Assembly (NCBI RefSeq): GCF_900143015.1
Contig: NZ_FSRT01000002.1
Span: 310,001 to 374,000 of the forward strand
Reading direction: 5' to 3'
Length of the DNA: 64,000 nucleotides
From: Fibrobacter sp. UWB11
GTDB lineage: Bacteria > Fibrobacterota > Fibrobacteria > Fibrobacterales > Fibrobacteraceae
This document shows, in pieces, positions 1 through 64,000 of the stretch; the stretch's first letter is position 1, and every line of letters starts with the position of its first letter. The notes under the pieces are model-generated. The model was given only the letters and a program-made list of their open reading frames with translations. It did no database searches and was not told the DNA's origin. Both the position numbers and the translations under genes were made by a program.

Positions 1-943
1 CGTAACCCATCTGGATTCCGACAATGTAGCGTTTGAATTCTTCGTTGTAGGCAGGAGTCATTTTCACGTTGACTTTTTCGCCACCGCGCATGAGCGTCAC
101 ACTGACTTCGGCTCCTTTGGAGCCATCTATCAAGCGGACAACATCTTCGTAGCGAGAAATGTGTTCGCCGTTGATTTCGAAAATAGTATCACCGCGCAAA
201 ATTCCAGCTTTTTCAGCAGCAGAGCCTTCCTTGGGCGGCAAGCGCACGATAACGCGATTGCGAGGATAGACTCCGATATCGCCAATGCCCATTTTGATAG
301 GATCGGATGTCGAATCCATAGCCGGGATTACAAGTTCTTGCGGAACAACCTTGATTGCAAGCGGTTCACCACCGCGATGCACTTCGAGCATGACATTTGC
401 GCCAAGGCTTACACCAATTTGTTCGCGAAAGTCATCCCATCCTTGCGTTTCCTTGCCATTGATTGCAGTGATTGTATCACCCGGCTGGATGCCCGCCATT
501 TCGGCAGAAGAATTCTTCGCCACAAATCCAATGATAAGGCTCTTGTTGTCGGGTTCCTGAACACCGACCATATAAAGGATAATCAATAGAACAAACGCAA
601 AAGCGATATTCACAAACGGTCCCGCAAATGCAATTGCGGCACGCGCCCCTACGGACTTGCCCAAAAAATCATCTTGCGAGGGTTGATTGCCTTCGATGCT
701 ATCGGGATTTTCACCGGCCATCGCCACATAACCGCCAAAGGGAATTGCAGAGATGCAGTATTCCGTTTCGCCTTTTTTGTAGCGGAAAAGCTTTTTGCCA
801 AAGCCAACCGAGAAGGTGTTCACCCTAACCTTGTTCCACTTGGCAACAATAAAATGGCCCAGTTCATGAATGGTCACAAGGAAGCTCAGGGCCAACAGCC
901 CCAAGACAAACATCAACAAATTGTTCAAAATACTCGACATCAT
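1..943 (-). CDS. rseP: RIP zinc metalloprotease RseP (site-2 protease), partial
   Basis: The first 314 codons are present; the 3' end lies beyond base 1. The product is an inner-membrane site-2 protease that cuts transmembrane segments such as those of anti-sigma factors. The translation from the tandem ATGs at 943/940 gives a first membrane segment with the zinc motif HELGH (residues about 26-30), the RseP-typical phrase AIPFGGYVAM, a second membrane segment near residues 95-112 and two PDZ-like domains, each with a GDTI loop (QPGDTITAINGK and LRGDTIFEINGE). Family members usually have about 440-460 residues, so roughly the last third, with the second zinc ligand, is missing. No clear ribosome binding site precedes the start. 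The gene lies downstream of celD behind a terminator hairpin, so it is probably transcribed separately. Confidence 0.93.
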   Translation of the reverse strand, partial: MMSSILNNLLMFVLGLLALSFLVTIHELGHFIVAKWNKVRVNTFSVGFGKKLFRYKKGETEYCISAIPFGGYVAMAGENPDSIEGNQPSQDDFLGKSVGARAAIAFAGPFVNIAFAFVLLIILYMVGVQEPDNKSLIIGFVAKNSSAEMAGIQPGDTITAINGKETQGWDDFREQIGVSLGANVMLEVHRGGEPLAIKVVPQELVIPAMDSTSDPIKMGIGDIGVYPRNRVIVRLPPKEGSAAEKAGILRGDTIFEINGEHISRYEDVVRLIDGSKGAEVSVTLMRGGEKVNVKMTPAYNEEFKRYIVGIQMGY

Positions 944-974
944 GTTGACAATTTAGAAATTTTGCTTTTAATAG

Positions 975-1009
975 AAAAACGGCGCCCCGACAAATAGGGG
1001 CGTCGTTTT
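975..1009 (-). terminator. Intrinsic terminator downstream of celD
   Basis: A 10-bp stem (ACGGCGCCCC with GGGGCGTCGT, 979-1006) is flanked by A-runs on the left and T-runs on the right, so it could act in both directions. It follows the celD stop. The hairpin and the 12 or so bases to its right are nearly identical to those behind celE at 3163-3215. Confidence 0.8.
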
Positions 1010-1034
1010 GCATTCTATGAATATGAGAATTTGT

Positions 1035-3047
1035 TTACTTGATGTGTTGTCCCTTCAAGTCAAAGCGTTTGCCGTTCTTTTCGACGAAGAGAGAGTGACC
1101 ATCGAAACGGAAACGCGGTTGCTGAGAGCGAACGACATTAGATTCAACAGGCACGCGGATTGCAATCGTCCCCTGCGAGCTGGAGGATTCTACGTTTGCA
1201 GAAGAGCTTAAGGAAACGCTCGGAACAGAAGAAGAGCTCACGGCGGTTTCGGAAGAACTAGACACAACTGCCGAAGACGAACTCTGCGGAGCACTCGAAG
1301 AAGAAGAAACCGTAGAAGAGCTAGAAGCCGGTACATCCTGTTTTGCAACGCCTGCGGCAGCAAATTCCGGAGCATAGCCAGCATTGATGGCTTCGATTGC
1401 ACCAGCGAGATACGCAAGCGGAGCGTTCCAGTTAATGGCAACTTCATTTGTGGCATAGCTGCAACGCTGATCGGTGTAAGCGGTAGCGGCCTGACCTGTA
1501 CGGTAATCTGCACACTTCCATTCGGCAGCAGAGCCAACGTCTTCGCCGCCCGGCTGTGGGCCACCCACGAGCATTCCCGGAATCGGGTCTTCTACATTAT
1601 CAGAAGTACTCGGACGGTGGTGCGGCATTTTCGGAGACTTGGTGCCGTAACCTGTCACAAAAGACATGTCGAGAGGATTCTTGCCGAGCAAGTAATCGAG
1701 AGCCTTGACGGCAGCCTTGTAATACTTTTGATTGCCCGTGAGGTAATAGGCATGCAACAGCCAAACACCCTGATTGGAAGCAACGGCATTGGATCCCCAT
1801 ACAAAGTCATCCTTGTCCATCACGACGCCAAAACCCGATTCGGCGCGGTTGACAAACTTATCGGCAGTACCCAAAATTTTCTGTTTTGCTTCGCTGGCAT
1901 CGCCACCAAACTGAGTTTGATGAGTTGCTTTTTCGTAAGTGGCAAGGCCCATGACATCACCCCAATACGAAACGTATTCCGAGGAGCCCGACTGCTTGTA
2001 AGAAGCATCGCCGGTCGTGATGTAGAGTTCCGTACCTGCGAGAACCTTTTCATCATTCGGATTGTCATTTTCGTAGGCGCCCGTCGAAACGTCCGACGGA
2101 TTGGCGAGATAGTTACGGCTCGGGTTCTGCTGACCCCAAGCATAAGCTTTCTTGGCAGCTTCGAGACACTTGGAAGCGTAAGTAGCATCGAACGGCTTGT
2201 AAATGCGGGAAGCCATAGCCATGACTGCGGCAAAATCAAATGTACCAGCAGTGCTCTTACCGATAACATAAAGTTCGGAGTTATCCTGAGCAGGCATTAC
2301 ATCACCCGGGAAACCGAGAGACGTGAGTTTGTGATAAACGCCGCCATCAGAAGCCTGCATGGTGAGCATCCAATCGAGATTGTACTTGATTTCGGCAAGC
2401 AAATCCGGCAAGGAGCCTTCGGCCGGGATATTCCACTTGAGCGTCTTGAAATACTGCGGGAAGTGTTCGTAGAGAGAGAGAAGCGTGTAAGTCGTGATGC
2501 CCGAGTTCACGATATAGCGACCATAGTCACCAGCATCGTACCAGCCCTTGCTCGACTGGATTGTACCCGAGGCACCGGTAGAATTGTGAAGTTTTGCTGT
2601 TGCGTTCGTGTGACCAGCGGCACGAGCCCACTTGCCTGCGTACTGTTCTTCGAGAGCCATGGAGGCACGCTGGTAGTAGAACCACTTGATGGAGGCCTTG
2701 ACTATTTCTTCGTAGGTTTGCGATTTCACAACGAGATCGGAACGGAGCACATTACCGTTCACCTTGATGCTGTACTTGCCCGCTTCGGCGAGCTTGGAGA
2801 AATCGACGAGTTGGACGTTCTGACCGCTCGCATTCCAGTAAGATGCAGCCTTCGGCGTGACAGAAAGCACTACTTGGCCAGCCGCATTAACAAAATCCAC
2901 ATTGCCGTTAGCTTCGACAAGGGCTAGTTCCTTGAAGTCGCCTGGACGGTAACCGATTTGGTTGATGTAAGCGGTCGCAGCAAAAGCCGGAACCACAACA
3001 AGCGCAGCAAGCGCAACGGACTTTATCGCATGATTTTTCACAAACAT
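1035..3047 (-). CDS. celD: Family 9 endoglucanase CelD (Cel9D-like), secreted
   Basis: This is a secreted beta-1,4-glucanase. Counted from a possible GTG at 3053, it shows a signal peptide (to about residue 25, ...VVVPAFAA), an N-terminal Ig-like CelD_N domain (about 27-110) and a GH9 barrel. The GH9 motifs are the catalytic DAGD (173-176), the His motif MPHHRPST (476-483) and NEVAINWN with the acid Glu (536-543). A Ser-rich linker follows (577-626), then a basic C-terminal domain ending in GKRFDLKGQHIK. The gene order, with a close homologue immediately upstream, matches the celE-celD locus published for F. succinogenes S85, whose CelD releases mainly glucose. The symbol rests on that match. 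The start is ambiguous: GTG 3053, ATG 3047, or GTG 3041, and only the last has a GAGG at normal spacing. Confidence 0.92.
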   Translation of the reverse strand: MFVKNHAIKSVALAALVVVPAFAATAYINQIGYRPGDFKELALVEANGNVDFVNAAGQVVLSVTPKAASYWNASGQNVQLVDFSKLAEAGKYSIKVNGNVLRSDLVVKSQTYEEIVKASIKWFYYQRASMALEEQYAGKWARAAGHTNATAKLHNSTGASGTIQSSKGWYDAGDYGRYIVNSGITTYTLLSLYEHFPQYFKTLKWNIPAEGSLPDLLAEIKYNLDWMLTMQASDGGVYHKLTSLGFPGDVMPAQDNSELYVIGKSTAGTFDFAAVMAMASRIYKPFDATYASKCLEAAKKAYAWGQQNPSRNYLANPSDVSTGAYENDNPNDEKVLAGTELYITTGDASYKQSGSSEYVSYWGDVMGLATYEKATHQTQFGGDASEAKQKILGTADKFVNRAESGFGVVMDKDDFVWGSNAVASNQGVWLLHAYYLTGNQKYYKAAVKALDYLLGKNPLDMSFVTGYGTKSPKMPHHRPSTSDNVEDPIPGMLVGGPQPGGEDVGSAAEWKCADYRTGQAATAYTDQRCSYATNEVAINWNAPLAYLAGAIEAINAGYAPEFAAAGVAKQDVPASSSSTVSSSSSAPQSSSSAVVSSSSETAVSSSSVPSVSLSSSANVESSSSQGTIAIRVPVESNVVRSQQPRFRFDGHSLFVEKNGKRFDLKGQHIK

Positions 3048-3162
3048 CCTCACTTAAAAAAGTGCAAGTATTACCCATATAATATAGAGCCGTTCAAGTA
3101 CTTTTTCCACCCGCGCAAGCATCATTTTAGAGAAAAGTGTAGCAAGTGTTTTGCAATCACAC

Positions 3163-3198
3163 ACAAAAAAACGGCGCCCCCGGAGAAAGGGGCGTCGC
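3163..3198 (-). terminator. Intrinsic terminator downstream of celE
   Basis: The stem CGGCGCCCC (3172-3180) pairs with GGGGCGTCG (3189-3197). Read on the minus strand it is followed by a run of seven T. It lies between celE and celD and suggests they are separate transcripts. It is a near copy of the hairpin after celD. Confidence 0.8.
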
Positions 3199-3247
3199 TT
3201 TGCATTCTATGAATATGGATTTTTTGAGGTTCGGTTAGGAGAATTCT

Positions 3248-5107
3248 TTAGAAACGATGACCCTTGAGGTCAAAGCGCTTGCCGCTCTTTTCGATGAACA
3301 CCTTCTGATCATCAAAACGGAGACGCGGAGCATTATCAACAGACACACGATGCCTCGATACAACCGGCTTGATGGACGATGTACCACCCTTTGCAACACC
3401 AGGAACCGCAAAAGACGGAGCAAAGCCAGCATTCAAAGCTTCAAGGGCGCCAGCAATGTAAGCAAAAGGAGCGTTCCAGTTGATAGCGACTTCGTTCGTC
3501 GCATAGCTGCAACGGTCATCGATATAAGATGTTGCAGGAACACCAGTCGTGTAATCCTTACATTCCCAAGACTTGGAGCCAATATCTTCACCACCCGGCT
3601 GCGGGCCACCCACAAGCATACCCGGAATCGGTTCCGTTATTTTATCCGCAGTACTCGGACGATGATGCGGAAGTTTCGGCGACTTTGTTCCAAAGCCTGT
3701 CAAGAAAGACATATCAAGCGGATTCTTGCCGAGCAAATAGTCAACGACTTTTTTAGCAGCTTCGTAATACTTCTGTTCGCCAGTAAGGTAGTAGGCATAA
3801 AGGAGGAACACGCCTTGGTTACCCGCCACAGCGTTGGAGCCCCAGACAAAGTCTTCGTTCGACATTACAACGCCAAAGCCACTCGAAGCGGCAAAGGCAA
3901 ATTCATTTGCATAGCTCAAAAGCATCGACTTAGCGGTTTCGGCATCGACACCAGCTTCGGTCGGGTGAGTTGCGGCACCATAAACAGCAAGGCCGTACAT
4001 TTCGGGCCATGCCGGAACAATGCTTGTCTTGTTAGCATCGATAGTCGGCTTGTACGAAGCATCTCCCGTAGAAAGGAACAATTCCATACCGGCAAAAGCC
4101 TTTTCATCGGAGAATTCGCCATCGCTATAAGAACCTGTTGCAACATCGACCGGATTGTAGAATGCAACATTCGGATTCTGGAGCGCCCAGGCATAAGCCT
4201 TCTTGGCGGCTTCAAGGCAAGTTGTTGCGTATGTGGCATCAAACGGTTTATACACACGATATGCAGCAGCCATCACACCAGCAAAATCAAGCGTTGCAGC
4301 AGTACCTTTACCGATAACATAAAGTTTATCGGTATCCTTGGCCGGCATCACATCGCCCGGGAACTGGAGAGTCGAAAGCTTGTGGTAAACCATACCGTCA
4401 GCGGCCTGCATGGTGAGCATCCAGTCAAGATTGTACTTGATTTCGGCAAGCAAATCCGGGAGAGTTCCTTCGGCCGGGATATTCCATTTGAAAGTCTTGA
4501 AATAATCCGGAAAGTGTTCGTAAAGTGAAAGGAGCGTGTATGTAGTAATGCCCGAGTTCACGATATAGCGACCATAGTCACCAGCATCGTACCAGCCCTT
4601 ACTCGATTCGATCGTACCCGAAGCACCCGTAGATTTATGGAGATTCACGGTCGCATTCGTGTGGCCTGCATCGCGTTTCCACTGGCCGGCATACGTTTCC
4701 TCCAAAGCCATGGAGGCACGCTGGTAATAGTACCACTTGAGCGAAGCCTTGGCGACATCTTCAAAAACTTTGTCTGCAACTTTCAAGTCTGAACGAAGAA
4801 CTTGGCCGCCCTGCTTAATGCTATAGACACCCGGTGTTTTCAATTCGGAAATATCTACCAGCTGCACATTCACTGCACCCGGATTCCAATAAGAAGCGGC
4901 CTTCGGAGTGACCTTGAGGACGGTCTGACCAGCGGCATCTACAATTTCGATATCGCCACTTCCTTCGGTCAAGGCAAATTCCTTCGGATCCGAAGTACGA
5001 TAACCGACTTGGTTGATGTAAGCGGTCGCGGCGGTCGCAGCCGTAGCGAGCGAAAGTACCGTCGCCGCGAGAGGGATAAACTGTTTCAAGCCAAATTTGA
5101 CCGACAT
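3248..5107 (-). CDS. celE: Family 9 endoglucanase CelE, secreted
   Basis: A 619-residue secreted GH9 cellulase, paralogous to the downstream CelD along its whole length. It has a signal peptide (LAATVLSLATAATA), a CelD_N Ig-like domain starting at AYINQVGYR, a GH9 domain with GWYDAGDYGRY, KLPHHRPST and TNEVAINWNAPFAY, and the same basic C-terminal segment (PRLRFDD...GKRFDLKGHRF). It lacks the long Ser-rich linker of CelD. An upstream in-frame start exists at 5227. ATG 5107 is preferred because AAAGGAGTG lies 4 bases before it and the signal peptide begins there. The gene corresponds to the adjacent upstream homologue of celD described in S85. A -10-like TTTATAGTG lies about 30 bases upstream. 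Confidence 0.92.
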   Translation of the reverse strand: MSVKFGLKQFIPLAATVLSLATAATAATAYINQVGYRTSDPKEFALTEGSGDIEIVDAAGQTVLKVTPKAASYWNPGAVNVQLVDISELKTPGVYSIKQGGQVLRSDLKVADKVFEDVAKASLKWYYYQRASMALEETYAGQWKRDAGHTNATVNLHKSTGASGTIESSKGWYDAGDYGRYIVNSGITTYTLLSLYEHFPDYFKTFKWNIPAEGTLPDLLAEIKYNLDWMLTMQAADGMVYHKLSTLQFPGDVMPAKDTDKLYVIGKGTAATLDFAGVMAAAYRVYKPFDATYATTCLEAAKKAYAWALQNPNVAFYNPVDVATGSYSDGEFSDEKAFAGMELFLSTGDASYKPTIDANKTSIVPAWPEMYGLAVYGAATHPTEAGVDAETAKSMLLSYANEFAFAASSGFGVVMSNEDFVWGSNAVAGNQGVFLLYAYYLTGEQKYYEAAKKVVDYLLGKNPLDMSFLTGFGTKSPKLPHHRPSTADKITEPIPGMLVGGPQPGGEDIGSKSWECKDYTTGVPATSYIDDRCSYATNEVAINWNAPFAYIAGALEALNAGFAPSFAVPGVAKGGTSSIKPVVSRHRVSVDNAPRLRFDDQKVFIEKSGKRFDLKGHRF

Positions 5108-5325
5108 AGGACACTCCTTTCCATTATTCAACACTATAAATATATCGTGAAAAACAAAAAACGCCCTTTGAATACGGCAAAAACTGGACACAGCTGTACC
5201 CAATTGTGAAAAAACGCAAACACACAACTACGCCTTCGTCGCAAATTTTGAGGCTACACCGCATTACAATTTTATTACATTTCACTTCGATTGTTAAATA
5301 CAGAAATATCATCAAGGATTTCTTT

Positions 5326-6672
5326 ATGAATATTGCAATTGTTGGAACGGGATATGTAGGGCTTGTCAGCGGTACATGCTTTGCTGAAATGGGTGTCAAT
5401 GTCACTTGCGTCGATGTAAATCAGGCAAAAATCGAATCTCTCCAGAAAGGTGAAATTCCTATATACGAACCGGGTCTCGACGAGATGGTACTTCGCAACC
5501 AGCGCGAAGGCCGCCTTAGTTTCACGACCGACCTTGCAAGCATCCTTGACGATGTAGAAATGGTCTTTAGCGCCGTGGGTACGCCCCCCGACGAAGACGG
5601 TTCCGCCGACTTGCAGTACGTTCTCGCTGTGGCACGCACGTTCGGTCAAAACATCAAGAAGTACACCGTTCTCGTGACGAAGTCAACAGTCCCGGTCGGT
5701 ACGGCAAAGAAGGTCAAGGCCGCCATCCAGGAAGAGCTTGACAAGCGCGGCGTGAACGTTCCGTTCGACGTGGCTAGCAACCCAGAATTCTTGAAGGAAG
5801 GCTCCGCCATCACGGACTTCATGAAGCCCGACCGCGTTGTCGTAGGCGTTGAAAGCGAACAGGCCAAGGAACTCATGACCCGCCTTTACCGTCCGATGAT
5901 GCTCAACAATTTCCGCGTGATTTTCACGGACATTCCGAGTGCTGAAATGATCAAGTACGCAGCAAACTCCATGCTCGCGACCCGAATCAGCTTCATGAAC
6001 GACATCGCAAACTTATGCGAACTCGTAGGCGCCGATGTAAACATGGTGAGGAAGGGCATCGGAAGCGATACCCGCATCGGCTCGAAGTTCCTCTACCCGG
6101 GCTGCGGCTACGGTGGAAGCTGCTTTCCGAAGGACGTGAAGGCCCTCATCAAGACGGCCGAAAAGAACGGCTACAAGATGGGTGTTTTGAAGGCTGTCGA
6201 AGAAGTGAACGAATACCAGAAAACGGTGCTTTTCAACAAACTTGCAAAACGTTTTGGCGGTGAAGCAAATCTCAAGGGCAAGACGATTGCCATGTGGGGA
6301 CTTGCCTTCAAGCCCGAGACCGATGACATGCGCGAAGCAACCGCACTCGTACTCATCGACAAGCTTGTAAAAGCAGGCGCCACCATCCGCGTATTTGACC
6401 CAGTCGCCATGAACGAATGTAAGCGCAGAATGGCTGCACGAAGCGATGCCGCAGCAATTGCAAACCAAATCGTGTATTGCAACGACATGTACGAAGCATT
6501 GCTCGACGCCGAAGCGCTCTTGCTTGTAACTGAATGGAAGCAGTTCCGCATGCCGAGCTTTGGCGTAATGAAGAAGTCGATGAAGAACGCGCTCATCATC
6601 GATGGTCGAAACATCTACGATGCGAAGGAACTCGCCGACGCTGGATTTGAATACAGCGCCATCGGCTGCTAA
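5326..6672 (+). CDS. ugd: UDP-glucose 6-dehydrogenase
   Basis: Oxidises UDP-glucose to UDP-glucuronate with NAD+, in the cytoplasm. The protein has 448 residues, normal for the family. It opens with the Rossmann motif AIVGTGYVGLVSG and carries STVPVGTAKKV, NPEFLKEGSAI, the catalytic Cys motif GCGYGGSCFPKD and a C-terminal UDP-binding domain (WGLAFKPETDDMREA). The ATG at 5326 was chosen over an upstream in-frame start because the Rossmann motif must sit at the N-terminus and AAGGA lies 8 bases before it. The next gene is an epimerase for the same nucleotide sugar, so the pair probably supplies uronic acid precursors for surface polysaccharide. Confidence 0.96.
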   Translation: MNIAIVGTGYVGLVSGTCFAEMGVNVTCVDVNQAKIESLQKGEIPIYEPGLDEMVLRNQREGRLSFTTDLASILDDVEMVFSAVGTPPDEDGSADLQYVLAVARTFGQNIKKYTVLVTKSTVPVGTAKKVKAAIQEELDKRGVNVPFDVASNPEFLKEGSAITDFMKPDRVVVGVESEQAKELMTRLYRPMMLNNFRVIFTDIPSAEMIKYAANSMLATRISFMNDIANLCELVGADVNMVRKGIGSDTRIGSKFLYPGCGYGGSCFPKDVKALIKTAEKNGYKMGVLKAVEEVNEYQKTVLFNKLAKRFGGEANLKGKTIAMWGLAFKPETDDMREATALVLIDKLVKAGATIRVFDPVAMNECKRRMAARSDAAAIANQIVYCNDMYEALLDAEALLLVTEWKQFRMPSFGVMKKSMKNALIIDGRNIYDAKELADAGFEYSAIGC

Positions 6673-6747
6673 GCCACATGCGTTATCCTGAACGGAACGC
6701 AGGTGCTATAATATAATTGTTAGGATTAGTTGGAAAAGGAATATATA

Positions 6748-7824
6748 ATGCTTGATAAAAATGTTGTTCTTAATGGAAAGGCTATCCTTGTCACAGGAGC
6801 CGCAGGATTCATCGGATGCAATCTTTGCAAAAAATTGCTGAACGGTTACTCCTGTTCCGAACTCGTAGGACTTGATTCCATTACCGATTACTACGACGTA
6901 AATATCAAGCATGAACGCCTCAAGGAAATCGATGACCTTGCGGCAACAACAGGCAAGAAATGGACATTCGTCAAGGCAAACCTCGCCGACAAAGCGATGA
7001 TTGATAGCCTTTTCGAAAAGTATCATTTTGCCGTTGTCGTAAACCTCGCCGCTCAAGCAGGCGTTCGCTATTCCATCACTAATCCCGATGCCTACATCCA
7101 GAGCAACCTCATCGGATTCTATAACATTCTTGAAGCCTGCAGGCACAACGAAGTCGAGCATCTCGTGTACGCCAGTTCTTCTAGCGTGTACGGCAGCAAC
7201 AAGAAGATTCCGTACTCCACAGACGACAAGGTAGACAATCCGGTATCGCTGTACGCCGCCACCAAAAAGAGCAACGAGCTCATGGCCCATGCCTACAGCA
7301 AGCTCTATAACATTCCGAGTACAGGTCTCCGCTTTTTCACCGTTTACGGCCCTGCCGGCCGCCCGGACATGGCCTACTTCGGTTTTACAAACAAACTTAA
7401 AGCCGGTAAAACAATCCAGATATTCAATTACGGCAAGTGCAAGCGCGACTTTACTTATGTCGACGATATCGTAGAAGGCATTGTTCGCGTGATGCAGCAC
7501 GCCCCTGAAAAGCAAAACGGAGAAGACGGTCTCCCGCTCCCGCCTTACAAGGTCTACAACATCGGTAACAACCATCCGGAAAACTTGCTGGACTTCGTGA
7601 CAATTCTCCAAGAAGAACTCGTCCGCGCAAAAGTTCTCCCAGCCGATTACGATTTTGAAGCTCACAAGGAACTCGTTCCCATGCAGCCCGGTGACGTTCC
7701 TGTTACCTACGCCGACACTTCTGCATTGGAAGCTGATTTCGGATTCAAGCCCGCCACTCCGCTCCGCGATGGTCTAAAAAAATTCGCAGAGTGGTATGCC
7801 AAATATTACGGAACGGCAAAGTAG
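6748..7824 (+). CDS. NAD-dependent UDP-glucuronate epimerase (SDR family)
   Basis: A 358-residue extended short-chain dehydrogenase/reductase. Visible motifs are the NAD site VTGAAGFIGCNL, the YASSSSVYG segment with the catalytic Ser/Thr, YAATKKSNE with the Tyr-x3-Lys pair, and the substrate region RFFTVYGPAGRPDMA. That last phrase is typical of UDP-glucuronate 4-epimerases (products UDP-galacturonate/UDP-glucuronate). The partner ugd, 75 bases upstream, supports this substrate. ATG 6748 is preferred over TTG 6730 because AAAAGGA lies 7 bases before it. A TATAAT at 6709-6714 could be a separate -10 element. UDP-glucose 4-epimerase is a less likely alternative. Confidence 0.9.
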   Translation: MLDKNVVLNGKAILVTGAAGFIGCNLCKKLLNGYSCSELVGLDSITDYYDVNIKHERLKEIDDLAATTGKKWTFVKANLADKAMIDSLFEKYHFAVVVNLAAQAGVRYSITNPDAYIQSNLIGFYNILEACRHNEVEHLVYASSSSVYGSNKKIPYSTDDKVDNPVSLYAATKKSNELMAHAYSKLYNIPSTGLRFFTVYGPAGRPDMAYFGFTNKLKAGKTIQIFNYGKCKRDFTYVDDIVEGIVRVMQHAPEKQNGEDGLPLPPYKVYNIGNNHPENLLDFVTILQEELVRAKVLPADYDFEAHKELVPMQPGDVPVTYADTSALEADFGFKPATPLRDGLKKFAEWYAKYYGTAK

Positions 7825-8294
7825 TTTTTCTGAAAAACGCAACTCAGACGAATTTACAGACAAATTCAGAAAACACATTACAATTGCCCAAATCGCATTT
7901 TCAAACGACATAGTTTTACATTTTCTTGTATTTCGCAAAATTGCTTTACACAAAATGTAAGAGTTCAAAAATTGTTACAAAAAAATTTTGGTCAATTCTT
8001 GCCGCGCGTGACTTTTTTACTACATTATAAGTCCGATGAAAATATCGGAATCCATCGAAGCCCACCTGAGCTCAGCCGTTGCAGCAATCTCGCAACGCAA
8101 CCAGGCGACTCTCTCTGAGTTGGTTATCAAACATCCGATTTACTTCACTGTCTTTCATCGTCTTTATCATCTTTATCGTCTGGCAAAAGCAACTGGCTTT
8201 TGCCTTTCTTTTTGTACAAACTTTAAACATATTTCGACTATAAAGTCGGAACACGGTGAGCAACGCAAAGCTCACTTACCCAAGGAGAAGCAAC
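7825..8294 (+). promoter_or_regulatory. pyrG 5' region: operator-like palindrome, promoter, leader hairpin
   Basis: This 470-base gap holds no convincing gene. A perfect palindrome TTACA-N5-TGTAA lies at 7946-7960. TTGCCG (7999-8004) and CATTAT (8023-8028), 18 bases apart, could be a sigma-70-type promoter. A GG...GC pair at 7990/8001 resembles a sigma-54 site but is one base too short. The inferred leader is very T-rich at about 8140-8180 and then forms a terminator-like hairpin. An open frame from ATG 8036 runs through the leader past the pyrG start. It has no ribosome binding site and I do not call it a gene. Confidence 0.5.
8182..8215 (+). terminator. Terminator-like hairpin in the pyrG leader (candidate attenuator)
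   Basis: The 9-bp stem GGCAAAAGC (8182-8190) and GCTTTTGCC (8196-8204), with loop AACTG, is followed by TTTCTTTTTG. It has the form of a Rho-independent terminator but stands about 80 bases before pyrG on the same strand, preceded by a T-rich stretch. Attenuation of pyrG is inference. Confidence 0.6.
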
Positions 8295-9956
8295 ATGGCC
8301 AAGGCAACCGCAAAGAATACGGCAAAGCAGCCTAAGTACATTTTTATCACGGGTGGCGTCGTAAGCTCACTCGGCAAGGGAATCACCTCGGCATCGCTCG
8401 CGCTCCTTTTGAAGAGCCGCGGCTACAAGGTGTTCATGCAAAAGCTCGACCCGTATTTAAACGTGGATCCGGGTACCATGAGCCCCTACCAGCATGGCGA
8501 AGTTTTTGTGACGGATGACGGCTACGAAACCGACTTGGATTTGGGTCACTACGAACGTTTTGCAGGAGTGCAATGTTCCAAGGCATCGAGCTACACTTCG
8601 GGCCGCATTTATTCTTCCGTGCTTTCTAAGGAACGCGCAGGCCATTACTTGGGCGGCACGGTGCAGGTCATCCCACATATCACAAACGAAATCAAGGATG
8701 CATTCCGCTCGGCAGCCGAAAGCGGTGCCGATATTATTTTGTGCGAAATCGGCGGTGTTGCAGGCGACATCGAATCGCTCCCGTTCCTTGAAGCAGCAAG
8801 GCAGTTCCGTTTTGAAGTCGGTGTCGAGAACACTTGCTTTATCCACTTGACTTTAGTCCCGTACCTTAAAGCGGCTGGCGAACTGAAAACTAAACCTTCG
8901 CAGCATTCCGTGGCAGAGCTCCGCAATATCGGTATTTTCCCGGACATTCTCGTGTGCCGTACTGAAATGCACATTCCGCAAGAACATCTCGACAAGCTCG
9001 CCCTTTTCTGCAATGTGAAACCCGAATGCGTCATTGAAGAAAAGGACGTGACGGATTCCGTTTACGCAGTGCCGCGCGAACTTTCCAAACAGGAACTCGA
9101 CCTGCGCGTTTTGGAGCAGCTCCACTTGAGCGTTCATCCCATTATCCATTCCGAATGGGATAGCCTCGTCAAGAAAGCAACCAAGCCCAAATACGAATGT
9201 ACCATCGCGCTTGTGGGCAAATACATTGCCATCCGCGACGCTTACAAGTCCGTGCACGAAGCATTGCAGCACGCCGGCATGGCAAACAACGCCAAAGTGA
9301 AGGTGGAATGCATAGAAGCTGAAGAACTCGAAAAGAATCCGAACCTCATCAAGAAAGCAGACGGCATTTTGATTCCGGGCGGTTTCGGTAGCCGTGGCGT
9401 AAACGGCAAATGCGTTGCCATTCGTTACGCCCGCGAACATAAAGTTCCGCTGCTCGGCATTTGCTTGGGCATGCAATGCTGCGTTATCGAATACGCACGC
9501 AACGTTCTCGGCTGGAAGGACGCAAACTCTACCGAATTTGATGAAAAGACAACCCATCCGGTTATCGACTTGATGGACGAACAGAAAAACGTCACCGAAA
9601 AAGGCGGCACCATGCGCTTGGGCGCTTACCCGTGCAAGCTTTCCAAGGATTCCAACGCAGCGAAGCTTTACAAGAGCACAAACATCAGCGAACGCCACCG
9701 TCACCGTTACGAATTCAATTACAATAGCGAATTCCGCAAGGAACTCGAAAAGGCCGGTCTCAAGATTGCAGGTTCATCGCCCGACGGAAAGCTCGTCGAA
9801 ATGGTGGAACTCAAAAATCACCCCTATTTTGAAGCTTGCCAGTTCCATCCGGAATTCAAGAGCCGTCCCACCGATCCACATCCGTTGTTTACGGGCCTCG
9901 TGAAAGCCGCTCTCGATCAGAAAAAATTGGGGACAAAAGCGTCTAAAACAAAGTAA
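8295..9956 (+). CDS. pyrG: CTP synthase (glutamine-hydrolysing)
   Basis: Makes CTP from UTP, ATP and glutamine. The 553-residue product has the N-terminal synthetase domain starting at [17 protein letters not shown] (ATP loop), with [20 protein letters not shown] and [10 protein letters not shown], and a C-terminal class I glutamine amidotransferase domain with the nucleophile in GICLGMQCC and the His-Glu pair in FHPEF. The start at 8295 is set by AAGGAG 7 bases upstream; an in-frame ATG at 8256 would add an unrelated extension. A strong terminator lies downstream. It is the first of several glutamine-consuming enzymes clustered here. Confidence 0.97.
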
Positions 9957-9965
9957 TAACAGTTT

Positions 9966-9998
9966 TTACATTTTCTGAATTTACTGCAATTTTTGTAA
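9966..9998 (+). promoter_or_regulatory. Two imperfect TTACA-N5-TGTAA sites upstream of glnK
   Basis: TTACA-TTTTC-TGAAT (9966-9980) and CTGCA-ATTTT-TGTAA (9984-9998) are tandem half-good copies of the palindrome found near other sigma-54 promoters here. They lie about 115-145 bases before the inferred glnK transcription start, a usual distance for enhancer binding. The pyrG terminator stands between them and the promoter. Confidence 0.45.
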
Positions 9999-10011
9999 AA
10001 CTAAAATTTGT

Positions 10012-10044
10012 AATCGCGATTCCTTGAATCGCGATTTTTCTTTT
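10012..10044 (+). terminator. Intrinsic terminator of pyrG
   Basis: A perfect 11-bp stem (AATCGCGATTC and GAATCGCGATT, loop CTT) is followed by TTTCTTTT. Confidence 0.85.
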
Positions 10045-10086
10045 ACTTTTGGCTTTTTTGAGCGAATTTCGGCATTTTCAACATTT

Positions 10087-10102
10087 TGGCACGACCTTTG
10101 CA
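10087..10102 (+). promoter_or_regulatory. Sigma-54 promoter of glnK-amtB
   Basis: TGGCACG-ACCT-TTGCA is a perfect -24/-12 element (GG-N10-GC). It lies 45 bases before the glnK start codon, so the leader would be about 35 bases. Confidence 0.85.
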
Positions 10103-10147
10103 TTAGAAGGGACGAACAAAAAAGAAACCTCAAAAAAGGATACCATC

Positions 10148-10489
10148 ATGAAGCTAGTTACAGCCTACATACAACCTGAAAGGCTAAATAATGTAAAGCA
10201 ATCCCTATACGAAAAGAAGATCTACAAGATGTCCGTTACGAACGTCTTGGGCTGCGGCCAGCAGAAAGGTTACAATCAACGCTTCCGTGGCGTTGTGACC
10301 GAAGTGAATTTGCTTAAGAAGATTTGCTTGAAAATCGCCGTAAACGACGAATTTGTACAGCCTTGCATCGATGCGATTATCGAAGGCGCCCGTACAGGTA
10401 ATATTGGCGATGGCAAGATATTTGTTACGACACTTGAACAGTGCGTTCGCATCCGCACCGGCGAAACTGGGCCGGAGGCAATTGGTTAA
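10148..10489 (+). CDS. glnK: PII nitrogen regulatory protein, GlnK type
   Basis: A 113-residue PII signal protein that binds ATP/ADP and 2-oxoglutarate and is expected to plug the ammonium channel encoded by the next gene. Seen: start [13 protein letters not shown], the T-loop region [12 protein letters not shown] followed by [11 protein letters not shown], and the C-terminal [10 protein letters not shown] and [13 protein letters not shown]. The T-loop Tyr that is uridylylated in enterobacterial PII (Tyr51) is replaced by Thr, so control is probably by ligand binding only. ATG 10148 follows AAAAAAGGA at a normal distance. The gene is preceded by a perfect sigma-54 promoter and forms an operon with amtB, 58 bases downstream. 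Confidence 0.95.
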
Positions 10490-10547
10490 TTCGGAATCAG
10501 GAATTCAGAATTAGGAATTAAAATTTTCAAAATAAGGAATTAAACAA

Positions 10548-11813
10548 ATGAACGAAGTAGCAAATGTCGCAACCGTCAGTGACGCAATATTTATGACGGA
10601 AAACATCTGGATCATGATCAGCGCCATGTTGGTGTTCATCATGGGTCTCGGTTTCGCATGCGTTGAAGCAGGCCTTGTACGTGCTAAGTGCTCTGCAAAC
10701 GTGGCATTCAAAAACATCGCTGTGCCGGCTATCGGTATTACGATGTACGCTGCATTAGGTTTCGGCCTTATGTACCCGGGCACCTTCAACGGAATTCTCG
10801 GTTTCGCAGGCTTCGGCATTGGCGACTGGGCAAATCCGGCAAACTTCACCGCCGCCTACAACGGACACTTCACGCTGTTCACAGACTGGCTGTTCCAGGC
10901 AATGTTCGCCGCCACCGCAGCAACGATTGTCTCTGGTGCCGTTGCTGAACGTGTCAAGCTCAACTCCTTCCTGATTTTCACCATTGTCTATGTTGCACTC
11001 GTCTACCCGATCGTCGGTTCTTGGACATGGGGCGGCGGCTGGCTCTCCACCTTCGGTGCTCACGGTTTCCACGACCTCGCTGGTTCTACCCTCGTTCACT
11101 CTGTCGGTGGTTGGGCTGCTCTCGCTGGCGTGATGATTCTCGGACCGCGTATCGGTAAGTACGTTGGTGGCAAGGTTCACGCTATTCCGGCTCACAACAT
11201 TCCTCTCGCAACCGTCGGTGTGTTCATGCTTTGGTTCGGTTGGTGGGGATTCAACGCCGGTTCTGCTCTTAACGGCGACCCGAAGGCAACTAGCTGGATT
11301 CTCGTGACCACGAACCTCGCTGCTGTCGCAGGCATCATTACCGCAACGCTTACAAGCTGGATCGTTTCCAAGAAGCCGGACGCCACCATGGCCCTCAACG
11401 GATGCCTTGCTGGTCTCGTAGCAATCACCGCTGGTGCTGACGTCGTGACCCCGCTTTCTTCCTGGATTATCGGTGCTATCGCTGGTGTGCTCGTAGTCGG
11501 TGCAGTCTTCATGTTCGACCGCTTGCACTTGGATGACCCGGTCGGTGCTCTCTCCGTCCACCTCGTCAACGGTGTCTGGGGTACGCTCGCTGTCGGTATC
11601 TTCGATATCACTGGTGACTACACGCTCGGCACTCAGGCTGTTGGCGTCCTCGCCTACGCTGTCCCGTGCTTCGCAGCCGCAAGTCTGATCTTCTTCGTCA
11701 TCAAGAAGACGATTGGCCTCCGCGTCACTGAAAAGCAAGAAATGCGCGGCCTTGACCAAGCTGAACACGGTCAAGAAGCTTACAGCGGCTTCCAAATCTT
11801 CAGCAACATGTAA
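10548..11813 (+). CDS. amtB: Ammonium transporter AmtB
   Basis: A 421-residue Amt/Rh channel with about 11 membrane segments. Family marks are FACVEAGLVRAK near the N-terminus, DLAGSTLVHSVGGWAAL with the first pore His, FGWWGFNAGSAL, and VGALSVHLVNGVWG with the second pore His. The first 16 residues or so look like a soluble leader rather than a clear signal peptide. AAGGA lies 9 bases before the ATG. Co-transcription with glnK is the usual arrangement and fits the single sigma-54 promoter ahead of glnK. Expression is therefore expected under ammonium limitation. Confidence 0.97.
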   Translation: MNEVANVATVSDAIFMTENIWIMISAMLVFIMGLGFACVEAGLVRAKCSANVAFKNIAVPAIGITMYAALGFGLMYPGTFNGILGFAGFGIGDWANPANFTAAYNGHFTLFTDWLFQAMFAATAATIVSGAVAERVKLNSFLIFTIVYVALVYPIVGSWTWGGGWLSTFGAHGFHDLAGSTLVHSVGGWAALAGVMILGPRIGKYVGGKVHAIPAHNIPLATVGVFMLWFGWWGFNAGSALNGDPKATSWILVTTNLAAVAGIITATLTSWIVSKKPDATMALNGCLAGLVAITAGADVVTPLSSWIIGAIAGVLVVGAVFMFDRLHLDDPVGALSVHLVNGVWGTLAVGIFDITGDYTLGTQAVGVLAYAVPCFAAASLIFFVIKKTIGLRVTEKQEMRGLDQAEHGQEAYSGFQIFSNM

Positions 11814-11819
11814 TTTAGC

Positions 11820-11912
11820 ACTTAGTTATTAGTCAATAGTTATTAGTTAAAAAACTTACTGAAGTTTCCAAGCCTTAAACTAACGACCAACAACCAATAA
11901 CTAACAACTACA
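11820..11912. repeat. AT-rich long imperfect inverted repeat after amtB
   Basis: The left arm is built of repeats of TAGTTATTAG and the right arm (about 11878-11910) is its imperfect reverse complement, CAATAACTAACAACTA. A related TAGTTAATAGTTATCAGTTA stretch lies at 27603-27622, between dapL and the activator gene. It may be a stem-loop or a small dispersed repeat. Confidence 0.4.
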
Positions 11913-11920
11913 AAAAGTAT

Positions 11921-11963
11921 CTCTGTTGACTACTTCACCCCGGAATGAAAATTCCGGGGTTTT
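11921..11963 (+). terminator. CTCTGTTGAC motif and terminator of glnK-amtB
   Basis: CTCTGTTGAC (11921-11930) is followed 7 bases later by a 9-bp stem CCCCGGAAT/ATTCCGGGG with a GAAA loop and TTTT. The same 10-mer precedes the terminators of purF and of the sigma-54 activator gene. Confidence 0.8.
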
Positions 11964-11976
11964 ACGTTTTCTGTAA
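11962..11976 (+). promoter_or_regulatory. TTACA-N5-TGTAA-like site upstream of purF
   Basis: TTACG-TTTTC-TGTAA matches the proposed palindrome at 9 of 10 positions and lies about 95 bases before the inferred sigma-54 start of purF. Confidence 0.45.
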
Positions 11977-12039
11977 ATCACATAATGCACTTTTTCAAGA
12001 AGCGCCGATTTTCGCCCAAAAACGCAATCCGTCTCAATT

Positions 12040-12055
12040 TGGCACATTTTTTGCT
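12040..12055 (+). promoter_or_regulatory. Sigma-54 promoter of purF
   Basis: TGGCAC-ATTTT-TTGCT keeps the invariant GG-N10-GC spacing. The inferred leader of about 75 bases contains a small hairpin CACCC-GTCC-GGGTG (12083-12096). Confidence 0.75.
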
Positions 12056-12142
12056 ATTAAAATTCGTCCGTTTCCTCGCTTGCACCCGTCCGGGTGGGCT
12101 ATGACCATAAGGTAAGGGAAACATCCATTCACAAGAGGCATT

Positions 12143-13528
12143 ATGCTCGAAGAATTACATGAAGAATGCGGCGTTATCGGCATCTACAACGGCGATAACG
12201 TGGCACGCAACGTCGCTATGGGGCTCTACGCATTACAGCACCGCGGCCAAGAAAGCGCAGGCATTGCTGTTACAGACGGCGATAAAATACGAATCCGAAA
12301 ATCCATGGGGCTCGTTGCCACTCTCTTGCGGGAACACAATATCGACGAATTACAAGGTTTTTCTGGCATAGGCCACGTACGTTACAGTACCACGGGCGCA
12401 TCGACACTCGCAAACGCACAGCCGATTCTCGTGAGTTGCAAATGGGGACAAATCGCCGTTGCACACAACGGAAATATCACCAACGCCAACGAGCTCCGCG
12501 CAGAAATGGAAGCCGACGGCCACATTTTCCAGACAACGTCTGACTCCGAAATTCTCCTCCACGAAATTGCACGCACCCACGCAGATACATTGGGCGAAGC
12601 AATCAAAAAAGCGATTACAAAATTCACCGGAAGTTTTTGCCTTGTCTTTATCAGCAAGGATACCATGTACGTTGCCCGCGATGGCTACGGATTCCGCCCG
12701 CTCTCCATCGCCCGCATGGGAAAATCTTGGTGCGTTGCTAGCGAAACTTGCGCATTCGACTTGCTCGGCGCCCATTACGTTCGCGACATCCAGCCAGGCG
12801 AATTTCTGACGATTTCACAGAACGGGCTCCATTCGGAACGATTCACGCAAAAAGACAGACTCGCTCACTGCATTTTTGAATACATCTATTTCAGCCGCCC
12901 TGATTCCAAGATTTTCGAACAAAGTTGCGACAAAATCCGCCGCAAGATGGGTAAGCAGCTCGCCAAGGAATGCCCCGTCGATGCAGACATCGTGATTTCC
13001 GTGCCCGACAGTGCCACAACAGCAGCGCTCGGTTACGCACAGGCTAGCGGCATCCGATTTGAAATCGGCCTTTTGCGCAACCACTACGTCGGAAGAACGT
13101 TCATCGACCCCACGCAAAACGTCCGCGAACAAAAAGTCAAGCTCAAGTTCAACCCCATCGTAGGCGTTCTCAAGAACAAGCGCGTATGCGTTGTCGAAGA
13201 CTCGATCGTTCGCGGCACCACGCTTAAGATTTTGTCCAAAATGCTCCGCGATGCAGGCGCACTCGAAGTCCACATCCGCATTGCATCGCCTCCTGTAGCG
13301 CACCCCTGTTTCTTCGGTATGGATTTTCCGAGCCAAGGCGAACTTGCTGCAAGTTCAATGACTCCAGACGAAATTGCCAAAATGCTCGGCGTCGAGAGTC
13401 TCGGCTACTTAAGCGTCGAAGGCATGAAGGAATGCACAGGCGAAGGCGAAAATTACTGCGCCGCCTGCTTCGACAACGATTACCCGGACTACATCGGGAT
13501 TGATACAAACAAGACCCGTTGCGGTTAA
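12143..13528 (+). CDS. purF: Amidophosphoribosyltransferase (glutamine PRPP amidotransferase)
   Basis: First committed step of purine synthesis: PRPP plus glutamine gives phosphoribosylamine. The 461-residue protein has an 8-residue propeptide before the nucleophile Cys (MLEELHEE/CGVIGIYN), the glutaminase motif LYALQHRGQESAGI, the PRPP-binding loop VCVVEDSIVRGTT and a C-terminal Cys pair ENYCAACF consistent with the Fe-S-containing Bacillus-type enzyme. AAGAGG stands 4 bases before the ATG. A sigma-54 promoter upstream is unusual for purF and would tie purine synthesis to nitrogen control. Confidence 0.97.
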   Translation: MLEELHEECGVIGIYNGDNVARNVAMGLYALQHRGQESAGIAVTDGDKIRIRKSMGLVATLLREHNIDELQGFSGIGHVRYSTTGASTLANAQPILVSCKWGQIAVAHNGNITNANELRAEMEADGHIFQTTSDSEILLHEIARTHADTLGEAIKKAITKFTGSFCLVFISKDTMYVARDGYGFRPLSIARMGKSWCVASETCAFDLLGAHYVRDIQPGEFLTISQNGLHSERFTQKDRLAHCIFEYIYFSRPDSKIFEQSCDKIRRKMGKQLAKECPVDADIVISVPDSATTAALGYAQASGIRFEIGLLRNHYVGRTFIDPTQNVREQKVKLKFNPIVGVLKNKRVCVVEDSIVRGTTLKILSKMLRDAGALEVHIRIASPPVAHPCFFGMDFPSQGELAASSMTPDEIAKMLGVESLGYLSVEGMKECTGEGENYCAACFDNDYPDYIGIDTNKTRCG

Positions 13529-13553
13529 AACGAAGCATAAGCACAAAAGAATT

Positions 13554-13595
13554 CTCTGTTGACGAAACAACCCCGGAACGAAAGTTCCGGGGTTT
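13554..13595 (+). terminator. CTCTGTTGAC motif and terminator of purF
   Basis: CTCTGTTGAC (13554-13563), then 7 bases, then the stem CCCCGGAAC/GTTCCGGGG with a GAAA loop. This nearly copies the amtB terminator. It sits between convergent purF and nadE and may serve both. Confidence 0.75.
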
Positions 13596-13649
13596 CATGT
13601 ATTACGGCAAAAATTTTCGGTATTTACCGAAGCAATTTATCGAGCCCAA

Positions 13650-15689
13650 TTATCGCGCCCAGTCCGCAAACGAGGCATCACTCGGCATGCGCCAATCCGC
13701 ACGGGGCGAAAGTGAAATCGTTCCGACTTTCGGACCATCCGGGATGCAGCTTCGCTTGAACTGTTGCGTAAAGAATCGACGAACAAAAACAGTGAGCGCT
13801 TTTTCAATCTCTTCATCGCTAAATTTGCCCGCAAAAGCGTACTTCGCCAAGAACAAAAGTTTCTTGGGAGTTGCACCGTACTTGGCAAAATGATAGAGGA
13901 AGAAATCGTGAATTTCGTACGCGCCCAAAATGCTTTCGGTCTTTTGCGCAATTTGTCCATTATTATCGGCAGGCAGAAGTTCCGGCGATACAGGCGTATC
14001 GAGAATATCATACAAGACATTCTTTAATTCCATAGCCGTCTTTGCATCTACGCTAAACTTCAGCGAATTGTCCGCATACCAGCTCACGATATGGCGCACA
14101 AGCGTTTTGGGAATATCGCAATTCACCGCATACATGGACATGTGATCGGCATTGTACGTACTCCAGCCGAGAGCAATTTCGGACAAGTCACCCGTACCAA
14201 TTACAATTCCACCAACGCTATTGGCAACATCCATAAGAATCTGCGTGCGTTCGCGCGCTTGGACATTTTCGTAAGTCACGTCGAGCTTTTGCGGGTCGTG
14301 ACCGATATCCTTAAAATGCTGGAGACATGCCTCCTTGATGCTTACGGTCTGCAATTCAACGCCTAAAAGTTTCGCAAGCTCAACCGCATTGTTTTTCGTG
14401 CGATTGGTCGTTCCAAATCCAGGCATCGTGAGTGCCAAAATTTCTAATGCAGGGCGTTTTAACAGTTTAAAAGTTTCAGCCACAACGAGCAAAGCAAGCG
14501 TCGAATCGAGACCGCCCGAAAGGCCAATCACGGCACGCTTGGAATGAGACGCTTCAAGACGCTTAGCAAGGCCCGCACATTGGATATTGAAAATCTCTGT
14601 GCATGATTGGTCTCGCGTTTCAGGCGACCCTGGAACAAACGGCATCGGAGAAACAAATCGATACTGAAGCACATCGCAAGCACGCAGGCCATCGAAAGAT
14701 GCCGCCCGCGCATAGAAACTGCGACTGTCAAAATCCTGGAACGAGCCTTCGCTCAGCCGCTGCATATTCAAGCGTTCCACGTCGATATCGGCATAGATGA
14801 TTTCCGTTTCGCGAGAGAACGGTTTGCTTTCAGCAACCATGCTACCGTTTTCAGCAACCATCAAATGACCGCTAAAGACCATGTCCGTCGTCGATTCATG
14901 CACACCCGCAGAAGCATAGACATATGCCGCCATGCAACGCGCCGACTGGTTCATCACCAAATTACGGCGGTAATCGCGTTTGCCTACAAGCGCATCACTT
15001 GCAGACAAGTTTACAATTACATTTGCACCGGCCAAAGCGAGTTCACCGCTCGGAGGCGCCGGAGTCCACAAATCTTCGCAAAGTTCAACGCCTATGCGAA
15101 CGTCAGAACCCGCGCAATTTGCAACATCCGCGCTGCCTTCAACCGCGCCGTTGTTACACAAGCCAAGAGTTCCGCGATCCTTCACCGTGAAGAAATTCGT
15201 TATCGGAACTTCGCCCATGCCTTCTATCGCACACGTCACGGCACCCGCAACACTACCTGCCAAAGCGCCACACGCTCCGCGCAACAAGTCGCGGCCACTC
15301 GAAAAATGGCGTTTTTCATAGAATTCTCGTTGGTTCGGCAAATAGATTTTCGGCGTAATCGCCACAACCCGCCCGCGCTGCACAAAAGCAGCACAGTTAT
15401 ACAACCTCCCAAACAAACGTAGAGGCAAGCCTACCGCGATAACAGCATCAGAATCCTTAAAAGATTCCGCAATTTTCAACAGCGCACGGGAGCTGTTCTG
15501 CAACAACAATTCCTGATGGAACAAATCGCTGCAAGTGTATCCGGTAATACAAAGTTCAGGAAAAACGACAAAAGCCGCCCCATTGGAGACGGCAGCTTTT
15601 GCGCTCTTGATGATTTCTTCGGTATTGAAGGCTGTATCGGCTACTTTTAGGATAGGAGATACAGCCGCAAAACGATAAAATCCAAACAT
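13650..15689 (-). CDS. nadE: Glutamine-dependent NAD+ synthetase
   Basis: Converts nicotinate adenine dinucleotide to NAD+, using glutamine as the nitrogen donor. The 679 residues form an N-terminal nitrilase-type glutaminase (Glu in VFPELCITGY, Lys in the LPNQREFYEKRHF segment, Cys in VGVELCEDLW) and a C-terminal synthetase with the P-loop IGLSGGLDSTLALLV and GTGDLSEIALGWSTY. The length fits the two-domain long form. The start lies 30 bases after the gltD stop, so the gene is the last cistron of gltB-gltD-nadE. That arrangement joins a glutamine consumer to glutamate synthase. Confidence 0.95.
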   Translation of the reverse strand: MFGFYRFAAVSPILKVADTAFNTEEIIKSAKAAVSNGAAFVVFPELCITGYTCSDLFHQELLLQNSSRALLKIAESFKDSDAVIAVGLPLRLFGRLYNCAAFVQRGRVVAITPKIYLPNQREFYEKRHFSSGRDLLRGACGALAGSVAGAVTCAIEGMGEVPITNFFTVKDRGTLGLCNNGAVEGSADVANCAGSDVRIGVELCEDLWTPAPPSGELALAGANVIVNLSASDALVGKRDYRRNLVMNQSARCMAAYVYASAGVHESTTDMVFSGHLMVAENGSMVAESKPFSRETEIIYADIDVERLNMQRLSEGSFQDFDSRSFYARAASFDGLRACDVLQYRFVSPMPFVPGSPETRDQSCTEIFNIQCAGLAKRLEASHSKRAVIGLSGGLDSTLALLVVAETFKLLKRPALEILALTMPGFGTTNRTKNNAVELAKLLGVELQTVSIKEACLQHFKDIGHDPQKLDVTYENVQARERTQILMDVANSVGGIVIGTGDLSEIALGWSTYNADHMSMYAVNCDIPKTLVRHIVSWYADNSLKFSVDAKTAMELKNVLYDILDTPVSPELLPADNNGQIAQKTESILGAYEIHDFFLYHFAKYGATPKKLLFLAKYAFAGKFSDEEIEKALTVFVRRFFTQQFKRSCIPDGPKVGTISLSPRADWRMPSDASFADWAR

Positions 15690-15718
15690 GATTTCGCGAG
15701 CAGTATTCGAGATGAACG

Positions 15719-17083
15719 TTACTTGATTGTAGCCACTTTCGCTTTCGCATCGGCCATGGCACGCACCACAAGGGATGCACCATTAGCGCAGTCACCCACC
15801 GCATAAATATGGCGAGAAGGATCCGGAATAATTGCTGTACGCGGCGTAAGCGTGAGGCCCAAATCGTTCACGATACCTTCGGCGGGAACTCCGGTAAAGC
15901 CCATAGCGAGCACCACCAAATCCGTATTGATGACTTCGGTAGAATTCGGAACTTCGTTCGGCTTGAGCGGGCGGCCCTGCGGGGACATTTCCCATTCGAC
16001 GCGAACAGCTTCAACACCGGCAACGCGACCATCTTTCACAATAAACTGCTTGGAAGAAACATTCCAGCGACGTTCACCACCTTCATGCTGGGCATAGCTT
16101 GTACGCAGCATGTACGGCCAATCCGGCCACGGCGTAGACGGAGAACGTTCCTCAGGCGGCTTCGGCATGAATTCCACCTGCAAAACGCTTTCGCAACCTT
16201 CGCGGATTGCCTTACCCACACAGTCGTTACCCGTATCGCCACCGCCAATCACGAGCACCTTGCGGCCCTTGGCAGAGAACTTTTCAGGATTCGTTTCGCC
16301 CGGTTTTTCGGCACCATGCAAAAAGTCGAGAGCAAGGAAAATGCCTTCGGCATCGCGGCCAGGAATTTTCAAGTCACGAGCATTCGGCGTACCGATGGCG
16401 AGGAACACTTCGTCAAAATTCTTGTGAATGTATTCCGCAGCAATATCCTTCCCGATTTCAGTATTGTAGACAAACTTGATTCCAGCCGCTTCAAGCAAAG
16501 CCACACGGCGGTCAATCACAGACTTGTCGAGTTTCCAGTTCGGGATACCATAGCGCAAAAGACCACCGGCCTTTTCACGCTTTTCGTAAACCGTCACGGC
16601 AAAGCCCTTACGGCGAAGCGCTTCGGCAGCAAACAACCCAGCAGGACCAGAGCCAATCACAGCGGCGCTCTTTCCGTTCGGTTCTGCAGAAGGGAGCTTT
16701 ACCCAGCCTTCTTCAAAAGCCGTTTCGATGATGAACTTTTCAATCTGGCGCACCATCACCGGATCGTTATGCACGTTCCCGGTACAAGCCGATTCGCAAA
16801 GAGCCGGACAAACGCGACCCGTGAATTCCGGGAAGAACGCCGTCTTGCTAATGATATCGTAAGCGCGTTCAGCATTTCCCAAAGAAACCGCTGCGTTAAA
16901 TTCGGGAATCAAGTTGCCGAGAGGACAACCAGCACCATGGCAGAACGGAATTCCGCATGTGTGGCAACGACCGGCCTGACCAACAATTTCAACAGAAGTC
17001 AGTCTACGTTCAACTTCCTTATTGTCCTTCACACGCTCTTCGACAGGGCGGTAGACATCTTGTATGCGTTTTACTTCTTGCAT
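15719..17083 (-). CDS. gltD: Glutamate synthase (NADPH) small subunit
   Basis: A 454-residue FAD-containing electron-entry subunit of GOGAT. It shows the N-terminal Fe-S cysteines (CHTCGIPFCHGAGCPLGN and ALCESACTG), the FAD-binding motif AVIGSGPAGLFAAEAL, a second dinucleotide motif VLVIGGGDTGNDC and the C-terminal IYAVGDCANGASLVVRAM. It starts 33 bases after gltB and 30 bases before nadE, all on the minus strand. It passes electrons from NAD(P)H to the large subunit, which makes two glutamates from glutamine and 2-oxoglutarate. Confidence 0.97.
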   Translation of the reverse strand: MQEVKRIQDVYRPVEERVKDNKEVERRLTSVEIVGQAGRCHTCGIPFCHGAGCPLGNLIPEFNAAVSLGNAERAYDIISKTAFFPEFTGRVCPALCESACTGNVHNDPVMVRQIEKFIIETAFEEGWVKLPSAEPNGKSAAVIGSGPAGLFAAEALRRKGFAVTVYEKREKAGGLLRYGIPNWKLDKSVIDRRVALLEAAGIKFVYNTEIGKDIAAEYIHKNFDEVFLAIGTPNARDLKIPGRDAEGIFLALDFLHGAEKPGETNPEKFSAKGRKVLVIGGGDTGNDCVGKAIREGCESVLQVEFMPKPPEERSPSTPWPDWPYMLRTSYAQHEGGERRWNVSSKQFIVKDGRVAGVEAVRVEWEMSPQGRPLKPNEVPNSTEVINTDLVVLAMGFTGVPAEGIVNDLGLTLTPRTAIIPDPSRHIYAVGDCANGASLVVRAMADAKAKVATIK

Positions 17084-17115
17084 ATAAACCTCAAGCTTGG
17101 GTCCTTCGACACCGT

Positions 17116-20100
17116 TTATGCCTTTTGTCCCTTCTTCAAGAGAGCGTTTCTATAATCCACCGGGAAAATCTTTACGAACTTCGGACGTTCGCTATTCCAA
17201 TTTTCAAGAATGCGCTTGCCCTTTTCACTACCCGTTGCCTGAACATGCTGGTTAATGATATCGAGAAGTTCGCTTTCGCTATCAGTACCCGGCAGCACAC
17301 TTTCAAGGTCCACAGAATCCACGTTGCAGCTCAAGTCAAAGTGACCCGTTTCGTCATATACGTAAGCGAAACCGCCCGTCATACCTGCAGCGAAGTTCAC
17401 GCCCACGCGGCCGAGCACAACCACACGGCCACCCGTCATGTATTCGCAACCATGGTCGCCAACACCTTCCGAGACAAGGAGCATACCCGAGTTACGGATA
17501 CCAAAGCGTTCACCAGCGAGACCGTTAATGAAGATCTTACCAGAAGTACCACCGTAACCGATAACGTTACCGGCAATGACGTTGTCTTCAGCCTTGAAGC
17601 TTGCATTGCTTGGCGGGCGCACAATAATCTTACCACCAGAAAGGCCCTTACCCATAAAGTCGTTTGCTTCGCCTTCAAGGTCAAGCGTTACACCCGGAGC
17701 AAGGAATGCACCGAAGCTCTGGCCAGCCACACCGTGCAAGTGAACCTTAATCGTATCTTCAGGGAGTCCCTTCACGCCAAAGTGTTCATCCACTTCGCCA
17801 GAAAGTTCCGTACCCACCGTACGATCGGTGTTGTGAACAACAGTGCAGAGTTCCACATTGGCACCACTCTTGAGCGTATCCTGCACAAACGGCAAGAGTT
17901 CGCGACGGTCGAAGTTGACCAATTCTTCCTTCACATAGTTCTTGTCGAAAGACTTGATGCCGCCTTCGACAGTCTGGAAAATCTTCGAGAAGTCGAGGTT
18001 GTGAGCCTTGTAGAATGCAATTGCCTGATCGCGTTCGAGCAAGTCGCTACGGCCGCAGGCTTCATCGAGGCTCTTGAGACCAAGGCTTGCCAAGATTTCG
18101 CGAACTTCGTCTGCAATGAAGAAGAGGAAGTTTTCAACGTATTCCGGCTTACCGGCAAAGCGCTTGCGGAATTCAGGATCCTGAGTTGCAATACCCATCG
18201 GGCACTGGTTCGTATGGCACTTGCGGTCCATCACGCAGCCAAGGCTAACGAGCAAGTTTGTTGCAAATCCGAATTCTTCGGCACCGAGGAGGGCTGCCAC
18301 CACAACGTCACGGCCCGTCTTGAGCTGACCATCGACCTGGAGCTTGATGCGACCGCGCAAATCGTTAAGAACAAGAGTCTGTTCCGCTTCGGCAATACCG
18401 AGTTCCCACGGAAGGCCGGCATGCTTGATAGAAGTCAGCGGAGAAGCACCCGTACCGCCATCGTGGCCCGAGATGAGCACCACATCGGCATGAGCCTTAG
18501 CAACACCCGCGGCAATCGTACCCACACCCACTTCGGACACGAGTTTCACGGAAACACGAGCCTTCGGGTTCGAGTTACGCAAGTCGTAAATGAGCTGGGC
18601 CAAGTCTTCGATCGAGTAAATATCGTGGTGCGGCGGAGGAGAAATCAAGGACACATTCGGAATCGAGTGACGGATGCGAGCCACAAATTCGTTCACCTTG
18701 TGAGCCGGCAACTGACCGCCTTCACCCGGCTTTGCACCCTGAGCCATCTTGATCTGCAAATCCTTAGCATGGCGTAAGTAGTCAATCGTCACACCAAAGC
18801 GGCCCGAAGCAATCTGGCGAATAGCAGAGCTACGGATATCACCGTTAGCAGCAGGCGTATTGCGGTCCGGATCTTCACCACCTTCACCGCAGTTGCTCAT
18901 GGCACCGATACGGTTCATGGCGATAGCAATCGTTTCGTGGGCTTCCGGGCTCAAAGAACCAAGGCTCATTGCACCGGCTACAAAATGCTTGATAATCGAT
19001 TCGCGGCTTTCGACTTCAGAAATATCAATCGGAGTCGTCTGTTTGAACTTGAAGAGTCCGCGCAAGGTTGCCTGACGTTCGGACTGGTCGTTAATCAGCT
19101 TGCTGTAAGCCTTGAACTTTTCATAGTCACCGCCCTGCACTGCCTGACGGAATGTAGCAAGCGACTGCGGAGTCCACAAGTGCTTTTCACCTTCCTTGCG
19201 GAATGCGTACTGACCACCGGACTGGAGAACCTTGCTTGCATCGGCAAAGGCAATGTTCTGGCGATCGCCAACTTCATGGGCAATTTCTTCGAGGCCAATA
19301 CCTTCGATGCGGCTTGCCGTACCCGGCAAGAACTTTTCGACAAGTTCATGATTCAAGCCGACAGCTTCGAAAATCTGGGCACTGCGGTAGCTACGAAGGG
19401 TAGAAATACCCATCTTTGACATGATCTTCAAAAGACCCTTGTCCACAGCCTTTACGTAGTTTGCAGCAGCCGTCACCGGATCGACATCTAGGTCACCGCA
19501 ATGGCACATGTGGGTAAGGCTTTCAAAAGCAAGATACGGGTTAATCACCGTTGCACCGTAACCGAGCAACAAGGCAAAGTGCATCACTTCGCGGACTTCA
19601 CCGGACTGCACAATCAAACCGATTTCCGGACGAACACCAGCTTCGACCAAGGCACGGTTTACACATGCTGTTGCAAGCAAACTCGGTATAGGCACATAGC
19701 CCCAATCGATGTTCTTATCCGAAAGCACGATGATATCGAAATCGTCGTTCACGGCACGCACGGCATCGCCAGCAAGGTTCTGCAAAGCAGCTTCCAAGAC
19801 TTCGCCGTTACCACCGAGCGGGAACTGCATCTTGAGCACTTTAGCCTTAAAGCTCTTGTCACCGATATTTTCAAAACGACGGATTTCGTCTTCGGTCACA
19901 ATCGGGCGCGGGATCTTGATGAGGTGAGCCTGTTCCGGAGTTTCTTCGAGAATGTTGCCGTGGTTACCAATGTAAGTCGTAAGGCTCATCACGAGCTCTT
20001 CACGAATCGGGTCAATCGGCGGGTTCGTCACCTGTGCGAACAACTGCTTGAAGTAGTTGAACAACGGCTGCGGCTTATCCGAAAGCACGGCCAAAGCGGC

Positions 20101-21543
20101 ATCGTTACCCATGGAGCCGATCGGTTCTGCACCGGTCTTTGCCATCGGCTTCAAAATCACAGACAAGTCTTCGGCAGAATAACCGAAACGCTTCTGCTGC
20201 ACCAAAATATCATCCGGAACATCAGACGGATTGATTTCGCTAAAGAGGCCGCGAACGCTCATCTTGTTTTCGGCAACCCAGCGGCGGTAAGGCTTGCTAC
20301 GTGCCACCTGAGCCTTCATTTCGGCGTTCTTCAAAATTCTGTGGTTTTCCAAATCCAAGTAAATAATTTCACCTGGTTTGAGGCGGCCCTTTTCTTCGAC
20401 TTCATCATCGCGCAAATCGAGCACACCCGTTTCAGAAGCCATCACGAAAAGGCCGTCTTTACATAAAGTGTAACGTGCCGGACGAAGACCGTTACGGTCG
20501 AGAATTGCGCCAGCGTTCACGCCATCGCTAAATGCCACGGCGGCCGGTCCATCCCACGGTTCCATCAACATGGATTCATATTCAAAGAAGCCACGCACAT
20601 CGCGGCCGAGGTAATGCTTCTGGCCCCAAGCCTGCGGCATGAGCATCATCATCGCATGCGGAAGGCTACGGCCCGCAGCGACGAGAAGTTCAAACATGTT
20701 ATCAAGGCTAGCAGAGTCGCTCTGTCCACCCGGAACGAGCGGCAAAAGTTTCTTGATATCGTCGCCGATAATTTCGCTCTTCAAGTGCGGTTCACGAGCG
20801 CGCAAGCTGTTGAGGTTACCGCGAAGCGTATTGATTTCACCGTTGTGAGCCAAGTAACGGAACGGATGGGCAAGCGGCCAAGTCGGGAACGTGTTGGTAG
20901 AATAACGCTGGTGAACAAGCGCAATCGGGGATTCAAAATCGAGGTCGTTCAAGTCCTTGTAGAAGCCTTCGATCTGGCTTGCAAGCAAAAGACCCTTATA
21001 AACAATGCTACGGCGGCTGCAGCTGCAAACATACAATCCGTTGCAAGCCTTTTCAATCAGGCGGCGAACCACATAAAGCTTAATATCAAAAGCCTGGTCC
21101 GTCTCAAAAGCAGAGCCGTCAAAGAACACTTGGCGGATATGCGGCAAAGTTTCGCGAGCCGTGCGACCGATCTTGGCAGGATTTACCGGCACTTCGCGGA
21201 ACTGGAGAACCTTCACGCCTTCAGCTTCGGCAACTTCACGAATCTTAGCGTCAAAGGTATCCGCTTCAAGCGTGTTCTCGACAAAGAACATTGCCACACC
21301 GTAACGCGCCGGAAGTTCCGGGTACAACTTGCGGAAGAACTTGTGCGGCATAGAAAGCAAAAGACCCGCACCATCACCAGTTTCCGGGTCTCCACCTGCT
21401 GCACCGCGGTGCATGAGTCTCTTCAATACGGTAATACCCTGCAACACAATCTGGTGCGAGGCAACATTATTTATATTAGCGACCAAGCCGACACCGCAGG
21501 CGTCGTGTTCGTTAATCGGGTCGTAAAGTGCTTGAGCTTTCAT
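17116..21543 (-). CDS. gltB: Glutamate synthase (NADPH) large subunit
   Basis: A 1475-residue GOGAT alpha subunit. Domains in order are an N-terminal class II glutaminase with the Cys in NEHDACGVGLVANI (the first 15 residues would be removed), a central domain, and the FMN/2-oxoglutarate synthase domain with GEGGQLPAHKVNEF, SVKLVSEVGVGTIAAGVAKAH and HDGGTGASPLTS. The 3Fe-4S cysteines are in CVMDRKCHTNQCPMG, and a C-terminal beta-helix has the Gly repeats GGKIIVRPP and GFAYVYDETG. The length is standard. A perfect sigma-54 promoter lies 35-51 bases upstream of the ATG. It heads the operon with gltD and nadE. Confidence 0.98.
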   Translation of the reverse strand: MKAQALYDPINEHDACGVGLVANINNVASHQIVLQGITVLKRLMHRGAAGGDPETGDGAGLLLSMPHKFFRKLYPELPARYGVAMFFVENTLEADTFDAKIREVAEAEGVKVLQFREVPVNPAKIGRTARETLPHIRQVFFDGSAFETDQAFDIKLYVVRRLIEKACNGLYVCSCSRRSIVYKGLLLASQIEGFYKDLNDLDFESPIALVHQRYSTNTFPTWPLAHPFRYLAHNGEINTLRGNLNSLRAREPHLKSEIIGDDIKKLLPLVPGGQSDSASLDNMFELLVAAGRSLPHAMMMLMPQAWGQKHYLGRDVRGFFEYESMLMEPWDGPAAVAFSDGVNAGAILDRNGLRPARYTLCKDGLFVMASETGVLDLRDDEVEEKGRLKPGEIIYLDLENHRILKNAEMKAQVARSKPYRRWVAENKMSVRGLFSEINPSDVPDDILVQQKRFGYSAEDLSVILKPMAKTGAEPIGSMGNDAALAVLSDKPQPLFNYFKQLFAQVTNPPIDPIREELVMSLTTYIGNHGNILEETPEQAHLIKIPRPIVTEDEIRRFENIGDKSFKAKVLKMQFPLGGNGEVLEAALQNLAGDAVRAVNDDFDIIVLSDKNIDWGYVPIPSLLATACVNRALVEAGVRPEIGLIVQSGEVREVMHFALLLGYGATVINPYLAFESLTHMCHCGDLDVDPVTAAANYVKAVDKGLLKIMSKMGISTLRSYRSAQIFEAVGLNHELVEKFLPGTASRIEGIGLEEIAHEVGDRQNIAFADASKVLQSGGQYAFRKEGEKHLWTPQSLATFRQAVQGGDYEKFKAYSKLINDQSERQATLRGLFKFKQTTPIDISEVESRESIIKHFVAGAMSLGSLSPEAHETIAIAMNRIGAMSNCGEGGEDPDRNTPAANGDIRSSAIRQIASGRFGVTIDYLRHAKDLQIKMAQGAKPGEGGQLPAHKVNEFVARIRHSIPNVSLISPPPHHDIYSIEDLAQLIYDLRNSNPKARVSVKLVSEVGVGTIAAGVAKAHADVVLISGHDGGTGASPLTSIKHAGLPWELGIAEAEQTLVLNDLRGRIKLQVDGQLKTGRDVVVAALLGAEEFGFATNLLVSLGCVMDRKCHTNQCPMGIATQDPEFRKRFAGKPEYVENFLFFIADEVREILASLGLKSLDEACGRSDLLERDQAIAFYKAHNLDFSKIFQTVEGGIKSFDKNYVKEELVNFDRRELLPFVQDTLKSGANVELCTVVHNTDRTVGTELSGEVDEHFGVKGLPEDTIKVHLHGVAGQSFGAFLAPGVTLDLEGEANDFMGKGLSGGKIIVRPPSNASFKAEDNVIAGNVIGYGGTSGKIFINGLAGERFGIRNSGMLLVSEGVGDHGCEYMTGGRVVVLGRVGVNFAAGMTGGFAYVYDETGHFDLSCNVDSVDLESVLPGTDSESELLDIINQHVQATGSEKGKRILENWNSERPKFVKIFPVDYRNALLKKGQKA

Positions 21544-21577
21544 AAAATTCCTTTTCTAATTTTTTGCGACCACATTA

Positions 21578-21594
21578 TGCAAAAACTGTGCCAA
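21578..21594 (-). promoter_or_regulatory. Sigma-54 promoter of gltB-gltD-nadE
   Basis: On the minus strand TTGGCAC-AGTTT-TTGCA is a perfect -24/-12 pair. It is divergent from the sigma-54 promoter of the FNT gene, about 220 bases away. Confidence 0.85.
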
Positions 21595-21691
21595 GACATA
21601 GGCTCAATACAAAACACACGTATCAATTAGTGAAAAAGCGGTTAAAAATGTAAAACCTGAATCAAAATCGAGAAATCAGTCAAATTAGCTA

Positions 21692-21736
21692 TTACAATTT
21701 CTGAAAATAAACATTCGAGTTTTACAATTAGTGTAA
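21692..21736. promoter_or_regulatory. TTACA-N5-TGTAA sites between divergent gltB and FNT promoters
   Basis: TTACA-ATTAG-TGTAA (21722-21736) is a perfect palindrome and TTACA-ATTTC-TGAAA (21692-21706) a weaker copy. They lie between the two divergent sigma-54 promoters, about 130-165 bases upstream of one and 110-140 of the other, and could serve both. Confidence 0.5.
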
Positions 21737-21812
21737 TTATTGATAGATTTCAAGCTCCAAACAGCCCCGCCGAACACCTACACGACGTAGGCCTCTGTAC
21801 AAATCCTTGCAT

Positions 21813-21828
21813 TGGCATTATTTTTGCA
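21813..21828 (+). promoter_or_regulatory. Sigma-54 promoter of the FNT-family gene
   Basis: TGGCAT-TATTT-TTGCA keeps GG-N10-GC. The inferred start near 21840 leaves a leader of about 155 bases with hairpins. Confidence 0.7.
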
Positions 21829-21863
21829 ACGCCTTACGACAATTTTCACCTTTTTTCAAATTG

Positions 21864-21958
21864 GCATCCTTGCGGATGCATTTAGTCCCACCTTTTACTA
21901 AATTTGCATCCTCACGGATGCATTTAATACGGCTCGGTCATGTCAAAGCACAAATGCT
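21864..21958 (+). promoter_or_regulatory. Structured leader of the FNT gene: tandem 43-base repeats with hairpins
   Basis: GCATCC-TTGC-GGATGC (21864-21879) and GCATCC-TCAC-GGATGC (21907-21922) are identical 6-bp stems exactly 43 bases apart. Each is followed by ATTTA, and each is preceded by a related CACCTTTT-AAATT stretch. A third hairpin CAAAGCA-CAAA-TGCTTTG follows. The layout suggests an RNA-level control element. Confidence 0.5.
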
Positions 21959-21994
21959 TTGACGCGACTCTCACCTTTAATTAAATTTGGCGCC

Positions 21995-22618
21995 ATGATT
22001 AATTTTATCAAATCCGTCTATTCCGGCCTTTGCATCGGCCTCGGCGGTACAGCATTTCTCTCTTGTGACAATAAAATTTTGGGATCGTTCCTTTTCGGTC
22101 TTGGACTTTTCACCATCCTGAATTTCGGATTCAACCTTTTTACGGGCAAAGTCGGATACTTTGTCAACAAGAGACCCAACTACTGGGGATTCCTCGTCAT
22201 CGTCTGGCTCGGCAACTTCGTCGGAACATTCCTGTTTGCAAAAATGATGGCCGCGACCCGCTACGGCGAGGCACTCCAAGCCAAAGCAAACGCACTTTGC
22301 ATTATTAAAGATAGTGACAGTCCCTTAAGCCTTGTAGTGCTCGGCATCTTTTGCGGCATGCTCATGTTCATCGCGGCCGACGGTTACAAGACCATCGAAA
22401 ATCAGGTCGGAAAAGTCTTCACCGTGTTCCTCCCCGTCATGGTCTTCATCTTGAGCGGATTCGAACACTGCATTGCAGACATGTTCTATTTCTCGCTCGC
22501 GAGCGACTTCTCTTTGACAATGTTCAAAGCGCTTTTCGCCATCACAATCGGTAACACAATTGGCGGCGGGCTCATCCCGCTTATGCAAAAGCTGAAAGAC
22601 AAAGCCCCGAACATTTAA
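21995..22618 (+). CDS. Formate/nitrite transporter (FNT) family channel
   Basis: A 207-residue membrane protein with about six hydrophobic segments. FNT signatures are visible: WLGNFVGTFLFAKM, the conserved GFEHCIADMFYF, and the C-terminal AITIGNTIGGGLIP. These proteins are pentameric channels for small anions (formate, nitrite, hydrosulphide). The substrate cannot be read from sequence. The sigma-54 promoter and the position beside glutamate synthase suggest a nitrogen role. The start is uncertain: ATG 21995 has no good ribosome binding site, and TTG 21959 in frame would add 12 residues. Confidence 0.85.
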   Translation: MINFIKSVYSGLCIGLGGTAFLSCDNKILGSFLFGLGLFTILNFGFNLFTGKVGYFVNKRPNYWGFLVIVWLGNFVGTFLFAKMMAATRYGEALQAKANALCIIKDSDSPLSLVVLGIFCGMLMFIAADGYKTIENQVGKVFTVFLPVMVFILSGFEHCIADMFYFSLASDFSLTMFKALFAITIGNTIGGGLIPLMQKLKDKAPNI

Positions 22619-22624
22619 ATGCAT

Positions 22625-22653
22625 AAAACGGCCGGGACATCCCGGCCGATTTT
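22625..22653. terminator. Bidirectional terminator between FNT gene and sodB
   Basis: An 8-bp stem CGGCCGGG/CCCGGCCG (22629-22648) with A-runs on the left and T-runs on the right lies between convergent genes. Confidence 0.85.
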
Positions 22654-22669
22654 GTAATCAGTTTAAACG

Positions 22670-23269
22670 TTATCCAAGACGCGCGTTCACAACGTCCCAA
22701 TTTACAATGCTCCACAGAGACTTCAAGTAATCCGGACGGCGATTGCGATAATCTATATAATAGGCATGTTCCCACACGTCAAACGTTAAAAGCGGCGTGA
22801 GCCCCTTGGTAATCGGGTTTTGCGCGTTACCTTCTTGCGTGATTACGAGCTTACCCGAAGCATCGGCAGAAAGCCAAACCCAACCGGAGCCAAAAAGCCC
22901 AGCACCCTTCGCCTGGAATTCTTCCTGGAATTTTTCGAAGGAACCAAAATCACGGGCAATCGCATCGGCAATTTTTCCCGTCGGAACATTCCCTTCCTTG
23001 GGGGCCGCAAACTGCAAGAAATACATGGCGTGATTCAGAATCTGGCCAGCGTTATTGAAAACGCCCCCATCAGCAGTCTTTACAATTTCTTCTAAAGACT
23101 TGCCCTCGAACGCACTTCCCGGAAGGGCTGCATTCAAGTTATTCACGTAAGTTTGCAAATGCTTGCCATAATGAAACTCAATCGTTTCGGCGCTCAAGAC
23201 CGGAGCCAAATCAGTTGCAGCATACGGAAGAGACGGCATTTCAAATTTACCGTTGATGGGTTGAGTCAT
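22670..23269 (-). CDS. sodB: Superoxide dismutase, iron type
   Basis: A 199-residue Fe/Mn superoxide dismutase. Metal ligands sit in ETIEFHYGKH (His), NHAMYF (His) and TFDVWEHAYYIDY (Asp, His). The Gln in NNAGQILNH is at the position that marks the iron form. GAGLFGSGWVWL is also typical. The length is normal for a single-domain enzyme with no signal peptide, so it acts in the cytoplasm. It probably protects oxygen-labile enzymes of an anaerobe, such as the Fe-S GOGAT. No sigma-54 element precedes it. Confidence 0.95.
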   Translation of the reverse strand: MTQPINGKFEMPSLPYAATDLAPVLSAETIEFHYGKHLQTYVNNLNAALPGSAFEGKSLEEIVKTADGGVFNNAGQILNHAMYFLQFAAPKEGNVPTGKIADAIARDFGSFEKFQEEFQAKGAGLFGSGWVWLSADASGKLVITQEGNAQNPITKGLTPLLTFDVWEHAYYIDYRNRRPDYLKSLWSIVNWDVVNARLG

Positions 23270-23401
23270 AGAAAACCTCGCTTTTTTTTTCGAGCCGACA
23301 CCGGCGTAATCTTTTTGTAATATATATAAGATTTTGGAGAATGGAGAAAATCACCCCTAAAGGTTACCAAATAAATGATAAAATTCTAAGGAATAACAAA
23401 G

Positions 23402-23577
23402 CTACACAAAATGTAAAACGACTTTTTTCTCTACTCTTTCGTCATTTTTGCTAAATTCGCCCTCATAATTGACAATATTTGCGTAGCAAACTTATCGAAT
23501 CAAGACAGGGATAACCTTCCACAAATACGTTATTTACATATTTTGTAATTTCACCTATAATTTTTCATAATCTGTAA
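23402..23577 (+). promoter_or_regulatory. Cluster of TTACA-N5-TGTAA sites upstream of glnN
   Basis: Three sites were found: CTACA-CAAAA-TGTAA (23402-23416), TTACA-TATTT-TGTAA (23534-23548, perfect) and TTTCA-TAATC-TGTAA (23563-23577). They lie about 115-290 bases before the inferred sigma-54 start. The rest of the 445-base gap after sodB is AT-rich and holds no gene that I can see. Confidence 0.5.
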
Positions 23578-23663
23578 TTTTCAAAACACGAAATAAAAGC
23601 TCATCAAATTTTCATTTTTCGTTTTCGTGCAAATTTCGCGGTTTTACAGGCAAATTTCCGAAT

Positions 23664-23679
23664 TGGCACACTTTTCGCT
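23664..23679 (+). promoter_or_regulatory. Sigma-54 promoter of glnN
   Basis: TGGCAC-ACTTT-TCGCT has the consensus -24 half and the GG-N10-GC spacing, but C replaces the second T of the -12 TTGC. The leader would be about 25 bases. Confidence 0.7.
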
Positions 23680-23714
23680 TATAAGGCTGCGAAAAAAAAC
23701 TTAAGGAGATTGCC

Positions 23715-25835
23715 ATGAGCAACGAATACAGATTAAAAGCTATCAAGGAAATCGCAAGTGAAAACGCAACGGGCGTAATGCCGGCAGCACCTGCAAACAT
23801 CGACTTTTACGGCGAAGACGTTTTCAACGCCGAAGCGATGCGCACCTACCTTCCGAAAGACATTTGCAAAAAGCTCTTCGCTACTATTGATGGTGGCGCA
23901 CCGCTCGACCCGAGCATCGCTGGCGAAGTTGCACACGCTATGAAAAAGTGGGCCATCGATCGCGGTGCCACTCACTTCACTCACTGGTTCCAGCCTCTTA
24001 CTGGTTCTACTGCAGAAAAACACGACTCCTTCCTTGAACCCGAAGATGGCAAAGCCATCCTCGCGTTCAGCGGCAAGAACTTGATTGTTGGCGAACCGGA
24101 CGCATCTTCCTTCCCGAGCGGCGGCCTTCGCTCTACGTTTGAAGCTCGTGGTTACACCGCTTGGGACCCGACTTCCCCGGCTTTCATCAAGCGTCACGGC
24201 AACGGCGCAACCCTTTGCATCCCGACTGCATTCTGTAGCTATACTGGTGAAGCACTCGACAAGAAGACTCCGCTCCTCCGCTCCATCCAAGCTTTGCAGA
24301 AATCCGCCGACCGCCTCATGGGCCTCTTCGGTGTCGCTCCGCAGAAGGTCACCGTCACGCTCGGTGCCGAACAGGAATACTTCCTCGTCGACAAGCGCTT
24401 CTATCTCCAGCGCCCGGACCTCTACCAGGCTGGCCGCACCTTGTTCGGTGCCGCTCCGGCTAAGCACCAGCAGATGGAAGACCACTACTTCGGTAGCATT
24501 CCGTCCCGCATTTTGAACTTTATGAACGATGTGGAAAAGGAACTCTGGAAGCTCGGCATTCCGGCAAAGACCCGCCACAACGAAGTCGCTCCGGCTCAGT
24601 TCGAACTCGCTCCGATGTTCGAAGAAGTGAACCTCGCTTGCGACCACAACATGCAGATTATGGAAGTCCTCCGTCAGGTTGCTGACCGCCACGGACTCGT
24701 CTGCCTCCTCCACGAAAAGCCGTTTGCAGGCATCAACGGTTCTGGTAAGCACAACAACTGGTCTGTGAACTATGGTAAGACCAACCTCTTGAACCCGGGT
24801 AAGGACCCGCACCAGAACGCCATCTTCCTCACCACGCTCTGCGCTGTGATTTACGCCGTCGATACTCACGCTGACCTGCTCCGTATGGCTGTTGCAAGCG
24901 CTGGTAACGACCACCGCCTTGGCGCAAACGAAGCTCCTCCGGCAATCATCTCCATGTACCTCGGTGACCAGCTTGCTGACGTCGTCGACCAGCTCGAAAA
25001 GGGCGATCCGAAGTCCAGCAAGCAGGCTGGCGCTCTTAAGCTCGGTTCCGACACTCTCCCGCCGCTCCCGCGCGACGCCACGGACCGCAACCGTACTTCT
25101 CCGTTCGCCTTCACTGGCAACAAGTTCGAATTCCGTGCACCGGGTTCTAGCCAGAGCTGCTCTGAACCGAACGTCATCCTCAACACGATCGTTGCCGAAG
25201 CATTCGACATCATCGCAGACAAGCTCGCCAACGTTCCTGCAGAAAAGTTCCACGAAGAACTCCAGAACCTCTTGCAGAAGATTGTCAAGGAACACAAGCG
25301 CGTTATCTTCAACGGCAACGGTTACACGGACGAATGGGTCGAAGAAGCTGCAAAGCGCGGCCTCCCGAACACCCGCACCACCATGGAAGCCCTCCAGGCA
25401 CTCAACAAGAAAGAAAACGTCGCCCTCTTCGAAAAGTACGGCGTGTTCAACAAGCGCGAACTCGATTCCCGCTACGAAGTCAACATGGAAGACTACCACA
25501 AGAAGATTCACATCGAAGGCGAAATCGCTCGCGACATGGCGAAGGACATCATTCTCCCGCAGGCCATCGAAGCTTACTCCGCTGCTCTCAAGGCAAACGA
25601 AATGGCTCTGAACCAGGGCTTCCCGGCTCTCGATTCTTACGCCAAGCCGCTTGGCGAAGGTATCAAGAAGCTCCTCGCTGCAATCGAAGTGATGGAAAAG
25701 GCCCTCGCCGGGAAGCACGAAGATATCTTGAACGGTATGCTCGACCTCCGCTTGATCGTGGACTCTCTCGAAAAGATCGTCCCGGACGAAAAGTGGCCGC
25801 TTCCGAAGTACCGCGAGATGTTGTTCATTTACTAA
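23715..25835 (+). CDS. glnN: Glutamine synthetase type III
   Basis: Makes glutamine from glutamate, ammonia and ATP. The 706 residues match the long GS III class known from Bacteroides and related anaerobes rather than the 450-residue GS I. Visible marks are [12 protein letters not shown] near residue 90, [14 protein letters not shown] (metal-binding Glu), [32 protein letters not shown] and the C-terminal helical extension ending at [15 protein letters not shown] lies 7 bases before the ATG. A sigma-54 promoter and several palindromes precede it. A terminator separates it from the convergent activator gene. Confidence 0.97.
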
Positions 25836-25872
25836 TTCATCTACTAATTAATTTCGAACCTCATAAATGCAG

Positions 25873-25901
25873 TCCGTCGGTCAAAAGCCGACGGATTTTT
25901 T
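25873..25901 (+). terminator. Intrinsic terminator of glnN
   Basis: The stem TCCGTCGG/CCGACGGA with loop TCAAAAG is followed by TTTTTT. Confidence 0.9.
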
Positions 25902-25973
25902 GTGTAGCCAACGAAAAACCCGCAACCCCATCACCGCACGAATTAATCACCACCCCACCAACCATTCAACACA

Positions 25974-26022
25974 TAAAAAAAAGCCGTGCATCGCGAAATG
26001 CACAGCCTTATAGTCAACAGAG
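25974..26022 (-). terminator. CTCTGTTGAC motif and terminator of the sigma-54 activator gene
   Basis: On the minus strand CTCTGTTGAC (26022-26013) is followed 5 bases later by the stem GCTGTGCAT/ATGCACGGC (one G-U pair) and a run of T. It repeats the motif-plus-hairpin layout seen after amtB and purF. Confidence 0.75.
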
Positions 26023-26037
26023 TTTTTGAATTTTTTA

Positions 26038-27564
26038 TTAGCGCCCAGATTTAATCCCGAGCTTATTCATGCGGTAATTCATCATACGCGGAGAAACGCC
26101 CAAATCGCGCCCAGCTGCCGAGATATTACCATCATTACGCTTGATTGCTTCAGTAATGATTTCACGTTCATAATTTTCCATCATCACTTCAAGCGGTGCA
26201 ATCTTATCGTTCGGAGCACCAATCGTACCGACGCTCAAACTTGTCTGCAGTGAAGGCGGCAAGTTATAGCTATGGACACAATCATCGGTAGCCGTAAGCA
26301 CAGCACGTTCAATGCAGTTTTCAAGTTCACGAACGTTGCCCGGCCAATGATAGCTCATAAGCAAATTGATTGCCGTTGTCGAAAGGCGCTGTACCTTCTT
26401 GCCGTAACGCAGATTCATCTTTTCAATAAAGTGTTCTGCAAGCAAAATAATATCAGATTTGCGCTTCGCCAAATCAGGCATCGTGATCGGGAAAATGTTC
26501 AAACGGTAGAAAAGGTCTTCGCGGAACTTGCCCTGAGAGATAAGCTCTTCAAGATTACGGCTCGTTGCCGCCAAGAAGCGCACATCAGAATGGAGTTCTT
26601 CATTGCTACCGACACGGCTAAAAGTACGTTCCTGCAAAAAGCGCAACAACTTGACCTGAGTTTGCATGGTCAAATCGCCAATTTCATCGAGGAACAGTGT
26701 TCCCCCATCTGCAGCTTCAGCACGGCCAATACGGCGATTCAATGCTCCCGTAAACGCGCCCTTTTCATGTCCGAAAAGTTCGCTCTCGACAAGATTTTCC
26801 GGGAGCGCAGCGCAGTTGAGCGTAATAAACGGTTTGTCCTTTCGACCTGACAAGTTCACGATAGCGCGGGCAATCATTTCCTTACCCGTACCGCTACCGC
26901 CTCGAATCAACACCGTTGCATCACTCGGAGCCACCTGACGCACTTGTTCGTACACCTGGCGCATTTCACGGCAATTACCCACAAGTTCGCCGGGATTGTT
27001 CGAAAGCATATCGCGCAACTTGCGGTTTTCTTCGAGCATCGCCTCACGTTCGCCGTGAAGTTCAATACATTCGTTTGCAGCATCGCCCGTAATATTTGCA
27101 ATAATTTCGAGCAACGCCACATCGCGATCCAAGTCGGTCGAACCATCTACCGGACGGTCAATCGAAAGCGTTCCGATAACATGTCCATCATGAATCAGCG
27201 GCACACAGATAAACGCCACCTGAGATTCGTAATGGCGGCTCCCCGTACGGTTCAAGAATCTGGAATCCTTGCGTAAGTCCGGAATTACATGGCTCAAGCC
27301 GCGTTCTGCGACATGTCCCGTAATACCTTCACCCATTCGATAAGAGCCACGCTGTTTTTCAGATTCATCAAGTCCGCGCGAAGCCTCAATTTTCAGGGTA
27401 TCGCCAAAGAGCAGCGCAAACGTACCGCGCAGCATTCCAAGTTCAGATTCCAAAATGCCAAGCACATTCTCGAGCAACTTTTCAACATCACGCTCGTGAA
27501 TAATCGCAACGCTAATCTTTTGGATTACCGAAATTTCTGGACCTATAGAAGTGGGCATGGTCAT
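26038..27564 (-). CDS. NifA-like sigma-54-dependent transcription activator (GAF-AAA+-HTH)
   Basis: A 508-residue enhancer-binding protein. An N-terminal GAF sensor domain (about residues 20-165) takes the place of a receiver domain. The AAA+ domain has Walker A GGSGTGKE (222-229), the sigma-54 contact loop GAFTGA (269-274) and Walker B LFLDEIGD (290-297). A Fis-type HTH ends the protein (NISAAGRDLGVSPRMMNYRM), and its SPRMMNYRM helix resembles NifA. No partner kinase is adjacent, so the signal is likely a ligand or PII protein at the GAF domain. It lies next to glnN and in the middle of six sigma-54 promoters, so I infer it controls them. It may be co-transcribed with dapF-dapL. The start has no clear ribosome binding site; a second ATG lies 6 bases downstream. 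Confidence 0.92.
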   Translation of the reverse strand: MTMPTSIGPEISVIQKISVAIIHERDVEKLLENVLGILESELGMLRGTFALLFGDTLKIEASRGLDESEKQRGSYRMGEGITGHVAERGLSHVIPDLRKDSRFLNRTGSRHYESQVAFICVPLIHDGHVIGTLSIDRPVDGSTDLDRDVALLEIIANITGDAANECIELHGEREAMLEENRKLRDMLSNNPGELVGNCREMRQVYEQVRQVAPSDATVLIRGGSGTGKEMIARAIVNLSGRKDKPFITLNCAALPENLVESELFGHEKGAFTGALNRRIGRAEAADGGTLFLDEIGDLTMQTQVKLLRFLQERTFSRVGSNEELHSDVRFLAATSRNLEELISQGKFREDLFYRLNIFPITMPDLAKRKSDIILLAEHFIEKMNLRYGKKVQRLSTTAINLLMSYHWPGNVRELENCIERAVLTATDDCVHSYNLPPSLQTSLSVGTIGAPNDKIAPLEVMMENYEREIITEAIKRNDGNISAAGRDLGVSPRMMNYRMNKLGIKSGR

Positions 27565-27643
27565 AAGATAGTAATTCGTATTTGCGCCTTCAGCGCGGTT
27601 ACTAGTTAATAGTTATCAGTTACAAGAATTTTTAAGACCTATT

Positions 27644-28852
27644 TTACAACCGTTCTCTGATTCTTCTCAGCGCTTCGCAGGTGCGTTCGTAATCGCCAAA
27701 AGCAGTCAAGCGGAAGTAACCTTCGCCACACGGGCCAAAGCCACTTCCCGGCGTACCCACGACTTCGCAAGTAGCAAGCAGGCGGTCAAAGAAGTCGAAC
27801 GATTTTTCACCATCTGGAATCTTCCACCAAATGTACGGAGCATGCTCACCGCCGAACACCGTGTAGCCGGCCGCAGTCAATTCCTGACGAATCACGCCAG
27901 CCGTGCGCATATAACCGGCAATCACTTCCTTCGTCTGTTGCCAACCCACCGGAGAATAAATCGCTTCAGCAGCACGCTGAGTCACATAGCTCACACCATT
28001 GAACTTGGTGCACTGGCGACGATTCCACATCGCATGGAGCTTCGAAAGTTCGTGCGGAATGACCGTATAAGCGCAACGCACGCCCGTAAAGCCTGCCGTC
28101 TTGCTGAAGCTACGGAATTCAATCGCGCAAGTACGAGCACCCGGAATTTCAAAAATCGAATGCGGGAGCGTTTCGTCCTGAATGTAGCAGTTGTAGGCGC
28201 CATCAAACAAAATCAGCGCTCCGTTTTCGTTTGCGTAGTTGACAAACTTCTGGAGCGTTTCGCGAGTGAGCACCGTACCCGTCGGGTTGTTCGGGCTGCA
28301 AAGGTAAATCAACTGCACCGGATTTTTCGGCAAGTCCGGCTGGAAATTGTTTTCGGCCGTCGAAGCAAGGTAAGTTACTTCCGAGAAATGACCATCTGCC
28401 TGAAGAACACCCGTACGTCCAGCCATCACATTCGAGTCCAAATAAACCGGGTAAACAGGATCAGGAATTGCAATCTTTACATTTTCTGAAAAAAGTTCCT
28501 GAATGTTCGCCACATCGCACTTGGAACCATCGCTCACAAAAATATCGTTCGGGTCCATCTCGATGCCGCGAGCCGTGTATTCGCCACGAACAATTGCCTC
28601 GCGCACAAAATCATAACCCTGTTCCGGACCATAACCGCGGAAAGTACCCTTCACCGCCATTTCGTCAACAGCGGCATGCATGGCCTTGATGACCTCGGGA
28701 ATAAGCGGAGTCGTCACATCGCCAATGCCAAGACGGATGATATCCGCATTTGCATGCGAGCCCTGATATTCCTTGATTTTCTGGGCAATGGTCGAGAAGA
28801 GGTAGCTGCCAGGAAGGCGATCGTAGTAGGAGTTAATGTAAGATTCGTTCAT
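27644..28852 (-). CDS. dapL: LL-diaminopimelate aminotransferase
   Basis: Converts tetrahydrodipicolinate and glutamate directly to LL-diaminopimelate (the DapL shortcut for lysine and peptidoglycan). The 402-residue PLP class I aminotransferase shows the family start YINSYYDRLPGSYLFSTIA, IRLGIGDVTTPL, GYGPEQGYDFVREAI, CSPNNPTGTVLT, the PLP Lys in FRSFSKTAGFTGVRCAYTV and the C-terminal GYFRLTAFGD. These phrases are specific to DapL. It lies 62 bases downstream of dapF, whose product uses its product. Together they complete meso-DAP formation. They probably share the sigma-54 promoter ahead of dapF. Confidence 0.96.
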   Translation of the reverse strand: MNESYINSYYDRLPGSYLFSTIAQKIKEYQGSHANADIIRLGIGDVTTPLIPEVIKAMHAAVDEMAVKGTFRGYGPEQGYDFVREAIVRGEYTARGIEMDPNDIFVSDGSKCDVANIQELFSENVKIAIPDPVYPVYLDSNVMAGRTGVLQADGHFSEVTYLASTAENNFQPDLPKNPVQLIYLCSPNNPTGTVLTRETLQKFVNYANENGALILFDGAYNCYIQDETLPHSIFEIPGARTCAIEFRSFSKTAGFTGVRCAYTVIPHELSKLHAMWNRRQCTKFNGVSYVTQRAAEAIYSPVGWQQTKEVIAGYMRTAGVIRQELTAAGYTVFGGEHAPYIWWKIPDGEKSFDFFDRLLATCEVVGTPGSGFGPCGEGYFRLTAFGDYERTCEALRRIRERL

Positions 28853-28878
28853 AATTTGTTTGTTTTTTTTAAAGTTTC

Positions 28879-28911
28879 ACGTCATTGCGAGCCAAAGGCG
28901 AAGCAATCCAG
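28879..28911. repeat. Dispersed GC-rich hairpin repeat between dapF and dapL
   Basis: ACGTCATTGCGAGCC...GGCGAAGCAATCC belongs to the same family as the reverse-orientation copy at 46409-46440. Confidence 0.5.
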
Positions 28912-28914
28912 TTT

Positions 28915-29775
28915 TTAATCAATTGTCCCTTTAAAAACTTCTTCCGCAGGGCCAGTCATCAGCACAGGTCCATCTTCTTCGTGCTTGATGTGCAAAACGC
29001 CACCATCAAGAACAACATCAGCCTCGACGCCCACGCGGCCCGTGCGCTGGGCCGCAACGAGGGTGGCGCAGCTGCCAGTACCACAAGCCATCGTAACTCC
29101 GCACCCTCGTTCCCAAACCCGCATGCGGATTTGCGTGGGCGAAATCACTTGTGCAAATTCAATATTGCAACGGTCAGGGAACTGCTTATCGACTTCGAGA
29201 ATACTTCCCCATTTTTCAAGTTGAATCTTTTCGATATCATCAACAAAAATGACCGCGTGCGGATTTCCCATAGAAACCGTCTCCGCGGTAAAATCATAAC
29301 AGTCTGCCGTAAGCTTAATGGAGTCAAGGAACGCCCTCGGATGCCCCATGTCAACACACACGCGGCCATCGTCCAAAAGCGTCGGGCGAACAAGACCGCT
29401 CTTCGTGTGCAAATTGAAAACCTTCGTGTCTTCGGACTTTGCAAGACCGCGACTACGGATAAACTTCGCAACACAACGCGTGGCGTTCCCGCACATCGCC
29501 GCTTCCGAGCCATCGGCATTGAAAATACGCATTTCAAAATCGACGCCGTTTGCAACAGCCTTTGACGCAGGACCCGCACCACCGACACCATTAAGCACGA
29601 GGCACCCCTCGCCATCCATAGGAGTCACAAGGACCACACCATCGGCACCAATGCCAAAACGGCGGTCGCAAAGTTTAATGATACGCTGTTCAAATCCGCT
29701 GCCAAAATCCAGCGACTCACCCGGTTCCAGGAGAACGAAATCGTTACCTAACCCGGTCCATTTTGAAAAATTCAT
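28915..29775 (-). CDS. dapF: Diaminopimelate epimerase
   Basis: Interconverts LL- and meso-diaminopimelate. The protein is 286 residues long. The two catalytic cysteines sit in AAMCGNATRC and TMACGTGSCA, and the family phrases KWTGLGNDFVLLE and GNPHAVIFVDD are present. ATG 29775 fits the usual N-terminus better than GTG 29781; neither has a good ribosome binding site. A perfect sigma-54 promoter lies 43-59 bases upstream. First gene of an inferred dapF-dapL(-activator) unit. Confidence 0.95.
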   Translation of the reverse strand: MNFSKWTGLGNDFVLLEPGESLDFGSGFEQRIIKLCDRRFGIGADGVVLVTPMDGEGCLVLNGVGGAGPASKAVANGVDFEMRIFNADGSEAAMCGNATRCVAKFIRSRGLAKSEDTKVFNLHTKSGLVRPTLLDDGRVCVDMGHPRAFLDSIKLTADCYDFTAETVSMGNPHAVIFVDDIEKIQLEKWGSILEVDKQFPDRCNIEFAQVISPTQIRMRVWERGCGVTMACGTGSCATLVAAQRTGRVGVEADVVLDGGVLHIKHEEDGPVLMTGPAEEVFKGTID

Positions 29776-29817
29776 AAGCACAACCCATTGAAGGCGGTTA
29801 ATTTATCGCCCCCAATA

Positions 29818-29834
29818 TGCAAAGACCGTGCCAA
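29818..29834 (-). promoter_or_regulatory. Sigma-54 promoter of dapF-dapL
   Basis: On the minus strand TTGGCAC-GGTCT-TTGCA is a perfect -24/-12 element. The inferred leader is about 30 bases. Confidence 0.85.
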
Positions 29835-29836
29835 TT

Positions 29837-29966
29837 TTACAGAAATTGTTAAAAATGGCAATTTTACGCTAAAATCGGCATTTTTAAAGAATTTCAATGA
29901 TTTTACAGAGACAATATTATTTACAAAATCTGTAAAATAGCATAAGACTATTTACATTTTATGTAA
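29837..29966 (-). promoter_or_regulatory. TTACA-N5-TGTAA sites upstream of dapF
   Basis: TTACA-AAATC-TGTAA (29921-29935) and TTACA-TTTTA-TGTAA (29952-29966) are both perfect palindromes about 115-160 bases before the inferred start. A third, TTACA-GAAAT-TGTTA (29837-29851), touches the -24 element. No gene is seen in the rest of the gap. Confidence 0.55.
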
Positions 29967-30033
29967 AATACATGAACAAGAAAGTGTAATACAAAAACGA
30001 ATAGGATCTTAGGAACAATTCCCAAATTATACA

Positions 30034-30561
30034 CTAAGGGTCAAATATTCCAATTTTCGGAATGGAACACGAAAACAGGAAACTCACATAAGGATTCTTT
30101 TTTTCGAAAAAATAACCAACTTCAATATTCAATATAAGCATCAAGTCCAAACGAACGGCTGCACCATAGTCGAATCCCGACGAAGAAAACCACCCCACCT
30201 GCGGGCCAACAGCAATGCCGAACAGGGAGTGCAAATACTCAATATTTGGATACAGCAAAACACCATGTTCATGGTCCTTGAAATCATATACATATCTAGT
30301 ACGAACAAACCACACTAGCGCATCATCCGGCGCCCACATACCCTTTACATTCTCAGGGCGTTTCTGTACATAGATGAAGCTTGCCATAGACCACCATTCC
30401 ACCCCAGCCACGAACATGCTTCCACCACCAATTTCAAAGCCAAGAGGTCTCGGTAAATAGTCCACTTTTTTCTCAGGCGGAGGCACAGCACCATCTTCTG
30501 CCATGGATACACCCGGCAAGAGCAAAGCAAAAAGAAGAACGAGAGTACGAATAAACTTCAT
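30034..30561 (-). CDS. Hypothetical exported protein, possibly outer-membrane
   Basis: I do not recognise this 175-residue protein. It has a clear signal peptide (MKFIRTLVLLFALLLPG, cleavage near VSMAED). The rest alternates hydrophobic and polar residues with many aromatic residues (GGGSMFVAGVEWWSMASFIY, VWFVRTRYVYDF), which suggests a small beta-barrel or a membrane-associated beta protein. It ends with a short hydrophobic strand and IPKIGIFDP, not the aromatic residue usual for BAM-inserted barrels. It stands after ileS on the same strand but behind a terminator, so it is probably transcribed alone. Confidence 0.7.
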   Translation of the reverse strand: MKFIRTLVLLFALLLPGVSMAEDGAVPPPEKKVDYLPRPLGFEIGGGSMFVAGVEWWSMASFIYVQKRPENVKGMWAPDDALVWFVRTRYVYDFKDHEHGVLLYPNIEYLHSLFGIAVGPQVGWFSSSGFDYGAAVRLDLMLILNIEVGYFFEKKNPYVSFLFSCSIPKIGIFDP

Positions 30562-30573
30562 TATGTTATGAAT

Positions 30574-30604
30574 ATAAAAAACTCTGGAATTTTAGATTCC
30601 AGAG
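30574..30604 (-). terminator. Hairpin with T-tract after ileS
   Basis: The 9-bp stem CTCTGGAAT/ATTCCAGAG (30582-30604) is followed on the minus strand by TTTTTTATATT. Confidence 0.65.
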
Positions 30605-30620
30605 ATAAATGTTTTCAGGC

Positions 30621-30662
30621 CTGGATCCTTCGCCCCTTCGGGGCTCAGGATGACAATTGCGC
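30621..30662. repeat. Dispersed GGATCC...AGGATGACAATT repeat
   Basis: A hairpin CGCCCC-TTC-GGGGC lies inside GGATCC...CAGGATGACAATTGCG. The same flanks occur twice at 62255-62340. Confidence 0.55.
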
Positions 30663-30675
30663 GAATCTAGCCTTA

Positions 30676-33600
30676 TTACGCCTTCACCGTCGTGAAGCTA
30701 AATGCTTCTCCATCAGCATCATTGGCTTCGAGACCATCAGCAGATGCAGCCCAGGCAATCTTCACAGCTTGAGTCTCCCCTGCAATATAAGCTTCATTCT
30801 CCGCAACGGCCTGCTTGAAGACGTCACTTGCAGAGAACAGCGTCACTTCGATCTTGTCGGTGATGGCGTAGTTCTGGTCCTTACGGCGGTTCTGGATGCG
30901 GTTCACGAGTTCGCGGGCCACGCAAGCACGGCGAAGTTCGTCCGTAATCTTGAGGTCCAGAGCCACGGTGAAGTGCTGGTTGGCTTCCACTGCCATGCCA
31001 TCGGCCACGATGCGGTTGAGCATCAAGCAGTCAGCACCAACTTCACCAAATTCGAACTTAATCGTTTCGCCAGCCTGGAGAGCCTTGATTTCATCAACCG
31101 AGAGGCTGTTGAGCTTAGCGGAAATCACCTTCATGTTCTTTGCATAATCCGGCCCCTTTGCCTTAATAGCGAGGAAGTTCGGCTTAGCAGAAAGCTTCAC
31201 GAGCTTGGTTTCGTCTTCGAGGAACTTCATTTCACGAACGTTGAGTTCTTCGAGAATCAAGTCCTTCATGGTCTCGGCGACATTCTTTTCTTCGGTGCCG
31301 TGAGCAACCACCGTCATGCTGGCAATCGGCATACGGTTCTTTACGTTGTTCGTTGCACGAATCACGCGGCCCATTTCGACCATGCCACGCACCATGGCGA
31401 TGCGTTCCACGAGTTTTTCGTCCATCAGGGACTTGTCTGCACTCGGGAATTCGCAGAGGTGCACGCTCACCGGAGCATTGGCATCCACTTCGCGAACGAG
31501 AATCTGGTAGATTTCTTCGGCGAGGAGCGGGAGGAACGGAGCGAGAATCTTGGAGAAATCAACAAGCACCTTGTACATGGTAGCGTAGGCGGCGTTCTTG
31601 TCGCCATCGTTTTCGCTCTTCCAGAAACGGCGACGGCTGCGGCGCACGTACCAGTTCGTGAGGTCATCCACCGCGGCAATCACGGCGGGCACCACGTTGT
31701 ACAGGCGGTAAGCCTTCATTTCCACTTCGACCTTGGCTGCGAGATCCTGCAGCGTTGCAAGCATCCAGCGGTCAAGTTCATTGTCGCTCTTGACTTCTTG
31801 ACCCGGCTTCCACGTGAGCTGGCCCTTGGCGGCGTCGGCGTTGTGGTTAGAGACAAAGAATGCCACAGCGTTCCAAAGCGGCAACATCACCTGCTTCACG
31901 ATGCCCTTCACGCCTTCTTCACTGAAGCGGAGGTCTTCAGCCTTCAAAGCGGCGGAGTTGATCATGAACAAGCGAATGGCGTCAGCACCTGTGCGTTCGA
32001 TGAGGTCGTTCGGGTCCGGGTAGTTGCGCTTGGACTTACTCATCTTGGAACCGTCTTCGGCCAAGATAATACCGTTCACAATAACGTTCTTGAATGCCGG
32101 CTTCTGGAACAAGGCGTTAGAAAGCACGGTCAAGGTGTAGAACCAACCACGAGTCTGGTCGAGGCCTTCGGCAATGAAGTCTGCCGGGAAGCTGCGTTCC
32201 ACGAGTTCCTTGTTTTCAAACGGGTAATGGCGGCTGGCATACGGCATGGAACCGGATTCGAACCAGCAGTCGAAAACTTCCGGCGTACGGCGGTAAACCT
32301 TGCCGTTCTTTTCAATCGTGAGCTTATCGACAAAGTGCTTGTGCAGGTCGTCGAGTTTCACGCCGGTGAGCTGCTGCAGTTCTTCGATAGAGCCCACGGC
32401 AATCATGTCGCCGTCGTCGCTGAGCCACACCGGAATCGGCGTACCCCAGAAACGGTTACGGGAAAGGTTCCAGTCGCGGGCGCCTTCGAGCCACTTGCCG
32501 AAGCGTCCGTTCTTGATGTGGTCCGGCACCCAGTTCACGGTCTGGTTGTTTTCGACCATCCATTCCTTCAGAGTCTTGGTCACGCCGTCCTTGCTCGTCA
32601 CAGGCGCATCAATCTTGAGGAACCAAGTCTTGAGGGCGCGGTAAATCAGAGGAACGCCGGTACGCCAGCAGTGCGGGTAGCTGTGGACAATCACGTCCTG
32701 CTTGAACACGCGACCCTGTTCCTTGAAGTAGCGGATAATTTCCTTGTCGGCTTCCTTCGCACCGAGGCCCTTCCACATCGGGACCTTGTCGGTAAACTTG
32801 CCTTCAGTATCCAGCGGGTCGAAAAGGCCGAGGTCGAGTTCTGCACCCTTCTGGAAGTCTTCTTCACCGAAGGAAGGAGCGGTATGCACGGCGCCGGTAC
32901 CGTCTTCGGTACTCACGTAGTCGGCAGGGTAAATCTTGTAGTGGCGGGACAGCTGGTCCGGCGTCACGAATGCATCGGAAATGCGGGAAAGCGGTTCATA
33001 GTCCTTGCCCACGAGTTCAGAGCCCTTGCAGGTATCCACAATGTTCGGGTTCTTGAAGTAAGCGGCGGTACGGCTTGCGGCAATCCAGTACTTCTTGCCA
33101 TCCTGTTCCACAAGGTTGTAGTCCATGTCCGGGCCCACAACAATGCAGAAGTTGGAATAAAGTGTCCACGGAGTCGTCGTCCACACGAGGATGCTCGTGT
33201 CCTTGAACTTGGCTTCATCCGTGTTGAGCGGGAAAATGAGCGTCAGAGACGGGTCCTGACGGTCCTTATAGCCCTGGTTCGTTTCGAAGTTCGAAAGCGG
33301 AGTAGCGAGAGCTGGGCTGTACGGCTGGATGCGGTAGCCCTGGTAGATGAGGCCCTTGTCGAAGCACTGCTTGAACACCCACCACACAGATTCCATGAAG
33401 TTCTTGTCCATGGTCTTGTAGCCCTTGTCGAAGTCGACCCAGCGGCCCATGCGGCGAACGGTTTTCTTCCATTCGCTGGTGTACTTGAGCACCTTGCCGC
33501 GGCAGGTTTCGTTGAACTTGTCGACACCGAGTTTCTGGATTTCAGCAACGCCAGCGAGACCGAGTTCGTTCTGCACGAGAGATTCAATCGGAAGACCGTG

Positions 33601-33861
33601 GCAGTCCCAACCGAAACCACGCGGAACCTTCTTGCCCTTCATGGTCCAGTAACGCGGAACGATGTCCTTGATGGTACCGGCAAGCAAGTGACCGTAGTGC
33701 GGAAGGCCCGTTGCAAACGGAGGGCCATCGTAGAAAGTGTACGGTTCAGTTTCCGGACGGGAGTCCAGCGACTTCTTGAACGATTCATCCTTATCCCACA
33801 AGCCGAGCACGCGCTCTTCAATCTGCGGGAAGGTTTCTTCTTTCTTTACTTCACGAAACAT
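30676..33861 (-). CDS. ileS: Isoleucyl-tRNA synthetase
   Basis: Charges tRNA-Ile. The 1061-residue class I synthetase has the HIGH-type motif in TGLPHYGHLLAG (near residue 52), FGWDCHGLPIE, the editing (CP1) domain with VWTTTPWTLYSN and EDGTGAVHTAPSFGEED, and the KMSKS loop EDGSKMSKSKRNYPDP, followed by the anticodon domain. The length and motif wording match the long type 2 (eukaryote-like) IleS, often linked with mupirocin resistance; that property is not tested here. GAGGTAAACC before the ATG is a fair ribosome binding site. Confidence 0.97.
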   Translation of the reverse strand: MFREVKKEETFPQIEERVLGLWDKDESFKKSLDSRPETEPYTFYDGPPFATGLPHYGHLLAGTIKDIVPRYWTMKGKKVPRGFGWDCHGLPIESLVQNELGLAGVAEIQKLGVDKFNETCRGKVLKYTSEWKKTVRRMGRWVDFDKGYKTMDKNFMESVWWVFKQCFDKGLIYQGYRIQPYSPALATPLSNFETNQGYKDRQDPSLTLIFPLNTDEAKFKDTSILVWTTTPWTLYSNFCIVVGPDMDYNLVEQDGKKYWIAASRTAAYFKNPNIVDTCKGSELVGKDYEPLSRISDAFVTPDQLSRHYKIYPADYVSTEDGTGAVHTAPSFGEEDFQKGAELDLGLFDPLDTEGKFTDKVPMWKGLGAKEADKEIIRYFKEQGRVFKQDVIVHSYPHCWRTGVPLIYRALKTWFLKIDAPVTSKDGVTKTLKEWMVENNQTVNWVPDHIKNGRFGKWLEGARDWNLSRNRFWGTPIPVWLSDDGDMIAVGSIEELQQLTGVKLDDLHKHFVDKLTIEKNGKVYRRTPEVFDCWFESGSMPYASRHYPFENKELVERSFPADFIAEGLDQTRGWFYTLTVLSNALFQKPAFKNVIVNGIILAEDGSKMSKSKRNYPDPNDLIERTGADAIRLFMINSAALKAEDLRFSEEGVKGIVKQVMLPLWNAVAFFVSNHNADAAKGQLTWKPGQEVKSDNELDRWMLATLQDLAAKVEVEMKAYRLYNVVPAVIAAVDDLTNWYVRRSRRRFWKSENDGDKNAAYATMYKVLVDFSKILAPFLPLLAEEIYQILVREVDANAPVSVHLCEFPSADKSLMDEKLVERIAMVRGMVEMGRVIRATNNVKNRMPIASMTVVAHGTEEKNVAETMKDLILEELNVREMKFLEDETKLVKLSAKPNFLAIKAKGPDYAKNMKVISAKLNSLSVDEIKALQAGETIKFEFGEVGADCLMLNRIVADGMAVEANQHFTVALDLKITDELRRACVARELVNRIQNRRKDQNYAITDKIEVTLFSASDVFKQAVAENEAYIAGETQAVKIAWAASADGLEANDADGEAFSFTTVKA

Positions 33862-34226
33862 GGTTTACCTCAAGCCCCGCAACACAGCGCTGCGGGCATT
33901 AAATTTTCGGGCGTAAAGATAGAAAATGGCTAAAGTCACGGCAATGCGCCCTCCCCGCCAAAGCAGCCAAAAACAGTCTCCGTCCCCCTCCCCATATTCC
34001 TAAATAAATTCACAAAATCTGCAAAAAGCGCGCACACTGTAAGAAAATTATATATATCTATTTATAGATAGGACGGGAGCAACAACACTCGACTTTCGAC
34101 TTATGTAAGAAAAACGTTAGTCCTTTTTGGACTATCAAGATTTATTGTAAATCTTGAATTTACAATTCCTTGATATCTATATTAGCGGCTAATCCATTTG
34201 ACAAAATCAAAAACAGAGGTACGAAA
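33862..34226. promoter_or_regulatory. Divergent ileS / sugar porter intergenic region with nested hairpins
   Basis: The gap holds promoters for both directions. In the porter leader, TAGTCC-TTTTT-GGACTA (34119-34135) is followed by overlapping alternatives: CAAGATTTA (34137-34145) can pair with TAAATCTTG (34149-34157), while TTGTAAAT (34146-34153) can pair with ATTTACAA (34159-34166). The two stems exclude each other. No gene is visible. Confidence 0.45.
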
Positions 34227-35621
34227 ATGGCAGTAGAAGACAACTATAACGTTGGACACGTCATCATGATAACCCTTTCCGCCGCCATCGGAGGGTTCCT
34301 ATTCGGTTTTGACTCGTCCGTGATTAACGGTGCAAACGTAGCGCTTAAGGGCTATTTCAATTGTAACGACATGCAGCTTGGTCTTGCGGTTTCTCTCGCT
34401 CTAATAGGTGCAGCTGCAGGTGCTTACTTCGCAGGCCGACTGGCCGATAAATTTGGACGTGTGCGTTGCATGCTTGCAGCCGCCGTCCTTTTCTTTATCA
34501 GTGCAATCGGTTCCGGTCTCCCGTTCACCATCTACGACTTCATCGCCTGGCGCGTGATTGGCGGTATCGGTATCGGCGTGGCATCCATTATCGCCCCGAT
34601 TTACATTGCCGAAACTTCACCGGCGCACTTGCGTGGGCGACTAGGTTCCATGCAGCAGTTCGCTATCGTTATCGGTATCTTCGTGGCGCTGCTTTCGAAC
34701 TACATCATCGTCCGCATTTCGGGTTCAGCAAGCAACTTGATTATGGGCATTGAATCCTGGAAGGTGATGTTCTGGGTCGAAGCTATCCCGGCTTTCCTCT
34801 ACGGTGTCGCCGCCTGGCAGCTCCCGGAATCCCCGCGTTTCCTCGTGAGCAAGGGCCGCATGGAAGAAGCTCAGAAAGTGCTTTCGATGATTGCATCCGT
34901 CGGCATCAAGGAAAAGGCTCAGGAAATTGAAGACTCCTTCAAGACTCACAAGCCAGCCAAGCTTTCTGACCTCCTCGAAACGGTCGCTGGCAAAAAGCGC
35001 GTCGCTCCGATTGTCTGGGCTGGTCTCAGTATCGCCATTCTCCAGCAGCTCGTGGGTATTAACGTGATCTTCTACTATGGTTCCATGCTTTGGCAGAGTG
35101 TCGGTTTCGGTGAAAGCGATGCATTCCTTACGAGCGTGATTTCCAGTGCCATCAACTTGACCATGACTATCGCTGCTATTCTCCTTATCGATAAGATTGG
35201 TCGTAAGCCGCTTTTGCTCATCGGTTCTGCTGGCATGACCGTTACGCTTGGCATTCTCGCGTGCTGCTTCCTCTTCGGTTCCGACGCTAGCGGTAACCTC
35301 ACAGGCAATAGTGGTATTTTCGCCCTCCTCGCCGCAAACTTCTACGTGGCATTCTTTGCCGCAACATGGGGTCCGGTGATGTGGGTGATGCTCGGCGAAA
35401 TGTTCAACAACCGCATTCGTGCCGTGGCAATCGCAATATGCGGCCTTGCCCAGTGGGGTGCAAACTTCCTGGTCAGCTGGTCTTTCCCGGTTCTCGTCGG
35501 CAAGGACGGTATCGGAATCGGCCCGACCTACTTGATTTACACGACCTTCGCAGCAATAAGCTTTGTGTTAGTCGCCAAGCTGGTGAATGAAACCAAGGGC
35601 AAAAAGCTCGAAGCGATGTAA
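34227..35621 (+). CDS. MFS sugar porter (sugar:H+ symporter family)
   Basis: A 464-residue inner-membrane transporter with 12 predicted membrane segments. Sugar porter signatures are GGFLFGFDSSVINGA in segment 1, GRLADKFGRVR, the central PESPRFLVSKGR, QQLVGINVIFYYG, DKIGRKPLLL and the C-terminal NETKGKKL. The pattern matches XylE/GalP-type importers; the substrate could be glucose, xylose or another monosaccharide. ATG 34227 follows AGAGG at a good distance, and an upstream ATG at 34170 lacks one. Strong terminator downstream. Confidence 0.92.
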   Translation: MAVEDNYNVGHVIMITLSAAIGGFLFGFDSSVINGANVALKGYFNCNDMQLGLAVSLALIGAAAGAYFAGRLADKFGRVRCMLAAAVLFFISAIGSGLPFTIYDFIAWRVIGGIGIGVASIIAPIYIAETSPAHLRGRLGSMQQFAIVIGIFVALLSNYIIVRISGSASNLIMGIESWKVMFWVEAIPAFLYGVAAWQLPESPRFLVSKGRMEEAQKVLSMIASVGIKEKAQEIEDSFKTHKPAKLSDLLETVAGKKRVAPIVWAGLSIAILQQLVGINVIFYYGSMLWQSVGFGESDAFLTSVISSAINLTMTIAAILLIDKIGRKPLLLIGSAGMTVTLGILACCFLFGSDASGNLTGNSGIFALLAANFYVAFFAATWGPVMWVMLGEMFNNRIRAVAIAICGLAQWGANFLVSWSFPVLVGKDGIGIGPTYLIYTTFAAISFVLVAKLVNETKGKKLEAM

Positions 35622-35648
35622 TATCAAATATTGATTTATATCAAAGGT

Positions 35649-35672
35649 CCCGGAAATTTCCGGGGCTTTTTT
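35649..35672 (+). terminator. Intrinsic terminator of the sugar porter gene
   Basis: The palindrome CCCGGAAATTTCCGGG is followed by GCTTTTTT. Confidence 0.85.
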
Positions 35673-35787
35673 ACTTGAAATCGTCAAAATTTGTGAATTT
35701 AAGGGGAAAAGCCATACAACTTGTAGTATTGCCAAGCAGACCTTTTTTTGAGAAAAAAGGTAATTTTTTTTTAGGTGGGGTAATATC

Positions 35788-37050
35788 ATGTATTGCAAAA
35801 CAAAAAACAAGTCCTCGAAAATCGCTTTAGCATGCGTTTTCGCCTTTGGGCTCATAGGTTATTGTACTGCAGCCCCTGTCAAAACTGTACCCTGGAACGG
35901 CCATGTTGGTGCCGTAAGTTTTACTTTCGACGACGCTCTCGAAACCCAAGTTCTTAACTTGAAACCTTTGCTAGATGCAATGCCGGATGTCCATGTGACA
36001 TTCTTTTTAACAGCATTCCAGGACCGCCTAAACGAAAATGCAGCCGGGTTTGCGGCCCTTGCTATCGCAGGCCATGAAATTGGAAACCACACCATATCGC
36101 ACTGGCATTTACCCCAAGAAACAGACGAAGAACTTGAAGAAGATGTCGTGAAATTCGCAGACACTATCGAAGCGACGCTTGCAAAACACGGTGCCGATGT
36201 TCAAGTCATATCGTTTGCTACCCCGTTTTGCGAAAACGACGACCATGTCAAAACCATTATCGAAAAGCGGCATTTAATTAACCGCGATTGCACCTATGAC
36301 GGAGCCCGAACAAAATGGAACGAAGAACCTGACTGGATGAGCATGCCGGCCAAGATATGGTCCCGTTCAGGCGCCACCGTGAACGAAATGCTAAACGCGC
36401 TGGATACAGCGGCATTCATTGGCAACTACGCAAACGCCAACCCGCTAGACCCCCAGATAACCGAAGGCACATGGCTCATTGTTTTACAGCACGACGTTTC
36501 TGAAAGGTTAATCGACAATTACGCCATCAACCCTGATGACATCAAGGCTCTTTTTGAGCGTGCCGTCAGGAATAAACTTTGGGTAGCACCAATCGGAACT
36601 GTAGGCGCCTACCAGCGCGCACACTTTGTTTTTGATAACGCTTTGATGACAAAAACAGATGACGGCTACAGCGTAAAATGGAAAATTCCAAACGAACGCA
36701 TGCCCAAAAGCGTACCGCTCCGCGTACGGATAGATACGACGCGAGTCAGCAGCAAAACAATCATCGAGCAAGACGGAAAAGTTCTCACCCCCGAAAGCGA
36801 TGGTTCCTACATTATCGAGTTCATGTCCAAAAGCCTCATATTGAAAAATACAGGAGAAGTTTCAATACCTAAGGCAATAAAGGCAACGCAAAACAAGCAA
36901 GCATACAAGTATACGCTATTTGATATAAAAGGACATAAACTTGAGAAGATAAACGATTTTGCAGTTCCAGAAAGATATCCGAAAGGCGTTTATTTCATTC
37001 GAGCAGAAGCAAACGGAATGCCGACAATCACGAGGAAAGTTGCTAGATAA
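35788..37050 (+). CDS. Secreted polysaccharide deacetylase (CE4/NodB type)
   Basis: A 420-residue exported esterase with a signal peptide to about residue 28 (GLIGYCTAA). The NodB domain (about 36-265) shows motif 1 SFTFDDALE (catalytic and metal Asp), motif 2 HEIGNHTISHWH (two metal His) and FATPFCENDD near the usual motif 3. A linker and a C-terminal sorting-type domain follow, with YTLFDIKGHKLEKI and PKGVYFIRAEANG, ending in basic RKVAR. Such C-termini act in type IX secretion. Acetylxylan or chitin derivatives are likely substrates, given the neighbouring hydrolases. AGGTGGGG lies 7 bases before the ATG. Confidence 0.88.
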   Translation: MYCKTKNKSSKIALACVFAFGLIGYCTAAPVKTVPWNGHVGAVSFTFDDALETQVLNLKPLLDAMPDVHVTFFLTAFQDRLNENAAGFAALAIAGHEIGNHTISHWHLPQETDEELEEDVVKFADTIEATLAKHGADVQVISFATPFCENDDHVKTIIEKRHLINRDCTYDGARTKWNEEPDWMSMPAKIWSRSGATVNEMLNALDTAAFIGNYANANPLDPQITEGTWLIVLQHDVSERLIDNYAINPDDIKALFERAVRNKLWVAPIGTVGAYQRAHFVFDNALMTKTDDGYSVKWKIPNERMPKSVPLRVRIDTTRVSSKTIIEQDGKVLTPESDGSYIIEFMSKSLILKNTGEVSIPKAIKATQNKQAYKYTLFDIKGHKLEKINDFAVPERYPKGVYFIRAEANGMPTITRKVAR

Positions 37051-37105
37051 AGCAATCGACATTTGCGCAAAGCACACAGACTTCTAGAGACAAAGCGACA
37101 AAAAC

Positions 37106-37135
37106 AAAAAGCCGAGGCGAACGCCTCGGCTTTTT
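37106..37135. terminator. Bidirectional terminator between the CE4 and GH8 genes
   Basis: The stem GCCGAGGC/GCCTCGGC (37111-37130, loop GAAC) is flanked by AAAAA and TTTTT. Confidence 0.9.
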
Positions 37136-37165
37136 GCAATTTCGTTTTCGAACTTCGTTCGTGAA

Positions 37166-39343
37166 TTACTTCACGTTGACGCGGTTCATTTCGGAACCAA
37201 CGCGAACGATGTAGGAACCAGCGCTCGGAACGTTAACGGTGAGGTTGCTGTTCATGAGCATGCCACCGGCAATAGCCTTGCCCTGCATGTTGTAGACCAT
37301 GAACACGTTACCAGCCTTAGCACCGTTGATTTCAAGTTTCATGCCATTTGCACGAACGCTGAAGCTCGGAGCAAAGGAAACCTTGTAGAGGCTAACAGGC
37401 TTGATTTCGATGCCAGTGAGCTTGACCGGATCAACAGCGGTCTTGCTTGCGTCGAGGAATTCGACAGCGCTGATGGTGAGTTCACCGAGGCCGCCCTTAG
37501 CGTCCTTGACTTCCCACTTGAGGCCCTTGATGCAGGTGAGGATTTCGCCGCCTTCCGGAGCGTTGTTCTTGCTAACCCAGTCAAGGATATTGATTTCCTT
37601 GCCATCACCCAAACCCTTGAAGCCGTATTCATACGGAGTCATGTCATAGGTCACAGCCTTGAATTCTTCGGAGTTGTCAACATAGATACCCGGTTCAGAA
37701 CCTGCACCTGCGTTTTCAACTTTCTTCTTTTCGTTTTCGTCGGTGATGGTGTTGAGGATAGCCATGCGGATCGGACCAGAAGTCTTAGCCGTCACGCGGA
37801 TGTACTGGATGCCGAGAGTCTTGAAGTTGACACCGCAGGAACCATCGTTCTTGCATTCGTCCTTCTTGAAGGAAACTGCAATACCAGCAGACGGATACTT
37901 GAGCGTGCCAGCCTTAGCAGCTGCTTCAGTCCATTCCGGTTCCGGACCGATTTCCATAGAAGCGCGAGCAACGATAGAACCATCATCAAGTCTGTAGAGC
38001 GGAGATGCGCCAGAATCCGGGACCATCTTGGTGCCGATACCGAGCTTGTCGTGGTATGCACCCCAGTTCCAGAGACCAGAGACAGCAACAGTCGTATCAC
38101 CGAATGTCAAGTGTTCACCTTCGCCTTCGCTGATGGACGGAGCCTTAGACGGGTCCGGTGTGAACGGAGTGAAACCAGTGGTATTGTAGAGGTTCGGCAT
38201 GTTACCCGTCACGAGGAGGAGGTAGAGCATGTTCAAAGTAGCCGGATAGTACTTTTCACCAGCAACAGAGCCTTCACCGCAACCCTGAGCGGTAGCGCAG
38301 CTTGTCTTTTCCTTGAGAACCTTGTAAACCGTACCGAGGTAGGTTTCAGCTTCCTTGCTGTCGATAGAAGACGTTGCAAGGCCGAGACCACCGGAGAAGG
38401 TAGAAGAAACGAAGCGACGGATATCGCTGTTATCAATATGATAAGCACCACCTTCGTACTTATAACCGGAGTTCACGCCACTAGCAGTGCGGGTTTCCGG
38501 GATAAGCCAGCTAACAACTTTCTTGTTGAATGCCTGAGCCTTGGTATCGCCGTACCAGTAATAAGCCCAAGCCATACGCCACGGCGTACGAGCAGCGTCA
38601 TCGTAGAAACCGATATCGTTAGAAACGGCTGCAGATGTCAAAATCGGCTTGTGGGAGTTCCAGTCGCACCAGTCCGGCACAAGACCAGTCTTGGAATCCT
38701 GGCAAGCGTTCAAGTCAGTATAAGCCTGAGAGATAACACTAGACCAAGAACCGCCAGCAACGTCCTGGAAAAGCTGGAAGTTGGCAGTCGTTGCATAGCT
38801 CGGGTTGAAACCGTCATTCCACTGGTTACCCGGCTTAATCTTGCCGCCATTGATGTCGTTGGAAGCAATCCAAGAAATGAGGGACTTGCCTGCAGAGAGG
38901 TAAGAAGCATCATTCCACTGCTTGGAAGCCATCACGAGAGCGAGAGCAGCGTCAAAGTCAGCGTCAGATGCCGTACCGGAACCGCCATTGCAGCCGATAC
39001 GCCAGTTCATGCCACCGCCACCAGCGCTATTGCTTGTCCATGTGTTGTAAAGTTTCTTGAAAACATCCTGATCGTCCATGTAGACGGAAATCAACATACC
39101 GTATGCAATAGCTTCAGAAACGGTAGAGCAAGTTCCTTCCGGAGCAAAAACCCAGCCCTGGGAAGCATCGTACCAGGCCTTCTTCCATGTCTGGTAGTGA
39201 GTCTTGATCATATCCGTATCGGCATATTCAATAATCTTGCCGTGCGGATACTTCATGTTCTGCGGGAACGGGAACTGTCCAGCAGTAGCCGTTACTGCAG
39301 CGAATGCAGCAAGGCCAAACATAGCTTTAACCAAAGTCTTCAT
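37166..39343 (-). CDS. Family 8 endoglucanase with C-terminal beta domain, secreted
   Basis: A 725-residue secreted GH8 enzyme cleaving beta-1,4-glucans. It has a signal peptide to about residue 21 (AAVTATAGQF) and a GH8 alpha/alpha barrel with the acid Glu77 in STVSEAIAYGM, SDADFDAALAL (127-136) and WCDWNSHKP. Residues 410-650 form a second domain with TYDMTPYEYGF and ILTCIKGLKWEVKD, which resembles CBM11-type carbohydrate-binding modules; this is tentative. The end (MVYNMQGKAIAGG...AGSYIVRVGSEMNRVNVK) is a type IX secretion sorting domain. AAAGGA precedes the ATG at 8 bases. Xylanase or chitosanase activity also occurs in GH8. Confidence 0.9.
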   Translation of the reverse strand: MKTLVKAMFGLAAFAAVTATAGQFPFPQNMKYPHGKIIEYADTDMIKTHYQTWKKAWYDASQGWVFAPEGTCSTVSEAIAYGMLISVYMDDQDVFKKLYNTWTSNSAGGGGMNWRIGCNGGSGTASDADFDAALALVMASKQWNDASYLSAGKSLISWIASNDINGGKIKPGNQWNDGFNPSYATTANFQLFQDVAGGSWSSVISQAYTDLNACQDSKTGLVPDWCDWNSHKPILTSAAVSNDIGFYDDAARTPWRMAWAYYWYGDTKAQAFNKKVVSWLIPETRTASGVNSGYKYEGGAYHIDNSDIRRFVSSTFSGGLGLATSSIDSKEAETYLGTVYKVLKEKTSCATAQGCGEGSVAGEKYYPATLNMLYLLLVTGNMPNLYNTTGFTPFTPDPSKAPSISEGEGEHLTFGDTTVAVSGLWNWGAYHDKLGIGTKMVPDSGASPLYRLDDGSIVARASMEIGPEPEWTEAAAKAGTLKYPSAGIAVSFKKDECKNDGSCGVNFKTLGIQYIRVTAKTSGPIRMAILNTITDENEKKKVENAGAGSEPGIYVDNSEEFKAVTYDMTPYEYGFKGLGDGKEINILDWVSKNNAPEGGEILTCIKGLKWEVKDAKGGLGELTISAVEFLDASKTAVDPVKLTGIEIKPVSLYKVSFAPSFSVRANGMKLEINGAKAGNVFMVYNMQGKAIAGGMLMNSNLTVNVPSAGSYIVRVGSEMNRVNVK

Positions 39344-39483
39344 ATGAATTCCTTTTAAAAAAAGATTTCACCCATCCAACCTAAAAGATAGTTTGATACT
39401 ATATAAAAAATCAACCCTTCTTTTGTAAAAGGATTGACATAATGCGTAAAATCACACGAAAAGTGTTCTTAAAACGTTCCTGT

Positions 39484-41751
39484 TCAGCGAGTTACGTTAA
39501 CTTTTCTTTGCATTACTCTGTTCATCGTCTCTAGGACTTTCGCCACCACGAACGGTTTTGGCAAATGATCATCCATTCCGGCATCGAGAGACTTTTGGCG
39601 GTCTTCATCAAACGCATTTGCCGAAAGTGCAATAATTGGAATTTTTGCTTGCGGGTAAATCTTTCGGATGGCCTTCGTCGCCTCGTAGCCATCCATGACT
39701 GGCATCTGGACGTCCATCAGAATGCAATCGTAAAAATCCGGAGAATGTTCACGGACACGTGTCACGGCCTCGAGGCCATTTTCGGCGATATCCACACTCA
39801 TTTCGGCATCTAGCAAAAAGTCCTGCGCAACTTCCCTATTGAATTCGTTATCTTCAACAAGCAAAACATGCTTGCCTTTCAAAAATTTACCTTCGTCGAG
39901 CGTATTCATTTCGCCATGGTCCAAGGCAACGTCGCTTTCTGTCGCTATCTTGAACTGGATACGCACATGAACAGTCGTCCCAAGCCCAATTTCGCTTTGG
40001 ATATCAATTTCTGCACCGATCATATCGGCAAGGCGCTTTACAATGGACATTCCAAGCCCAGTTCCCTGCAAGCGGCTTTGCGTTGAATTTTGCTCGCGAG
40101 CGAATTCTTCGAAAATGTGTTCCAAAAACGCCTTGGACATGCCAAGCCCATTGTCGCTAATTTCAAAGTCAAATACAGTATAGCCATCTACTTGGCAGGG
40201 CAATTCTTCTACCGTAAAGACAACGCGGCCCCCATAAGTCGTAAACTTTTCGGCATTCGATATAATATTATACAGAATCTGGCGAAGGCAGTTCACATTC
40301 GCCATGACGAACTTATTCTTGACTTCCGAAAAGTCCCAAATAAACGAAAGATTCTTTTGACTCATCATGGGAACAAAACTTTCGCAAAGTTCCGTCATGC
40401 ACGACGGCAAATTCATCATCCGTTCTTTCAGCATCAGCTGCCCGGACTCGATTTTCGCCATGTTTAGCACTTCTTCGATCAATTGGAGCAAGTAACCGCC
40501 CGATATGCGGATTTTCTTGAGCGCATCCTGAACATCTTCAGTATTTGTGATATGGCGTTCTGCACGATCGGCATAGCCTATAATTGCATTCATCGGCGTT
40601 CGGATATCGTGGCTCATGTTGAGAAGGAACTTCGATTTGGCCTCTTTGGCCTCGGCGGCAAAAGCATTCGCCTCGCGCAATTTATAATCCAATTCATTTT
40701 GGCGATATTTCAACTTGCGCCTAAAACCAAGCCATACGAGCGATGCAATCAAAGCCAATCCCAAAATTCCAAAGACTAAACCAAAAACAGCCACAATGCG
40801 GGAATGAGCATGCAACAATTCACCCGAATAGTTCGGCATTCGAAATCCCGCATACTTTACCACCTTTGCACGGACAACCTTAGGGGATAACGACAACACT
40901 CCCTTTGTCAAAATGGAAGCGAGTTCACGCGGAGCGCTCCTCGGCACAGCAATGCTCATTCCTTGTAACAAACTATCATAGCCGGCAAGCACTTGATCGT
41001 GCAAGTACTCCGGAGTAAACACCCACGCATCATCGTCACCAGTTATACCATAGCGGCCATCAAGCACAACCAAAGGTTTCTTTGTATCGTAGGTCATGAC
41101 AAATTCATACTTCAAGCCATTGTGAAGTGCAATTTCGGCAAATATGTCGAGCAAAATACCTTTCGGCATGCCGTCATCGATAAACGCATACGGGAACACC
41201 GCATTGCGGACTGTCACTTTAAGCATGCGGTCGTTACCGCGAAACTCCTGCAAAAAAGCGCGTTCCCGTTCCGAAAGTACTGACAAATCCAAAGTTTCAT
41301 CGCCAAAGTACTTGCTATTCATCTGGCTTTTCCAGTTCGGTTCTATCAAATTCATTTGCTGAATTGCATAATTGATTTCATTCAGCAACGTCGAATCTGA
41401 TTTGCGAACGGCAATGCAATCGGAGCTGGGGCCAATAGGCAACGAGAACGCGAATAGGGATTCCAATTCCTTAGACTTGTTTACCGGTAGGACAATATCG
41501 ACAGCACCGCTTTCGAGCCTTTTCAGCATTTCGTCACGAGACTTGCGGCCATAGGTAAAATCAAAATTCAAATTTGCATAGCGGGACATGCGGCGGAAAA
41601 GTTCATAGCCATAGCCATTTTTTTCTCCATTTTCCGAAATTTCATAGTAGCCGGAACTAGCATAAAACCCCACATTAATTTTTTGTGGTGCAGCAAAGGC
41701 TATTCCCCCCAGCAACAATAAAATCGGCAAAATGAAGATTTTTGCACGCAT
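39484..41751 (-). CDS. Hybrid sensor histidine kinase with periplasmic solute-binding sensor (BvgS-like)
   Basis: A 755-residue membrane sensor. It has a signal peptide (1-20), then two tandem SBP_bac_3-type domains (about 24-165 and 176-310; the second starts LKVTVRNAVFPYAF), one membrane segment (319-342), a short coiled linker, HisKA with His381 (MSHDIRTPMNAIIGY) and an ATPase domain (N-box IISNAEKF, G1 DNGLGMS, G2 GTGLGMSIVK). A receiver with Asp680 (ILMDVQMPVMDG) ends it. There is no HPt domain, so the phosphate probably goes to a separate HPt such as that at 43516. The ATG at 41751 has AGGA about 10 bases upstream; TTG 41757 is the alternative. Confidence 0.92.
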   Translation of the reverse strand: MRAKIFILPILLLLGGIAFAAPQKINVGFYASSGYYEISENGEKNGYGYELFRRMSRYANLNFDFTYGRKSRDEMLKRLESGAVDIVLPVNKSKELESLFAFSLPIGPSSDCIAVRKSDSTLLNEINYAIQQMNLIEPNWKSQMNSKYFGDETLDLSVLSERERAFLQEFRGNDRMLKVTVRNAVFPYAFIDDGMPKGILLDIFAEIALHNGLKYEFVMTYDTKKPLVVLDGRYGITGDDDAWVFTPEYLHDQVLAGYDSLLQGMSIAVPRSAPRELASILTKGVLSLSPKVVRAKVVKYAGFRMPNYSGELLHAHSRIVAVFGLVFGILGLALIASLVWLGFRRKLKYRQNELDYKLREANAFAAEAKEAKSKFLLNMSHDIRTPMNAIIGYADRAERHITNTEDVQDALKKIRISGGYLLQLIEEVLNMAKIESGQLMLKERMMNLPSCMTELCESFVPMMSQKNLSFIWDFSEVKNKFVMANVNCLRQILYNIISNAEKFTTYGGRVVFTVEELPCQVDGYTVFDFEISDNGLGMSKAFLEHIFEEFAREQNSTQSRLQGTGLGMSIVKRLADMIGAEIDIQSEIGLGTTVHVRIQFKIATESDVALDHGEMNTLDEGKFLKGKHVLLVEDNEFNREVAQDFLLDAEMSVDIAENGLEAVTRVREHSPDFYDCILMDVQMPVMDGYEATKAIRKIYPQAKIPIIALSANAFDEDRQKSLDAGMDDHLPKPFVVAKVLETMNRVMQRKVNVTR

Positions 41752-41958
41752 AAGCAAACATCCTGTCCAACAATCTTACATTTATATTACAGAATATATA
41801 CAATTTTTATAAAAACGGCAATATTGAACATTTAAGCACAATATTACCGCCATTCGAGCGTACAATTATTTCAACGAGGTTACATTTTTCTTACACTAAA
41901 TGTGCGAAATTATATACATTTAATATGTATTGTATTTGGGTTTTAAAGGAATGCGTAT
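41752..41958. promoter_or_regulatory. Divergent AT-rich promoter region
   Basis: It separates the BvgS-like kinase from the first HD-GYP gene. It contains TTACACTAAATGTG (41892-41905), a partial match to TTACA-N5-TGTAA, but no sigma-54 element. TAATATG-like sequence precedes the HD-GYP gene. Confidence 0.3.
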
Positions 41959-43500
41959 ATGGATGAAAAGCGCCCTCTTATACTGATTGTTGACGATGTG
42001 GCCATGAACAGAGCCCTGTTGTCCGACATACTCAGTGACAAATACAATATCATCGAGGCGCAAAACGGAAACGAAGCTCTGCTCTTGCTCAGAGAACGGA
42101 CATCCGAAATTTCACTCGTACTCCTCGACATCGTAATGCCCGAAAAAGACGGCATGGAAGTCCTCGCCATCATGAACAAGAACGGCTGGATTAACGAAAT
42201 TCCGGTCATCATGATTTCTGGGGAAACAGCCCATTCGCTTATTGAAGGCGCCTACATGCTTGGCGTTACGGACTTTATCGGGCGACCTTTCGACGAGATG
42301 GTGCTCAAGAATCGAGTAAACAACACTATCCGCCTTTACCGGAAGCAAAAGAATCTTTCGGACCTCGTTTTAAATCAGATTTACGAAAAGACCCGCAACA
42401 ACAGCATGATGGTCACCATGTTGAGCCACATCGTAGAATTCCGCAACGGCGAAAGCGGAATGCATGTACTCCACATCAACACCATCACCGAAATGCTCTT
42501 GCGCGAACTGCTACGCCAGTGCAAACGGAACAACATCACAAAGTACAATATCAACAAGAACGATATCGGAATCATTTGCACGGCGTCATCCATGCACGAC
42601 ATCGGGAAAATCACGATTCCCGATGAAATTTTGAACAAGCCCGGCAAACTCACGCCCGAAGAATTCAACATCATGAAAGGGCATACCGTAAACTGCGCCC
42701 AAATGCTGAACGCAGTCCCCATCGGAAAAGATGAACCCTTGATGAAATACGTCTACGAAATTTGCCGCTGGCACCACGAACGCTGGGACGGCCGCGGCTA
42801 CCCCGATGGTCTCAAGGGCGATGAAATTCCTATAGCGGCACAAATCGTATCTATCGCTGACGTGTACGATGCCCTCACAAGCGAACGTTGCTACAAGCAT
42901 GCATTCACGCACGAAAAAGCGCTCGAAATGATCCACAACAACGAATGTGGCGTGTTCAACCCGCTTTTGATACAATGCCTCGACGCCATAGCCGACAAGC
43001 TTGTGATTTCGCTACAGACGTTCGACTGGAGCAAGCAAGCCGACAAGGATTTCTTCTATATCGCCGACGCCATGATGAATAGCAGCCAGCATCCCATATA
43101 CAACCAGATGTTTAGGCAGTTCATCGATGAGCGCAAGAAATCGCATTTCTTTGAATCTATGCTCGACGGTATGCTCTTTGAATACTCCTATACACCTGGC
43201 GTAATGAAGTTGTCTTCAAAGGCATCGAAGATTCTTGGACTTCCAAGAACTATCGTTGATGATTTTACCCCTAGCGATAACGAACAAAACAGCGCCGCAA
43301 CAGAAAACCTGAAAATTATCCAAAAAATTTTACGGCGCCAGACAACCCCCAAAGAAAAGCCGACTATCATCAAACAGGCTTTCAACATAGACGGCAAAAG
43401 CACACCTTGCAACGTCAAGGTGCTACAGATATGGACCAAAGGAACGAACGAAGCCCCAGCACTCACTTCTGTATATGGACACATTGATATAATTCATTAA
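41959..43500 (+). CDS. Response regulator with HD-GYP phosphodiesterase domain
   Basis: A 513-residue protein expected to break down cyclic di-GMP. The receiver occupies 1-125 with phosphorylatable Asp57 (LVLLDIVMP). The HD-GYP domain (about 150-345) has HIVEFRNGESGMHV, the metal pair His213-Asp214 (SSMHDIGK) and WDGRGYPDGL with GYP at 280-282. The last 140 residues form a separate domain (FEYSYTPGVMKLSSKASKIL) that I do not recognise. It is shared with the paralogue at 47742 and looks PAS-like. Full-length identity with that paralogue is high. An HPt gene follows by 15 bases, and a hybrid kinase gene is convergent. Confidence 0.93.
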   Translation: MDEKRPLILIVDDVAMNRALLSDILSDKYNIIEAQNGNEALLLLRERTSEISLVLLDIVMPEKDGMEVLAIMNKNGWINEIPVIMISGETAHSLIEGAYMLGVTDFIGRPFDEMVLKNRVNNTIRLYRKQKNLSDLVLNQIYEKTRNNSMMVTMLSHIVEFRNGESGMHVLHINTITEMLLRELLRQCKRNNITKYNINKNDIGIICTASSMHDIGKITIPDEILNKPGKLTPEEFNIMKGHTVNCAQMLNAVPIGKDEPLMKYVYEICRWHHERWDGRGYPDGLKGDEIPIAAQIVSIADVYDALTSERCYKHAFTHEKALEMIHNNECGVFNPLLIQCLDAIADKLVISLQTFDWSKQADKDFFYIADAMMNSSQHPIYNQMFRQFIDERKKSHFFESMLDGMLFEYSYTPGVMKLSSKASKILGLPRTIVDDFTPSDNEQNSAATENLKIIQKILRRQTTPKEKPTIIKQAFNIDGKSTPCNVKVLQIWTKGTNEAPALTSVYGHIDIIH

Positions 43501-43515
43501 AAAAGGATGTTTGTT

Positions 43516-43869
43516 ATGACTCTCTCTGAATTTTACAGCTCTCTCGGTGAATCTCTGGATGAAGTACTTGAACGTCTCCGCATGGAGTCCCGTATTGTGA
43601 AATACTTGGGACTGTTCCTCAGTGACCCCAGCTTTACCGAACTCAAGACCGCCTTTGACGGGAACGACGCAAAGACGGCGTTCCGTGCAGCCCATACGCT
43701 TAAAGGTGTTGCAGCAAACCTCGGCCTGAACAAGCTCGCCTCTTCTAGCAGCGAGCTTACCGAAGATTTGCGACCGGGAGAATTTACTGCAAATTCTCAA
43801 GCACTTTTGGAAAAGGTAGAACTGGACTATACCGTCGCTGTCGGCGGCATTAAGCAGCTTACTGCCTAA
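43516..43869 (+). CDS. Histidine phosphotransfer (HPt) protein
   Basis: A free-standing 117-residue HPt domain with the phosphorylatable His in RAAHTLKGVAANLGL, embedded in a four-helix pattern. ATG 43516 is chosen because AAAAGGA lies 8 bases before it; the ATG at 43507 overlaps that ribosome binding site. It sits 15 bases after an HD-GYP response regulator and ends 3 bases from a convergent hybrid kinase. No hybrid kinase in the island has its own HPt, so this protein is the likely carrier from kinase receivers to HD-GYP receivers. Confidence 0.92.
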   Translation: MTLSEFYSSLGESLDEVLERLRMESRIVKYLGLFLSDPSFTELKTAFDGNDAKTAFRAAHTLKGVAANLGLNKLASSSSELTEDLRPGEFTANSQALLEKVELDYTVAVGGIKQLTA

Positions 43870-43872
43870 ATT

Positions 43873-46257
43873 CTATTTCTTGAGGAATTTCTTTAGGGCG
43901 TCATCGAGTTGAGCGATGACAATCGGCTTTGCCAAATGACCGTCCATACCCGCCTCAAAGGACTTGCGGCGGTCTTCATCAAATGCATTTGCAGAAAGTG
44001 CGATAATCGGAATTCGTTTGTCGGGGAACATTTTACGGATGGCACGGGTAGCTTCAAAGCCATCCATCACCGGCATCTGGATATCCATCAAAATGCAATC
44101 GTAATAATCAGGGCCCTTTACTTTCAAACATTCCACAGCTATAGAGCCATCGGCTGCAGCTTCAACAATCACGCCCGCGCTTTCAAGAACATCCCTTGAA
44201 ATTTCAAGATTCAGTTCGTTATCTTCAACCACGAGAACCTTGAATCCTTCGAAAGAAACAGATTCACGTTCGGAGTGCACAAAACGAACCTGTTCAACGA
44301 CTTCCGGATTTTCCTGGATGCGCATGGGAATACGAATCGTAAACTTGGAACCTTCCCCAACCTTACTTTCAACATCTATACTGCCTTCCATCATATCGAC
44401 AATGCGCTTTGTGATGGCAAGCCCAAGGCCTGTTCCCTGTTGCTTACTGACCGTAGATGTTCTTTCACGAGAAAATTCATCAAAGAGATGTTTCAGGTAT
44501 TCCGAACTCATGCCGATACCCGTATCCTTGATGACGAATTGATACATTCCGTATCCTTCGCGGTCCGAAGGAACCTCACTAATATCGACATTTACAGAGC
44601 CACCCGACGGGGTGTACTTTACCGCGTTAGAAACAACGTTGATGAGCACTTGGTTCATGCGCAAGAAATCAACGTAGACATAGCGGTTCTCGACATCGTG
44701 ACGAACAAATTCAAACTTGACATTTTTCTTTTCGGCGAGCGACTTGAGCATCGGGACAACGTCATCGCCGTTTTCATCCAAATTGACCGGATTCAAGTCC
44801 AATTCCACCTTGCCGCTTTCAATACGAGACATGTCCAGCACATCGTTAATCAAAGACAAAAGGTGTTCGCTCGAAAGTTTAGACTTGTTCAGGTAGTCAA
44901 GCGCCTTTGTTTTGTCATCGATGTTTTTTACGGCCATGTCGGTAAAGCCAATCATCGCATTGAGCGGTGTGCGGATATCGTGCGACATGTTGAAGAGAAA
45001 CGCACTCTTGGCCTTGTTTGCAAGTTCTGCTTTTTCAAGGCTCGCCATTTCTCTTTTTGTTTCGGCATCGACACTATGGAAACCCGCAATCACGTGATTC
45101 TTGGAATTTTCATCCTTCACGAACTTAATTTGGTAGTAAATATCTTCGCCATCGATTTGCAACCTGAAATTGACGAAGTACATGTGTTCGCGCTCGACCA
45201 TTTCGAGAACCTTCGCCGGTTCTGTCGCCGCACAAAAAGTTTCACGGTCGCTAGGATGCACAACGGTATTGACCAGGAGTTCCAAGCGCTTGCCAAAATT
45301 ATCAATTTTAGACCATCCCGGTATAAATTCATCGAACACCGGATCAAAGCGATAATGAGCCTCGGAAAGCGTTTCGTAATCAACGTACACCACGCAACCA
45401 AAGTCATCGGACAAACCAGAAATCACAGCCATGTCTCGAATCGAGATTGCCTTACGTTCGGCCTTCGCGGTTTCTTCTTCGTCTACGTTTTCGAGAGTCA
45501 CCACAATGTGGTTGTCGGAATCAGGGGTTTTCGCAGCCTTCAAACGATAATAAACCATCCGACCATCAATAAAGAAACGGAACGCAACAGACACTGCACG
45601 GTCATTTTCGAGACCATTCAAAAGTTTTTCTTTATTGATAAAATCCTTGACGGTATCCCAGTCTTCCTTGCAAACAACTTTCTCTAGCGCTTGTTCAAAG
45701 CCCTCAAAAAAATCAGTAATGTTTTGGAAATCAAGAGTTTTAGCCACGCCTTGCGCGTTAAATTCAATAAAAGAATTATCGTTTATATTTACGTAATAAA
45801 TGTTATCGAAGCCATCACCAAGCGTATTTGCAATGTCGGAATACTGGTCCAGTTCACGCAAATGCATCTTGAATTCAATCTGTTCGGTAACATCGGTGCA
45901 GCACCCTTCAAGGCGGACTCCGCGAGTGTATTCATTATTTCGGCCACCATGGCTCCGCAAGAATATAATTCCGCGGGACTGGTGGTTCCAGGCGTACTCG
46001 AGTTCCGACATTTCGCCACGAGTCATCATGTCGATAGACTCGGCAAACTCTTCGTAATACGAGAGGTCGATGTTATTGCACCATAAATTGTAAAGATCTT
46101 CAGGGAGCGTTTCGTCGGGAAGTCCAAGAATTTGGAGGAAGGCTTTATCGGCATACATTCTGGGAGGTTTGCCGTCATCAAGCTCAATCGTCCACAAGCC
46201 GAGGCCTGCACTAGAAAGAATCGCATGCGTCAAGTCTGACGATTCAATACAGTCCAT
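43873..46257 (-). CDS. Cytoplasmic hybrid histidine kinase with PAS-like repeats
   Basis: A 794-residue kinase without signal peptide or membrane segment. The sensor part has an N-terminal PAS-like domain (about 10-125) and two PAS-like repeats, each with a YYVN/VVYVD strand and an F/YY(R/Q)(L/I)K strand (about 150-262 and 285-395). HisKA follows with His426 (MSHDIRTPLNAMIGF), then the ATPase (VVSNAVKY, DTGIGMS, GTGLGLAITK) and a receiver with the Asp in ILMDIQMPVMDG. ATG 46257 is preferred to TTG 46293 because GGAGG lies 11 bases before it. It is the convergent partner of the HD-GYP/HPt pair. Confidence 0.92.
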   Translation of the reverse strand: MDCIESSDLTHAILSSAGLGLWTIELDDGKPPRMYADKAFLQILGLPDETLPEDLYNLWCNNIDLSYYEEFAESIDMMTRGEMSELEYAWNHQSRGIIFLRSHGGRNNEYTRGVRLEGCCTDVTEQIEFKMHLRELDQYSDIANTLGDGFDNIYYVNINDNSFIEFNAQGVAKTLDFQNITDFFEGFEQALEKVVCKEDWDTVKDFINKEKLLNGLENDRAVSVAFRFFIDGRMVYYRLKAAKTPDSDNHIVVTLENVDEEETAKAERKAISIRDMAVISGLSDDFGCVVYVDYETLSEAHYRFDPVFDEFIPGWSKIDNFGKRLELLVNTVVHPSDRETFCAATEPAKVLEMVEREHMYFVNFRLQIDGEDIYYQIKFVKDENSKNHVIAGFHSVDAETKREMASLEKAELANKAKSAFLFNMSHDIRTPLNAMIGFTDMAVKNIDDKTKALDYLNKSKLSSEHLLSLINDVLDMSRIESGKVELDLNPVNLDENGDDVVPMLKSLAEKKNVKFEFVRHDVENRYVYVDFLRMNQVLINVVSNAVKYTPSGGSVNVDISEVPSDREGYGMYQFVIKDTGIGMSSEYLKHLFDEFSRERTSTVSKQQGTGLGLAITKRIVDMMEGSIDVESKVGEGSKFTIRIPMRIQENPEVVEQVRFVHSERESVSFEGFKVLVVEDNELNLEISRDVLESAGVIVEAAADGSIAVECLKVKGPDYYDCILMDIQMPVMDGFEATRAIRKMFPDKRIPIIALSANAFDEDRRKSFEAGMDGHLAKPIVIAQLDDALKKFLKK

Positions 46258-46408
46258 GATTTGCAGATCCTCCGACAAGAATATCCCTTCCAAACAACCA
46301 TTAGCGGTTGCCCTATAGTATAAAATACACTTATTTTTAGGACTTGTTTGAGGAAAGACAAATAAAGTCTTGGATTTTAGGGATATTTAGCTGGTCGAAC
46401 TTAGATAG

Positions 46409-46440
46409 ATTGCCGCGCTTCGCTCGCAATGACGTGGATG
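46409..46440. repeat. Dispersed GC-rich hairpin repeat
   Basis: ATTGCCGCGCTTCGCTCGCAATGACGT is a reverse-oriented member of the family seen at 28879-28911. Confidence 0.5.
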
Positions 46441-46447
46441 CAGCCAT

Positions 46448-47596
46448 CTAAGTTCTAGACTTTGCTTTCTTGCGGCGCCAGACTTTAAATTCCATGTACA
46501 GCGTGCTGACCGTGTAAATGAAGATGAGCAAAAGAATGGTATTCTTCGGACGGTTCAAGTTACAGATACCCCATGCAAACGTAATGATAGGCAAATGGAT
46601 CAAATACGGGTAGAACGACGCGCGGCCGATATGGCGCACAAGCGGAATGCAGAAAAATCTCGCCAAGAAGCCCTTGCCCGAAAGGAGGCTCACCACAAAC
46701 ATGCCGTAAATAAAAATCGGTAGGCTATGATGAATAAAGTAATTATATCCGGGATTGGCATCGGGCCGCATCAAAAAGAGACTTCCATAAAGAGCCAATA
46801 GCAATATTGCCTGGGCAATACCGCTCACAAAATTCTTTTTGAGAAAATCAAACACGCCCTCGTTATACAGGCGATAAAGCACCATGCCAAACAAATATTC
46901 AAAAACGCGGACCGGCGCAAACATGTGGAAGAAGCGGTACTTTGCATCAAATCCATCAAACCAGAGATTGCCCGAATTGCCATACACGATAGCCCAAAGA
47001 ATTCCCGGAATGAACACCGCCCCAAACAGCACCCAAAGCGTACGGCGGTTCTGCTTGATCAGCCAACGGCTGAACCACGGCGTAATCGCATAGCACAGGA
47101 AAAAACTTGTAAGCGACCATGAAGGCTCATTCAATTTCATGCCGAGATCGGGAACAATCGACCACGTCAGCGTGAGATGCATGAAGAGGCTGCGCCACGG
47201 GTGGAACATCTTCGAAAGCCCCGCCGATGCACAATCGCCAATTTCAGAGAGTGCAGGCAAATGCGTGTAGCCGCTCATCTTGAACATCACCAGTACAAAC
47301 ATGAGGAGCGTCATGAAGAAATGCAAGCGATAAAGCTTTGCAATGCGGCTAAACATGAAGGGGATTACAGGGATTCTGCGATCGGGGTCGCTATACTTGC
47401 TTGCAAAAAGAAAACCCGCCAACACATAAAAAATTCCCGCTGCAAAAGCCGGTGCCGAAATAATGGGCATTACCCATTTGCAATCGGACATGTACATGAG
47501 GGCGTTGGAACTGCCCAAATGAAGCATGACAATGTTAAGGCTTGCAAGCAGGCGCAAGCCATCGATAGCGGGAAAGTAATTTGCGGATTTCGACAT
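46448..47596 (-). CDS. Acyltransferase family 3 membrane protein (OafA-like)
   Basis: A 382-residue protein with about ten membrane segments. It opens with the family signature YFPAIDGLRLLASLNIVMLHLG (His in the last part) and has the phrase PSWSLTSFFLCYAITPWFS, typical of the same family. Such enzymes acylate surface sugars or lipids. The frame is open further upstream to 47668, but the signature should sit close to the start, so ATG 47596 is chosen; no clear ribosome binding site is present. It stands between the two signalling modules and is not obviously linked to them. Confidence 0.88.
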   Translation of the reverse strand: MSKSANYFPAIDGLRLLASLNIVMLHLGSSNALMYMSDCKWVMPIISAPAFAAGIFYVLAGFLFASKYSDPDRRIPVIPFMFSRIAKLYRLHFFMTLLMFVLVMFKMSGYTHLPALSEIGDCASAGLSKMFHPWRSLFMHLTLTWSIVPDLGMKLNEPSWSLTSFFLCYAITPWFSRWLIKQNRRTLWVLFGAVFIPGILWAIVYGNSGNLWFDGFDAKYRFFHMFAPVRVFEYLFGMVLYRLYNEGVFDFLKKNFVSGIAQAILLLALYGSLFLMRPDANPGYNYFIHHSLPIFIYGMFVVSLLSGKGFLARFFCIPLVRHIGRASFYPYLIHLPIITFAWGICNLNRPKNTILLLIFIYTVSTLYMEFKVWRRKKAKSRT

Positions 47597-47741
47597 TTCA
47601 GGGATAAAAAATAGAAAAACGTGCAAAAAACAGGGTTTAGGCAAAAAACGCGACAATAAAAATACCACTTTAAGTCGTTTTTTCTTAAATTAATACTACA
47701 CTGCGTTTTGACTTTCCAGACGCGCAACACGATATAAGCCA

Positions 47742-49262
47742 ATGAGTAACGAGAGGGCAAAAATATTAATCGTCGATGATGACGCGATGAACAGAGTCGT
47801 TCTTTCAGACCTGCTCTCGGACGAATATGATATCATCGAAGCAAAGGGCGGCGACGAAGCCATCGAGATTCTCGAAAAGATGGCTAAGGAAATCACGCTC
47901 GTCTTGTTAGATATGGTTATGCCAGGACGCGACGGGCTCGAAGTCCTCCAAGTTATGAACGAAAAAGACTGGATCAAAGGGACTCCTGTCGTGATGATTT
48001 CGGCCGAGACCTCAAGCCCTCACGTGGAAAAAGCTTTTGCACTTGGCGTTACCGATTTTATTTACCGCCCGTTCGACCAAATGGTCGTGCAAAACCGTGT
48101 ACGCAATACCATCGGGCTATACGTGAAGCAGATGCAGCTTTCGGAACTTGTCACGGACAATATTTACGAAAGAACGCGAAATAGCGACATGCTGATTTCC
48201 ATCTTGAGCCATATCGTTGAATTCCGCAACGGCGAAAGCGGCCAGCATGTTCTGCACATCAAAAAGATTACCGAAATTCTTTTACGCGCATTGCTCGCAC
48301 GCACCAGTGAATACAATTTTACCGAAGATGAAATCGACTCTATCGCCACAGCATCTTCGATGCACGATATCGGTAAAATTACGATTCCCGACGAAATTTT
48401 AAACAAGCCCGGCAAACTCACGAAAGAAGAGTTCGATATCATGAAGCAACACTCCATGAATGGCGCCAAGATGCTCGACGCCATCCAGTTCTTCAAGAAA
48501 GAACCTCTGATGAAGTTCGCTTACGATATCTGCCGTTGGCACCACGAACGCTGGGACGGCCGCGGCTACCCCGACGGTCTCAAAGGGAACGACATTCCCA
48601 TTAGCGCCCAGGTGGTTTCCATTGCCGATGTTTACGATGCACTGACAAGCGAACGCTGCTATAAAAAGGCGTTCACCCACGAAAAAGCACTCGAGATGAT
48701 CCGCAACAACGAATGTGGCGTGTTCAATCCGTTGCTTTTGGAATGTCTGGGCGATGTCGCTGATCGTTTACCGCAAGAAATCAACGACCAGCGCACGAAC
48801 AACTTGAGCGAAGCGGAATTTTCGAAAATCGCAAGGTCCATTTTCGAAAGCACCGAAGACGATACAAACAATATCATTGCCGAACAATACATAAACGAAC
48901 ACAAAAAAAGCCTTTTCTTTGCTTCCCTGCAAAGAGGGGTTACGTTCGAATACACCTACGAGCCTTCGCTCTTAAAGCTCGAAACCAAAAGGGCTAAGGA
49001 CTTAAGCTTTCCGAAGACGATGGTCGAACCGGAAAACAATCCTGATTTTTGGAACATCTTTGGGCGAGAAAACTGGGATGAGTTTGCAAGACTATTGCAC
49101 GATCCGCAGCTCAACAACGATTCCTTTATTTTCAACAGCGATATGAGAATCAAGGGACAAAAGAAGCCGTGCAAAATCAAGGTTCAACAGAACTGGAATA
49201 GGCGCGACCCGGAGAATCCGGAACTTATTTCTATTTACGGGTGCGTGGAATTTATTAAATAA
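47742..49262 (+). CDS. Response regulator with HD-GYP phosphodiesterase domain (paralogue)
   Basis: A 506-residue paralogue of the protein at 41959. Receiver with Asp57 (LVLLDMVMP), HD pair in SSMHDIGKITIPDE and HHERWDGRGYPDGL. The central 200 residues are almost identical to the first copy. The C-terminal domain is more divergent (FEYTYEPSLLKLETKRAKDL). It likely hydrolyses cyclic di-GMP under phosphorylation control. Its last 8 bases overlap the end of the convergent kinase gene, so the two 3' ends are interlocked. No HPt gene follows this copy. No good ribosome binding site is seen before the ATG. Confidence 0.93.
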   Translation: MSNERAKILIVDDDAMNRVVLSDLLSDEYDIIEAKGGDEAIEILEKMAKEITLVLLDMVMPGRDGLEVLQVMNEKDWIKGTPVVMISAETSSPHVEKAFALGVTDFIYRPFDQMVVQNRVRNTIGLYVKQMQLSELVTDNIYERTRNSDMLISILSHIVEFRNGESGQHVLHIKKITEILLRALLARTSEYNFTEDEIDSIATASSMHDIGKITIPDEILNKPGKLTKEEFDIMKQHSMNGAKMLDAIQFFKKEPLMKFAYDICRWHHERWDGRGYPDGLKGNDIPISAQVVSIADVYDALTSERCYKKAFTHEKALEMIRNNECGVFNPLLLECLGDVADRLPQEINDQRTNNLSEAEFSKIARSIFESTEDDTNNIIAEQYINEHKKSLFFASLQRGVTFEYTYEPSLLKLETKRAKDLSFPKTMVEPENNPDFWNIFGRENWDEFARLLHDPQLNNDSFIFNSDMRIKGQKKPCKIKVQQNWNRRDPENPELISIYGCVEFIK

Positions 49263-52200
49263 GAAGATTCCTAAAGACTTTCTTGAGTTTGTCAACATCG
49301 ATGGGTTTGGCAACGTGTTCGTTCATGCCTGCATCTAAGGCGGCCTTACGGTCTTCTTCGAACGCATTGGCAGTCATTGCAACTATCGGGACATTTTTGA
49401 AGTATTCATGATGCAAAGCCCTGATGCGGCGTGCGGCTTCGAGGCCGTCCATAACCGGCATTTGCACATCCATCAAAATTAGGTCATAGACATTTGGCTT
49501 TTCGGCACAGAGCATTTCTAGAGCAACACTACCGTCTTCGGCATAATCTACAGCAAAGCCCATCTCCTCCAAGACGCTTTCTGCAATTTCACGATTCAGT
49601 TCGTTATCTTCGACGAGAAGAATTTTCTTTCCCGAAAAATCAACGCCCTTTTCATCAACCTTTTGGGGGTCGTCTTTCATAACACCAATTGCACGTGCCA
49701 AGACATTATGCATTTCGGTAAAGAACAACGGTTTACTCATAAAGTCTGTCACGCCGGCATCACGAGCGGCGTTTTCTATATTCGTCCAATCGTAAGATGT
49801 CATGATGATAATCGGATTTTCGCTATTCGAGATAGAACGTATTTGGCGCACCATTTCGACACTTTCCAAATCCATCATGGAATCGTCGATAAAGATAACC
49901 GCAAAGTGTTCATGGCGTTCTACAGCTTCTTTTACTCGTAATACAGCCTCTTTGCCATACATCGTCCATTCCGAACGTAAGCCCAAGCGGCGCAATAAGT
50001 TTGTCGCGCTGGAACATGCATTGTAATCGCGATCAACGACAAGAGCACGTGCATTCTGCAAAGATTCAAGCATCGAAAAGTCGACCGTTGAATCTTGAAT
50101 TTTCAACTTGAGACGGACGGTATATTCCGTTCCCTTTCCAGGGGCACTCACGACATCAATCGTTCCGCCCATCATGTCTACAATTTTCTTTGTAATAGAC
50201 ATGCCAAGCCCGGTGCCTTGCGTCTTAGAAAGCGTTGACGTGCGTTCACGTTCGAACGGTTCGTACAAGACCTTCAAGAATTCAGGGCTCATGCCGATTC
50301 CATCATCCTTGACATGGAATTCATATGATGCCGTTTTTTCGTCCTTGCCGGTCTGGCGCACAAACACATGGATATTTCCACCTGCGGGCGTAAACTTGAC
50401 AGCGTTCGAGAGCAGGTTAATCAGCATTTGGTGCAAACGGAGTTTATCGCAAATAACATATTCATTTTCGATATCAAAGCTATCCGTATAAAGGTTCTGC
50501 TGTTTTACCCTGGCCTGCCCTAGAACAATCGTATTCAGGTCATGCATAATTTCGGACAAGCTGCAATTAACTTCTTCAAGGCGAATCTTGCCTGATTCGA
50601 TACGGCTCATGTCGAGAATATCGTTGATTAGCGAAAGCAAATGCGTGCTAGAAACAACCGTTTTGTCCAAATAATTCTTGACTGTCGAAGGATCATCCAA
50701 GTTATTCAACGCTAAATTAGTAAACCCGATAATAGCATTCATCGGCGTGCGAATATCATGTGACATGTTCGAAAGGAACATGGTTTTTGCCTTGTTTGCA
50801 GACTCGGCTTGAACTAGCGCCTTTTCTAAAAGCACTTGCTGTTGCTCGAGCGCTATTTTCTGCTCTGCAATTTTGGCATCGAGTTCCATCTTTTGCGCCG
50901 TCACATTGTCAATGAACATAAACGCCAAAATAAAGCTTGTCGGAATGCCATTTTTACGTTCAATCACAAAAGTAGTTGCACGGCGCCATTCCCCTTTTAG
51001 GGCCCTATAGTTGTATTCGCGTTTATCATCATTTGCCAAGTACGAACGCATAAATTCGACATTCGCCATGTTCACCCAAGTTTCGCGGAACTCCGGCAAA
51101 ACAGCCTTGCTAAATTCGAGAACTGCACTGCTGTATTTTCTATAACCGCCATAGGTACTTCCTTTTTCATAAATGGTCGACTCGCGGACGCCACGGATGG
51201 TATCATCTTCAAGATTTACAAAATAAACACCAAAGTAATCTTCATAGAGCCTACTATCGACATAGCGGTTCAGAATTTCGGCATCCTTGTCGGCAAATCC
51301 TAGCACAACGGCACGCGGTTTTCCATTTTCGGGCCCGACTTTCACGAACTTCATTTCGCAAAAACGCGCAACACCACTTTCATAACTGCGGTACTGCGTA
51401 ATGAACGACTTTTGCAATGCCAACTGGGCCTTGATTTTTTCGATAGATCCCGCTTCAAGAACCATTTTCTTGTCGAGTTCATAGACAATACTATCAACAT
51501 ACATCTTGAATGCATCGGAATAGTGGATGCCGCTCGAAAAAATCGTTCCGAACTTCGATTCCGTATTTGCATTCATCGTGTACGGCGTGAGGCTATCCGT
51601 TTCAAGGTCAATGTAATAGACTGACGAATATTCCGTCGCAAGCACTTTAATGATATCGAAATTGCGCTCCATATCGCGTTTGTGTTCTTCTCTTGCAACG
51701 ACTTCCTTATTGACATTTGCAACAGCAATTATGATATGGTCGTCTGCAGCCTTAGACCAAAGAACCTTGAGACGATAATACTGCGGTTCGCCATCGACAA
51801 TAAGCCTGTACTCTACAGAAAAGGACTTATCCCTAGCCAACTGGGATAGCAAATAGTCCTTTCTCATAACAGAAGACAGTCTTTCGACATCTTGCGGATA
51901 GATAATCTTTTTGATGTCCCTTGCACATTCATCGAAAAAATTCTGACCGGACAGCAAAAGCTTTAGCTTGATATAGCTGTCTTCCTGATTGAATACGTCG
52001 TACGATTCGTCTTTCAGGTTCACGTAATAAATGATTTCGTATTCAACACTCAACGCATTCGCGATTTCGGAAAACTCGCGGTTTATCACCCCCGTACGCA
52101 TTTCCTCGTCGCAGTCGGCGACACCAAGCACTACCGTAGATGTATTTTCATCGGATATCCGAACGAACTTCATTTCGAAATAACGGCCATTTTTTTGGCG

Positions 52201-52890
52201 GTAGTTAATTTCAAAATGGCGAACTATCGAGAGCATTTTTCGAATATTCTCGATTGACGCCATGGATAACAGGCGTTTGGCATCTTCTTCGCACACAATT
52301 TCTTTGCAGTATCGTTCTAGAGCATCGGAATACTTTGTATCTCTGCGGATTTTCTTTTCGAATCCACTTTCAGTCTTGGACTTGATATAAGAAAGCATCT
52401 TCTCGGTATCAAGTTCGATGCGATAAAGCACACTATATTCTGCAGCGAGCGCCTGAATGATGCGGTTACTTTCATCAATTTTCATGCGTTTGCGGATTTC
52501 ATCATCCACATTCAAAAAACAGAAGGCAATGTGGTCTTCGTCGCGCCCCCGAGTCACCTGAATTTTGCAATACCGTTCTTTACCGGTGACAACTTCGCGC
52601 ACCACGTACGAAAAACTGCTTTCTTTTTTAAGGCGTTCGCGGATATATTCTGCCGATGAAATATTTTTCAGTTGCTCACGGTCATCGGGATGGACATCTT
52701 CGGAAATAAACTTTTTTATGGCTTTTACGGCATTTTCGCCATTTCCATACTTTTTTTCGAGCCCTTTTCTGCGATAGTAAACAACATACGTGTAGTCCAA
52801 TAAGTTTACATAATATGCAGAAATAAATTGCTCATAGAAAATATCAGCAAATAATTCGGCATATGCAGCTTGATTGTTACTATCACTCAT
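49255..52890 (-). CDS. Large hybrid histidine kinase with five PAS-like repeats and two receivers
   Basis: A 1211-residue soluble kinase. The sensor half is five tandem repeats of about 110-125 residues (near 24-130, 152-262, 286-396, 422-537, 551-664). Each opens with a strand like AYYVNLLD, IIYYVNLKD or VYYIDLETD and later has a YR/EMKFV strand. A coiled coil (664-700) leads to HisKA with His711 (MSHDIRTPMNAIIGF), then the ATPase (LLSNAVKF, DDGIGMS, GTGLGMSITK). The first receiver (947-1065, FIDDSMMD) is divergent, the second (1088-1211, Asp1141 in ILMDVQMPVMDG) canonical. GGGAG precedes the ATG by 7 bases. No HPt domain and no membrane segment. Confidence 0.92.
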   Translation of the reverse strand: MSDSNNQAAYAELFADIFYEQFISAYYVNLLDYTYVVYYRRKGLEKKYGNGENAVKAIKKFISEDVHPDDREQLKNISSAEYIRERLKKESSFSYVVREVVTGKERYCKIQVTRGRDEDHIAFCFLNVDDEIRKRMKIDESNRIIQALAAEYSVLYRIELDTEKMLSYIKSKTESGFEKKIRRDTKYSDALERYCKEIVCEEDAKRLLSMASIENIRKMLSIVRHFEINYRQKNGRYFEMKFVRISDENTSTVVLGVADCDEEMRTGVINREFSEIANALSVEYEIIYYVNLKDESYDVFNQEDSYIKLKLLLSGQNFFDECARDIKKIIYPQDVERLSSVMRKDYLLSQLARDKSFSVEYRLIVDGEPQYYRLKVLWSKAADDHIIIAVANVNKEVVAREEHKRDMERNFDIIKVLATEYSSVYYIDLETDSLTPYTMNANTESKFGTIFSSGIHYSDAFKMYVDSIVYELDKKMVLEAGSIEKIKAQLALQKSFITQYRSYESGVARFCEMKFVKVGPENGKPRAVVLGFADKDAEILNRYVDSRLYEDYFGVYFVNLEDDTIRGVRESTIYEKGSTYGGYRKYSSAVLEFSKAVLPEFRETWVNMANVEFMRSYLANDDKREYNYRALKGEWRRATTFVIERKNGIPTSFILAFMFIDNVTAQKMELDAKIAEQKIALEQQQVLLEKALVQAESANKAKTMFLSNMSHDIRTPMNAIIGFTNLALNNLDDPSTVKNYLDKTVVSSTHLLSLINDILDMSRIESGKIRLEEVNCSLSEIMHDLNTIVLGQARVKQQNLYTDSFDIENEYVICDKLRLHQMLINLLSNAVKFTPAGGNIHVFVRQTGKDEKTASYEFHVKDDGIGMSPEFLKVLYEPFERERTSTLSKTQGTGLGMSITKKIVDMMGGTIDVVSAPGKGTEYTVRLKLKIQDSTVDFSMLESLQNARALVVDRDYNACSSATNLLRRLGLRSEWTMYGKEAVLRVKEAVERHEHFAVIFIDDSMMDLESVEMVRQIRSISNSENPIIIMTSYDWTNIENAARDAGVTDFMSKPLFFTEMHNVLARAIGVMKDDPQKVDEKGVDFSGKKILLVEDNELNREIAESVLEEMGFAVDYAEDGSVALEMLCAEKPNVYDLILMDVQMPVMDGLEAARRIRALHHEYFKNVPIVAMTANAFEEDRKAALDAGMNEHVAKPIDVDKLKKVFRNLLI

Positions 52891-52942
52891 TTTTGCTCCC
52901 GCTCTGCATTTAAATAAAATACATCATTTTTTCCAAGAGGAA

Positions 52943-52977
52943 CAAAAAAAAGAACCTTCGAGGGGTTATCTCGAAGG
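52943..52977 (-). terminator. Terminator of the first xylanase locus
   Basis: The stem CCTTCGAG/CTCGAAGG (52955-52977) is followed on the minus strand by TTCTTTTTTTT. Near copies stand after the other two xylanase genes. Confidence 0.85.
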
Positions 52978-53027
52978 CCTTTGGGTATAAACACCCTTTT
53001 TGGGGGAGTTCTGTGGATTAGAGAAAC

Positions 53028-54791
53028 TTAGCGAGCGACACGGACCGACTTCACGGCACCATTCTTGACGGATCGGAGCAAATAGATGCCCTGAACCTTG
53101 ATTGCACTCGTATTTTTGAGCGTTTCTACGGCTTCATCCATACTGTAGGCACTCATACGGCCGATACGGACACCGTTCACGTCAAAGACATAGTAGTCGC
53201 TGACTTCCGGAGTTTCATAGCTAACCTGAGTCTGGATGGAGATAGGCGGTTCATCACCCTTCGTGAAGTTGATGTAGTCAATATCAAAGTATTGTGCCGT
53301 CACATCCATACGGAGAATATGCTTACCGGCCGGGAGCGTCACCTTTTTCTTCACATCAATGAAGTCGTCCCAGCTTGACCCAGTAACATCGAACTCACCG
53401 ACAGACTTTCCATCAATGGAGAGCTTGAAGGAGCCAGTTCCATCAGCAGCGACAGAAGCCGTTGCCGTATATTCGCCAGCTTCTGCGATGTCGACAGAAT
53501 ATTCCAGCCAGTCACCAGTCGTGTTATAACCAACAATCTTTCCGGTTGCCTTACCGTAGATGTCGACATCGGCGGCATCGCTCTTGCGGTAGTCGGAATC
53601 ACCATGGTTTTCAGGATCGCCATCGCTGTAAGACACGTTGCTTACGCCATCGGTTTCACCGACACCGGTAATATCAAAGTCTTCGACTTCAATCTTGCCC
53701 GGGATTGGCAATGCAGCACCCTTGAACGGCTTGCGCGGCACTGGCTCAGGCGGTACATACGGAGCAAAGAGGCCCGTGTTGTCCTTGCCATCCTTGAGGT
53801 GCTGCTTGAAATAGTCCTTGAGCCAGGTCATTGCCGGACGGTCATTACCGTTCTTGATAAGGCCGGAGTTACCATTCGTGGTCCAAGTAGCGCCATAGAC
53901 ATAGCCCCAGAGGGTAATGCCTGCAACCTGCGGAGATTCCCAAAATGCCGGGATCTGTTCAGAATAACGCTGCTTTTGCTGGCTATCGTTATCCGTACCG
54001 ATATCGTATTCGGTAATGAAGAGCGGCATCGGTTCGCCCTTGCCATTCTTCACGCTATTCTGGATTTTGTTCAAGGCGTTCTTGAAATCGCTGGCGTTCA
54101 TGTCGGTCAAATCATGGGCCTGCTGGCCATAAGCATCAACCGGAGCGCCCTGTTTCACGAGCTTGTTCACAAGGTCAATACCTTCGTTAATCTGCCATCT
54201 GAAAGTATTGTAGTCGTTATAGATAAGGATAGCCTTCGGCCAGCGTTCACGAGCCATCTTGAATGCCGTTACCACGAATTCGTAGTTGCCGTTATCGCCA
54301 CCGAGAGCAGGAATGATGTTGTTGTTCTTGCCGTAACCGGAATGATAGCTGCCACCCGATTTAATGGCTTCGTTCACCACGTCAATCATTTCGAGGTCGG
54401 GATAATGTTCGGCAACAGCATCAAACCATTTGGTAATTGCGGCCTTGGTATCGGCTGTGCTCAAGCCGTTGAGCCAGTTCGGGTACTGGGAGCCCCAAAC
54501 GAGAGCATGGAACTTGAACTTGCCACCGTTCTTTTTGGCCCAATTGTAGCAGGCGTCGCAACCCGACTAGTTATAACGGCCACGGGTGCCTTCGATAGAG
54601 GCCCACTTACATTCGTTTTCAGCAGTAATCTGATTCCAGTAAGTGCCAAAGTCACTTTGGACTTGACCGCGTGTTGTAATATTTCCGAGGAACTTGGCAC
54701 CACCATCAGCCATGCCAGGACCTGCGAATGCACTCACTGCACCACCCAATAGGGCAGCAGATATAAAACCCTTAATGAATTTTGATTTCAT
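53028..54791 (-). pseudogene. GH10 xylanase with CBM6, interrupted by an in-frame amber codon
   Basis: The frame encodes a signal peptide (KGFISAALLGGAVSAFA), a GH10 catalytic domain (acid/base Glu in DVVNEAIKSGG, nucleophile in FITEYDIGT), CBM6 (from PGKIEVEDFD) and the 55-residue C-terminal domain YYVFDVNGVRIGRM...SVRVAR. Codon 75 is TAG (54567-54569) where the paralogue at 55735 has TGG (Trp75, in RYNWSGC). Everything downstream stays open and conserved, so the loss is recent, a suppressible stop, or a sequencing error. Restart at an internal ATG (54464) would give no signal peptide and no first barrel strands. AGAGG lies 9 bases before ATG 54791. It corresponds to one member of the published S85 cluster of three xyn10 genes; which letter is uncertain. 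Confidence 0.85.
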
Positions 54792-54828
54792 TTTCCACAT
54801 CCTCTTAGGTTAAAACTCCTTTAACACC

Positions 54829-54896
54829 ATTATAAACTTATTCTCATTTTTCTCAGTTTATTCTAAGAGGGGAAAATTTATCATTGCCAAAATGTC
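54829..54896 (-). promoter_or_regulatory. Promoter and upstream box of the first xylanase gene
   Basis: -10 TATAAT (54834-54829) sits in GTTTATAATGG. About 40 bases farther upstream is TTATCATTGCCAA (54878-54890, plus-strand reading), the same box as at the other two xylanase genes. Confidence 0.55.
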
Positions 54897-55203
54897 GATA
54901 AACGGAAGTTTACATTGTATTACATAAAAACGCTACAAGCAAAGCGGTCGTAGAAGCCTTATTTAAGGGGTTGCCTCCGTAAAAGGCTATCCTAATTGTT
55001 TCAACATATTATTGAGGCATTCGGGATAGGCGCTTATCTCAGAACTTAATATTGGGGTCTTTGGTTTTGGCGAGTACCGCTTGAAAACGGCTGGCCCTAC
55101 AACAAACAACACTCTAATGCATGACCGCTAAATCGGTCTTGTGTATTTCAAAAAAAACGTCCAACCTATAAACTATGGGTAAATGAACCCAGAGGGTTAG
55201 ATT
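54897..55203. other. Intergenic stretch without recognised gene
   Basis: About 300 bases between the first xylanase promoter and a small open frame. It holds short inverted repeats (for example ACCGCTAAATCGGT near 55123-55136) and no frame or RNA that I can identify. Confidence 0.3.
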
Positions 55204-55350
55204 ATGCTCAAAAAAATGAGTAATAAGGTGAAAAAGGCGTGGATTTGGTTAAACAGGAATCAGAAATTGGTTCAAATCTATCTATGGATAGCTGAGCATC
55301 AGTGGGTTCCATGGTACATTTTCGATATGTTATCAAATTTATTTAGCTAA
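55204..55350 (+). CDS. Possible 48-residue Trp-rich peptide
   Basis: A short frame inside the 940-base gap between two xylanase genes, on the opposite strand. It begins MLKKMSNKVKKAWIWLNRN and contains five Trp, a basic N-terminus and an amphipathic middle (LVQIYLWIAEHQWVPWYIF). AGAGGG lies 9 bases before the ATG and CTATAAA-like sequence about 40 bases before it. I do not recognise it. The composition would suit a small membrane-associated peptide. Chance is a real alternative at this length. Confidence 0.35.
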   Translation: MLKKMSNKVKKAWIWLNRNQKLVQIYLWIAEHQWVPWYIFDMLSNLFS

Positions 55351-55372
55351 ATCCAGCCAATGGAGTCCTAGT

Positions 55373-55399
55373 CCTTAACCTAATTAAGTTAGGTTAAGG
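55373..55399. repeat. Perfect 11-bp inverted repeat downstream of the small frame
   Basis: CCTTAACCTAA-TTAAG-TTAGGTTAAGG. It has no T-run, so it is not a classical terminator. It may be a protein binding site or an RNA stem. Confidence 0.45.
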
Positions 55400-55580
55400 C
55401 GGGAACAGTCACTAAATTGACAATTTTTGAATATAAATTGAGTAATGATCAAAAATAATCTTCGCCGTATTTTTACTAGTCGCGTTAACATAGTAATCTC
55501 GGCATCATAATTCCCTGTTTCAGTATTAGAACTAGAGTGTGAACCACCAACCTAGCTGGTGATTTTCGTTTATACAAGGA

Positions 55581-55644
55581 GATGCCCGGTCAAGCCGAGC
55601 ATGACATGCATAATGGCGACCCCGCAACAAGTGCGGGGGACAAT
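55581..55644. repeat. Dispersed hairpin repeat (GATGCCCGG...GAGCATGACA)
   Basis: GATGCCCGGTCAAGCCGAGCATGACA is followed by a second hairpin CCCCGC-AACAAGT-GCGGGG. It belongs with 59746-59793 and 62341-62396. Confidence 0.5.
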
Positions 55645-55651
55645 ACAAAAT

Positions 55652-55685
55652 AAACCAAAGAACCTTCGAGGGGGTTCCTCGAAGG
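55652..55685 (-). terminator. Terminator of the second xylanase gene
   Basis: The stem CCTTCGAG/CTCGAAGG (55663-55685) is followed by TTCTTTGG on the minus strand. A second small hairpin CTCCC-TTTC-GGGAG lies nearer the stop codon. Confidence 0.75.
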
Positions 55686-55734
55686 CCTTTGGGTATTTAA
55701 GGCTCCCTTTCGGGAGTTATGGATTAGGAACTCT

Positions 55735-57585
55735 TTAGCGAGAGATGCGAACAGACTTCACAGCGCCATTCTGGACGGAGCGGAGCATGTAGACGCCCTG
55801 GTTCTTGATCTGGCTGGAGCTCTTGAGAATCTGGACGGCTTCGCTCATGGAGTAAGCGTTCATGCGGCCAAGACGGACACCATTTGCATCGAACACGTCG
55901 TAGCTGCTGATTCTCGGAGCCTGATAATGGGCCTTCGTATTGATGCCAATTTCCGGACCCGGTTCGTCACCACCGTTACCACCCGGATTGTCACCGCCAT
56001 TGCCACCCGGATTGTCGGCAACTTCACCCTTCACGAAGTTGATGTAGTCGATGTCGAAGTACTGCTGAGTCACATCGAGGCGGAGCACATGCTTACCGGC
56101 CGGGAGCGTCACTTTTTTCTTTACGTCGGAGAAGTCATCGTAGCTGGTGCCAGAGACTTCGAATTCTGCGAGAGACTTGCCATCGAGGGAGAGCGTGAAT
56201 GCGCCCGTGCCTTCGGTAGCGACAGAAGCAACAGCGGTGTAATCGCCAGCTTCAGCAACGTTGATGGTGTATTCGTACCAGTCGCCAGTCGTGTTATAGC
56301 CGAGAGCAACTCCAGTTGCCTTCTTGTAAAGGTCGGCACCGGTATCCTTGCGGTAGTCAGAGTCGCCATGGTTTTCGAAATCGTCGCCATAGGATTCATT
56401 GCTCGTACCGTCTTCATTCTTGCCCTGGCCCGGCTTATCGAAATCTTCGACTTCAATCTTGCCCGGAACAGCGAGAGCTTCGCCCTTGAACGGTTCCTGC
56501 GGAACAGGTTCAACCGGAGTGACAACGCCAGTGTTAAGGCCAGTGGTGTTCGCGCCCTTGTTCTTGGAGAGGTAATCCTTAAGCCAAGTCATTGCAGGAC
56601 GGTCGCCGCCATTATCCTTGATGATACCGGAGTTACCATTGTTGATCCAGGTTGCACCATAAACATAGCCCCACAAGGTGATACCGGCAACATGTTCGTT
56701 TTCCATGAAGTAGGAAATCTGTTCCTGGTAGCACTGCTTTTGGATATTGTCGTTATCGGTACCGATATCGTATTCAGAGATGAACATCGGCATCTGGGTC
56801 TTGTTCCAAATTTCGCTAATGACACTCTTGAGAGTGTTGATGTTCAAGCAGGAACCGCCGCCACCGGTACCACCCGCGCCACCGCCTTGGCTCATCATGT
56901 CATGAGCCTGAAGACCGTAGGCGTCCACCGGAGCGCCGTTCTTCTTGATGGTGTTGATAAGATCAATACCCTGATCCTTGTTCCACTGAACGGTATTGTA
57001 GTCGTTATAAATCAAGATTGCCTTCGGCCAACGTTCACGAGCCATCTTGAAAGCGGTGGTCACGAACTGGTAATTACCGCCGTTATCGCCACCGAGAGCA
57101 CCGATGATGTTGTTGTTCTTGCCGTAGCCGGAGTGATAGTTGTTGTTGCCCGTACGGATAGCTTCGTTCACCACGTCGATCATTTCGAGATCGGGGTAAT
57201 GCTGCTTGACAGCGTCGAACCAAGCGGTAATCGCCTTCTTGGTTTCGTCAACGCTAAGGCCGTTCAACCAGTTCGGGTACTGAGAGCCCCATACAAGCGC
57301 ATGGAACTTGAAGTGACCGCCGTTGTTCTTCGCCCAGTTATAGGCGGCATCGCAACCAGACCAGTTGTAACGACCGCGAGAGCCTTCGATAGAAGCCCAC
57401 TTACATTCATTTTCAGCCGTAATCTGGTTCCACAACTTCGTAAAGTCGCTACGAACCTGGCCACGAGTAGTAATGTTACCAACGAACTTAGCTGCACCAT
57501 CAGCCAAGCCCGGTCCAGCAAAAGCACTTACAGTTCCACCCAAAAGTGCTGCAGTTACGATACTTTTAATGAATTTTGATTTCAT
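55735..57585 (-). CDS. GH10 endo-1,4-beta-xylanase with CBM6, secreted
   Basis: A 616-residue xylan-degrading enzyme. Signal peptide (1-23, LLGGTVSAFA), GH10 barrel (about 28-345) with acid/base Glu142 (DVVNEAI) and nucleophile Glu271 (FISEYDIG), CBM6 (374-519, with ENHGDSDYRK and NTTGDWYEYT), a Gly-rich linker (527-545) and the C-terminal domain (561-616, YDVFDANGVRLGRM to SVRISR). A run of Gly at 233-245 is inserted in a barrel loop and is absent from both neighbours. ATG 57585 is chosen because GAGG lies 8 bases before it; an upstream start at 57630 has no support. Intact paralogue of the broken gene next door. Confidence 0.94.
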   Translation of the reverse strand: MKSKFIKSIVTAALLGGTVSAFAGPGLADGAAKFVGNITTRGQVRSDFTKLWNQITAENECKWASIEGSRGRYNWSGCDAAYNWAKNNGGHFKFHALVWGSQYPNWLNGLSVDETKKAITAWFDAVKQHYPDLEMIDVVNEAIRTGNNNYHSGYGKNNNIIGALGGDNGGNYQFVTTAFKMARERWPKAILIYNDYNTVQWNKDQGIDLINTIKKNGAPVDAYGLQAHDMMSQGGGAGGTGGGGSCLNINTLKSVISEIWNKTQMPMFISEYDIGTDNDNIQKQCYQEQISYFMENEHVAGITLWGYVYGATWINNGNSGIIKDNGGDRPAMTWLKDYLSKNKGANTTGLNTGVVTPVEPVPQEPFKGEALAVPGKIEVEDFDKPGQGKNEDGTSNESYGDDFENHGDSDYRKDTGADLYKKATGVALGYNTTGDWYEYTINVAEAGDYTAVASVATEGTGAFTLSLDGKSLAEFEVSGTSYDDFSDVKKKVTLPAGKHVLRLDVTQQYFDIDYINFVKGEVADNPGGNGGDNPGGNGGDEPGPEIGINTKAHYQAPRISSYDVFDANGVRLGRMNAYSMSEAVQILKSSSQIKNQGVYMLRSVQNGAVKSVRISR

Positions 57586-57619
57586 TTCCACATCCTCATA
57601 GTTAAATACCCATACAACC

Positions 57620-57686
57620 ATTATAAACATATCCTTGTTTTAGGGGATAACCGCAAAAAGGCAAAAATTTATCATTGACAAAATGT
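57620..57686 (-). promoter_or_regulatory. Promoter and upstream box of the second xylanase gene
   Basis: -10 TATAAT (57625-57620) sits in GTTTATAATGG. TTATCATTGACAA (57670-57682) lies about 45 bases farther upstream, as at the first gene. Confidence 0.55.
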
Positions 57687-57706
57687 CCATAATGGATTGT
57701 TTACAA

Positions 57707-57734
57707 AAAGGACCTTCGAGGGTGAACTCGAAGG
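57707..57734 (-). terminator. Terminator of the third xylanase gene
   Basis: The stem CCTTCGAG/CTCGAAGG (57713-57734) with CCTTTTTG downstream on the minus strand is a copy of the terminators of the two other xylanase genes. Confidence 0.8.
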
Positions 57735-57783
57735 TCTTTGAATAAGTAACTCCCTTTAGGGAGTTTTGGATTAGGAACTTGTT

Positions 57784-59613
57784 TTAGCGCGTAATGCGAA
57801 CCGTTTTTACAGAGCCATTCTTGACAGAGCGGAGCATGTAAATGCCCTGAATCTTGATGGACTTCGAATTCTTGAGCATCGACACGGCTTCGTCTACGGA
57901 GTAGGCGCTCATGCGGCCAAGGCGGACACCGTTCATGTCGAAGACATCGTAATCGGCGAGTTCAGGAGTTGCCATACGAACATTCGTGCGAATGGCATTT
58001 TCCTTTTTACTTACAAAGTTGAAGTAGTCCACGTCGAAGTATTCTGCCGTAACATCCATGCGCAAGATATGCTTACCTGCCGGAAGCGTCACATCAGCAG
58101 AGACATCCTTGTAATCATCCCAGTTCGTGCCCGAAACCGGAATTTCGGCAATGGACTTGCCATCAATGGAGAGCTTGAAGGAAGCGTCTTCGCTTTCTGT
58201 TGCCACAGAGGCGGTCATGGTGTAATCGCCAGCTTCTGCGATGTTGACGGTGTATTCCAGCCAATCGCCCGTTTGGTTGTAACCTACGATAACGCCTGTA
58301 GCCTTAGCATAAAGGTCGACAGCCGAAGCGTCATCCTTGCGGTAGTCGGAATCGCCATGATTTTCGGAATCGTCGCTGAAAGAAGCATTGGTTGTACCAT
58401 CTTCGTTGACACCCTTGCCTGGAACGTCAAAGTCTTCGGCTTCAATCTTACCCGGAATTTCGCGCACCTTGCCCTTAAACGGAGTTTGCGGTTCAGGTTC
58501 CACCGGAGTGAAAGTCACATCGTTCTTACCCTTGCTTAAGTTGTTTGCAAAATATTCTTCGAGCCAGTTCATGGAAGCGCGCTTGCGGCCATCTTTTTCG
58601 ATGAGGCCGGTGTTTGCAACCCAGGTAGAGCCGTTGATATAGCCCCAAATGGTAATGCCTGCAACCCACGGAGTTTCCCACATGAACGGGATCTGGTTTG
58701 CATAATCGTTTTTCTGCTTGGTATCGTCCGCTTCGCCGATATCGTATTCCGACACGAGGAGCGGGAGGCCTGTCTCGTTATGGATTCGGGTCATCTTGCT
58801 TTCGAAATCAGACTTGCTCATGCCCTTGCAGTCGTGAGCCTGCTGGCCGTAAGCATCGACCGGAGCGCCGTTCTTGACAATAGTCTGGATGAGTTCGATA
58901 CCTTCGTTGATCTGCCAGGAAAGCGTGTTGTAGTCGTTATAGATAAGCACAGCCTTCGGCCAGCGTTCGCGAGCCATCTTGAAAGCGGTGGTGATAAAGT
59001 CGTACTGGTGCTTGCCATTTACAACGCGGTCACCGCCGAGGGCTTCGATAATGTAGGAGCCGCCGCATTCGGTATCGTCGGTGCTGTGGCCTTCGGCACC
59101 TGCAGCAGGCTTGCCGTAACCGGAGTGGTAGTTGTTACCCGCCCAAATGGCTTCGTTCACCACGTCGATGTATTCGAGGTCCGGGAACTTGGCGGCAACG
59201 GCATCAAACCATTCCGTGATGTACTTTTTGGTGAGTTCTACGGTAATGCCCGGATTTTTCTTTTTGCAGAGGAAGTTCGGGTACTGGGAACCCCAAACGA
59301 GGGCGTGGAACTTGAAGTGGCGTTCGCCCGGTTTTTCCTTGGCCCACTTGTAGGCGCTTTCGCACTTGTCGAAGTTGTCCCAGGCGAACTTGCTTGTACC
59401 GCTGTTGCCATTAGAAAGGGAATGGATGGAGCCCCACTTACAGCCGTTTTCGGGTGTAATCTGGTTCCAATATTGAGCAAAGTCGCTACGAATCTGGCCG
59501 CCCGTAGTAATATTGCCCAGGAATTTTGCACCGCCATCGGCTAAAGCGGCATTTGCAAGAGAAGTAAATCCGGCGATGGCTACAACAGCAAGAGAAAGAG
59601 AGATTTTTTTCAT
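57784..59613 (-). CDS. GH10 endo-1,4-beta-xylanase with CBM6, secreted (third copy)
   Basis: A 609-residue xylanase, more divergent than the first two. The signal peptide is MKKISLSLAVVAIAGFTSLA. The GH10 domain has an insertion (IHSLSNGNSGTSKFAWDNF) where the others have the short RGRYNW loop, acid/base Glu in DVVNEAIWAG and nucleophile in LVSEYDIGEA. CBM6 begins at PGKIEAEDFDVPG and the C-terminal domain at YDVFDMNGVRLGRM, ending in TVRITR. It is the oldest member of the tandem array by similarity. The start at 59613 has TAGGATT close upstream. The match to the S85 xyn10 cluster supports the function. Confidence 0.94.
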   Translation of the reverse strand: MKKISLSLAVVAIAGFTSLANAALADGGAKFLGNITTGGQIRSDFAQYWNQITPENGCKWGSIHSLSNGNSGTSKFAWDNFDKCESAYKWAKEKPGERHFKFHALVWGSQYPNFLCKKKNPGITVELTKKYITEWFDAVAAKFPDLEYIDVVNEAIWAGNNYHSGYGKPAAGAEGHSTDDTECGGSYIIEALGGDRVVNGKHQYDFITTAFKMARERWPKAVLIYNDYNTLSWQINEGIELIQTIVKNGAPVDAYGQQAHDCKGMSKSDFESKMTRIHNETGLPLLVSEYDIGEADDTKQKNDYANQIPFMWETPWVAGITIWGYINGSTWVANTGLIEKDGRKRASMNWLEEYFANNLSKGKNDVTFTPVEPEPQTPFKGKVREIPGKIEAEDFDVPGKGVNEDGTTNASFSDDSENHGDSDYRKDDASAVDLYAKATGVIVGYNQTGDWLEYTVNIAEAGDYTMTASVATESEDASFKLSIDGKSIAEIPVSGTNWDDYKDVSADVTLPAGKHILRMDVTAEYFDVDYFNFVSKKENAIRTNVRMATPELADYDVFDMNGVRLGRMSAYSVDEAVSMLKNSKSIKIQGIYMLRSVKNGSVKTVRITR

Positions 59614-59703
59614 AATCCTAATCCTATACCCAAAAGTTGAATACCCGTATGACTTTTTTAAACATATTCTCGTTTTTGAAAAATGCTCAAAAAACGCAAA
59701 TAC

Positions 59704-59723
59704 TTATCATTGATAAAAAGTCC
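59704..59723 (-). promoter_or_regulatory. Upstream box of the third xylanase gene
   Basis: TTATCATTGATAA is here a perfect 13-base palindrome followed by AAAGTCC. It is the best version of the box shared by the three xylanase promoters. Confidence 0.5.
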
Positions 59724-59745
59724 ATGATGGAATATTCGTAATAGA

Positions 59746-59793
59746 GATGCCCGATCAAGTCGGGCATGAGAGGCTTCGGCGGGCATGACAATG
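59746..59793. repeat. Dispersed hairpin repeat (GATGCCCGATC...GGGCATGA)
   Basis: GATGCCCGATCAAGTCGGGCATGA is followed by CGGCGGGCATGACAATG. It may also terminate the GH5 transcript. Confidence 0.5.
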
Positions 59794-59794
59794 C

Positions 59795-61450
59795 TTACCT
59801 GATGCGGTGGCCGGTGAGGTCGAAGCGTTTGCCGTTTTTCTCGACGAAAAGCTTGTTATTTTGGATGCGGAGGCGGGGGGTTGCATTTTCGAGAGTGCGC
59901 GTGGAGGGAATTGCGCGGATTCCGACGGTTTCTTCGCATTTTTCACCTTCGCAGAAGCGAATATTGTCGATATTCACGTAATTGCCAACAATTTGCATTT
60001 TGAGGACGTGTTCGCCGGCTGCGATTTCGCCCAACTTGGATTGAATAGCGGAGTAATTTGACCAGTCTTCACCTTGTTTTGCGTAAATGGAGTCGGACAC
60101 AGCCTTATTGTCAATGAACAATTGCACGCCAGCCTTTTCGGAAGCGGTCGCCATTTGCACTTCGACTGAGTAGGTTGCAGTCTTTGCGACATTGACCGTG
60201 TACTCAAGCCATTCGCCATCATTCGTATGACCGATGGCATAGCCTTTCGATTTATCGGCGGAATCTAAAGCGACGATATCCACAGCATCCTTGCGGTAGA
60301 AACCGCCTTCGTTGTCGGAAGACTTGTCGTAGAACGAGACGCGGCTGCCACCGAGGTCGTAGTTTTCGGCTTCGATTTTACCAGGGATTGCGGCAGGCTT
60401 GCCTGCGATTGCTTTTCCATCCGCATCAAAACCGCCAAACGGATCCTGTTGAGGAGGCGTTGTTTCAACAGTATCGGCCCAGGCCATCTGCATGCGGTCC
60501 ACGCCGGACTGGTTCACAATCTGGAGCTTGGTGTTTACGCCTTCCCCGCTGCGCTTGGTCATGCTGTACCAGTCACCATCACGGAGGCCCGGCCAGTAGA
60601 AACTGCCCATTTCCCATTCGCGGAGCTGATCGGACATGCCGCGGATGTAAGCCGTGAAGTAGTTGGTGGGAGCCTTGTTGTAATCCTGATAATCGTAATG
60701 CACGCCCGCCTTGTCGCCAGGACTCATGGCGCCGCCCCATTCCGTGCAAACGGTGCGGTCAATGTACTTGCCAACCTTGCCCTTGAAGCTGTTTTTCCAA
60801 CCCTGTTCGGTAGTGATGCTCATGTTCCAGAACGTGTATTCGTGAACGGCAAAGAGGCAGCCTTCAAAGCGCGGGTCGTCAGCGATGTCCGGAACGTTCC
60901 AAGCGAGGCCGGAGCCATCGAGCAAAATGTGGTCGCGCGGGACGTTCGGGAATTTCTTGAGCCAGTCCGCATAGAGATTGCGAAGGTCCGTCTTGTTATA
61001 CATGTGCGGTTCGTTGAAAATTTCAAAGTAGGCGTTCGGATGGTCGCCGTATGTTTCGACGAGTTTCGCCCACATTTTCCACCAATCGTCCATGTTCTTG
61101 GGTCCCGCAGGCTGCGCGGGGCCCCAGTAGCCCATAGCCACTCGACCATGTTCAAGAGCAGCATCCAAAGCACCCGAATACATGTCAAAAGCTTTAAGAA
61201 TGGTCGGTTCGTTCACCGGCATGCGCACGCTGTTTGTACCAAGCACTTCCTGGAACTGCCCGACAATACGGTCGGCAATGGCATAAGCCGATTCATGATT
61301 GTCGGAAAGGCTTAAGCCCGAAAGCACGAGGACGTCCGAGACGAAGTTGTCGCGCTTATCCGCCCAGTTGACTCCGCGGAACTGGCTTGTAACAGCGAAT
61401 GAGTTTGCGCAAAGAAAAAAAGATAAACCAAGAACTCCTAACGTTTTCAT
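59795..61450 (-). CDS. GH5 glycoside hydrolase with CBM6, secreted
   Basis: A 551-residue secreted beta-glycanase. Signal peptide to about residue 19 (CANSFA). The GH5 domain (about 22-310) shows RGVNWADKRD, SVRMPVNEPT, the acid/base Glu in YFEIFNEPHMYN and the nucleophile Glu in RTVCTEWGGAMS. CBM6 (about 340-485) starts PGKIEAENYDLGG and has HTNDGEWLEYTV. The end (PRLRIQNNKLFVEKNGKRFD, then LTGHRIR) is the same basic C-terminal type as in CelD and CelE, not that of the neighbouring xylanases. The substrate could be cellulose, mannan or xylan. Confidence 0.9.
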   Translation of the reverse strand: MKTLGVLGLSFFLCANSFAVTSQFRGVNWADKRDNFVSDVLVLSGLSLSDNHESAYAIADRIVGQFQEVLGTNSVRMPVNEPTILKAFDMYSGALDAALEHGRVAMGYWGPAQPAGPKNMDDWWKMWAKLVETYGDHPNAYFEIFNEPHMYNKTDLRNLYADWLKKFPNVPRDHILLDGSGLAWNVPDIADDPRFEGCLFAVHEYTFWNMSITTEQGWKNSFKGKVGKYIDRTVCTEWGGAMSPGDKAGVHYDYQDYNKAPTNYFTAYIRGMSDQLREWEMGSFYWPGLRDGDWYSMTKRSGEGVNTKLQIVNQSGVDRMQMAWADTVETTPPQQDPFGGFDADGKAIAGKPAAIPGKIEAENYDLGGSRVSFYDKSSDNEGGFYRKDAVDIVALDSADKSKGYAIGHTNDGEWLEYTVNVAKTATYSVEVQMATASEKAGVQLFIDNKAVSDSIYAKQGEDWSNYSAIQSKLGEIAAGEHVLKMQIVGNYVNIDNIRFCEGEKCEETVGIRAIPSTRTLENATPRLRIQNNKLFVEKNGKRFDLTGHRIR

Positions 61451-61556
61451 AATAGCATCCTTTTTTAATCGTTCTACTAACCCACTTATAAAAGTATTCT
61501 TTGAAAGGGGCGAGCGAATATGGGGATGCTAAAATTCTTTTGTCAATTTATCAATA

Positions 61557-61584
61557 GGAAAAAGACTCCCTAAGGACGGGAGCC
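61557..61584 (-). terminator. Terminator of the lipoprotein gene
   Basis: The stem GGCTCCC/GGGAGTC with a 7-base loop (minus strand) is followed by TTTTT. Confidence 0.7.
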
Positions 61585-61612
61585 TACATACAATTGCAAG
61601 TTCTGTTAGCGA

Positions 61613-62143
61613 TTATTCACGTTTTCTGTAATTGATTGTATAATTTTCACGTTCAAAAGAGACGTATTGCGTGCCGATGAAATTTGATGGGAGTGTCAAC
61701 TCAAATTCCGAACGGCAAAAGCACATAGCCTCAAGACTATTATCTTCTATCCAAGTAGTGTCGTGCGTTACAGAGTCAACAACCGGAATACGAAGAATGT
61801 AATCGCTTGAAACAAACAATGTATCGTTACGAGTTTCGTAGAGAATCGTGTTAATTATGCAATTGTGATTCATTTCAAAAACGACGGTCGCAGAGCCATC
61901 TTCATTCATGAGAAAATCAATGGACTTATTTTCTTCTGCCGATGATTTTGCAAGCAGGTTACTGCCAAGTTCACTGCATGACTTCGATTCTTTGTAATCG
62001 GTTGTTTTACCTTTTACAGCCGATGTATTCGACGGAACACTGACTAATGAATTGTCAGCGTTAGAGTCTTCGGAGCAAGCGGTTAACAGCCCGAAACTAA
62101 CGGCTATAGCGGATAAAACGAGCAGAAGGGTTTTCATGTTCAT
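61613..62143 (-). CDS. Hypothetical lipoprotein
   Basis: A 176-residue exported protein. The first 23 residues are a lipoprotein signal (LLLVLSAIAVSFGLLTAC) with a clear lipobox LLTAC; the Cys would be lipidated. The acidic and Ser-rich stretch after it (SEDSNADNS) favours the outer membrane or surface. The remainder has four further Cys (two in CFC near residue 141) and beta-type alternation. I do not recognise a family. It lies between GH5 and GH95 genes on the same strand, each with its own terminator. The start may be ATG 62143 or ATG 62137. Confidence 0.72.
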   Translation of the reverse strand: MNMKTLLLVLSAIAVSFGLLTACSEDSNADNSLVSVPSNTSAVKGKTTDYKESKSCSELGSNLLAKSSAEENKSIDFLMNEDGSATVVFEMNHNCIINTILYETRNDTLFVSSDYILRIPVVDSVTHDTTWIEDNSLEAMCFCRSEFELTLPSNFIGTQYVSFERENYTINYRKRE

Positions 62144-62198
62144 GAATTCTCAAAAAGTTACTTGGCGATATCAATATAACTTTTTTAAAGTAATATGA

Positions 62199-62230
62199 GC
62201 AAAAAGCCCCGAACCGTTGTGGTTCAGGGC
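62199..62230 (-). terminator. Terminator of the GH95 gene
   Basis: The stem GCCCTGAACC/GGTTCGGGGC (minus strand, one mismatch) is followed by TTTTT. It lies about 170 bases beyond the stop, after the repeat block. Confidence 0.75.
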
Positions 62231-62254
62231 CTTGTGAGTGAGGAGGAATGGTTT

Positions 62255-62396
62255 TATGGATCCTATCGGGCTTCGCCCTCCAGGATGACAATTGCGTGGA
62301 TCCTCGACTTCGCTACGCTGCGCTCAGGATGACAATTGTGTATGGTGATCCCGTCCCGGCACAAGGCCGGGATGACATAAAGTGCGGGGTGACAAG
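62255..62396. repeat. Block of three dispersed hairpin repeats
   Basis: GGATCC...AGGATGACAATTG occurs twice in tandem (62257-62296 and 62299-62340), then GATCCCGTCCCGG...CCGGGATGACA. All share the GGATGACA edge. Confidence 0.6.
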
Positions 62397-62397
62397 C

Positions 62398-64000
62398 TTA
62401 ACGGACAGTGAGTTTCATGGTCTTTTGCATGGAGCCGCTCTTGACGATGGCAAAGTACATGCCCGGCGCAAGAGGAGCGCCAACGCCAAATTCGGCGAGA
62501 CCTTCACCGTGGCCGCGTTGCGAGCCAATGAACTTGCCGTTCACACCGACGAGATGGACAACGTAATCGTTTGCGGGAGCGTTTACCATCAAGGCAATGG
62601 ATGCGTGAGAGTACGGCACGCGGCTTACGGAAAGCGAAGCATTATGCATTTTGGCCTGCGGGAGTGCCGTCGGATCAGCCTTCAAATTATACCAGTCCAC
62701 ATTGCAGAGGTACGTATCTTCGCCAGTGTACGTGAACGTGAGCTTTTGCTTGCCCGCCGGAAGCGTAATCTTCGTAGAAGATTCATACCAGTCGTTCCAT
62801 CCCTTAGACTTTGCGGGGTCCACAGAGAGCGTTCCGAGAATCTTGCCCGTAGAATCCGTGACCGTGATGACACTTTCTTTTTCGGAGCCTGTTGCAACGC
62901 GACCCGTCAAGACGTAGCTACCTGCAGCCGGGACATTTATGTAGTACTGAGTCCAATCGCCATCGTTAATCCAACCAATGTTCGGAGTGCCAAGAGAATC
63001 TTCTTCGATTTGCACGCCGTCCATAGCCACATAGTTTTCAGCCTGAATCTTGTCCGTAATTTCAAGCGGTTCGAACGGAGCGTTCGTCACCTTGAGATTG
63101 CCATCGAATTCATAGACCTTACCAGCAACAGTTGCGGTAGAGTACTTGTTTGTACCCGAAACAACGTTCAGCGTGCTACCGACGAGAGATTTTATTGCAA
63201 CATAGGTCAGCTTGCCGCCCTTCCATGCCATGGAATCGATTTCGAAACCACCGCGAGCGCGAATGCCCTTAACCGTTCCGTTTGCCCACTGCGACGGGAG
63301 TGCCGGAAGAAGATTGATTCTGTTGTTGTGGCTCTGCATAAGCATTTCGTTCACGCCAGAGACTGCACCGAAGTTACCATCAATCTGGAACGGCGGATGC
63401 GCATCGAACAAGTTATTGTAAGTCTTGCTCGGCGTGAGAAGCATGCGAATCATTCTGTAAGCATGGTCGCCATCGTGCATACGTGCCCAGAAGTTAATCT
63501 TCCAAGCGAGAGACCAACCGGTAGCATCGTCGCCACGCTGCTGAAGCGTAACGCCTGCGCCCTTGATCAAGTCTGGAGTTTCTTCAGGGGTAATCTGAGC
63601 GCTCGGGAAAAGGCCGTACAAGTGAGAAATGTGACGATTCTTGTTGTTCGGATCATCCCAATCTTGGAGCCATTCCGTAATTTGTCCGTACTTACCCGTC
63701 TTTGTCGGTGGGAGGCGCTTGACGGTTGCTTCCATCTTGGCACGGACATCTTCGTCAACGCCGAGAATCTTGGAAGCTTCAATCGTGTAGTTCAGCACAT
63801 CGCGGATAATCTGGTTGTCCATCGTCGGACCAAAGCAAACGTTATAGCCACCATGGTCATTTTCCGGGGAATCGCTCGGAGCGGTGACTAAATACTTGTT
63901 GCCCGTAGTCGGTTCTTCGACGAGGCTGTTCACGAAGAAGAGTGCGGCACCCTTCATCGTCGGGTAAACATCCTTGAGGTATTCCTTGTCGGTCGGATTG
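62398..64000 (-). CDS. GH95 alpha-L-fucosidase with CBM6, partial
   Basis: The C-terminal 533 residues of a large secreted enzyme; the 5' end lies beyond 64000. GH95 marks are APSDSPENDHGG, NRHISHLYGLFPSAQI, GWSLAWKINFWARM and PFQIDGNFGAVSGVNEML, which contains the conserved Asp of the active site. A beta domain follows, then CBM6 (from DKIQAENYVAMDG with GWINDGDWTQYYI), and finally a type IX secretion sorting domain (VVHLVGVNGKFIG, APGMYFAIVKSG, ending KLTVR). It removes alpha-1,2-linked L-fucose or L-galactose from side chains such as those of xyloglucan. Confidence 0.9.
   Translation of the reverse strand, partial: NPTDKEYLKDVYPTMKGAALFFVNSLVEEPTTGNKYLVTAPSDSPENDHGGYNVCFGPTMDNQIIRDVLNYTIEASKILGVDEDVRAKMEATVKRLPPTKTGKYGQITEWLQDWDDPNNKNRHISHLYGLFPSAQITPEETPDLIKGAGVTLQQRGDDATGWSLAWKINFWARMHDGDHAYRMIRMLLTPSKTYNNLFDAHPPFQIDGNFGAVSGVNEMLMQSHNNRINLLPALPSQWANGTVKGIRARGGFEIDSMAWKGGKLTYVAIKSLVGSTLNVVSGTNKYSTATVAGKVYEFDGNLKVTNAPFEPLEITDKIQAENYVAMDGVQIEEDSLGTPNIGWINDGDWTQYYINVPAAGSYVLTGRVATGSEKESVITVTDSTGKILGTLSVDPAKSKGWNDWYESSTKITLPAGKQKLTFTYTGEDTYLCNVDWYNLKADPTALPQAKMHNASLSVSRVPYSHASIALMVNAPANDYVVHLVGVNGKFIGSQRGHGEGLAEFGVGAPLAPGMYFAIVKSGSMQKTMKLTVR

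Follow-up and report, generated by a model that had tools for sequence, protein, structure and literature searches.

Tandem xylanase genes in Fibrobacter and the window locus

The xylanase gene cluster of Fibrobacter succinogenes S85 was reportedly described by Jun et al. in 2003. In the entries of Table 1 of PMC6851124, the S85 genes FSU_2292-2294 encode xylanases of the GH10-CBM6-FPm-1 type with residue ends at 623, 616 and 588. FSU_2294 is listed with characterised xylanase activity (PMC3079729, Table 3), and FSU_2293 or FSU_2294 has been reported in the S85 cell envelope by proteomics (PMC6851124).

The stretch of Fibrobacter DNA analysed here (64 000 nucleotides, hereafter the window) has the same arrangement of three tandem GH10-CBM6 xylanase genes as that tabulated for S85. 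The tabulated residue ends equal the 623, 616 and 588 codons of the corresponding genes in the related genome G014, whereas the three window genes give 609, 616 and 587. Since the S85 lengths match G014 and not the window, the window genome probably belongs to a near relative of S85 rather than to S85 itself. The intact orthologue of the window gene at 53028-54791 is then likely to be FSU_2294, from which, as listed, the window gene differs by a stop at codon 75. Over 247 aligned positions, the GH16 glucanase of the window genome shows 9 differences from the chain of PDB 3axd, which we take to be from strain S85; the first of these differences may stem from vector sequence.

The second system for comparison is that of bacterial pseudogenes with a single nonsense mutation, in which one substitution has produced a stop in an otherwise intact and recently constrained gene. 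The window gene shows no difference in kind: its stop is present in 0 of 82 other distinct sequences, and both catalytic glutamates are located downstream, so that the catalytic part is cut off. This case stands out only by how recent the loss appears and by the position of the gene beside intact paralogues in a tandem array. Judged by title, the Fibrobacter literature on premature stop codons or glycoside hydrolase pseudogenes included nothing on this gene, and a query for "Xyn10D" in the Fibrobacter literature returned Butyrivibrio work only, also by title.

Gene layout and conserved domains

The features of the amber-bearing gene and its two paralogues were as follows.

53028..54791, minus strand: GH10-CBM6 xylanase gene with in-frame TAG, orthologue of the intact genes in G014, G001, G070 and G068
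54567..54569, minus strand: amber codon TAG; a Trp or Phe codon in 82 of 82 other distinct relatives
54570..54791, minus strand: N-terminal stub of 74 codons, signal peptide and about 35-40 residues of GH10, without a catalytic residue
53028..54566, minus strand: 512 open codons past the stop, with most of GH10, both glutamates, CBM6 and the C-terminal module
55735..57585, minus strand: adjacent intact paralogue, GH10-CBM6, 616 aa from the MKSKF start
57784..59613, minus strand: second intact paralogue, GH10-CBM6, 609 aa

Translation of the minus strand placed the TAG (plus-strand coordinates 54567-54569) at codon 75 of a gene of 588 codons, a count that includes the TAG and the natural terminal TAA. 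Apart from the TAG, all 586 codons ahead of the TAA are open, and no second in-frame lesion was found over the 588 codons. An earlier note on this DNA had stated that the TAG stands where the adjacent paralogue has Trp75 and that the 512 codons beyond it are open; both statements hold, as the paralogue at 55735-57585 carries Trp at residue 75 and the translation agrees on the open frame. The earliest start codon past the TAG is a TTG located 34 codons on, giving 478 aa without a signal peptide.

With the gene read through, Pfam identified GH10 at residues 39-325 (PF00331, 198 bits, cut-off 22.1) and CBM6 at residues 406-511 (PF03422, 91.2 bits, cut-off 28.9). The post-stop part alone matched GH10 over 248 model positions and the whole of CBM6, and the 74-residue stub alone scored slightly under the GH10 cut-off. 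E141 (in DVVNEA) and E261 (in ITEYDIG), which are presumably the two GH10 glutamates, are both downstream of codon 75, and the same note's claim that the catalytic glutamates and CBM6 are kept past the stop is thereby borne out. The C-terminal sorting domain was matched by no Pfam or NCBIfam model, and the C-terminal end could be aligned with the paralogues right to its end; the putative label of sorting domain rests on this alignment and on the FPm-1/BTD assignment given for S85 FSU_2292-2294 in PMC6851124.

Codon 75 in related sequences

At codon 75, the 82 other distinct sequences had either TGG (60 sequences) or a Phe codon (22 sequences), and none had a stop. The set comprised 83 distinct sequences including the amber gene, obtained as matches with E-values up to 1e-60 that spanned residues 65-250; forty bulk stretches belonging to the same contig as the window were left out. 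The distant solved GH10 xylanase 4pmx also aligns Trp at this position.

When the amber gene was searched against 80 Fibrobacter genomes, 74 matched at E-values up to 1e-150, and among the at least 150 matches listed, two were flagged with inside stops, i.e. the amber gene and a gene of G079. The latter was rejected as a second broken copy, its TGA preceding the start codon of an intact open frame of 629 codons. The closest orthologues compared (G014, G001, G070 and G068, from a sample of one genome per species) were all intact and aligned from end to end with 92-94% protein identity, and the reading frame of the amber gene is therefore not due to chance. The order of the three-gene array is likewise conserved, with the orthologue beside the other two paralogues in all four genomes.

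Selective constraint and age of the stop

On the branch to the amber gene, with G014 and G001 as references, dN was 0.033 and dS 0.68, the latter near saturation and hence rough, with a dN/dS ratio of 0.048 (bootstrap 0.031-0.073). In the comparison of G014 with G001, the ratio for this gene was higher, 0.071. On the same branch, the ratios were 0.175 and 0.163 for the intact paralogues, 0.093 for the neighbouring GH gene and 0.089 for the histidine kinase gene, so that the amber gene has the lowest ratio, and hence the strongest constraint, among the five. Relaxed selection after loss, usual but not required in a very young pseudogene, was absent at this ratio of 0.048. The substitution pattern suggests that the gene has spent no measurable time unconstrained, and any such period would take up only a little of the branch. 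With this low ratio and no other lesion, the stop is therefore either very young or an assembly or base-call error, and the lack of further decay is expected equally from a very young mutation and from a consensus error.

Origin of the stop codon

We consider it probable (roughly 0.75) that a single nonsense mutation at codon 75 has very recently deprived a functional xylanase gene of its function. Transcription would probably still begin at the gene's own putative promoter, and translation would halt after the stub of signal peptide and the start of GH10, so that no enzyme would be made. Just upstream lie genes for two similar GH10-CBM6 xylanases, both intact, which should supply the missing activity and make the loss tolerable. 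We infer that the TAG is genuine and the gene yields no product, and that redundancy explains the tolerance. The event is thus most likely an ordinary young pseudogene formed by a fresh nonsense loss in a three-gene xylanase array, with an error as the main rival.

Such an error, in base-calling or in the assembly consensus, would mean that the gene is intact in the living strain. It is unlikely, although it would account for a lone substitution in a strongly constrained gene (dN/dS 0.048) without a second lesion. Against it stands the quality of the genome, which consists of 3 763 481 bases in 9 contigs, is scored 100% complete and was probably deeply sequenced. Moreover, a poor consensus should leave other lesions, and the comparison with 22 reading frames of G014 and 14 of G001 showed none. 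In this control, the window was compared with the reading frames of G014 and G001 at a match identity of at least 60%; frames with any match numbered 22 of 25 for G014 and 15 of 24 for G001, one G001 match being below 60%. Besides 54569, stops were flagged at 33931, 39370 and 46450, and all three were rejected as lesions: the first is five codons from the match end and was taken as a natural end, the second precedes the true ATG of its gene, within a conserved leader, and the third is its gene's own stop. As these positions mark natural ends or fall in a leader, a low general consensus error rate across the window is suggested. A de novo scan for single stops in 854 kb of contig C2 returned 70 candidates, with the amber gene unflagged at the thresholds used, and was dropped as noise. 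A polymorphism within the species or culture, with the stop in some cells and missing in others, would fit the extreme youth of the stop and overlaps with recent nonsense loss, differing only in frequency; we regard it as very improbable. From the window, the two closest relatives compared are separated by about 0.74-0.84 synonymous substitutions per site.

Translation through the amber codon by a suppressor tRNA, pyrrolysine or programmed readthrough, with full-length enzyme made, would be in line with the wholly open and constrained downstream frame, but the youth of the stop explains this constraint equally well. No CTA (CUA) anticodon was found in 51 tRNA genes (ARAGORN on their loci; 150 of 183 first-look candidates scored), release factor RF1 is present (500 bits, cut-off 423), and the best PylS match was 32.6 bits against a cut-off of 178, most control genomes likewise giving matches under the threshold. 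On these three grounds suppression is disfavoured, and as codon 75 is a sense codon in all the relatives compared, there is no conserved recoding. The natural stops of 20 conserved window genes were 17 TAA, 2 TAG and 1 TGA, and TAG is a normal stop in this genome. Readthrough producing the full-length enzyme is accordingly given hardly any credence, and just as little is given to a low-level readthrough that yields little full-length xylanase, the product of which would maintain the constraint on the 512 downstream codons. Among the four options left by the earlier note, very recent inactivation is thus the best supported, on the lack of any other lesion and the low dN/dS, and the suppressed stop has lost ground. 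The locus does not look like a new reading of the genetic code; it looks like an ordinary case in which a spare gene copy was lost very recently, a sequencing error being the other possibility.

If real, the nonsense mutation cleanly captures gene loss within a tandem enzyme array at its first step, and would help in studying the redundancy of the three Fibrobacter xylanases. Annotation of the strain will split or drop one xylanase.

Flanking signals, spacer and paralogues

Two candidate signals flank the amber gene.

54829..54856, minus strand: promoter-like hexamers just upstream of the gene, 10 of 12 positions matching; weak, in a stretch conserved in relatives
52953..52979, minus strand: terminator-like hairpin and T run, 3′ of the gene

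Promoter-like sites upstream of the gene were fewer than in shuffled sequence (1 observed, 4.7 in shuffles). The spacer between the amber gene and the next gene is 943 bases long, compared with about 257-352 bases in G014, G001, G070 and G068. Silencing of the gene by the enlarged spacer was considered and rejected, because conservation in relatives extends over the promoter-proximal 100-140 bases. For the greater part of the extra spacer DNA (54915-55456), there was no counterpart among the matches listed elsewhere in the genome or in 60 other Fibrobacter genomes.

The spacer also holds a relic of a decayed IS200-type element (55457-55577). Its two parts, 55457-55539 and 55540-55577, correspond to segments of a Y1_Tnp element in G070 that are separated there by 391 bases. 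The relic is composed of a degenerate transposase piece with stops joined to the end of the element, about 391 bases being missing between them, and it leaves the conserved stretch upstream of the amber gene intact.

Both intact paralogues (55735-59613) evolve faster on the window branch (dN/dS 0.16-0.18) than the amber copy (0.048), and the ratio of the first paralogue between G014 and G001 was only 0.018. Elsewhere in the window, the region at 39343-39500 is a conserved non-coding leader upstream of the gene ending near 37169, and is common to G014 and G001.
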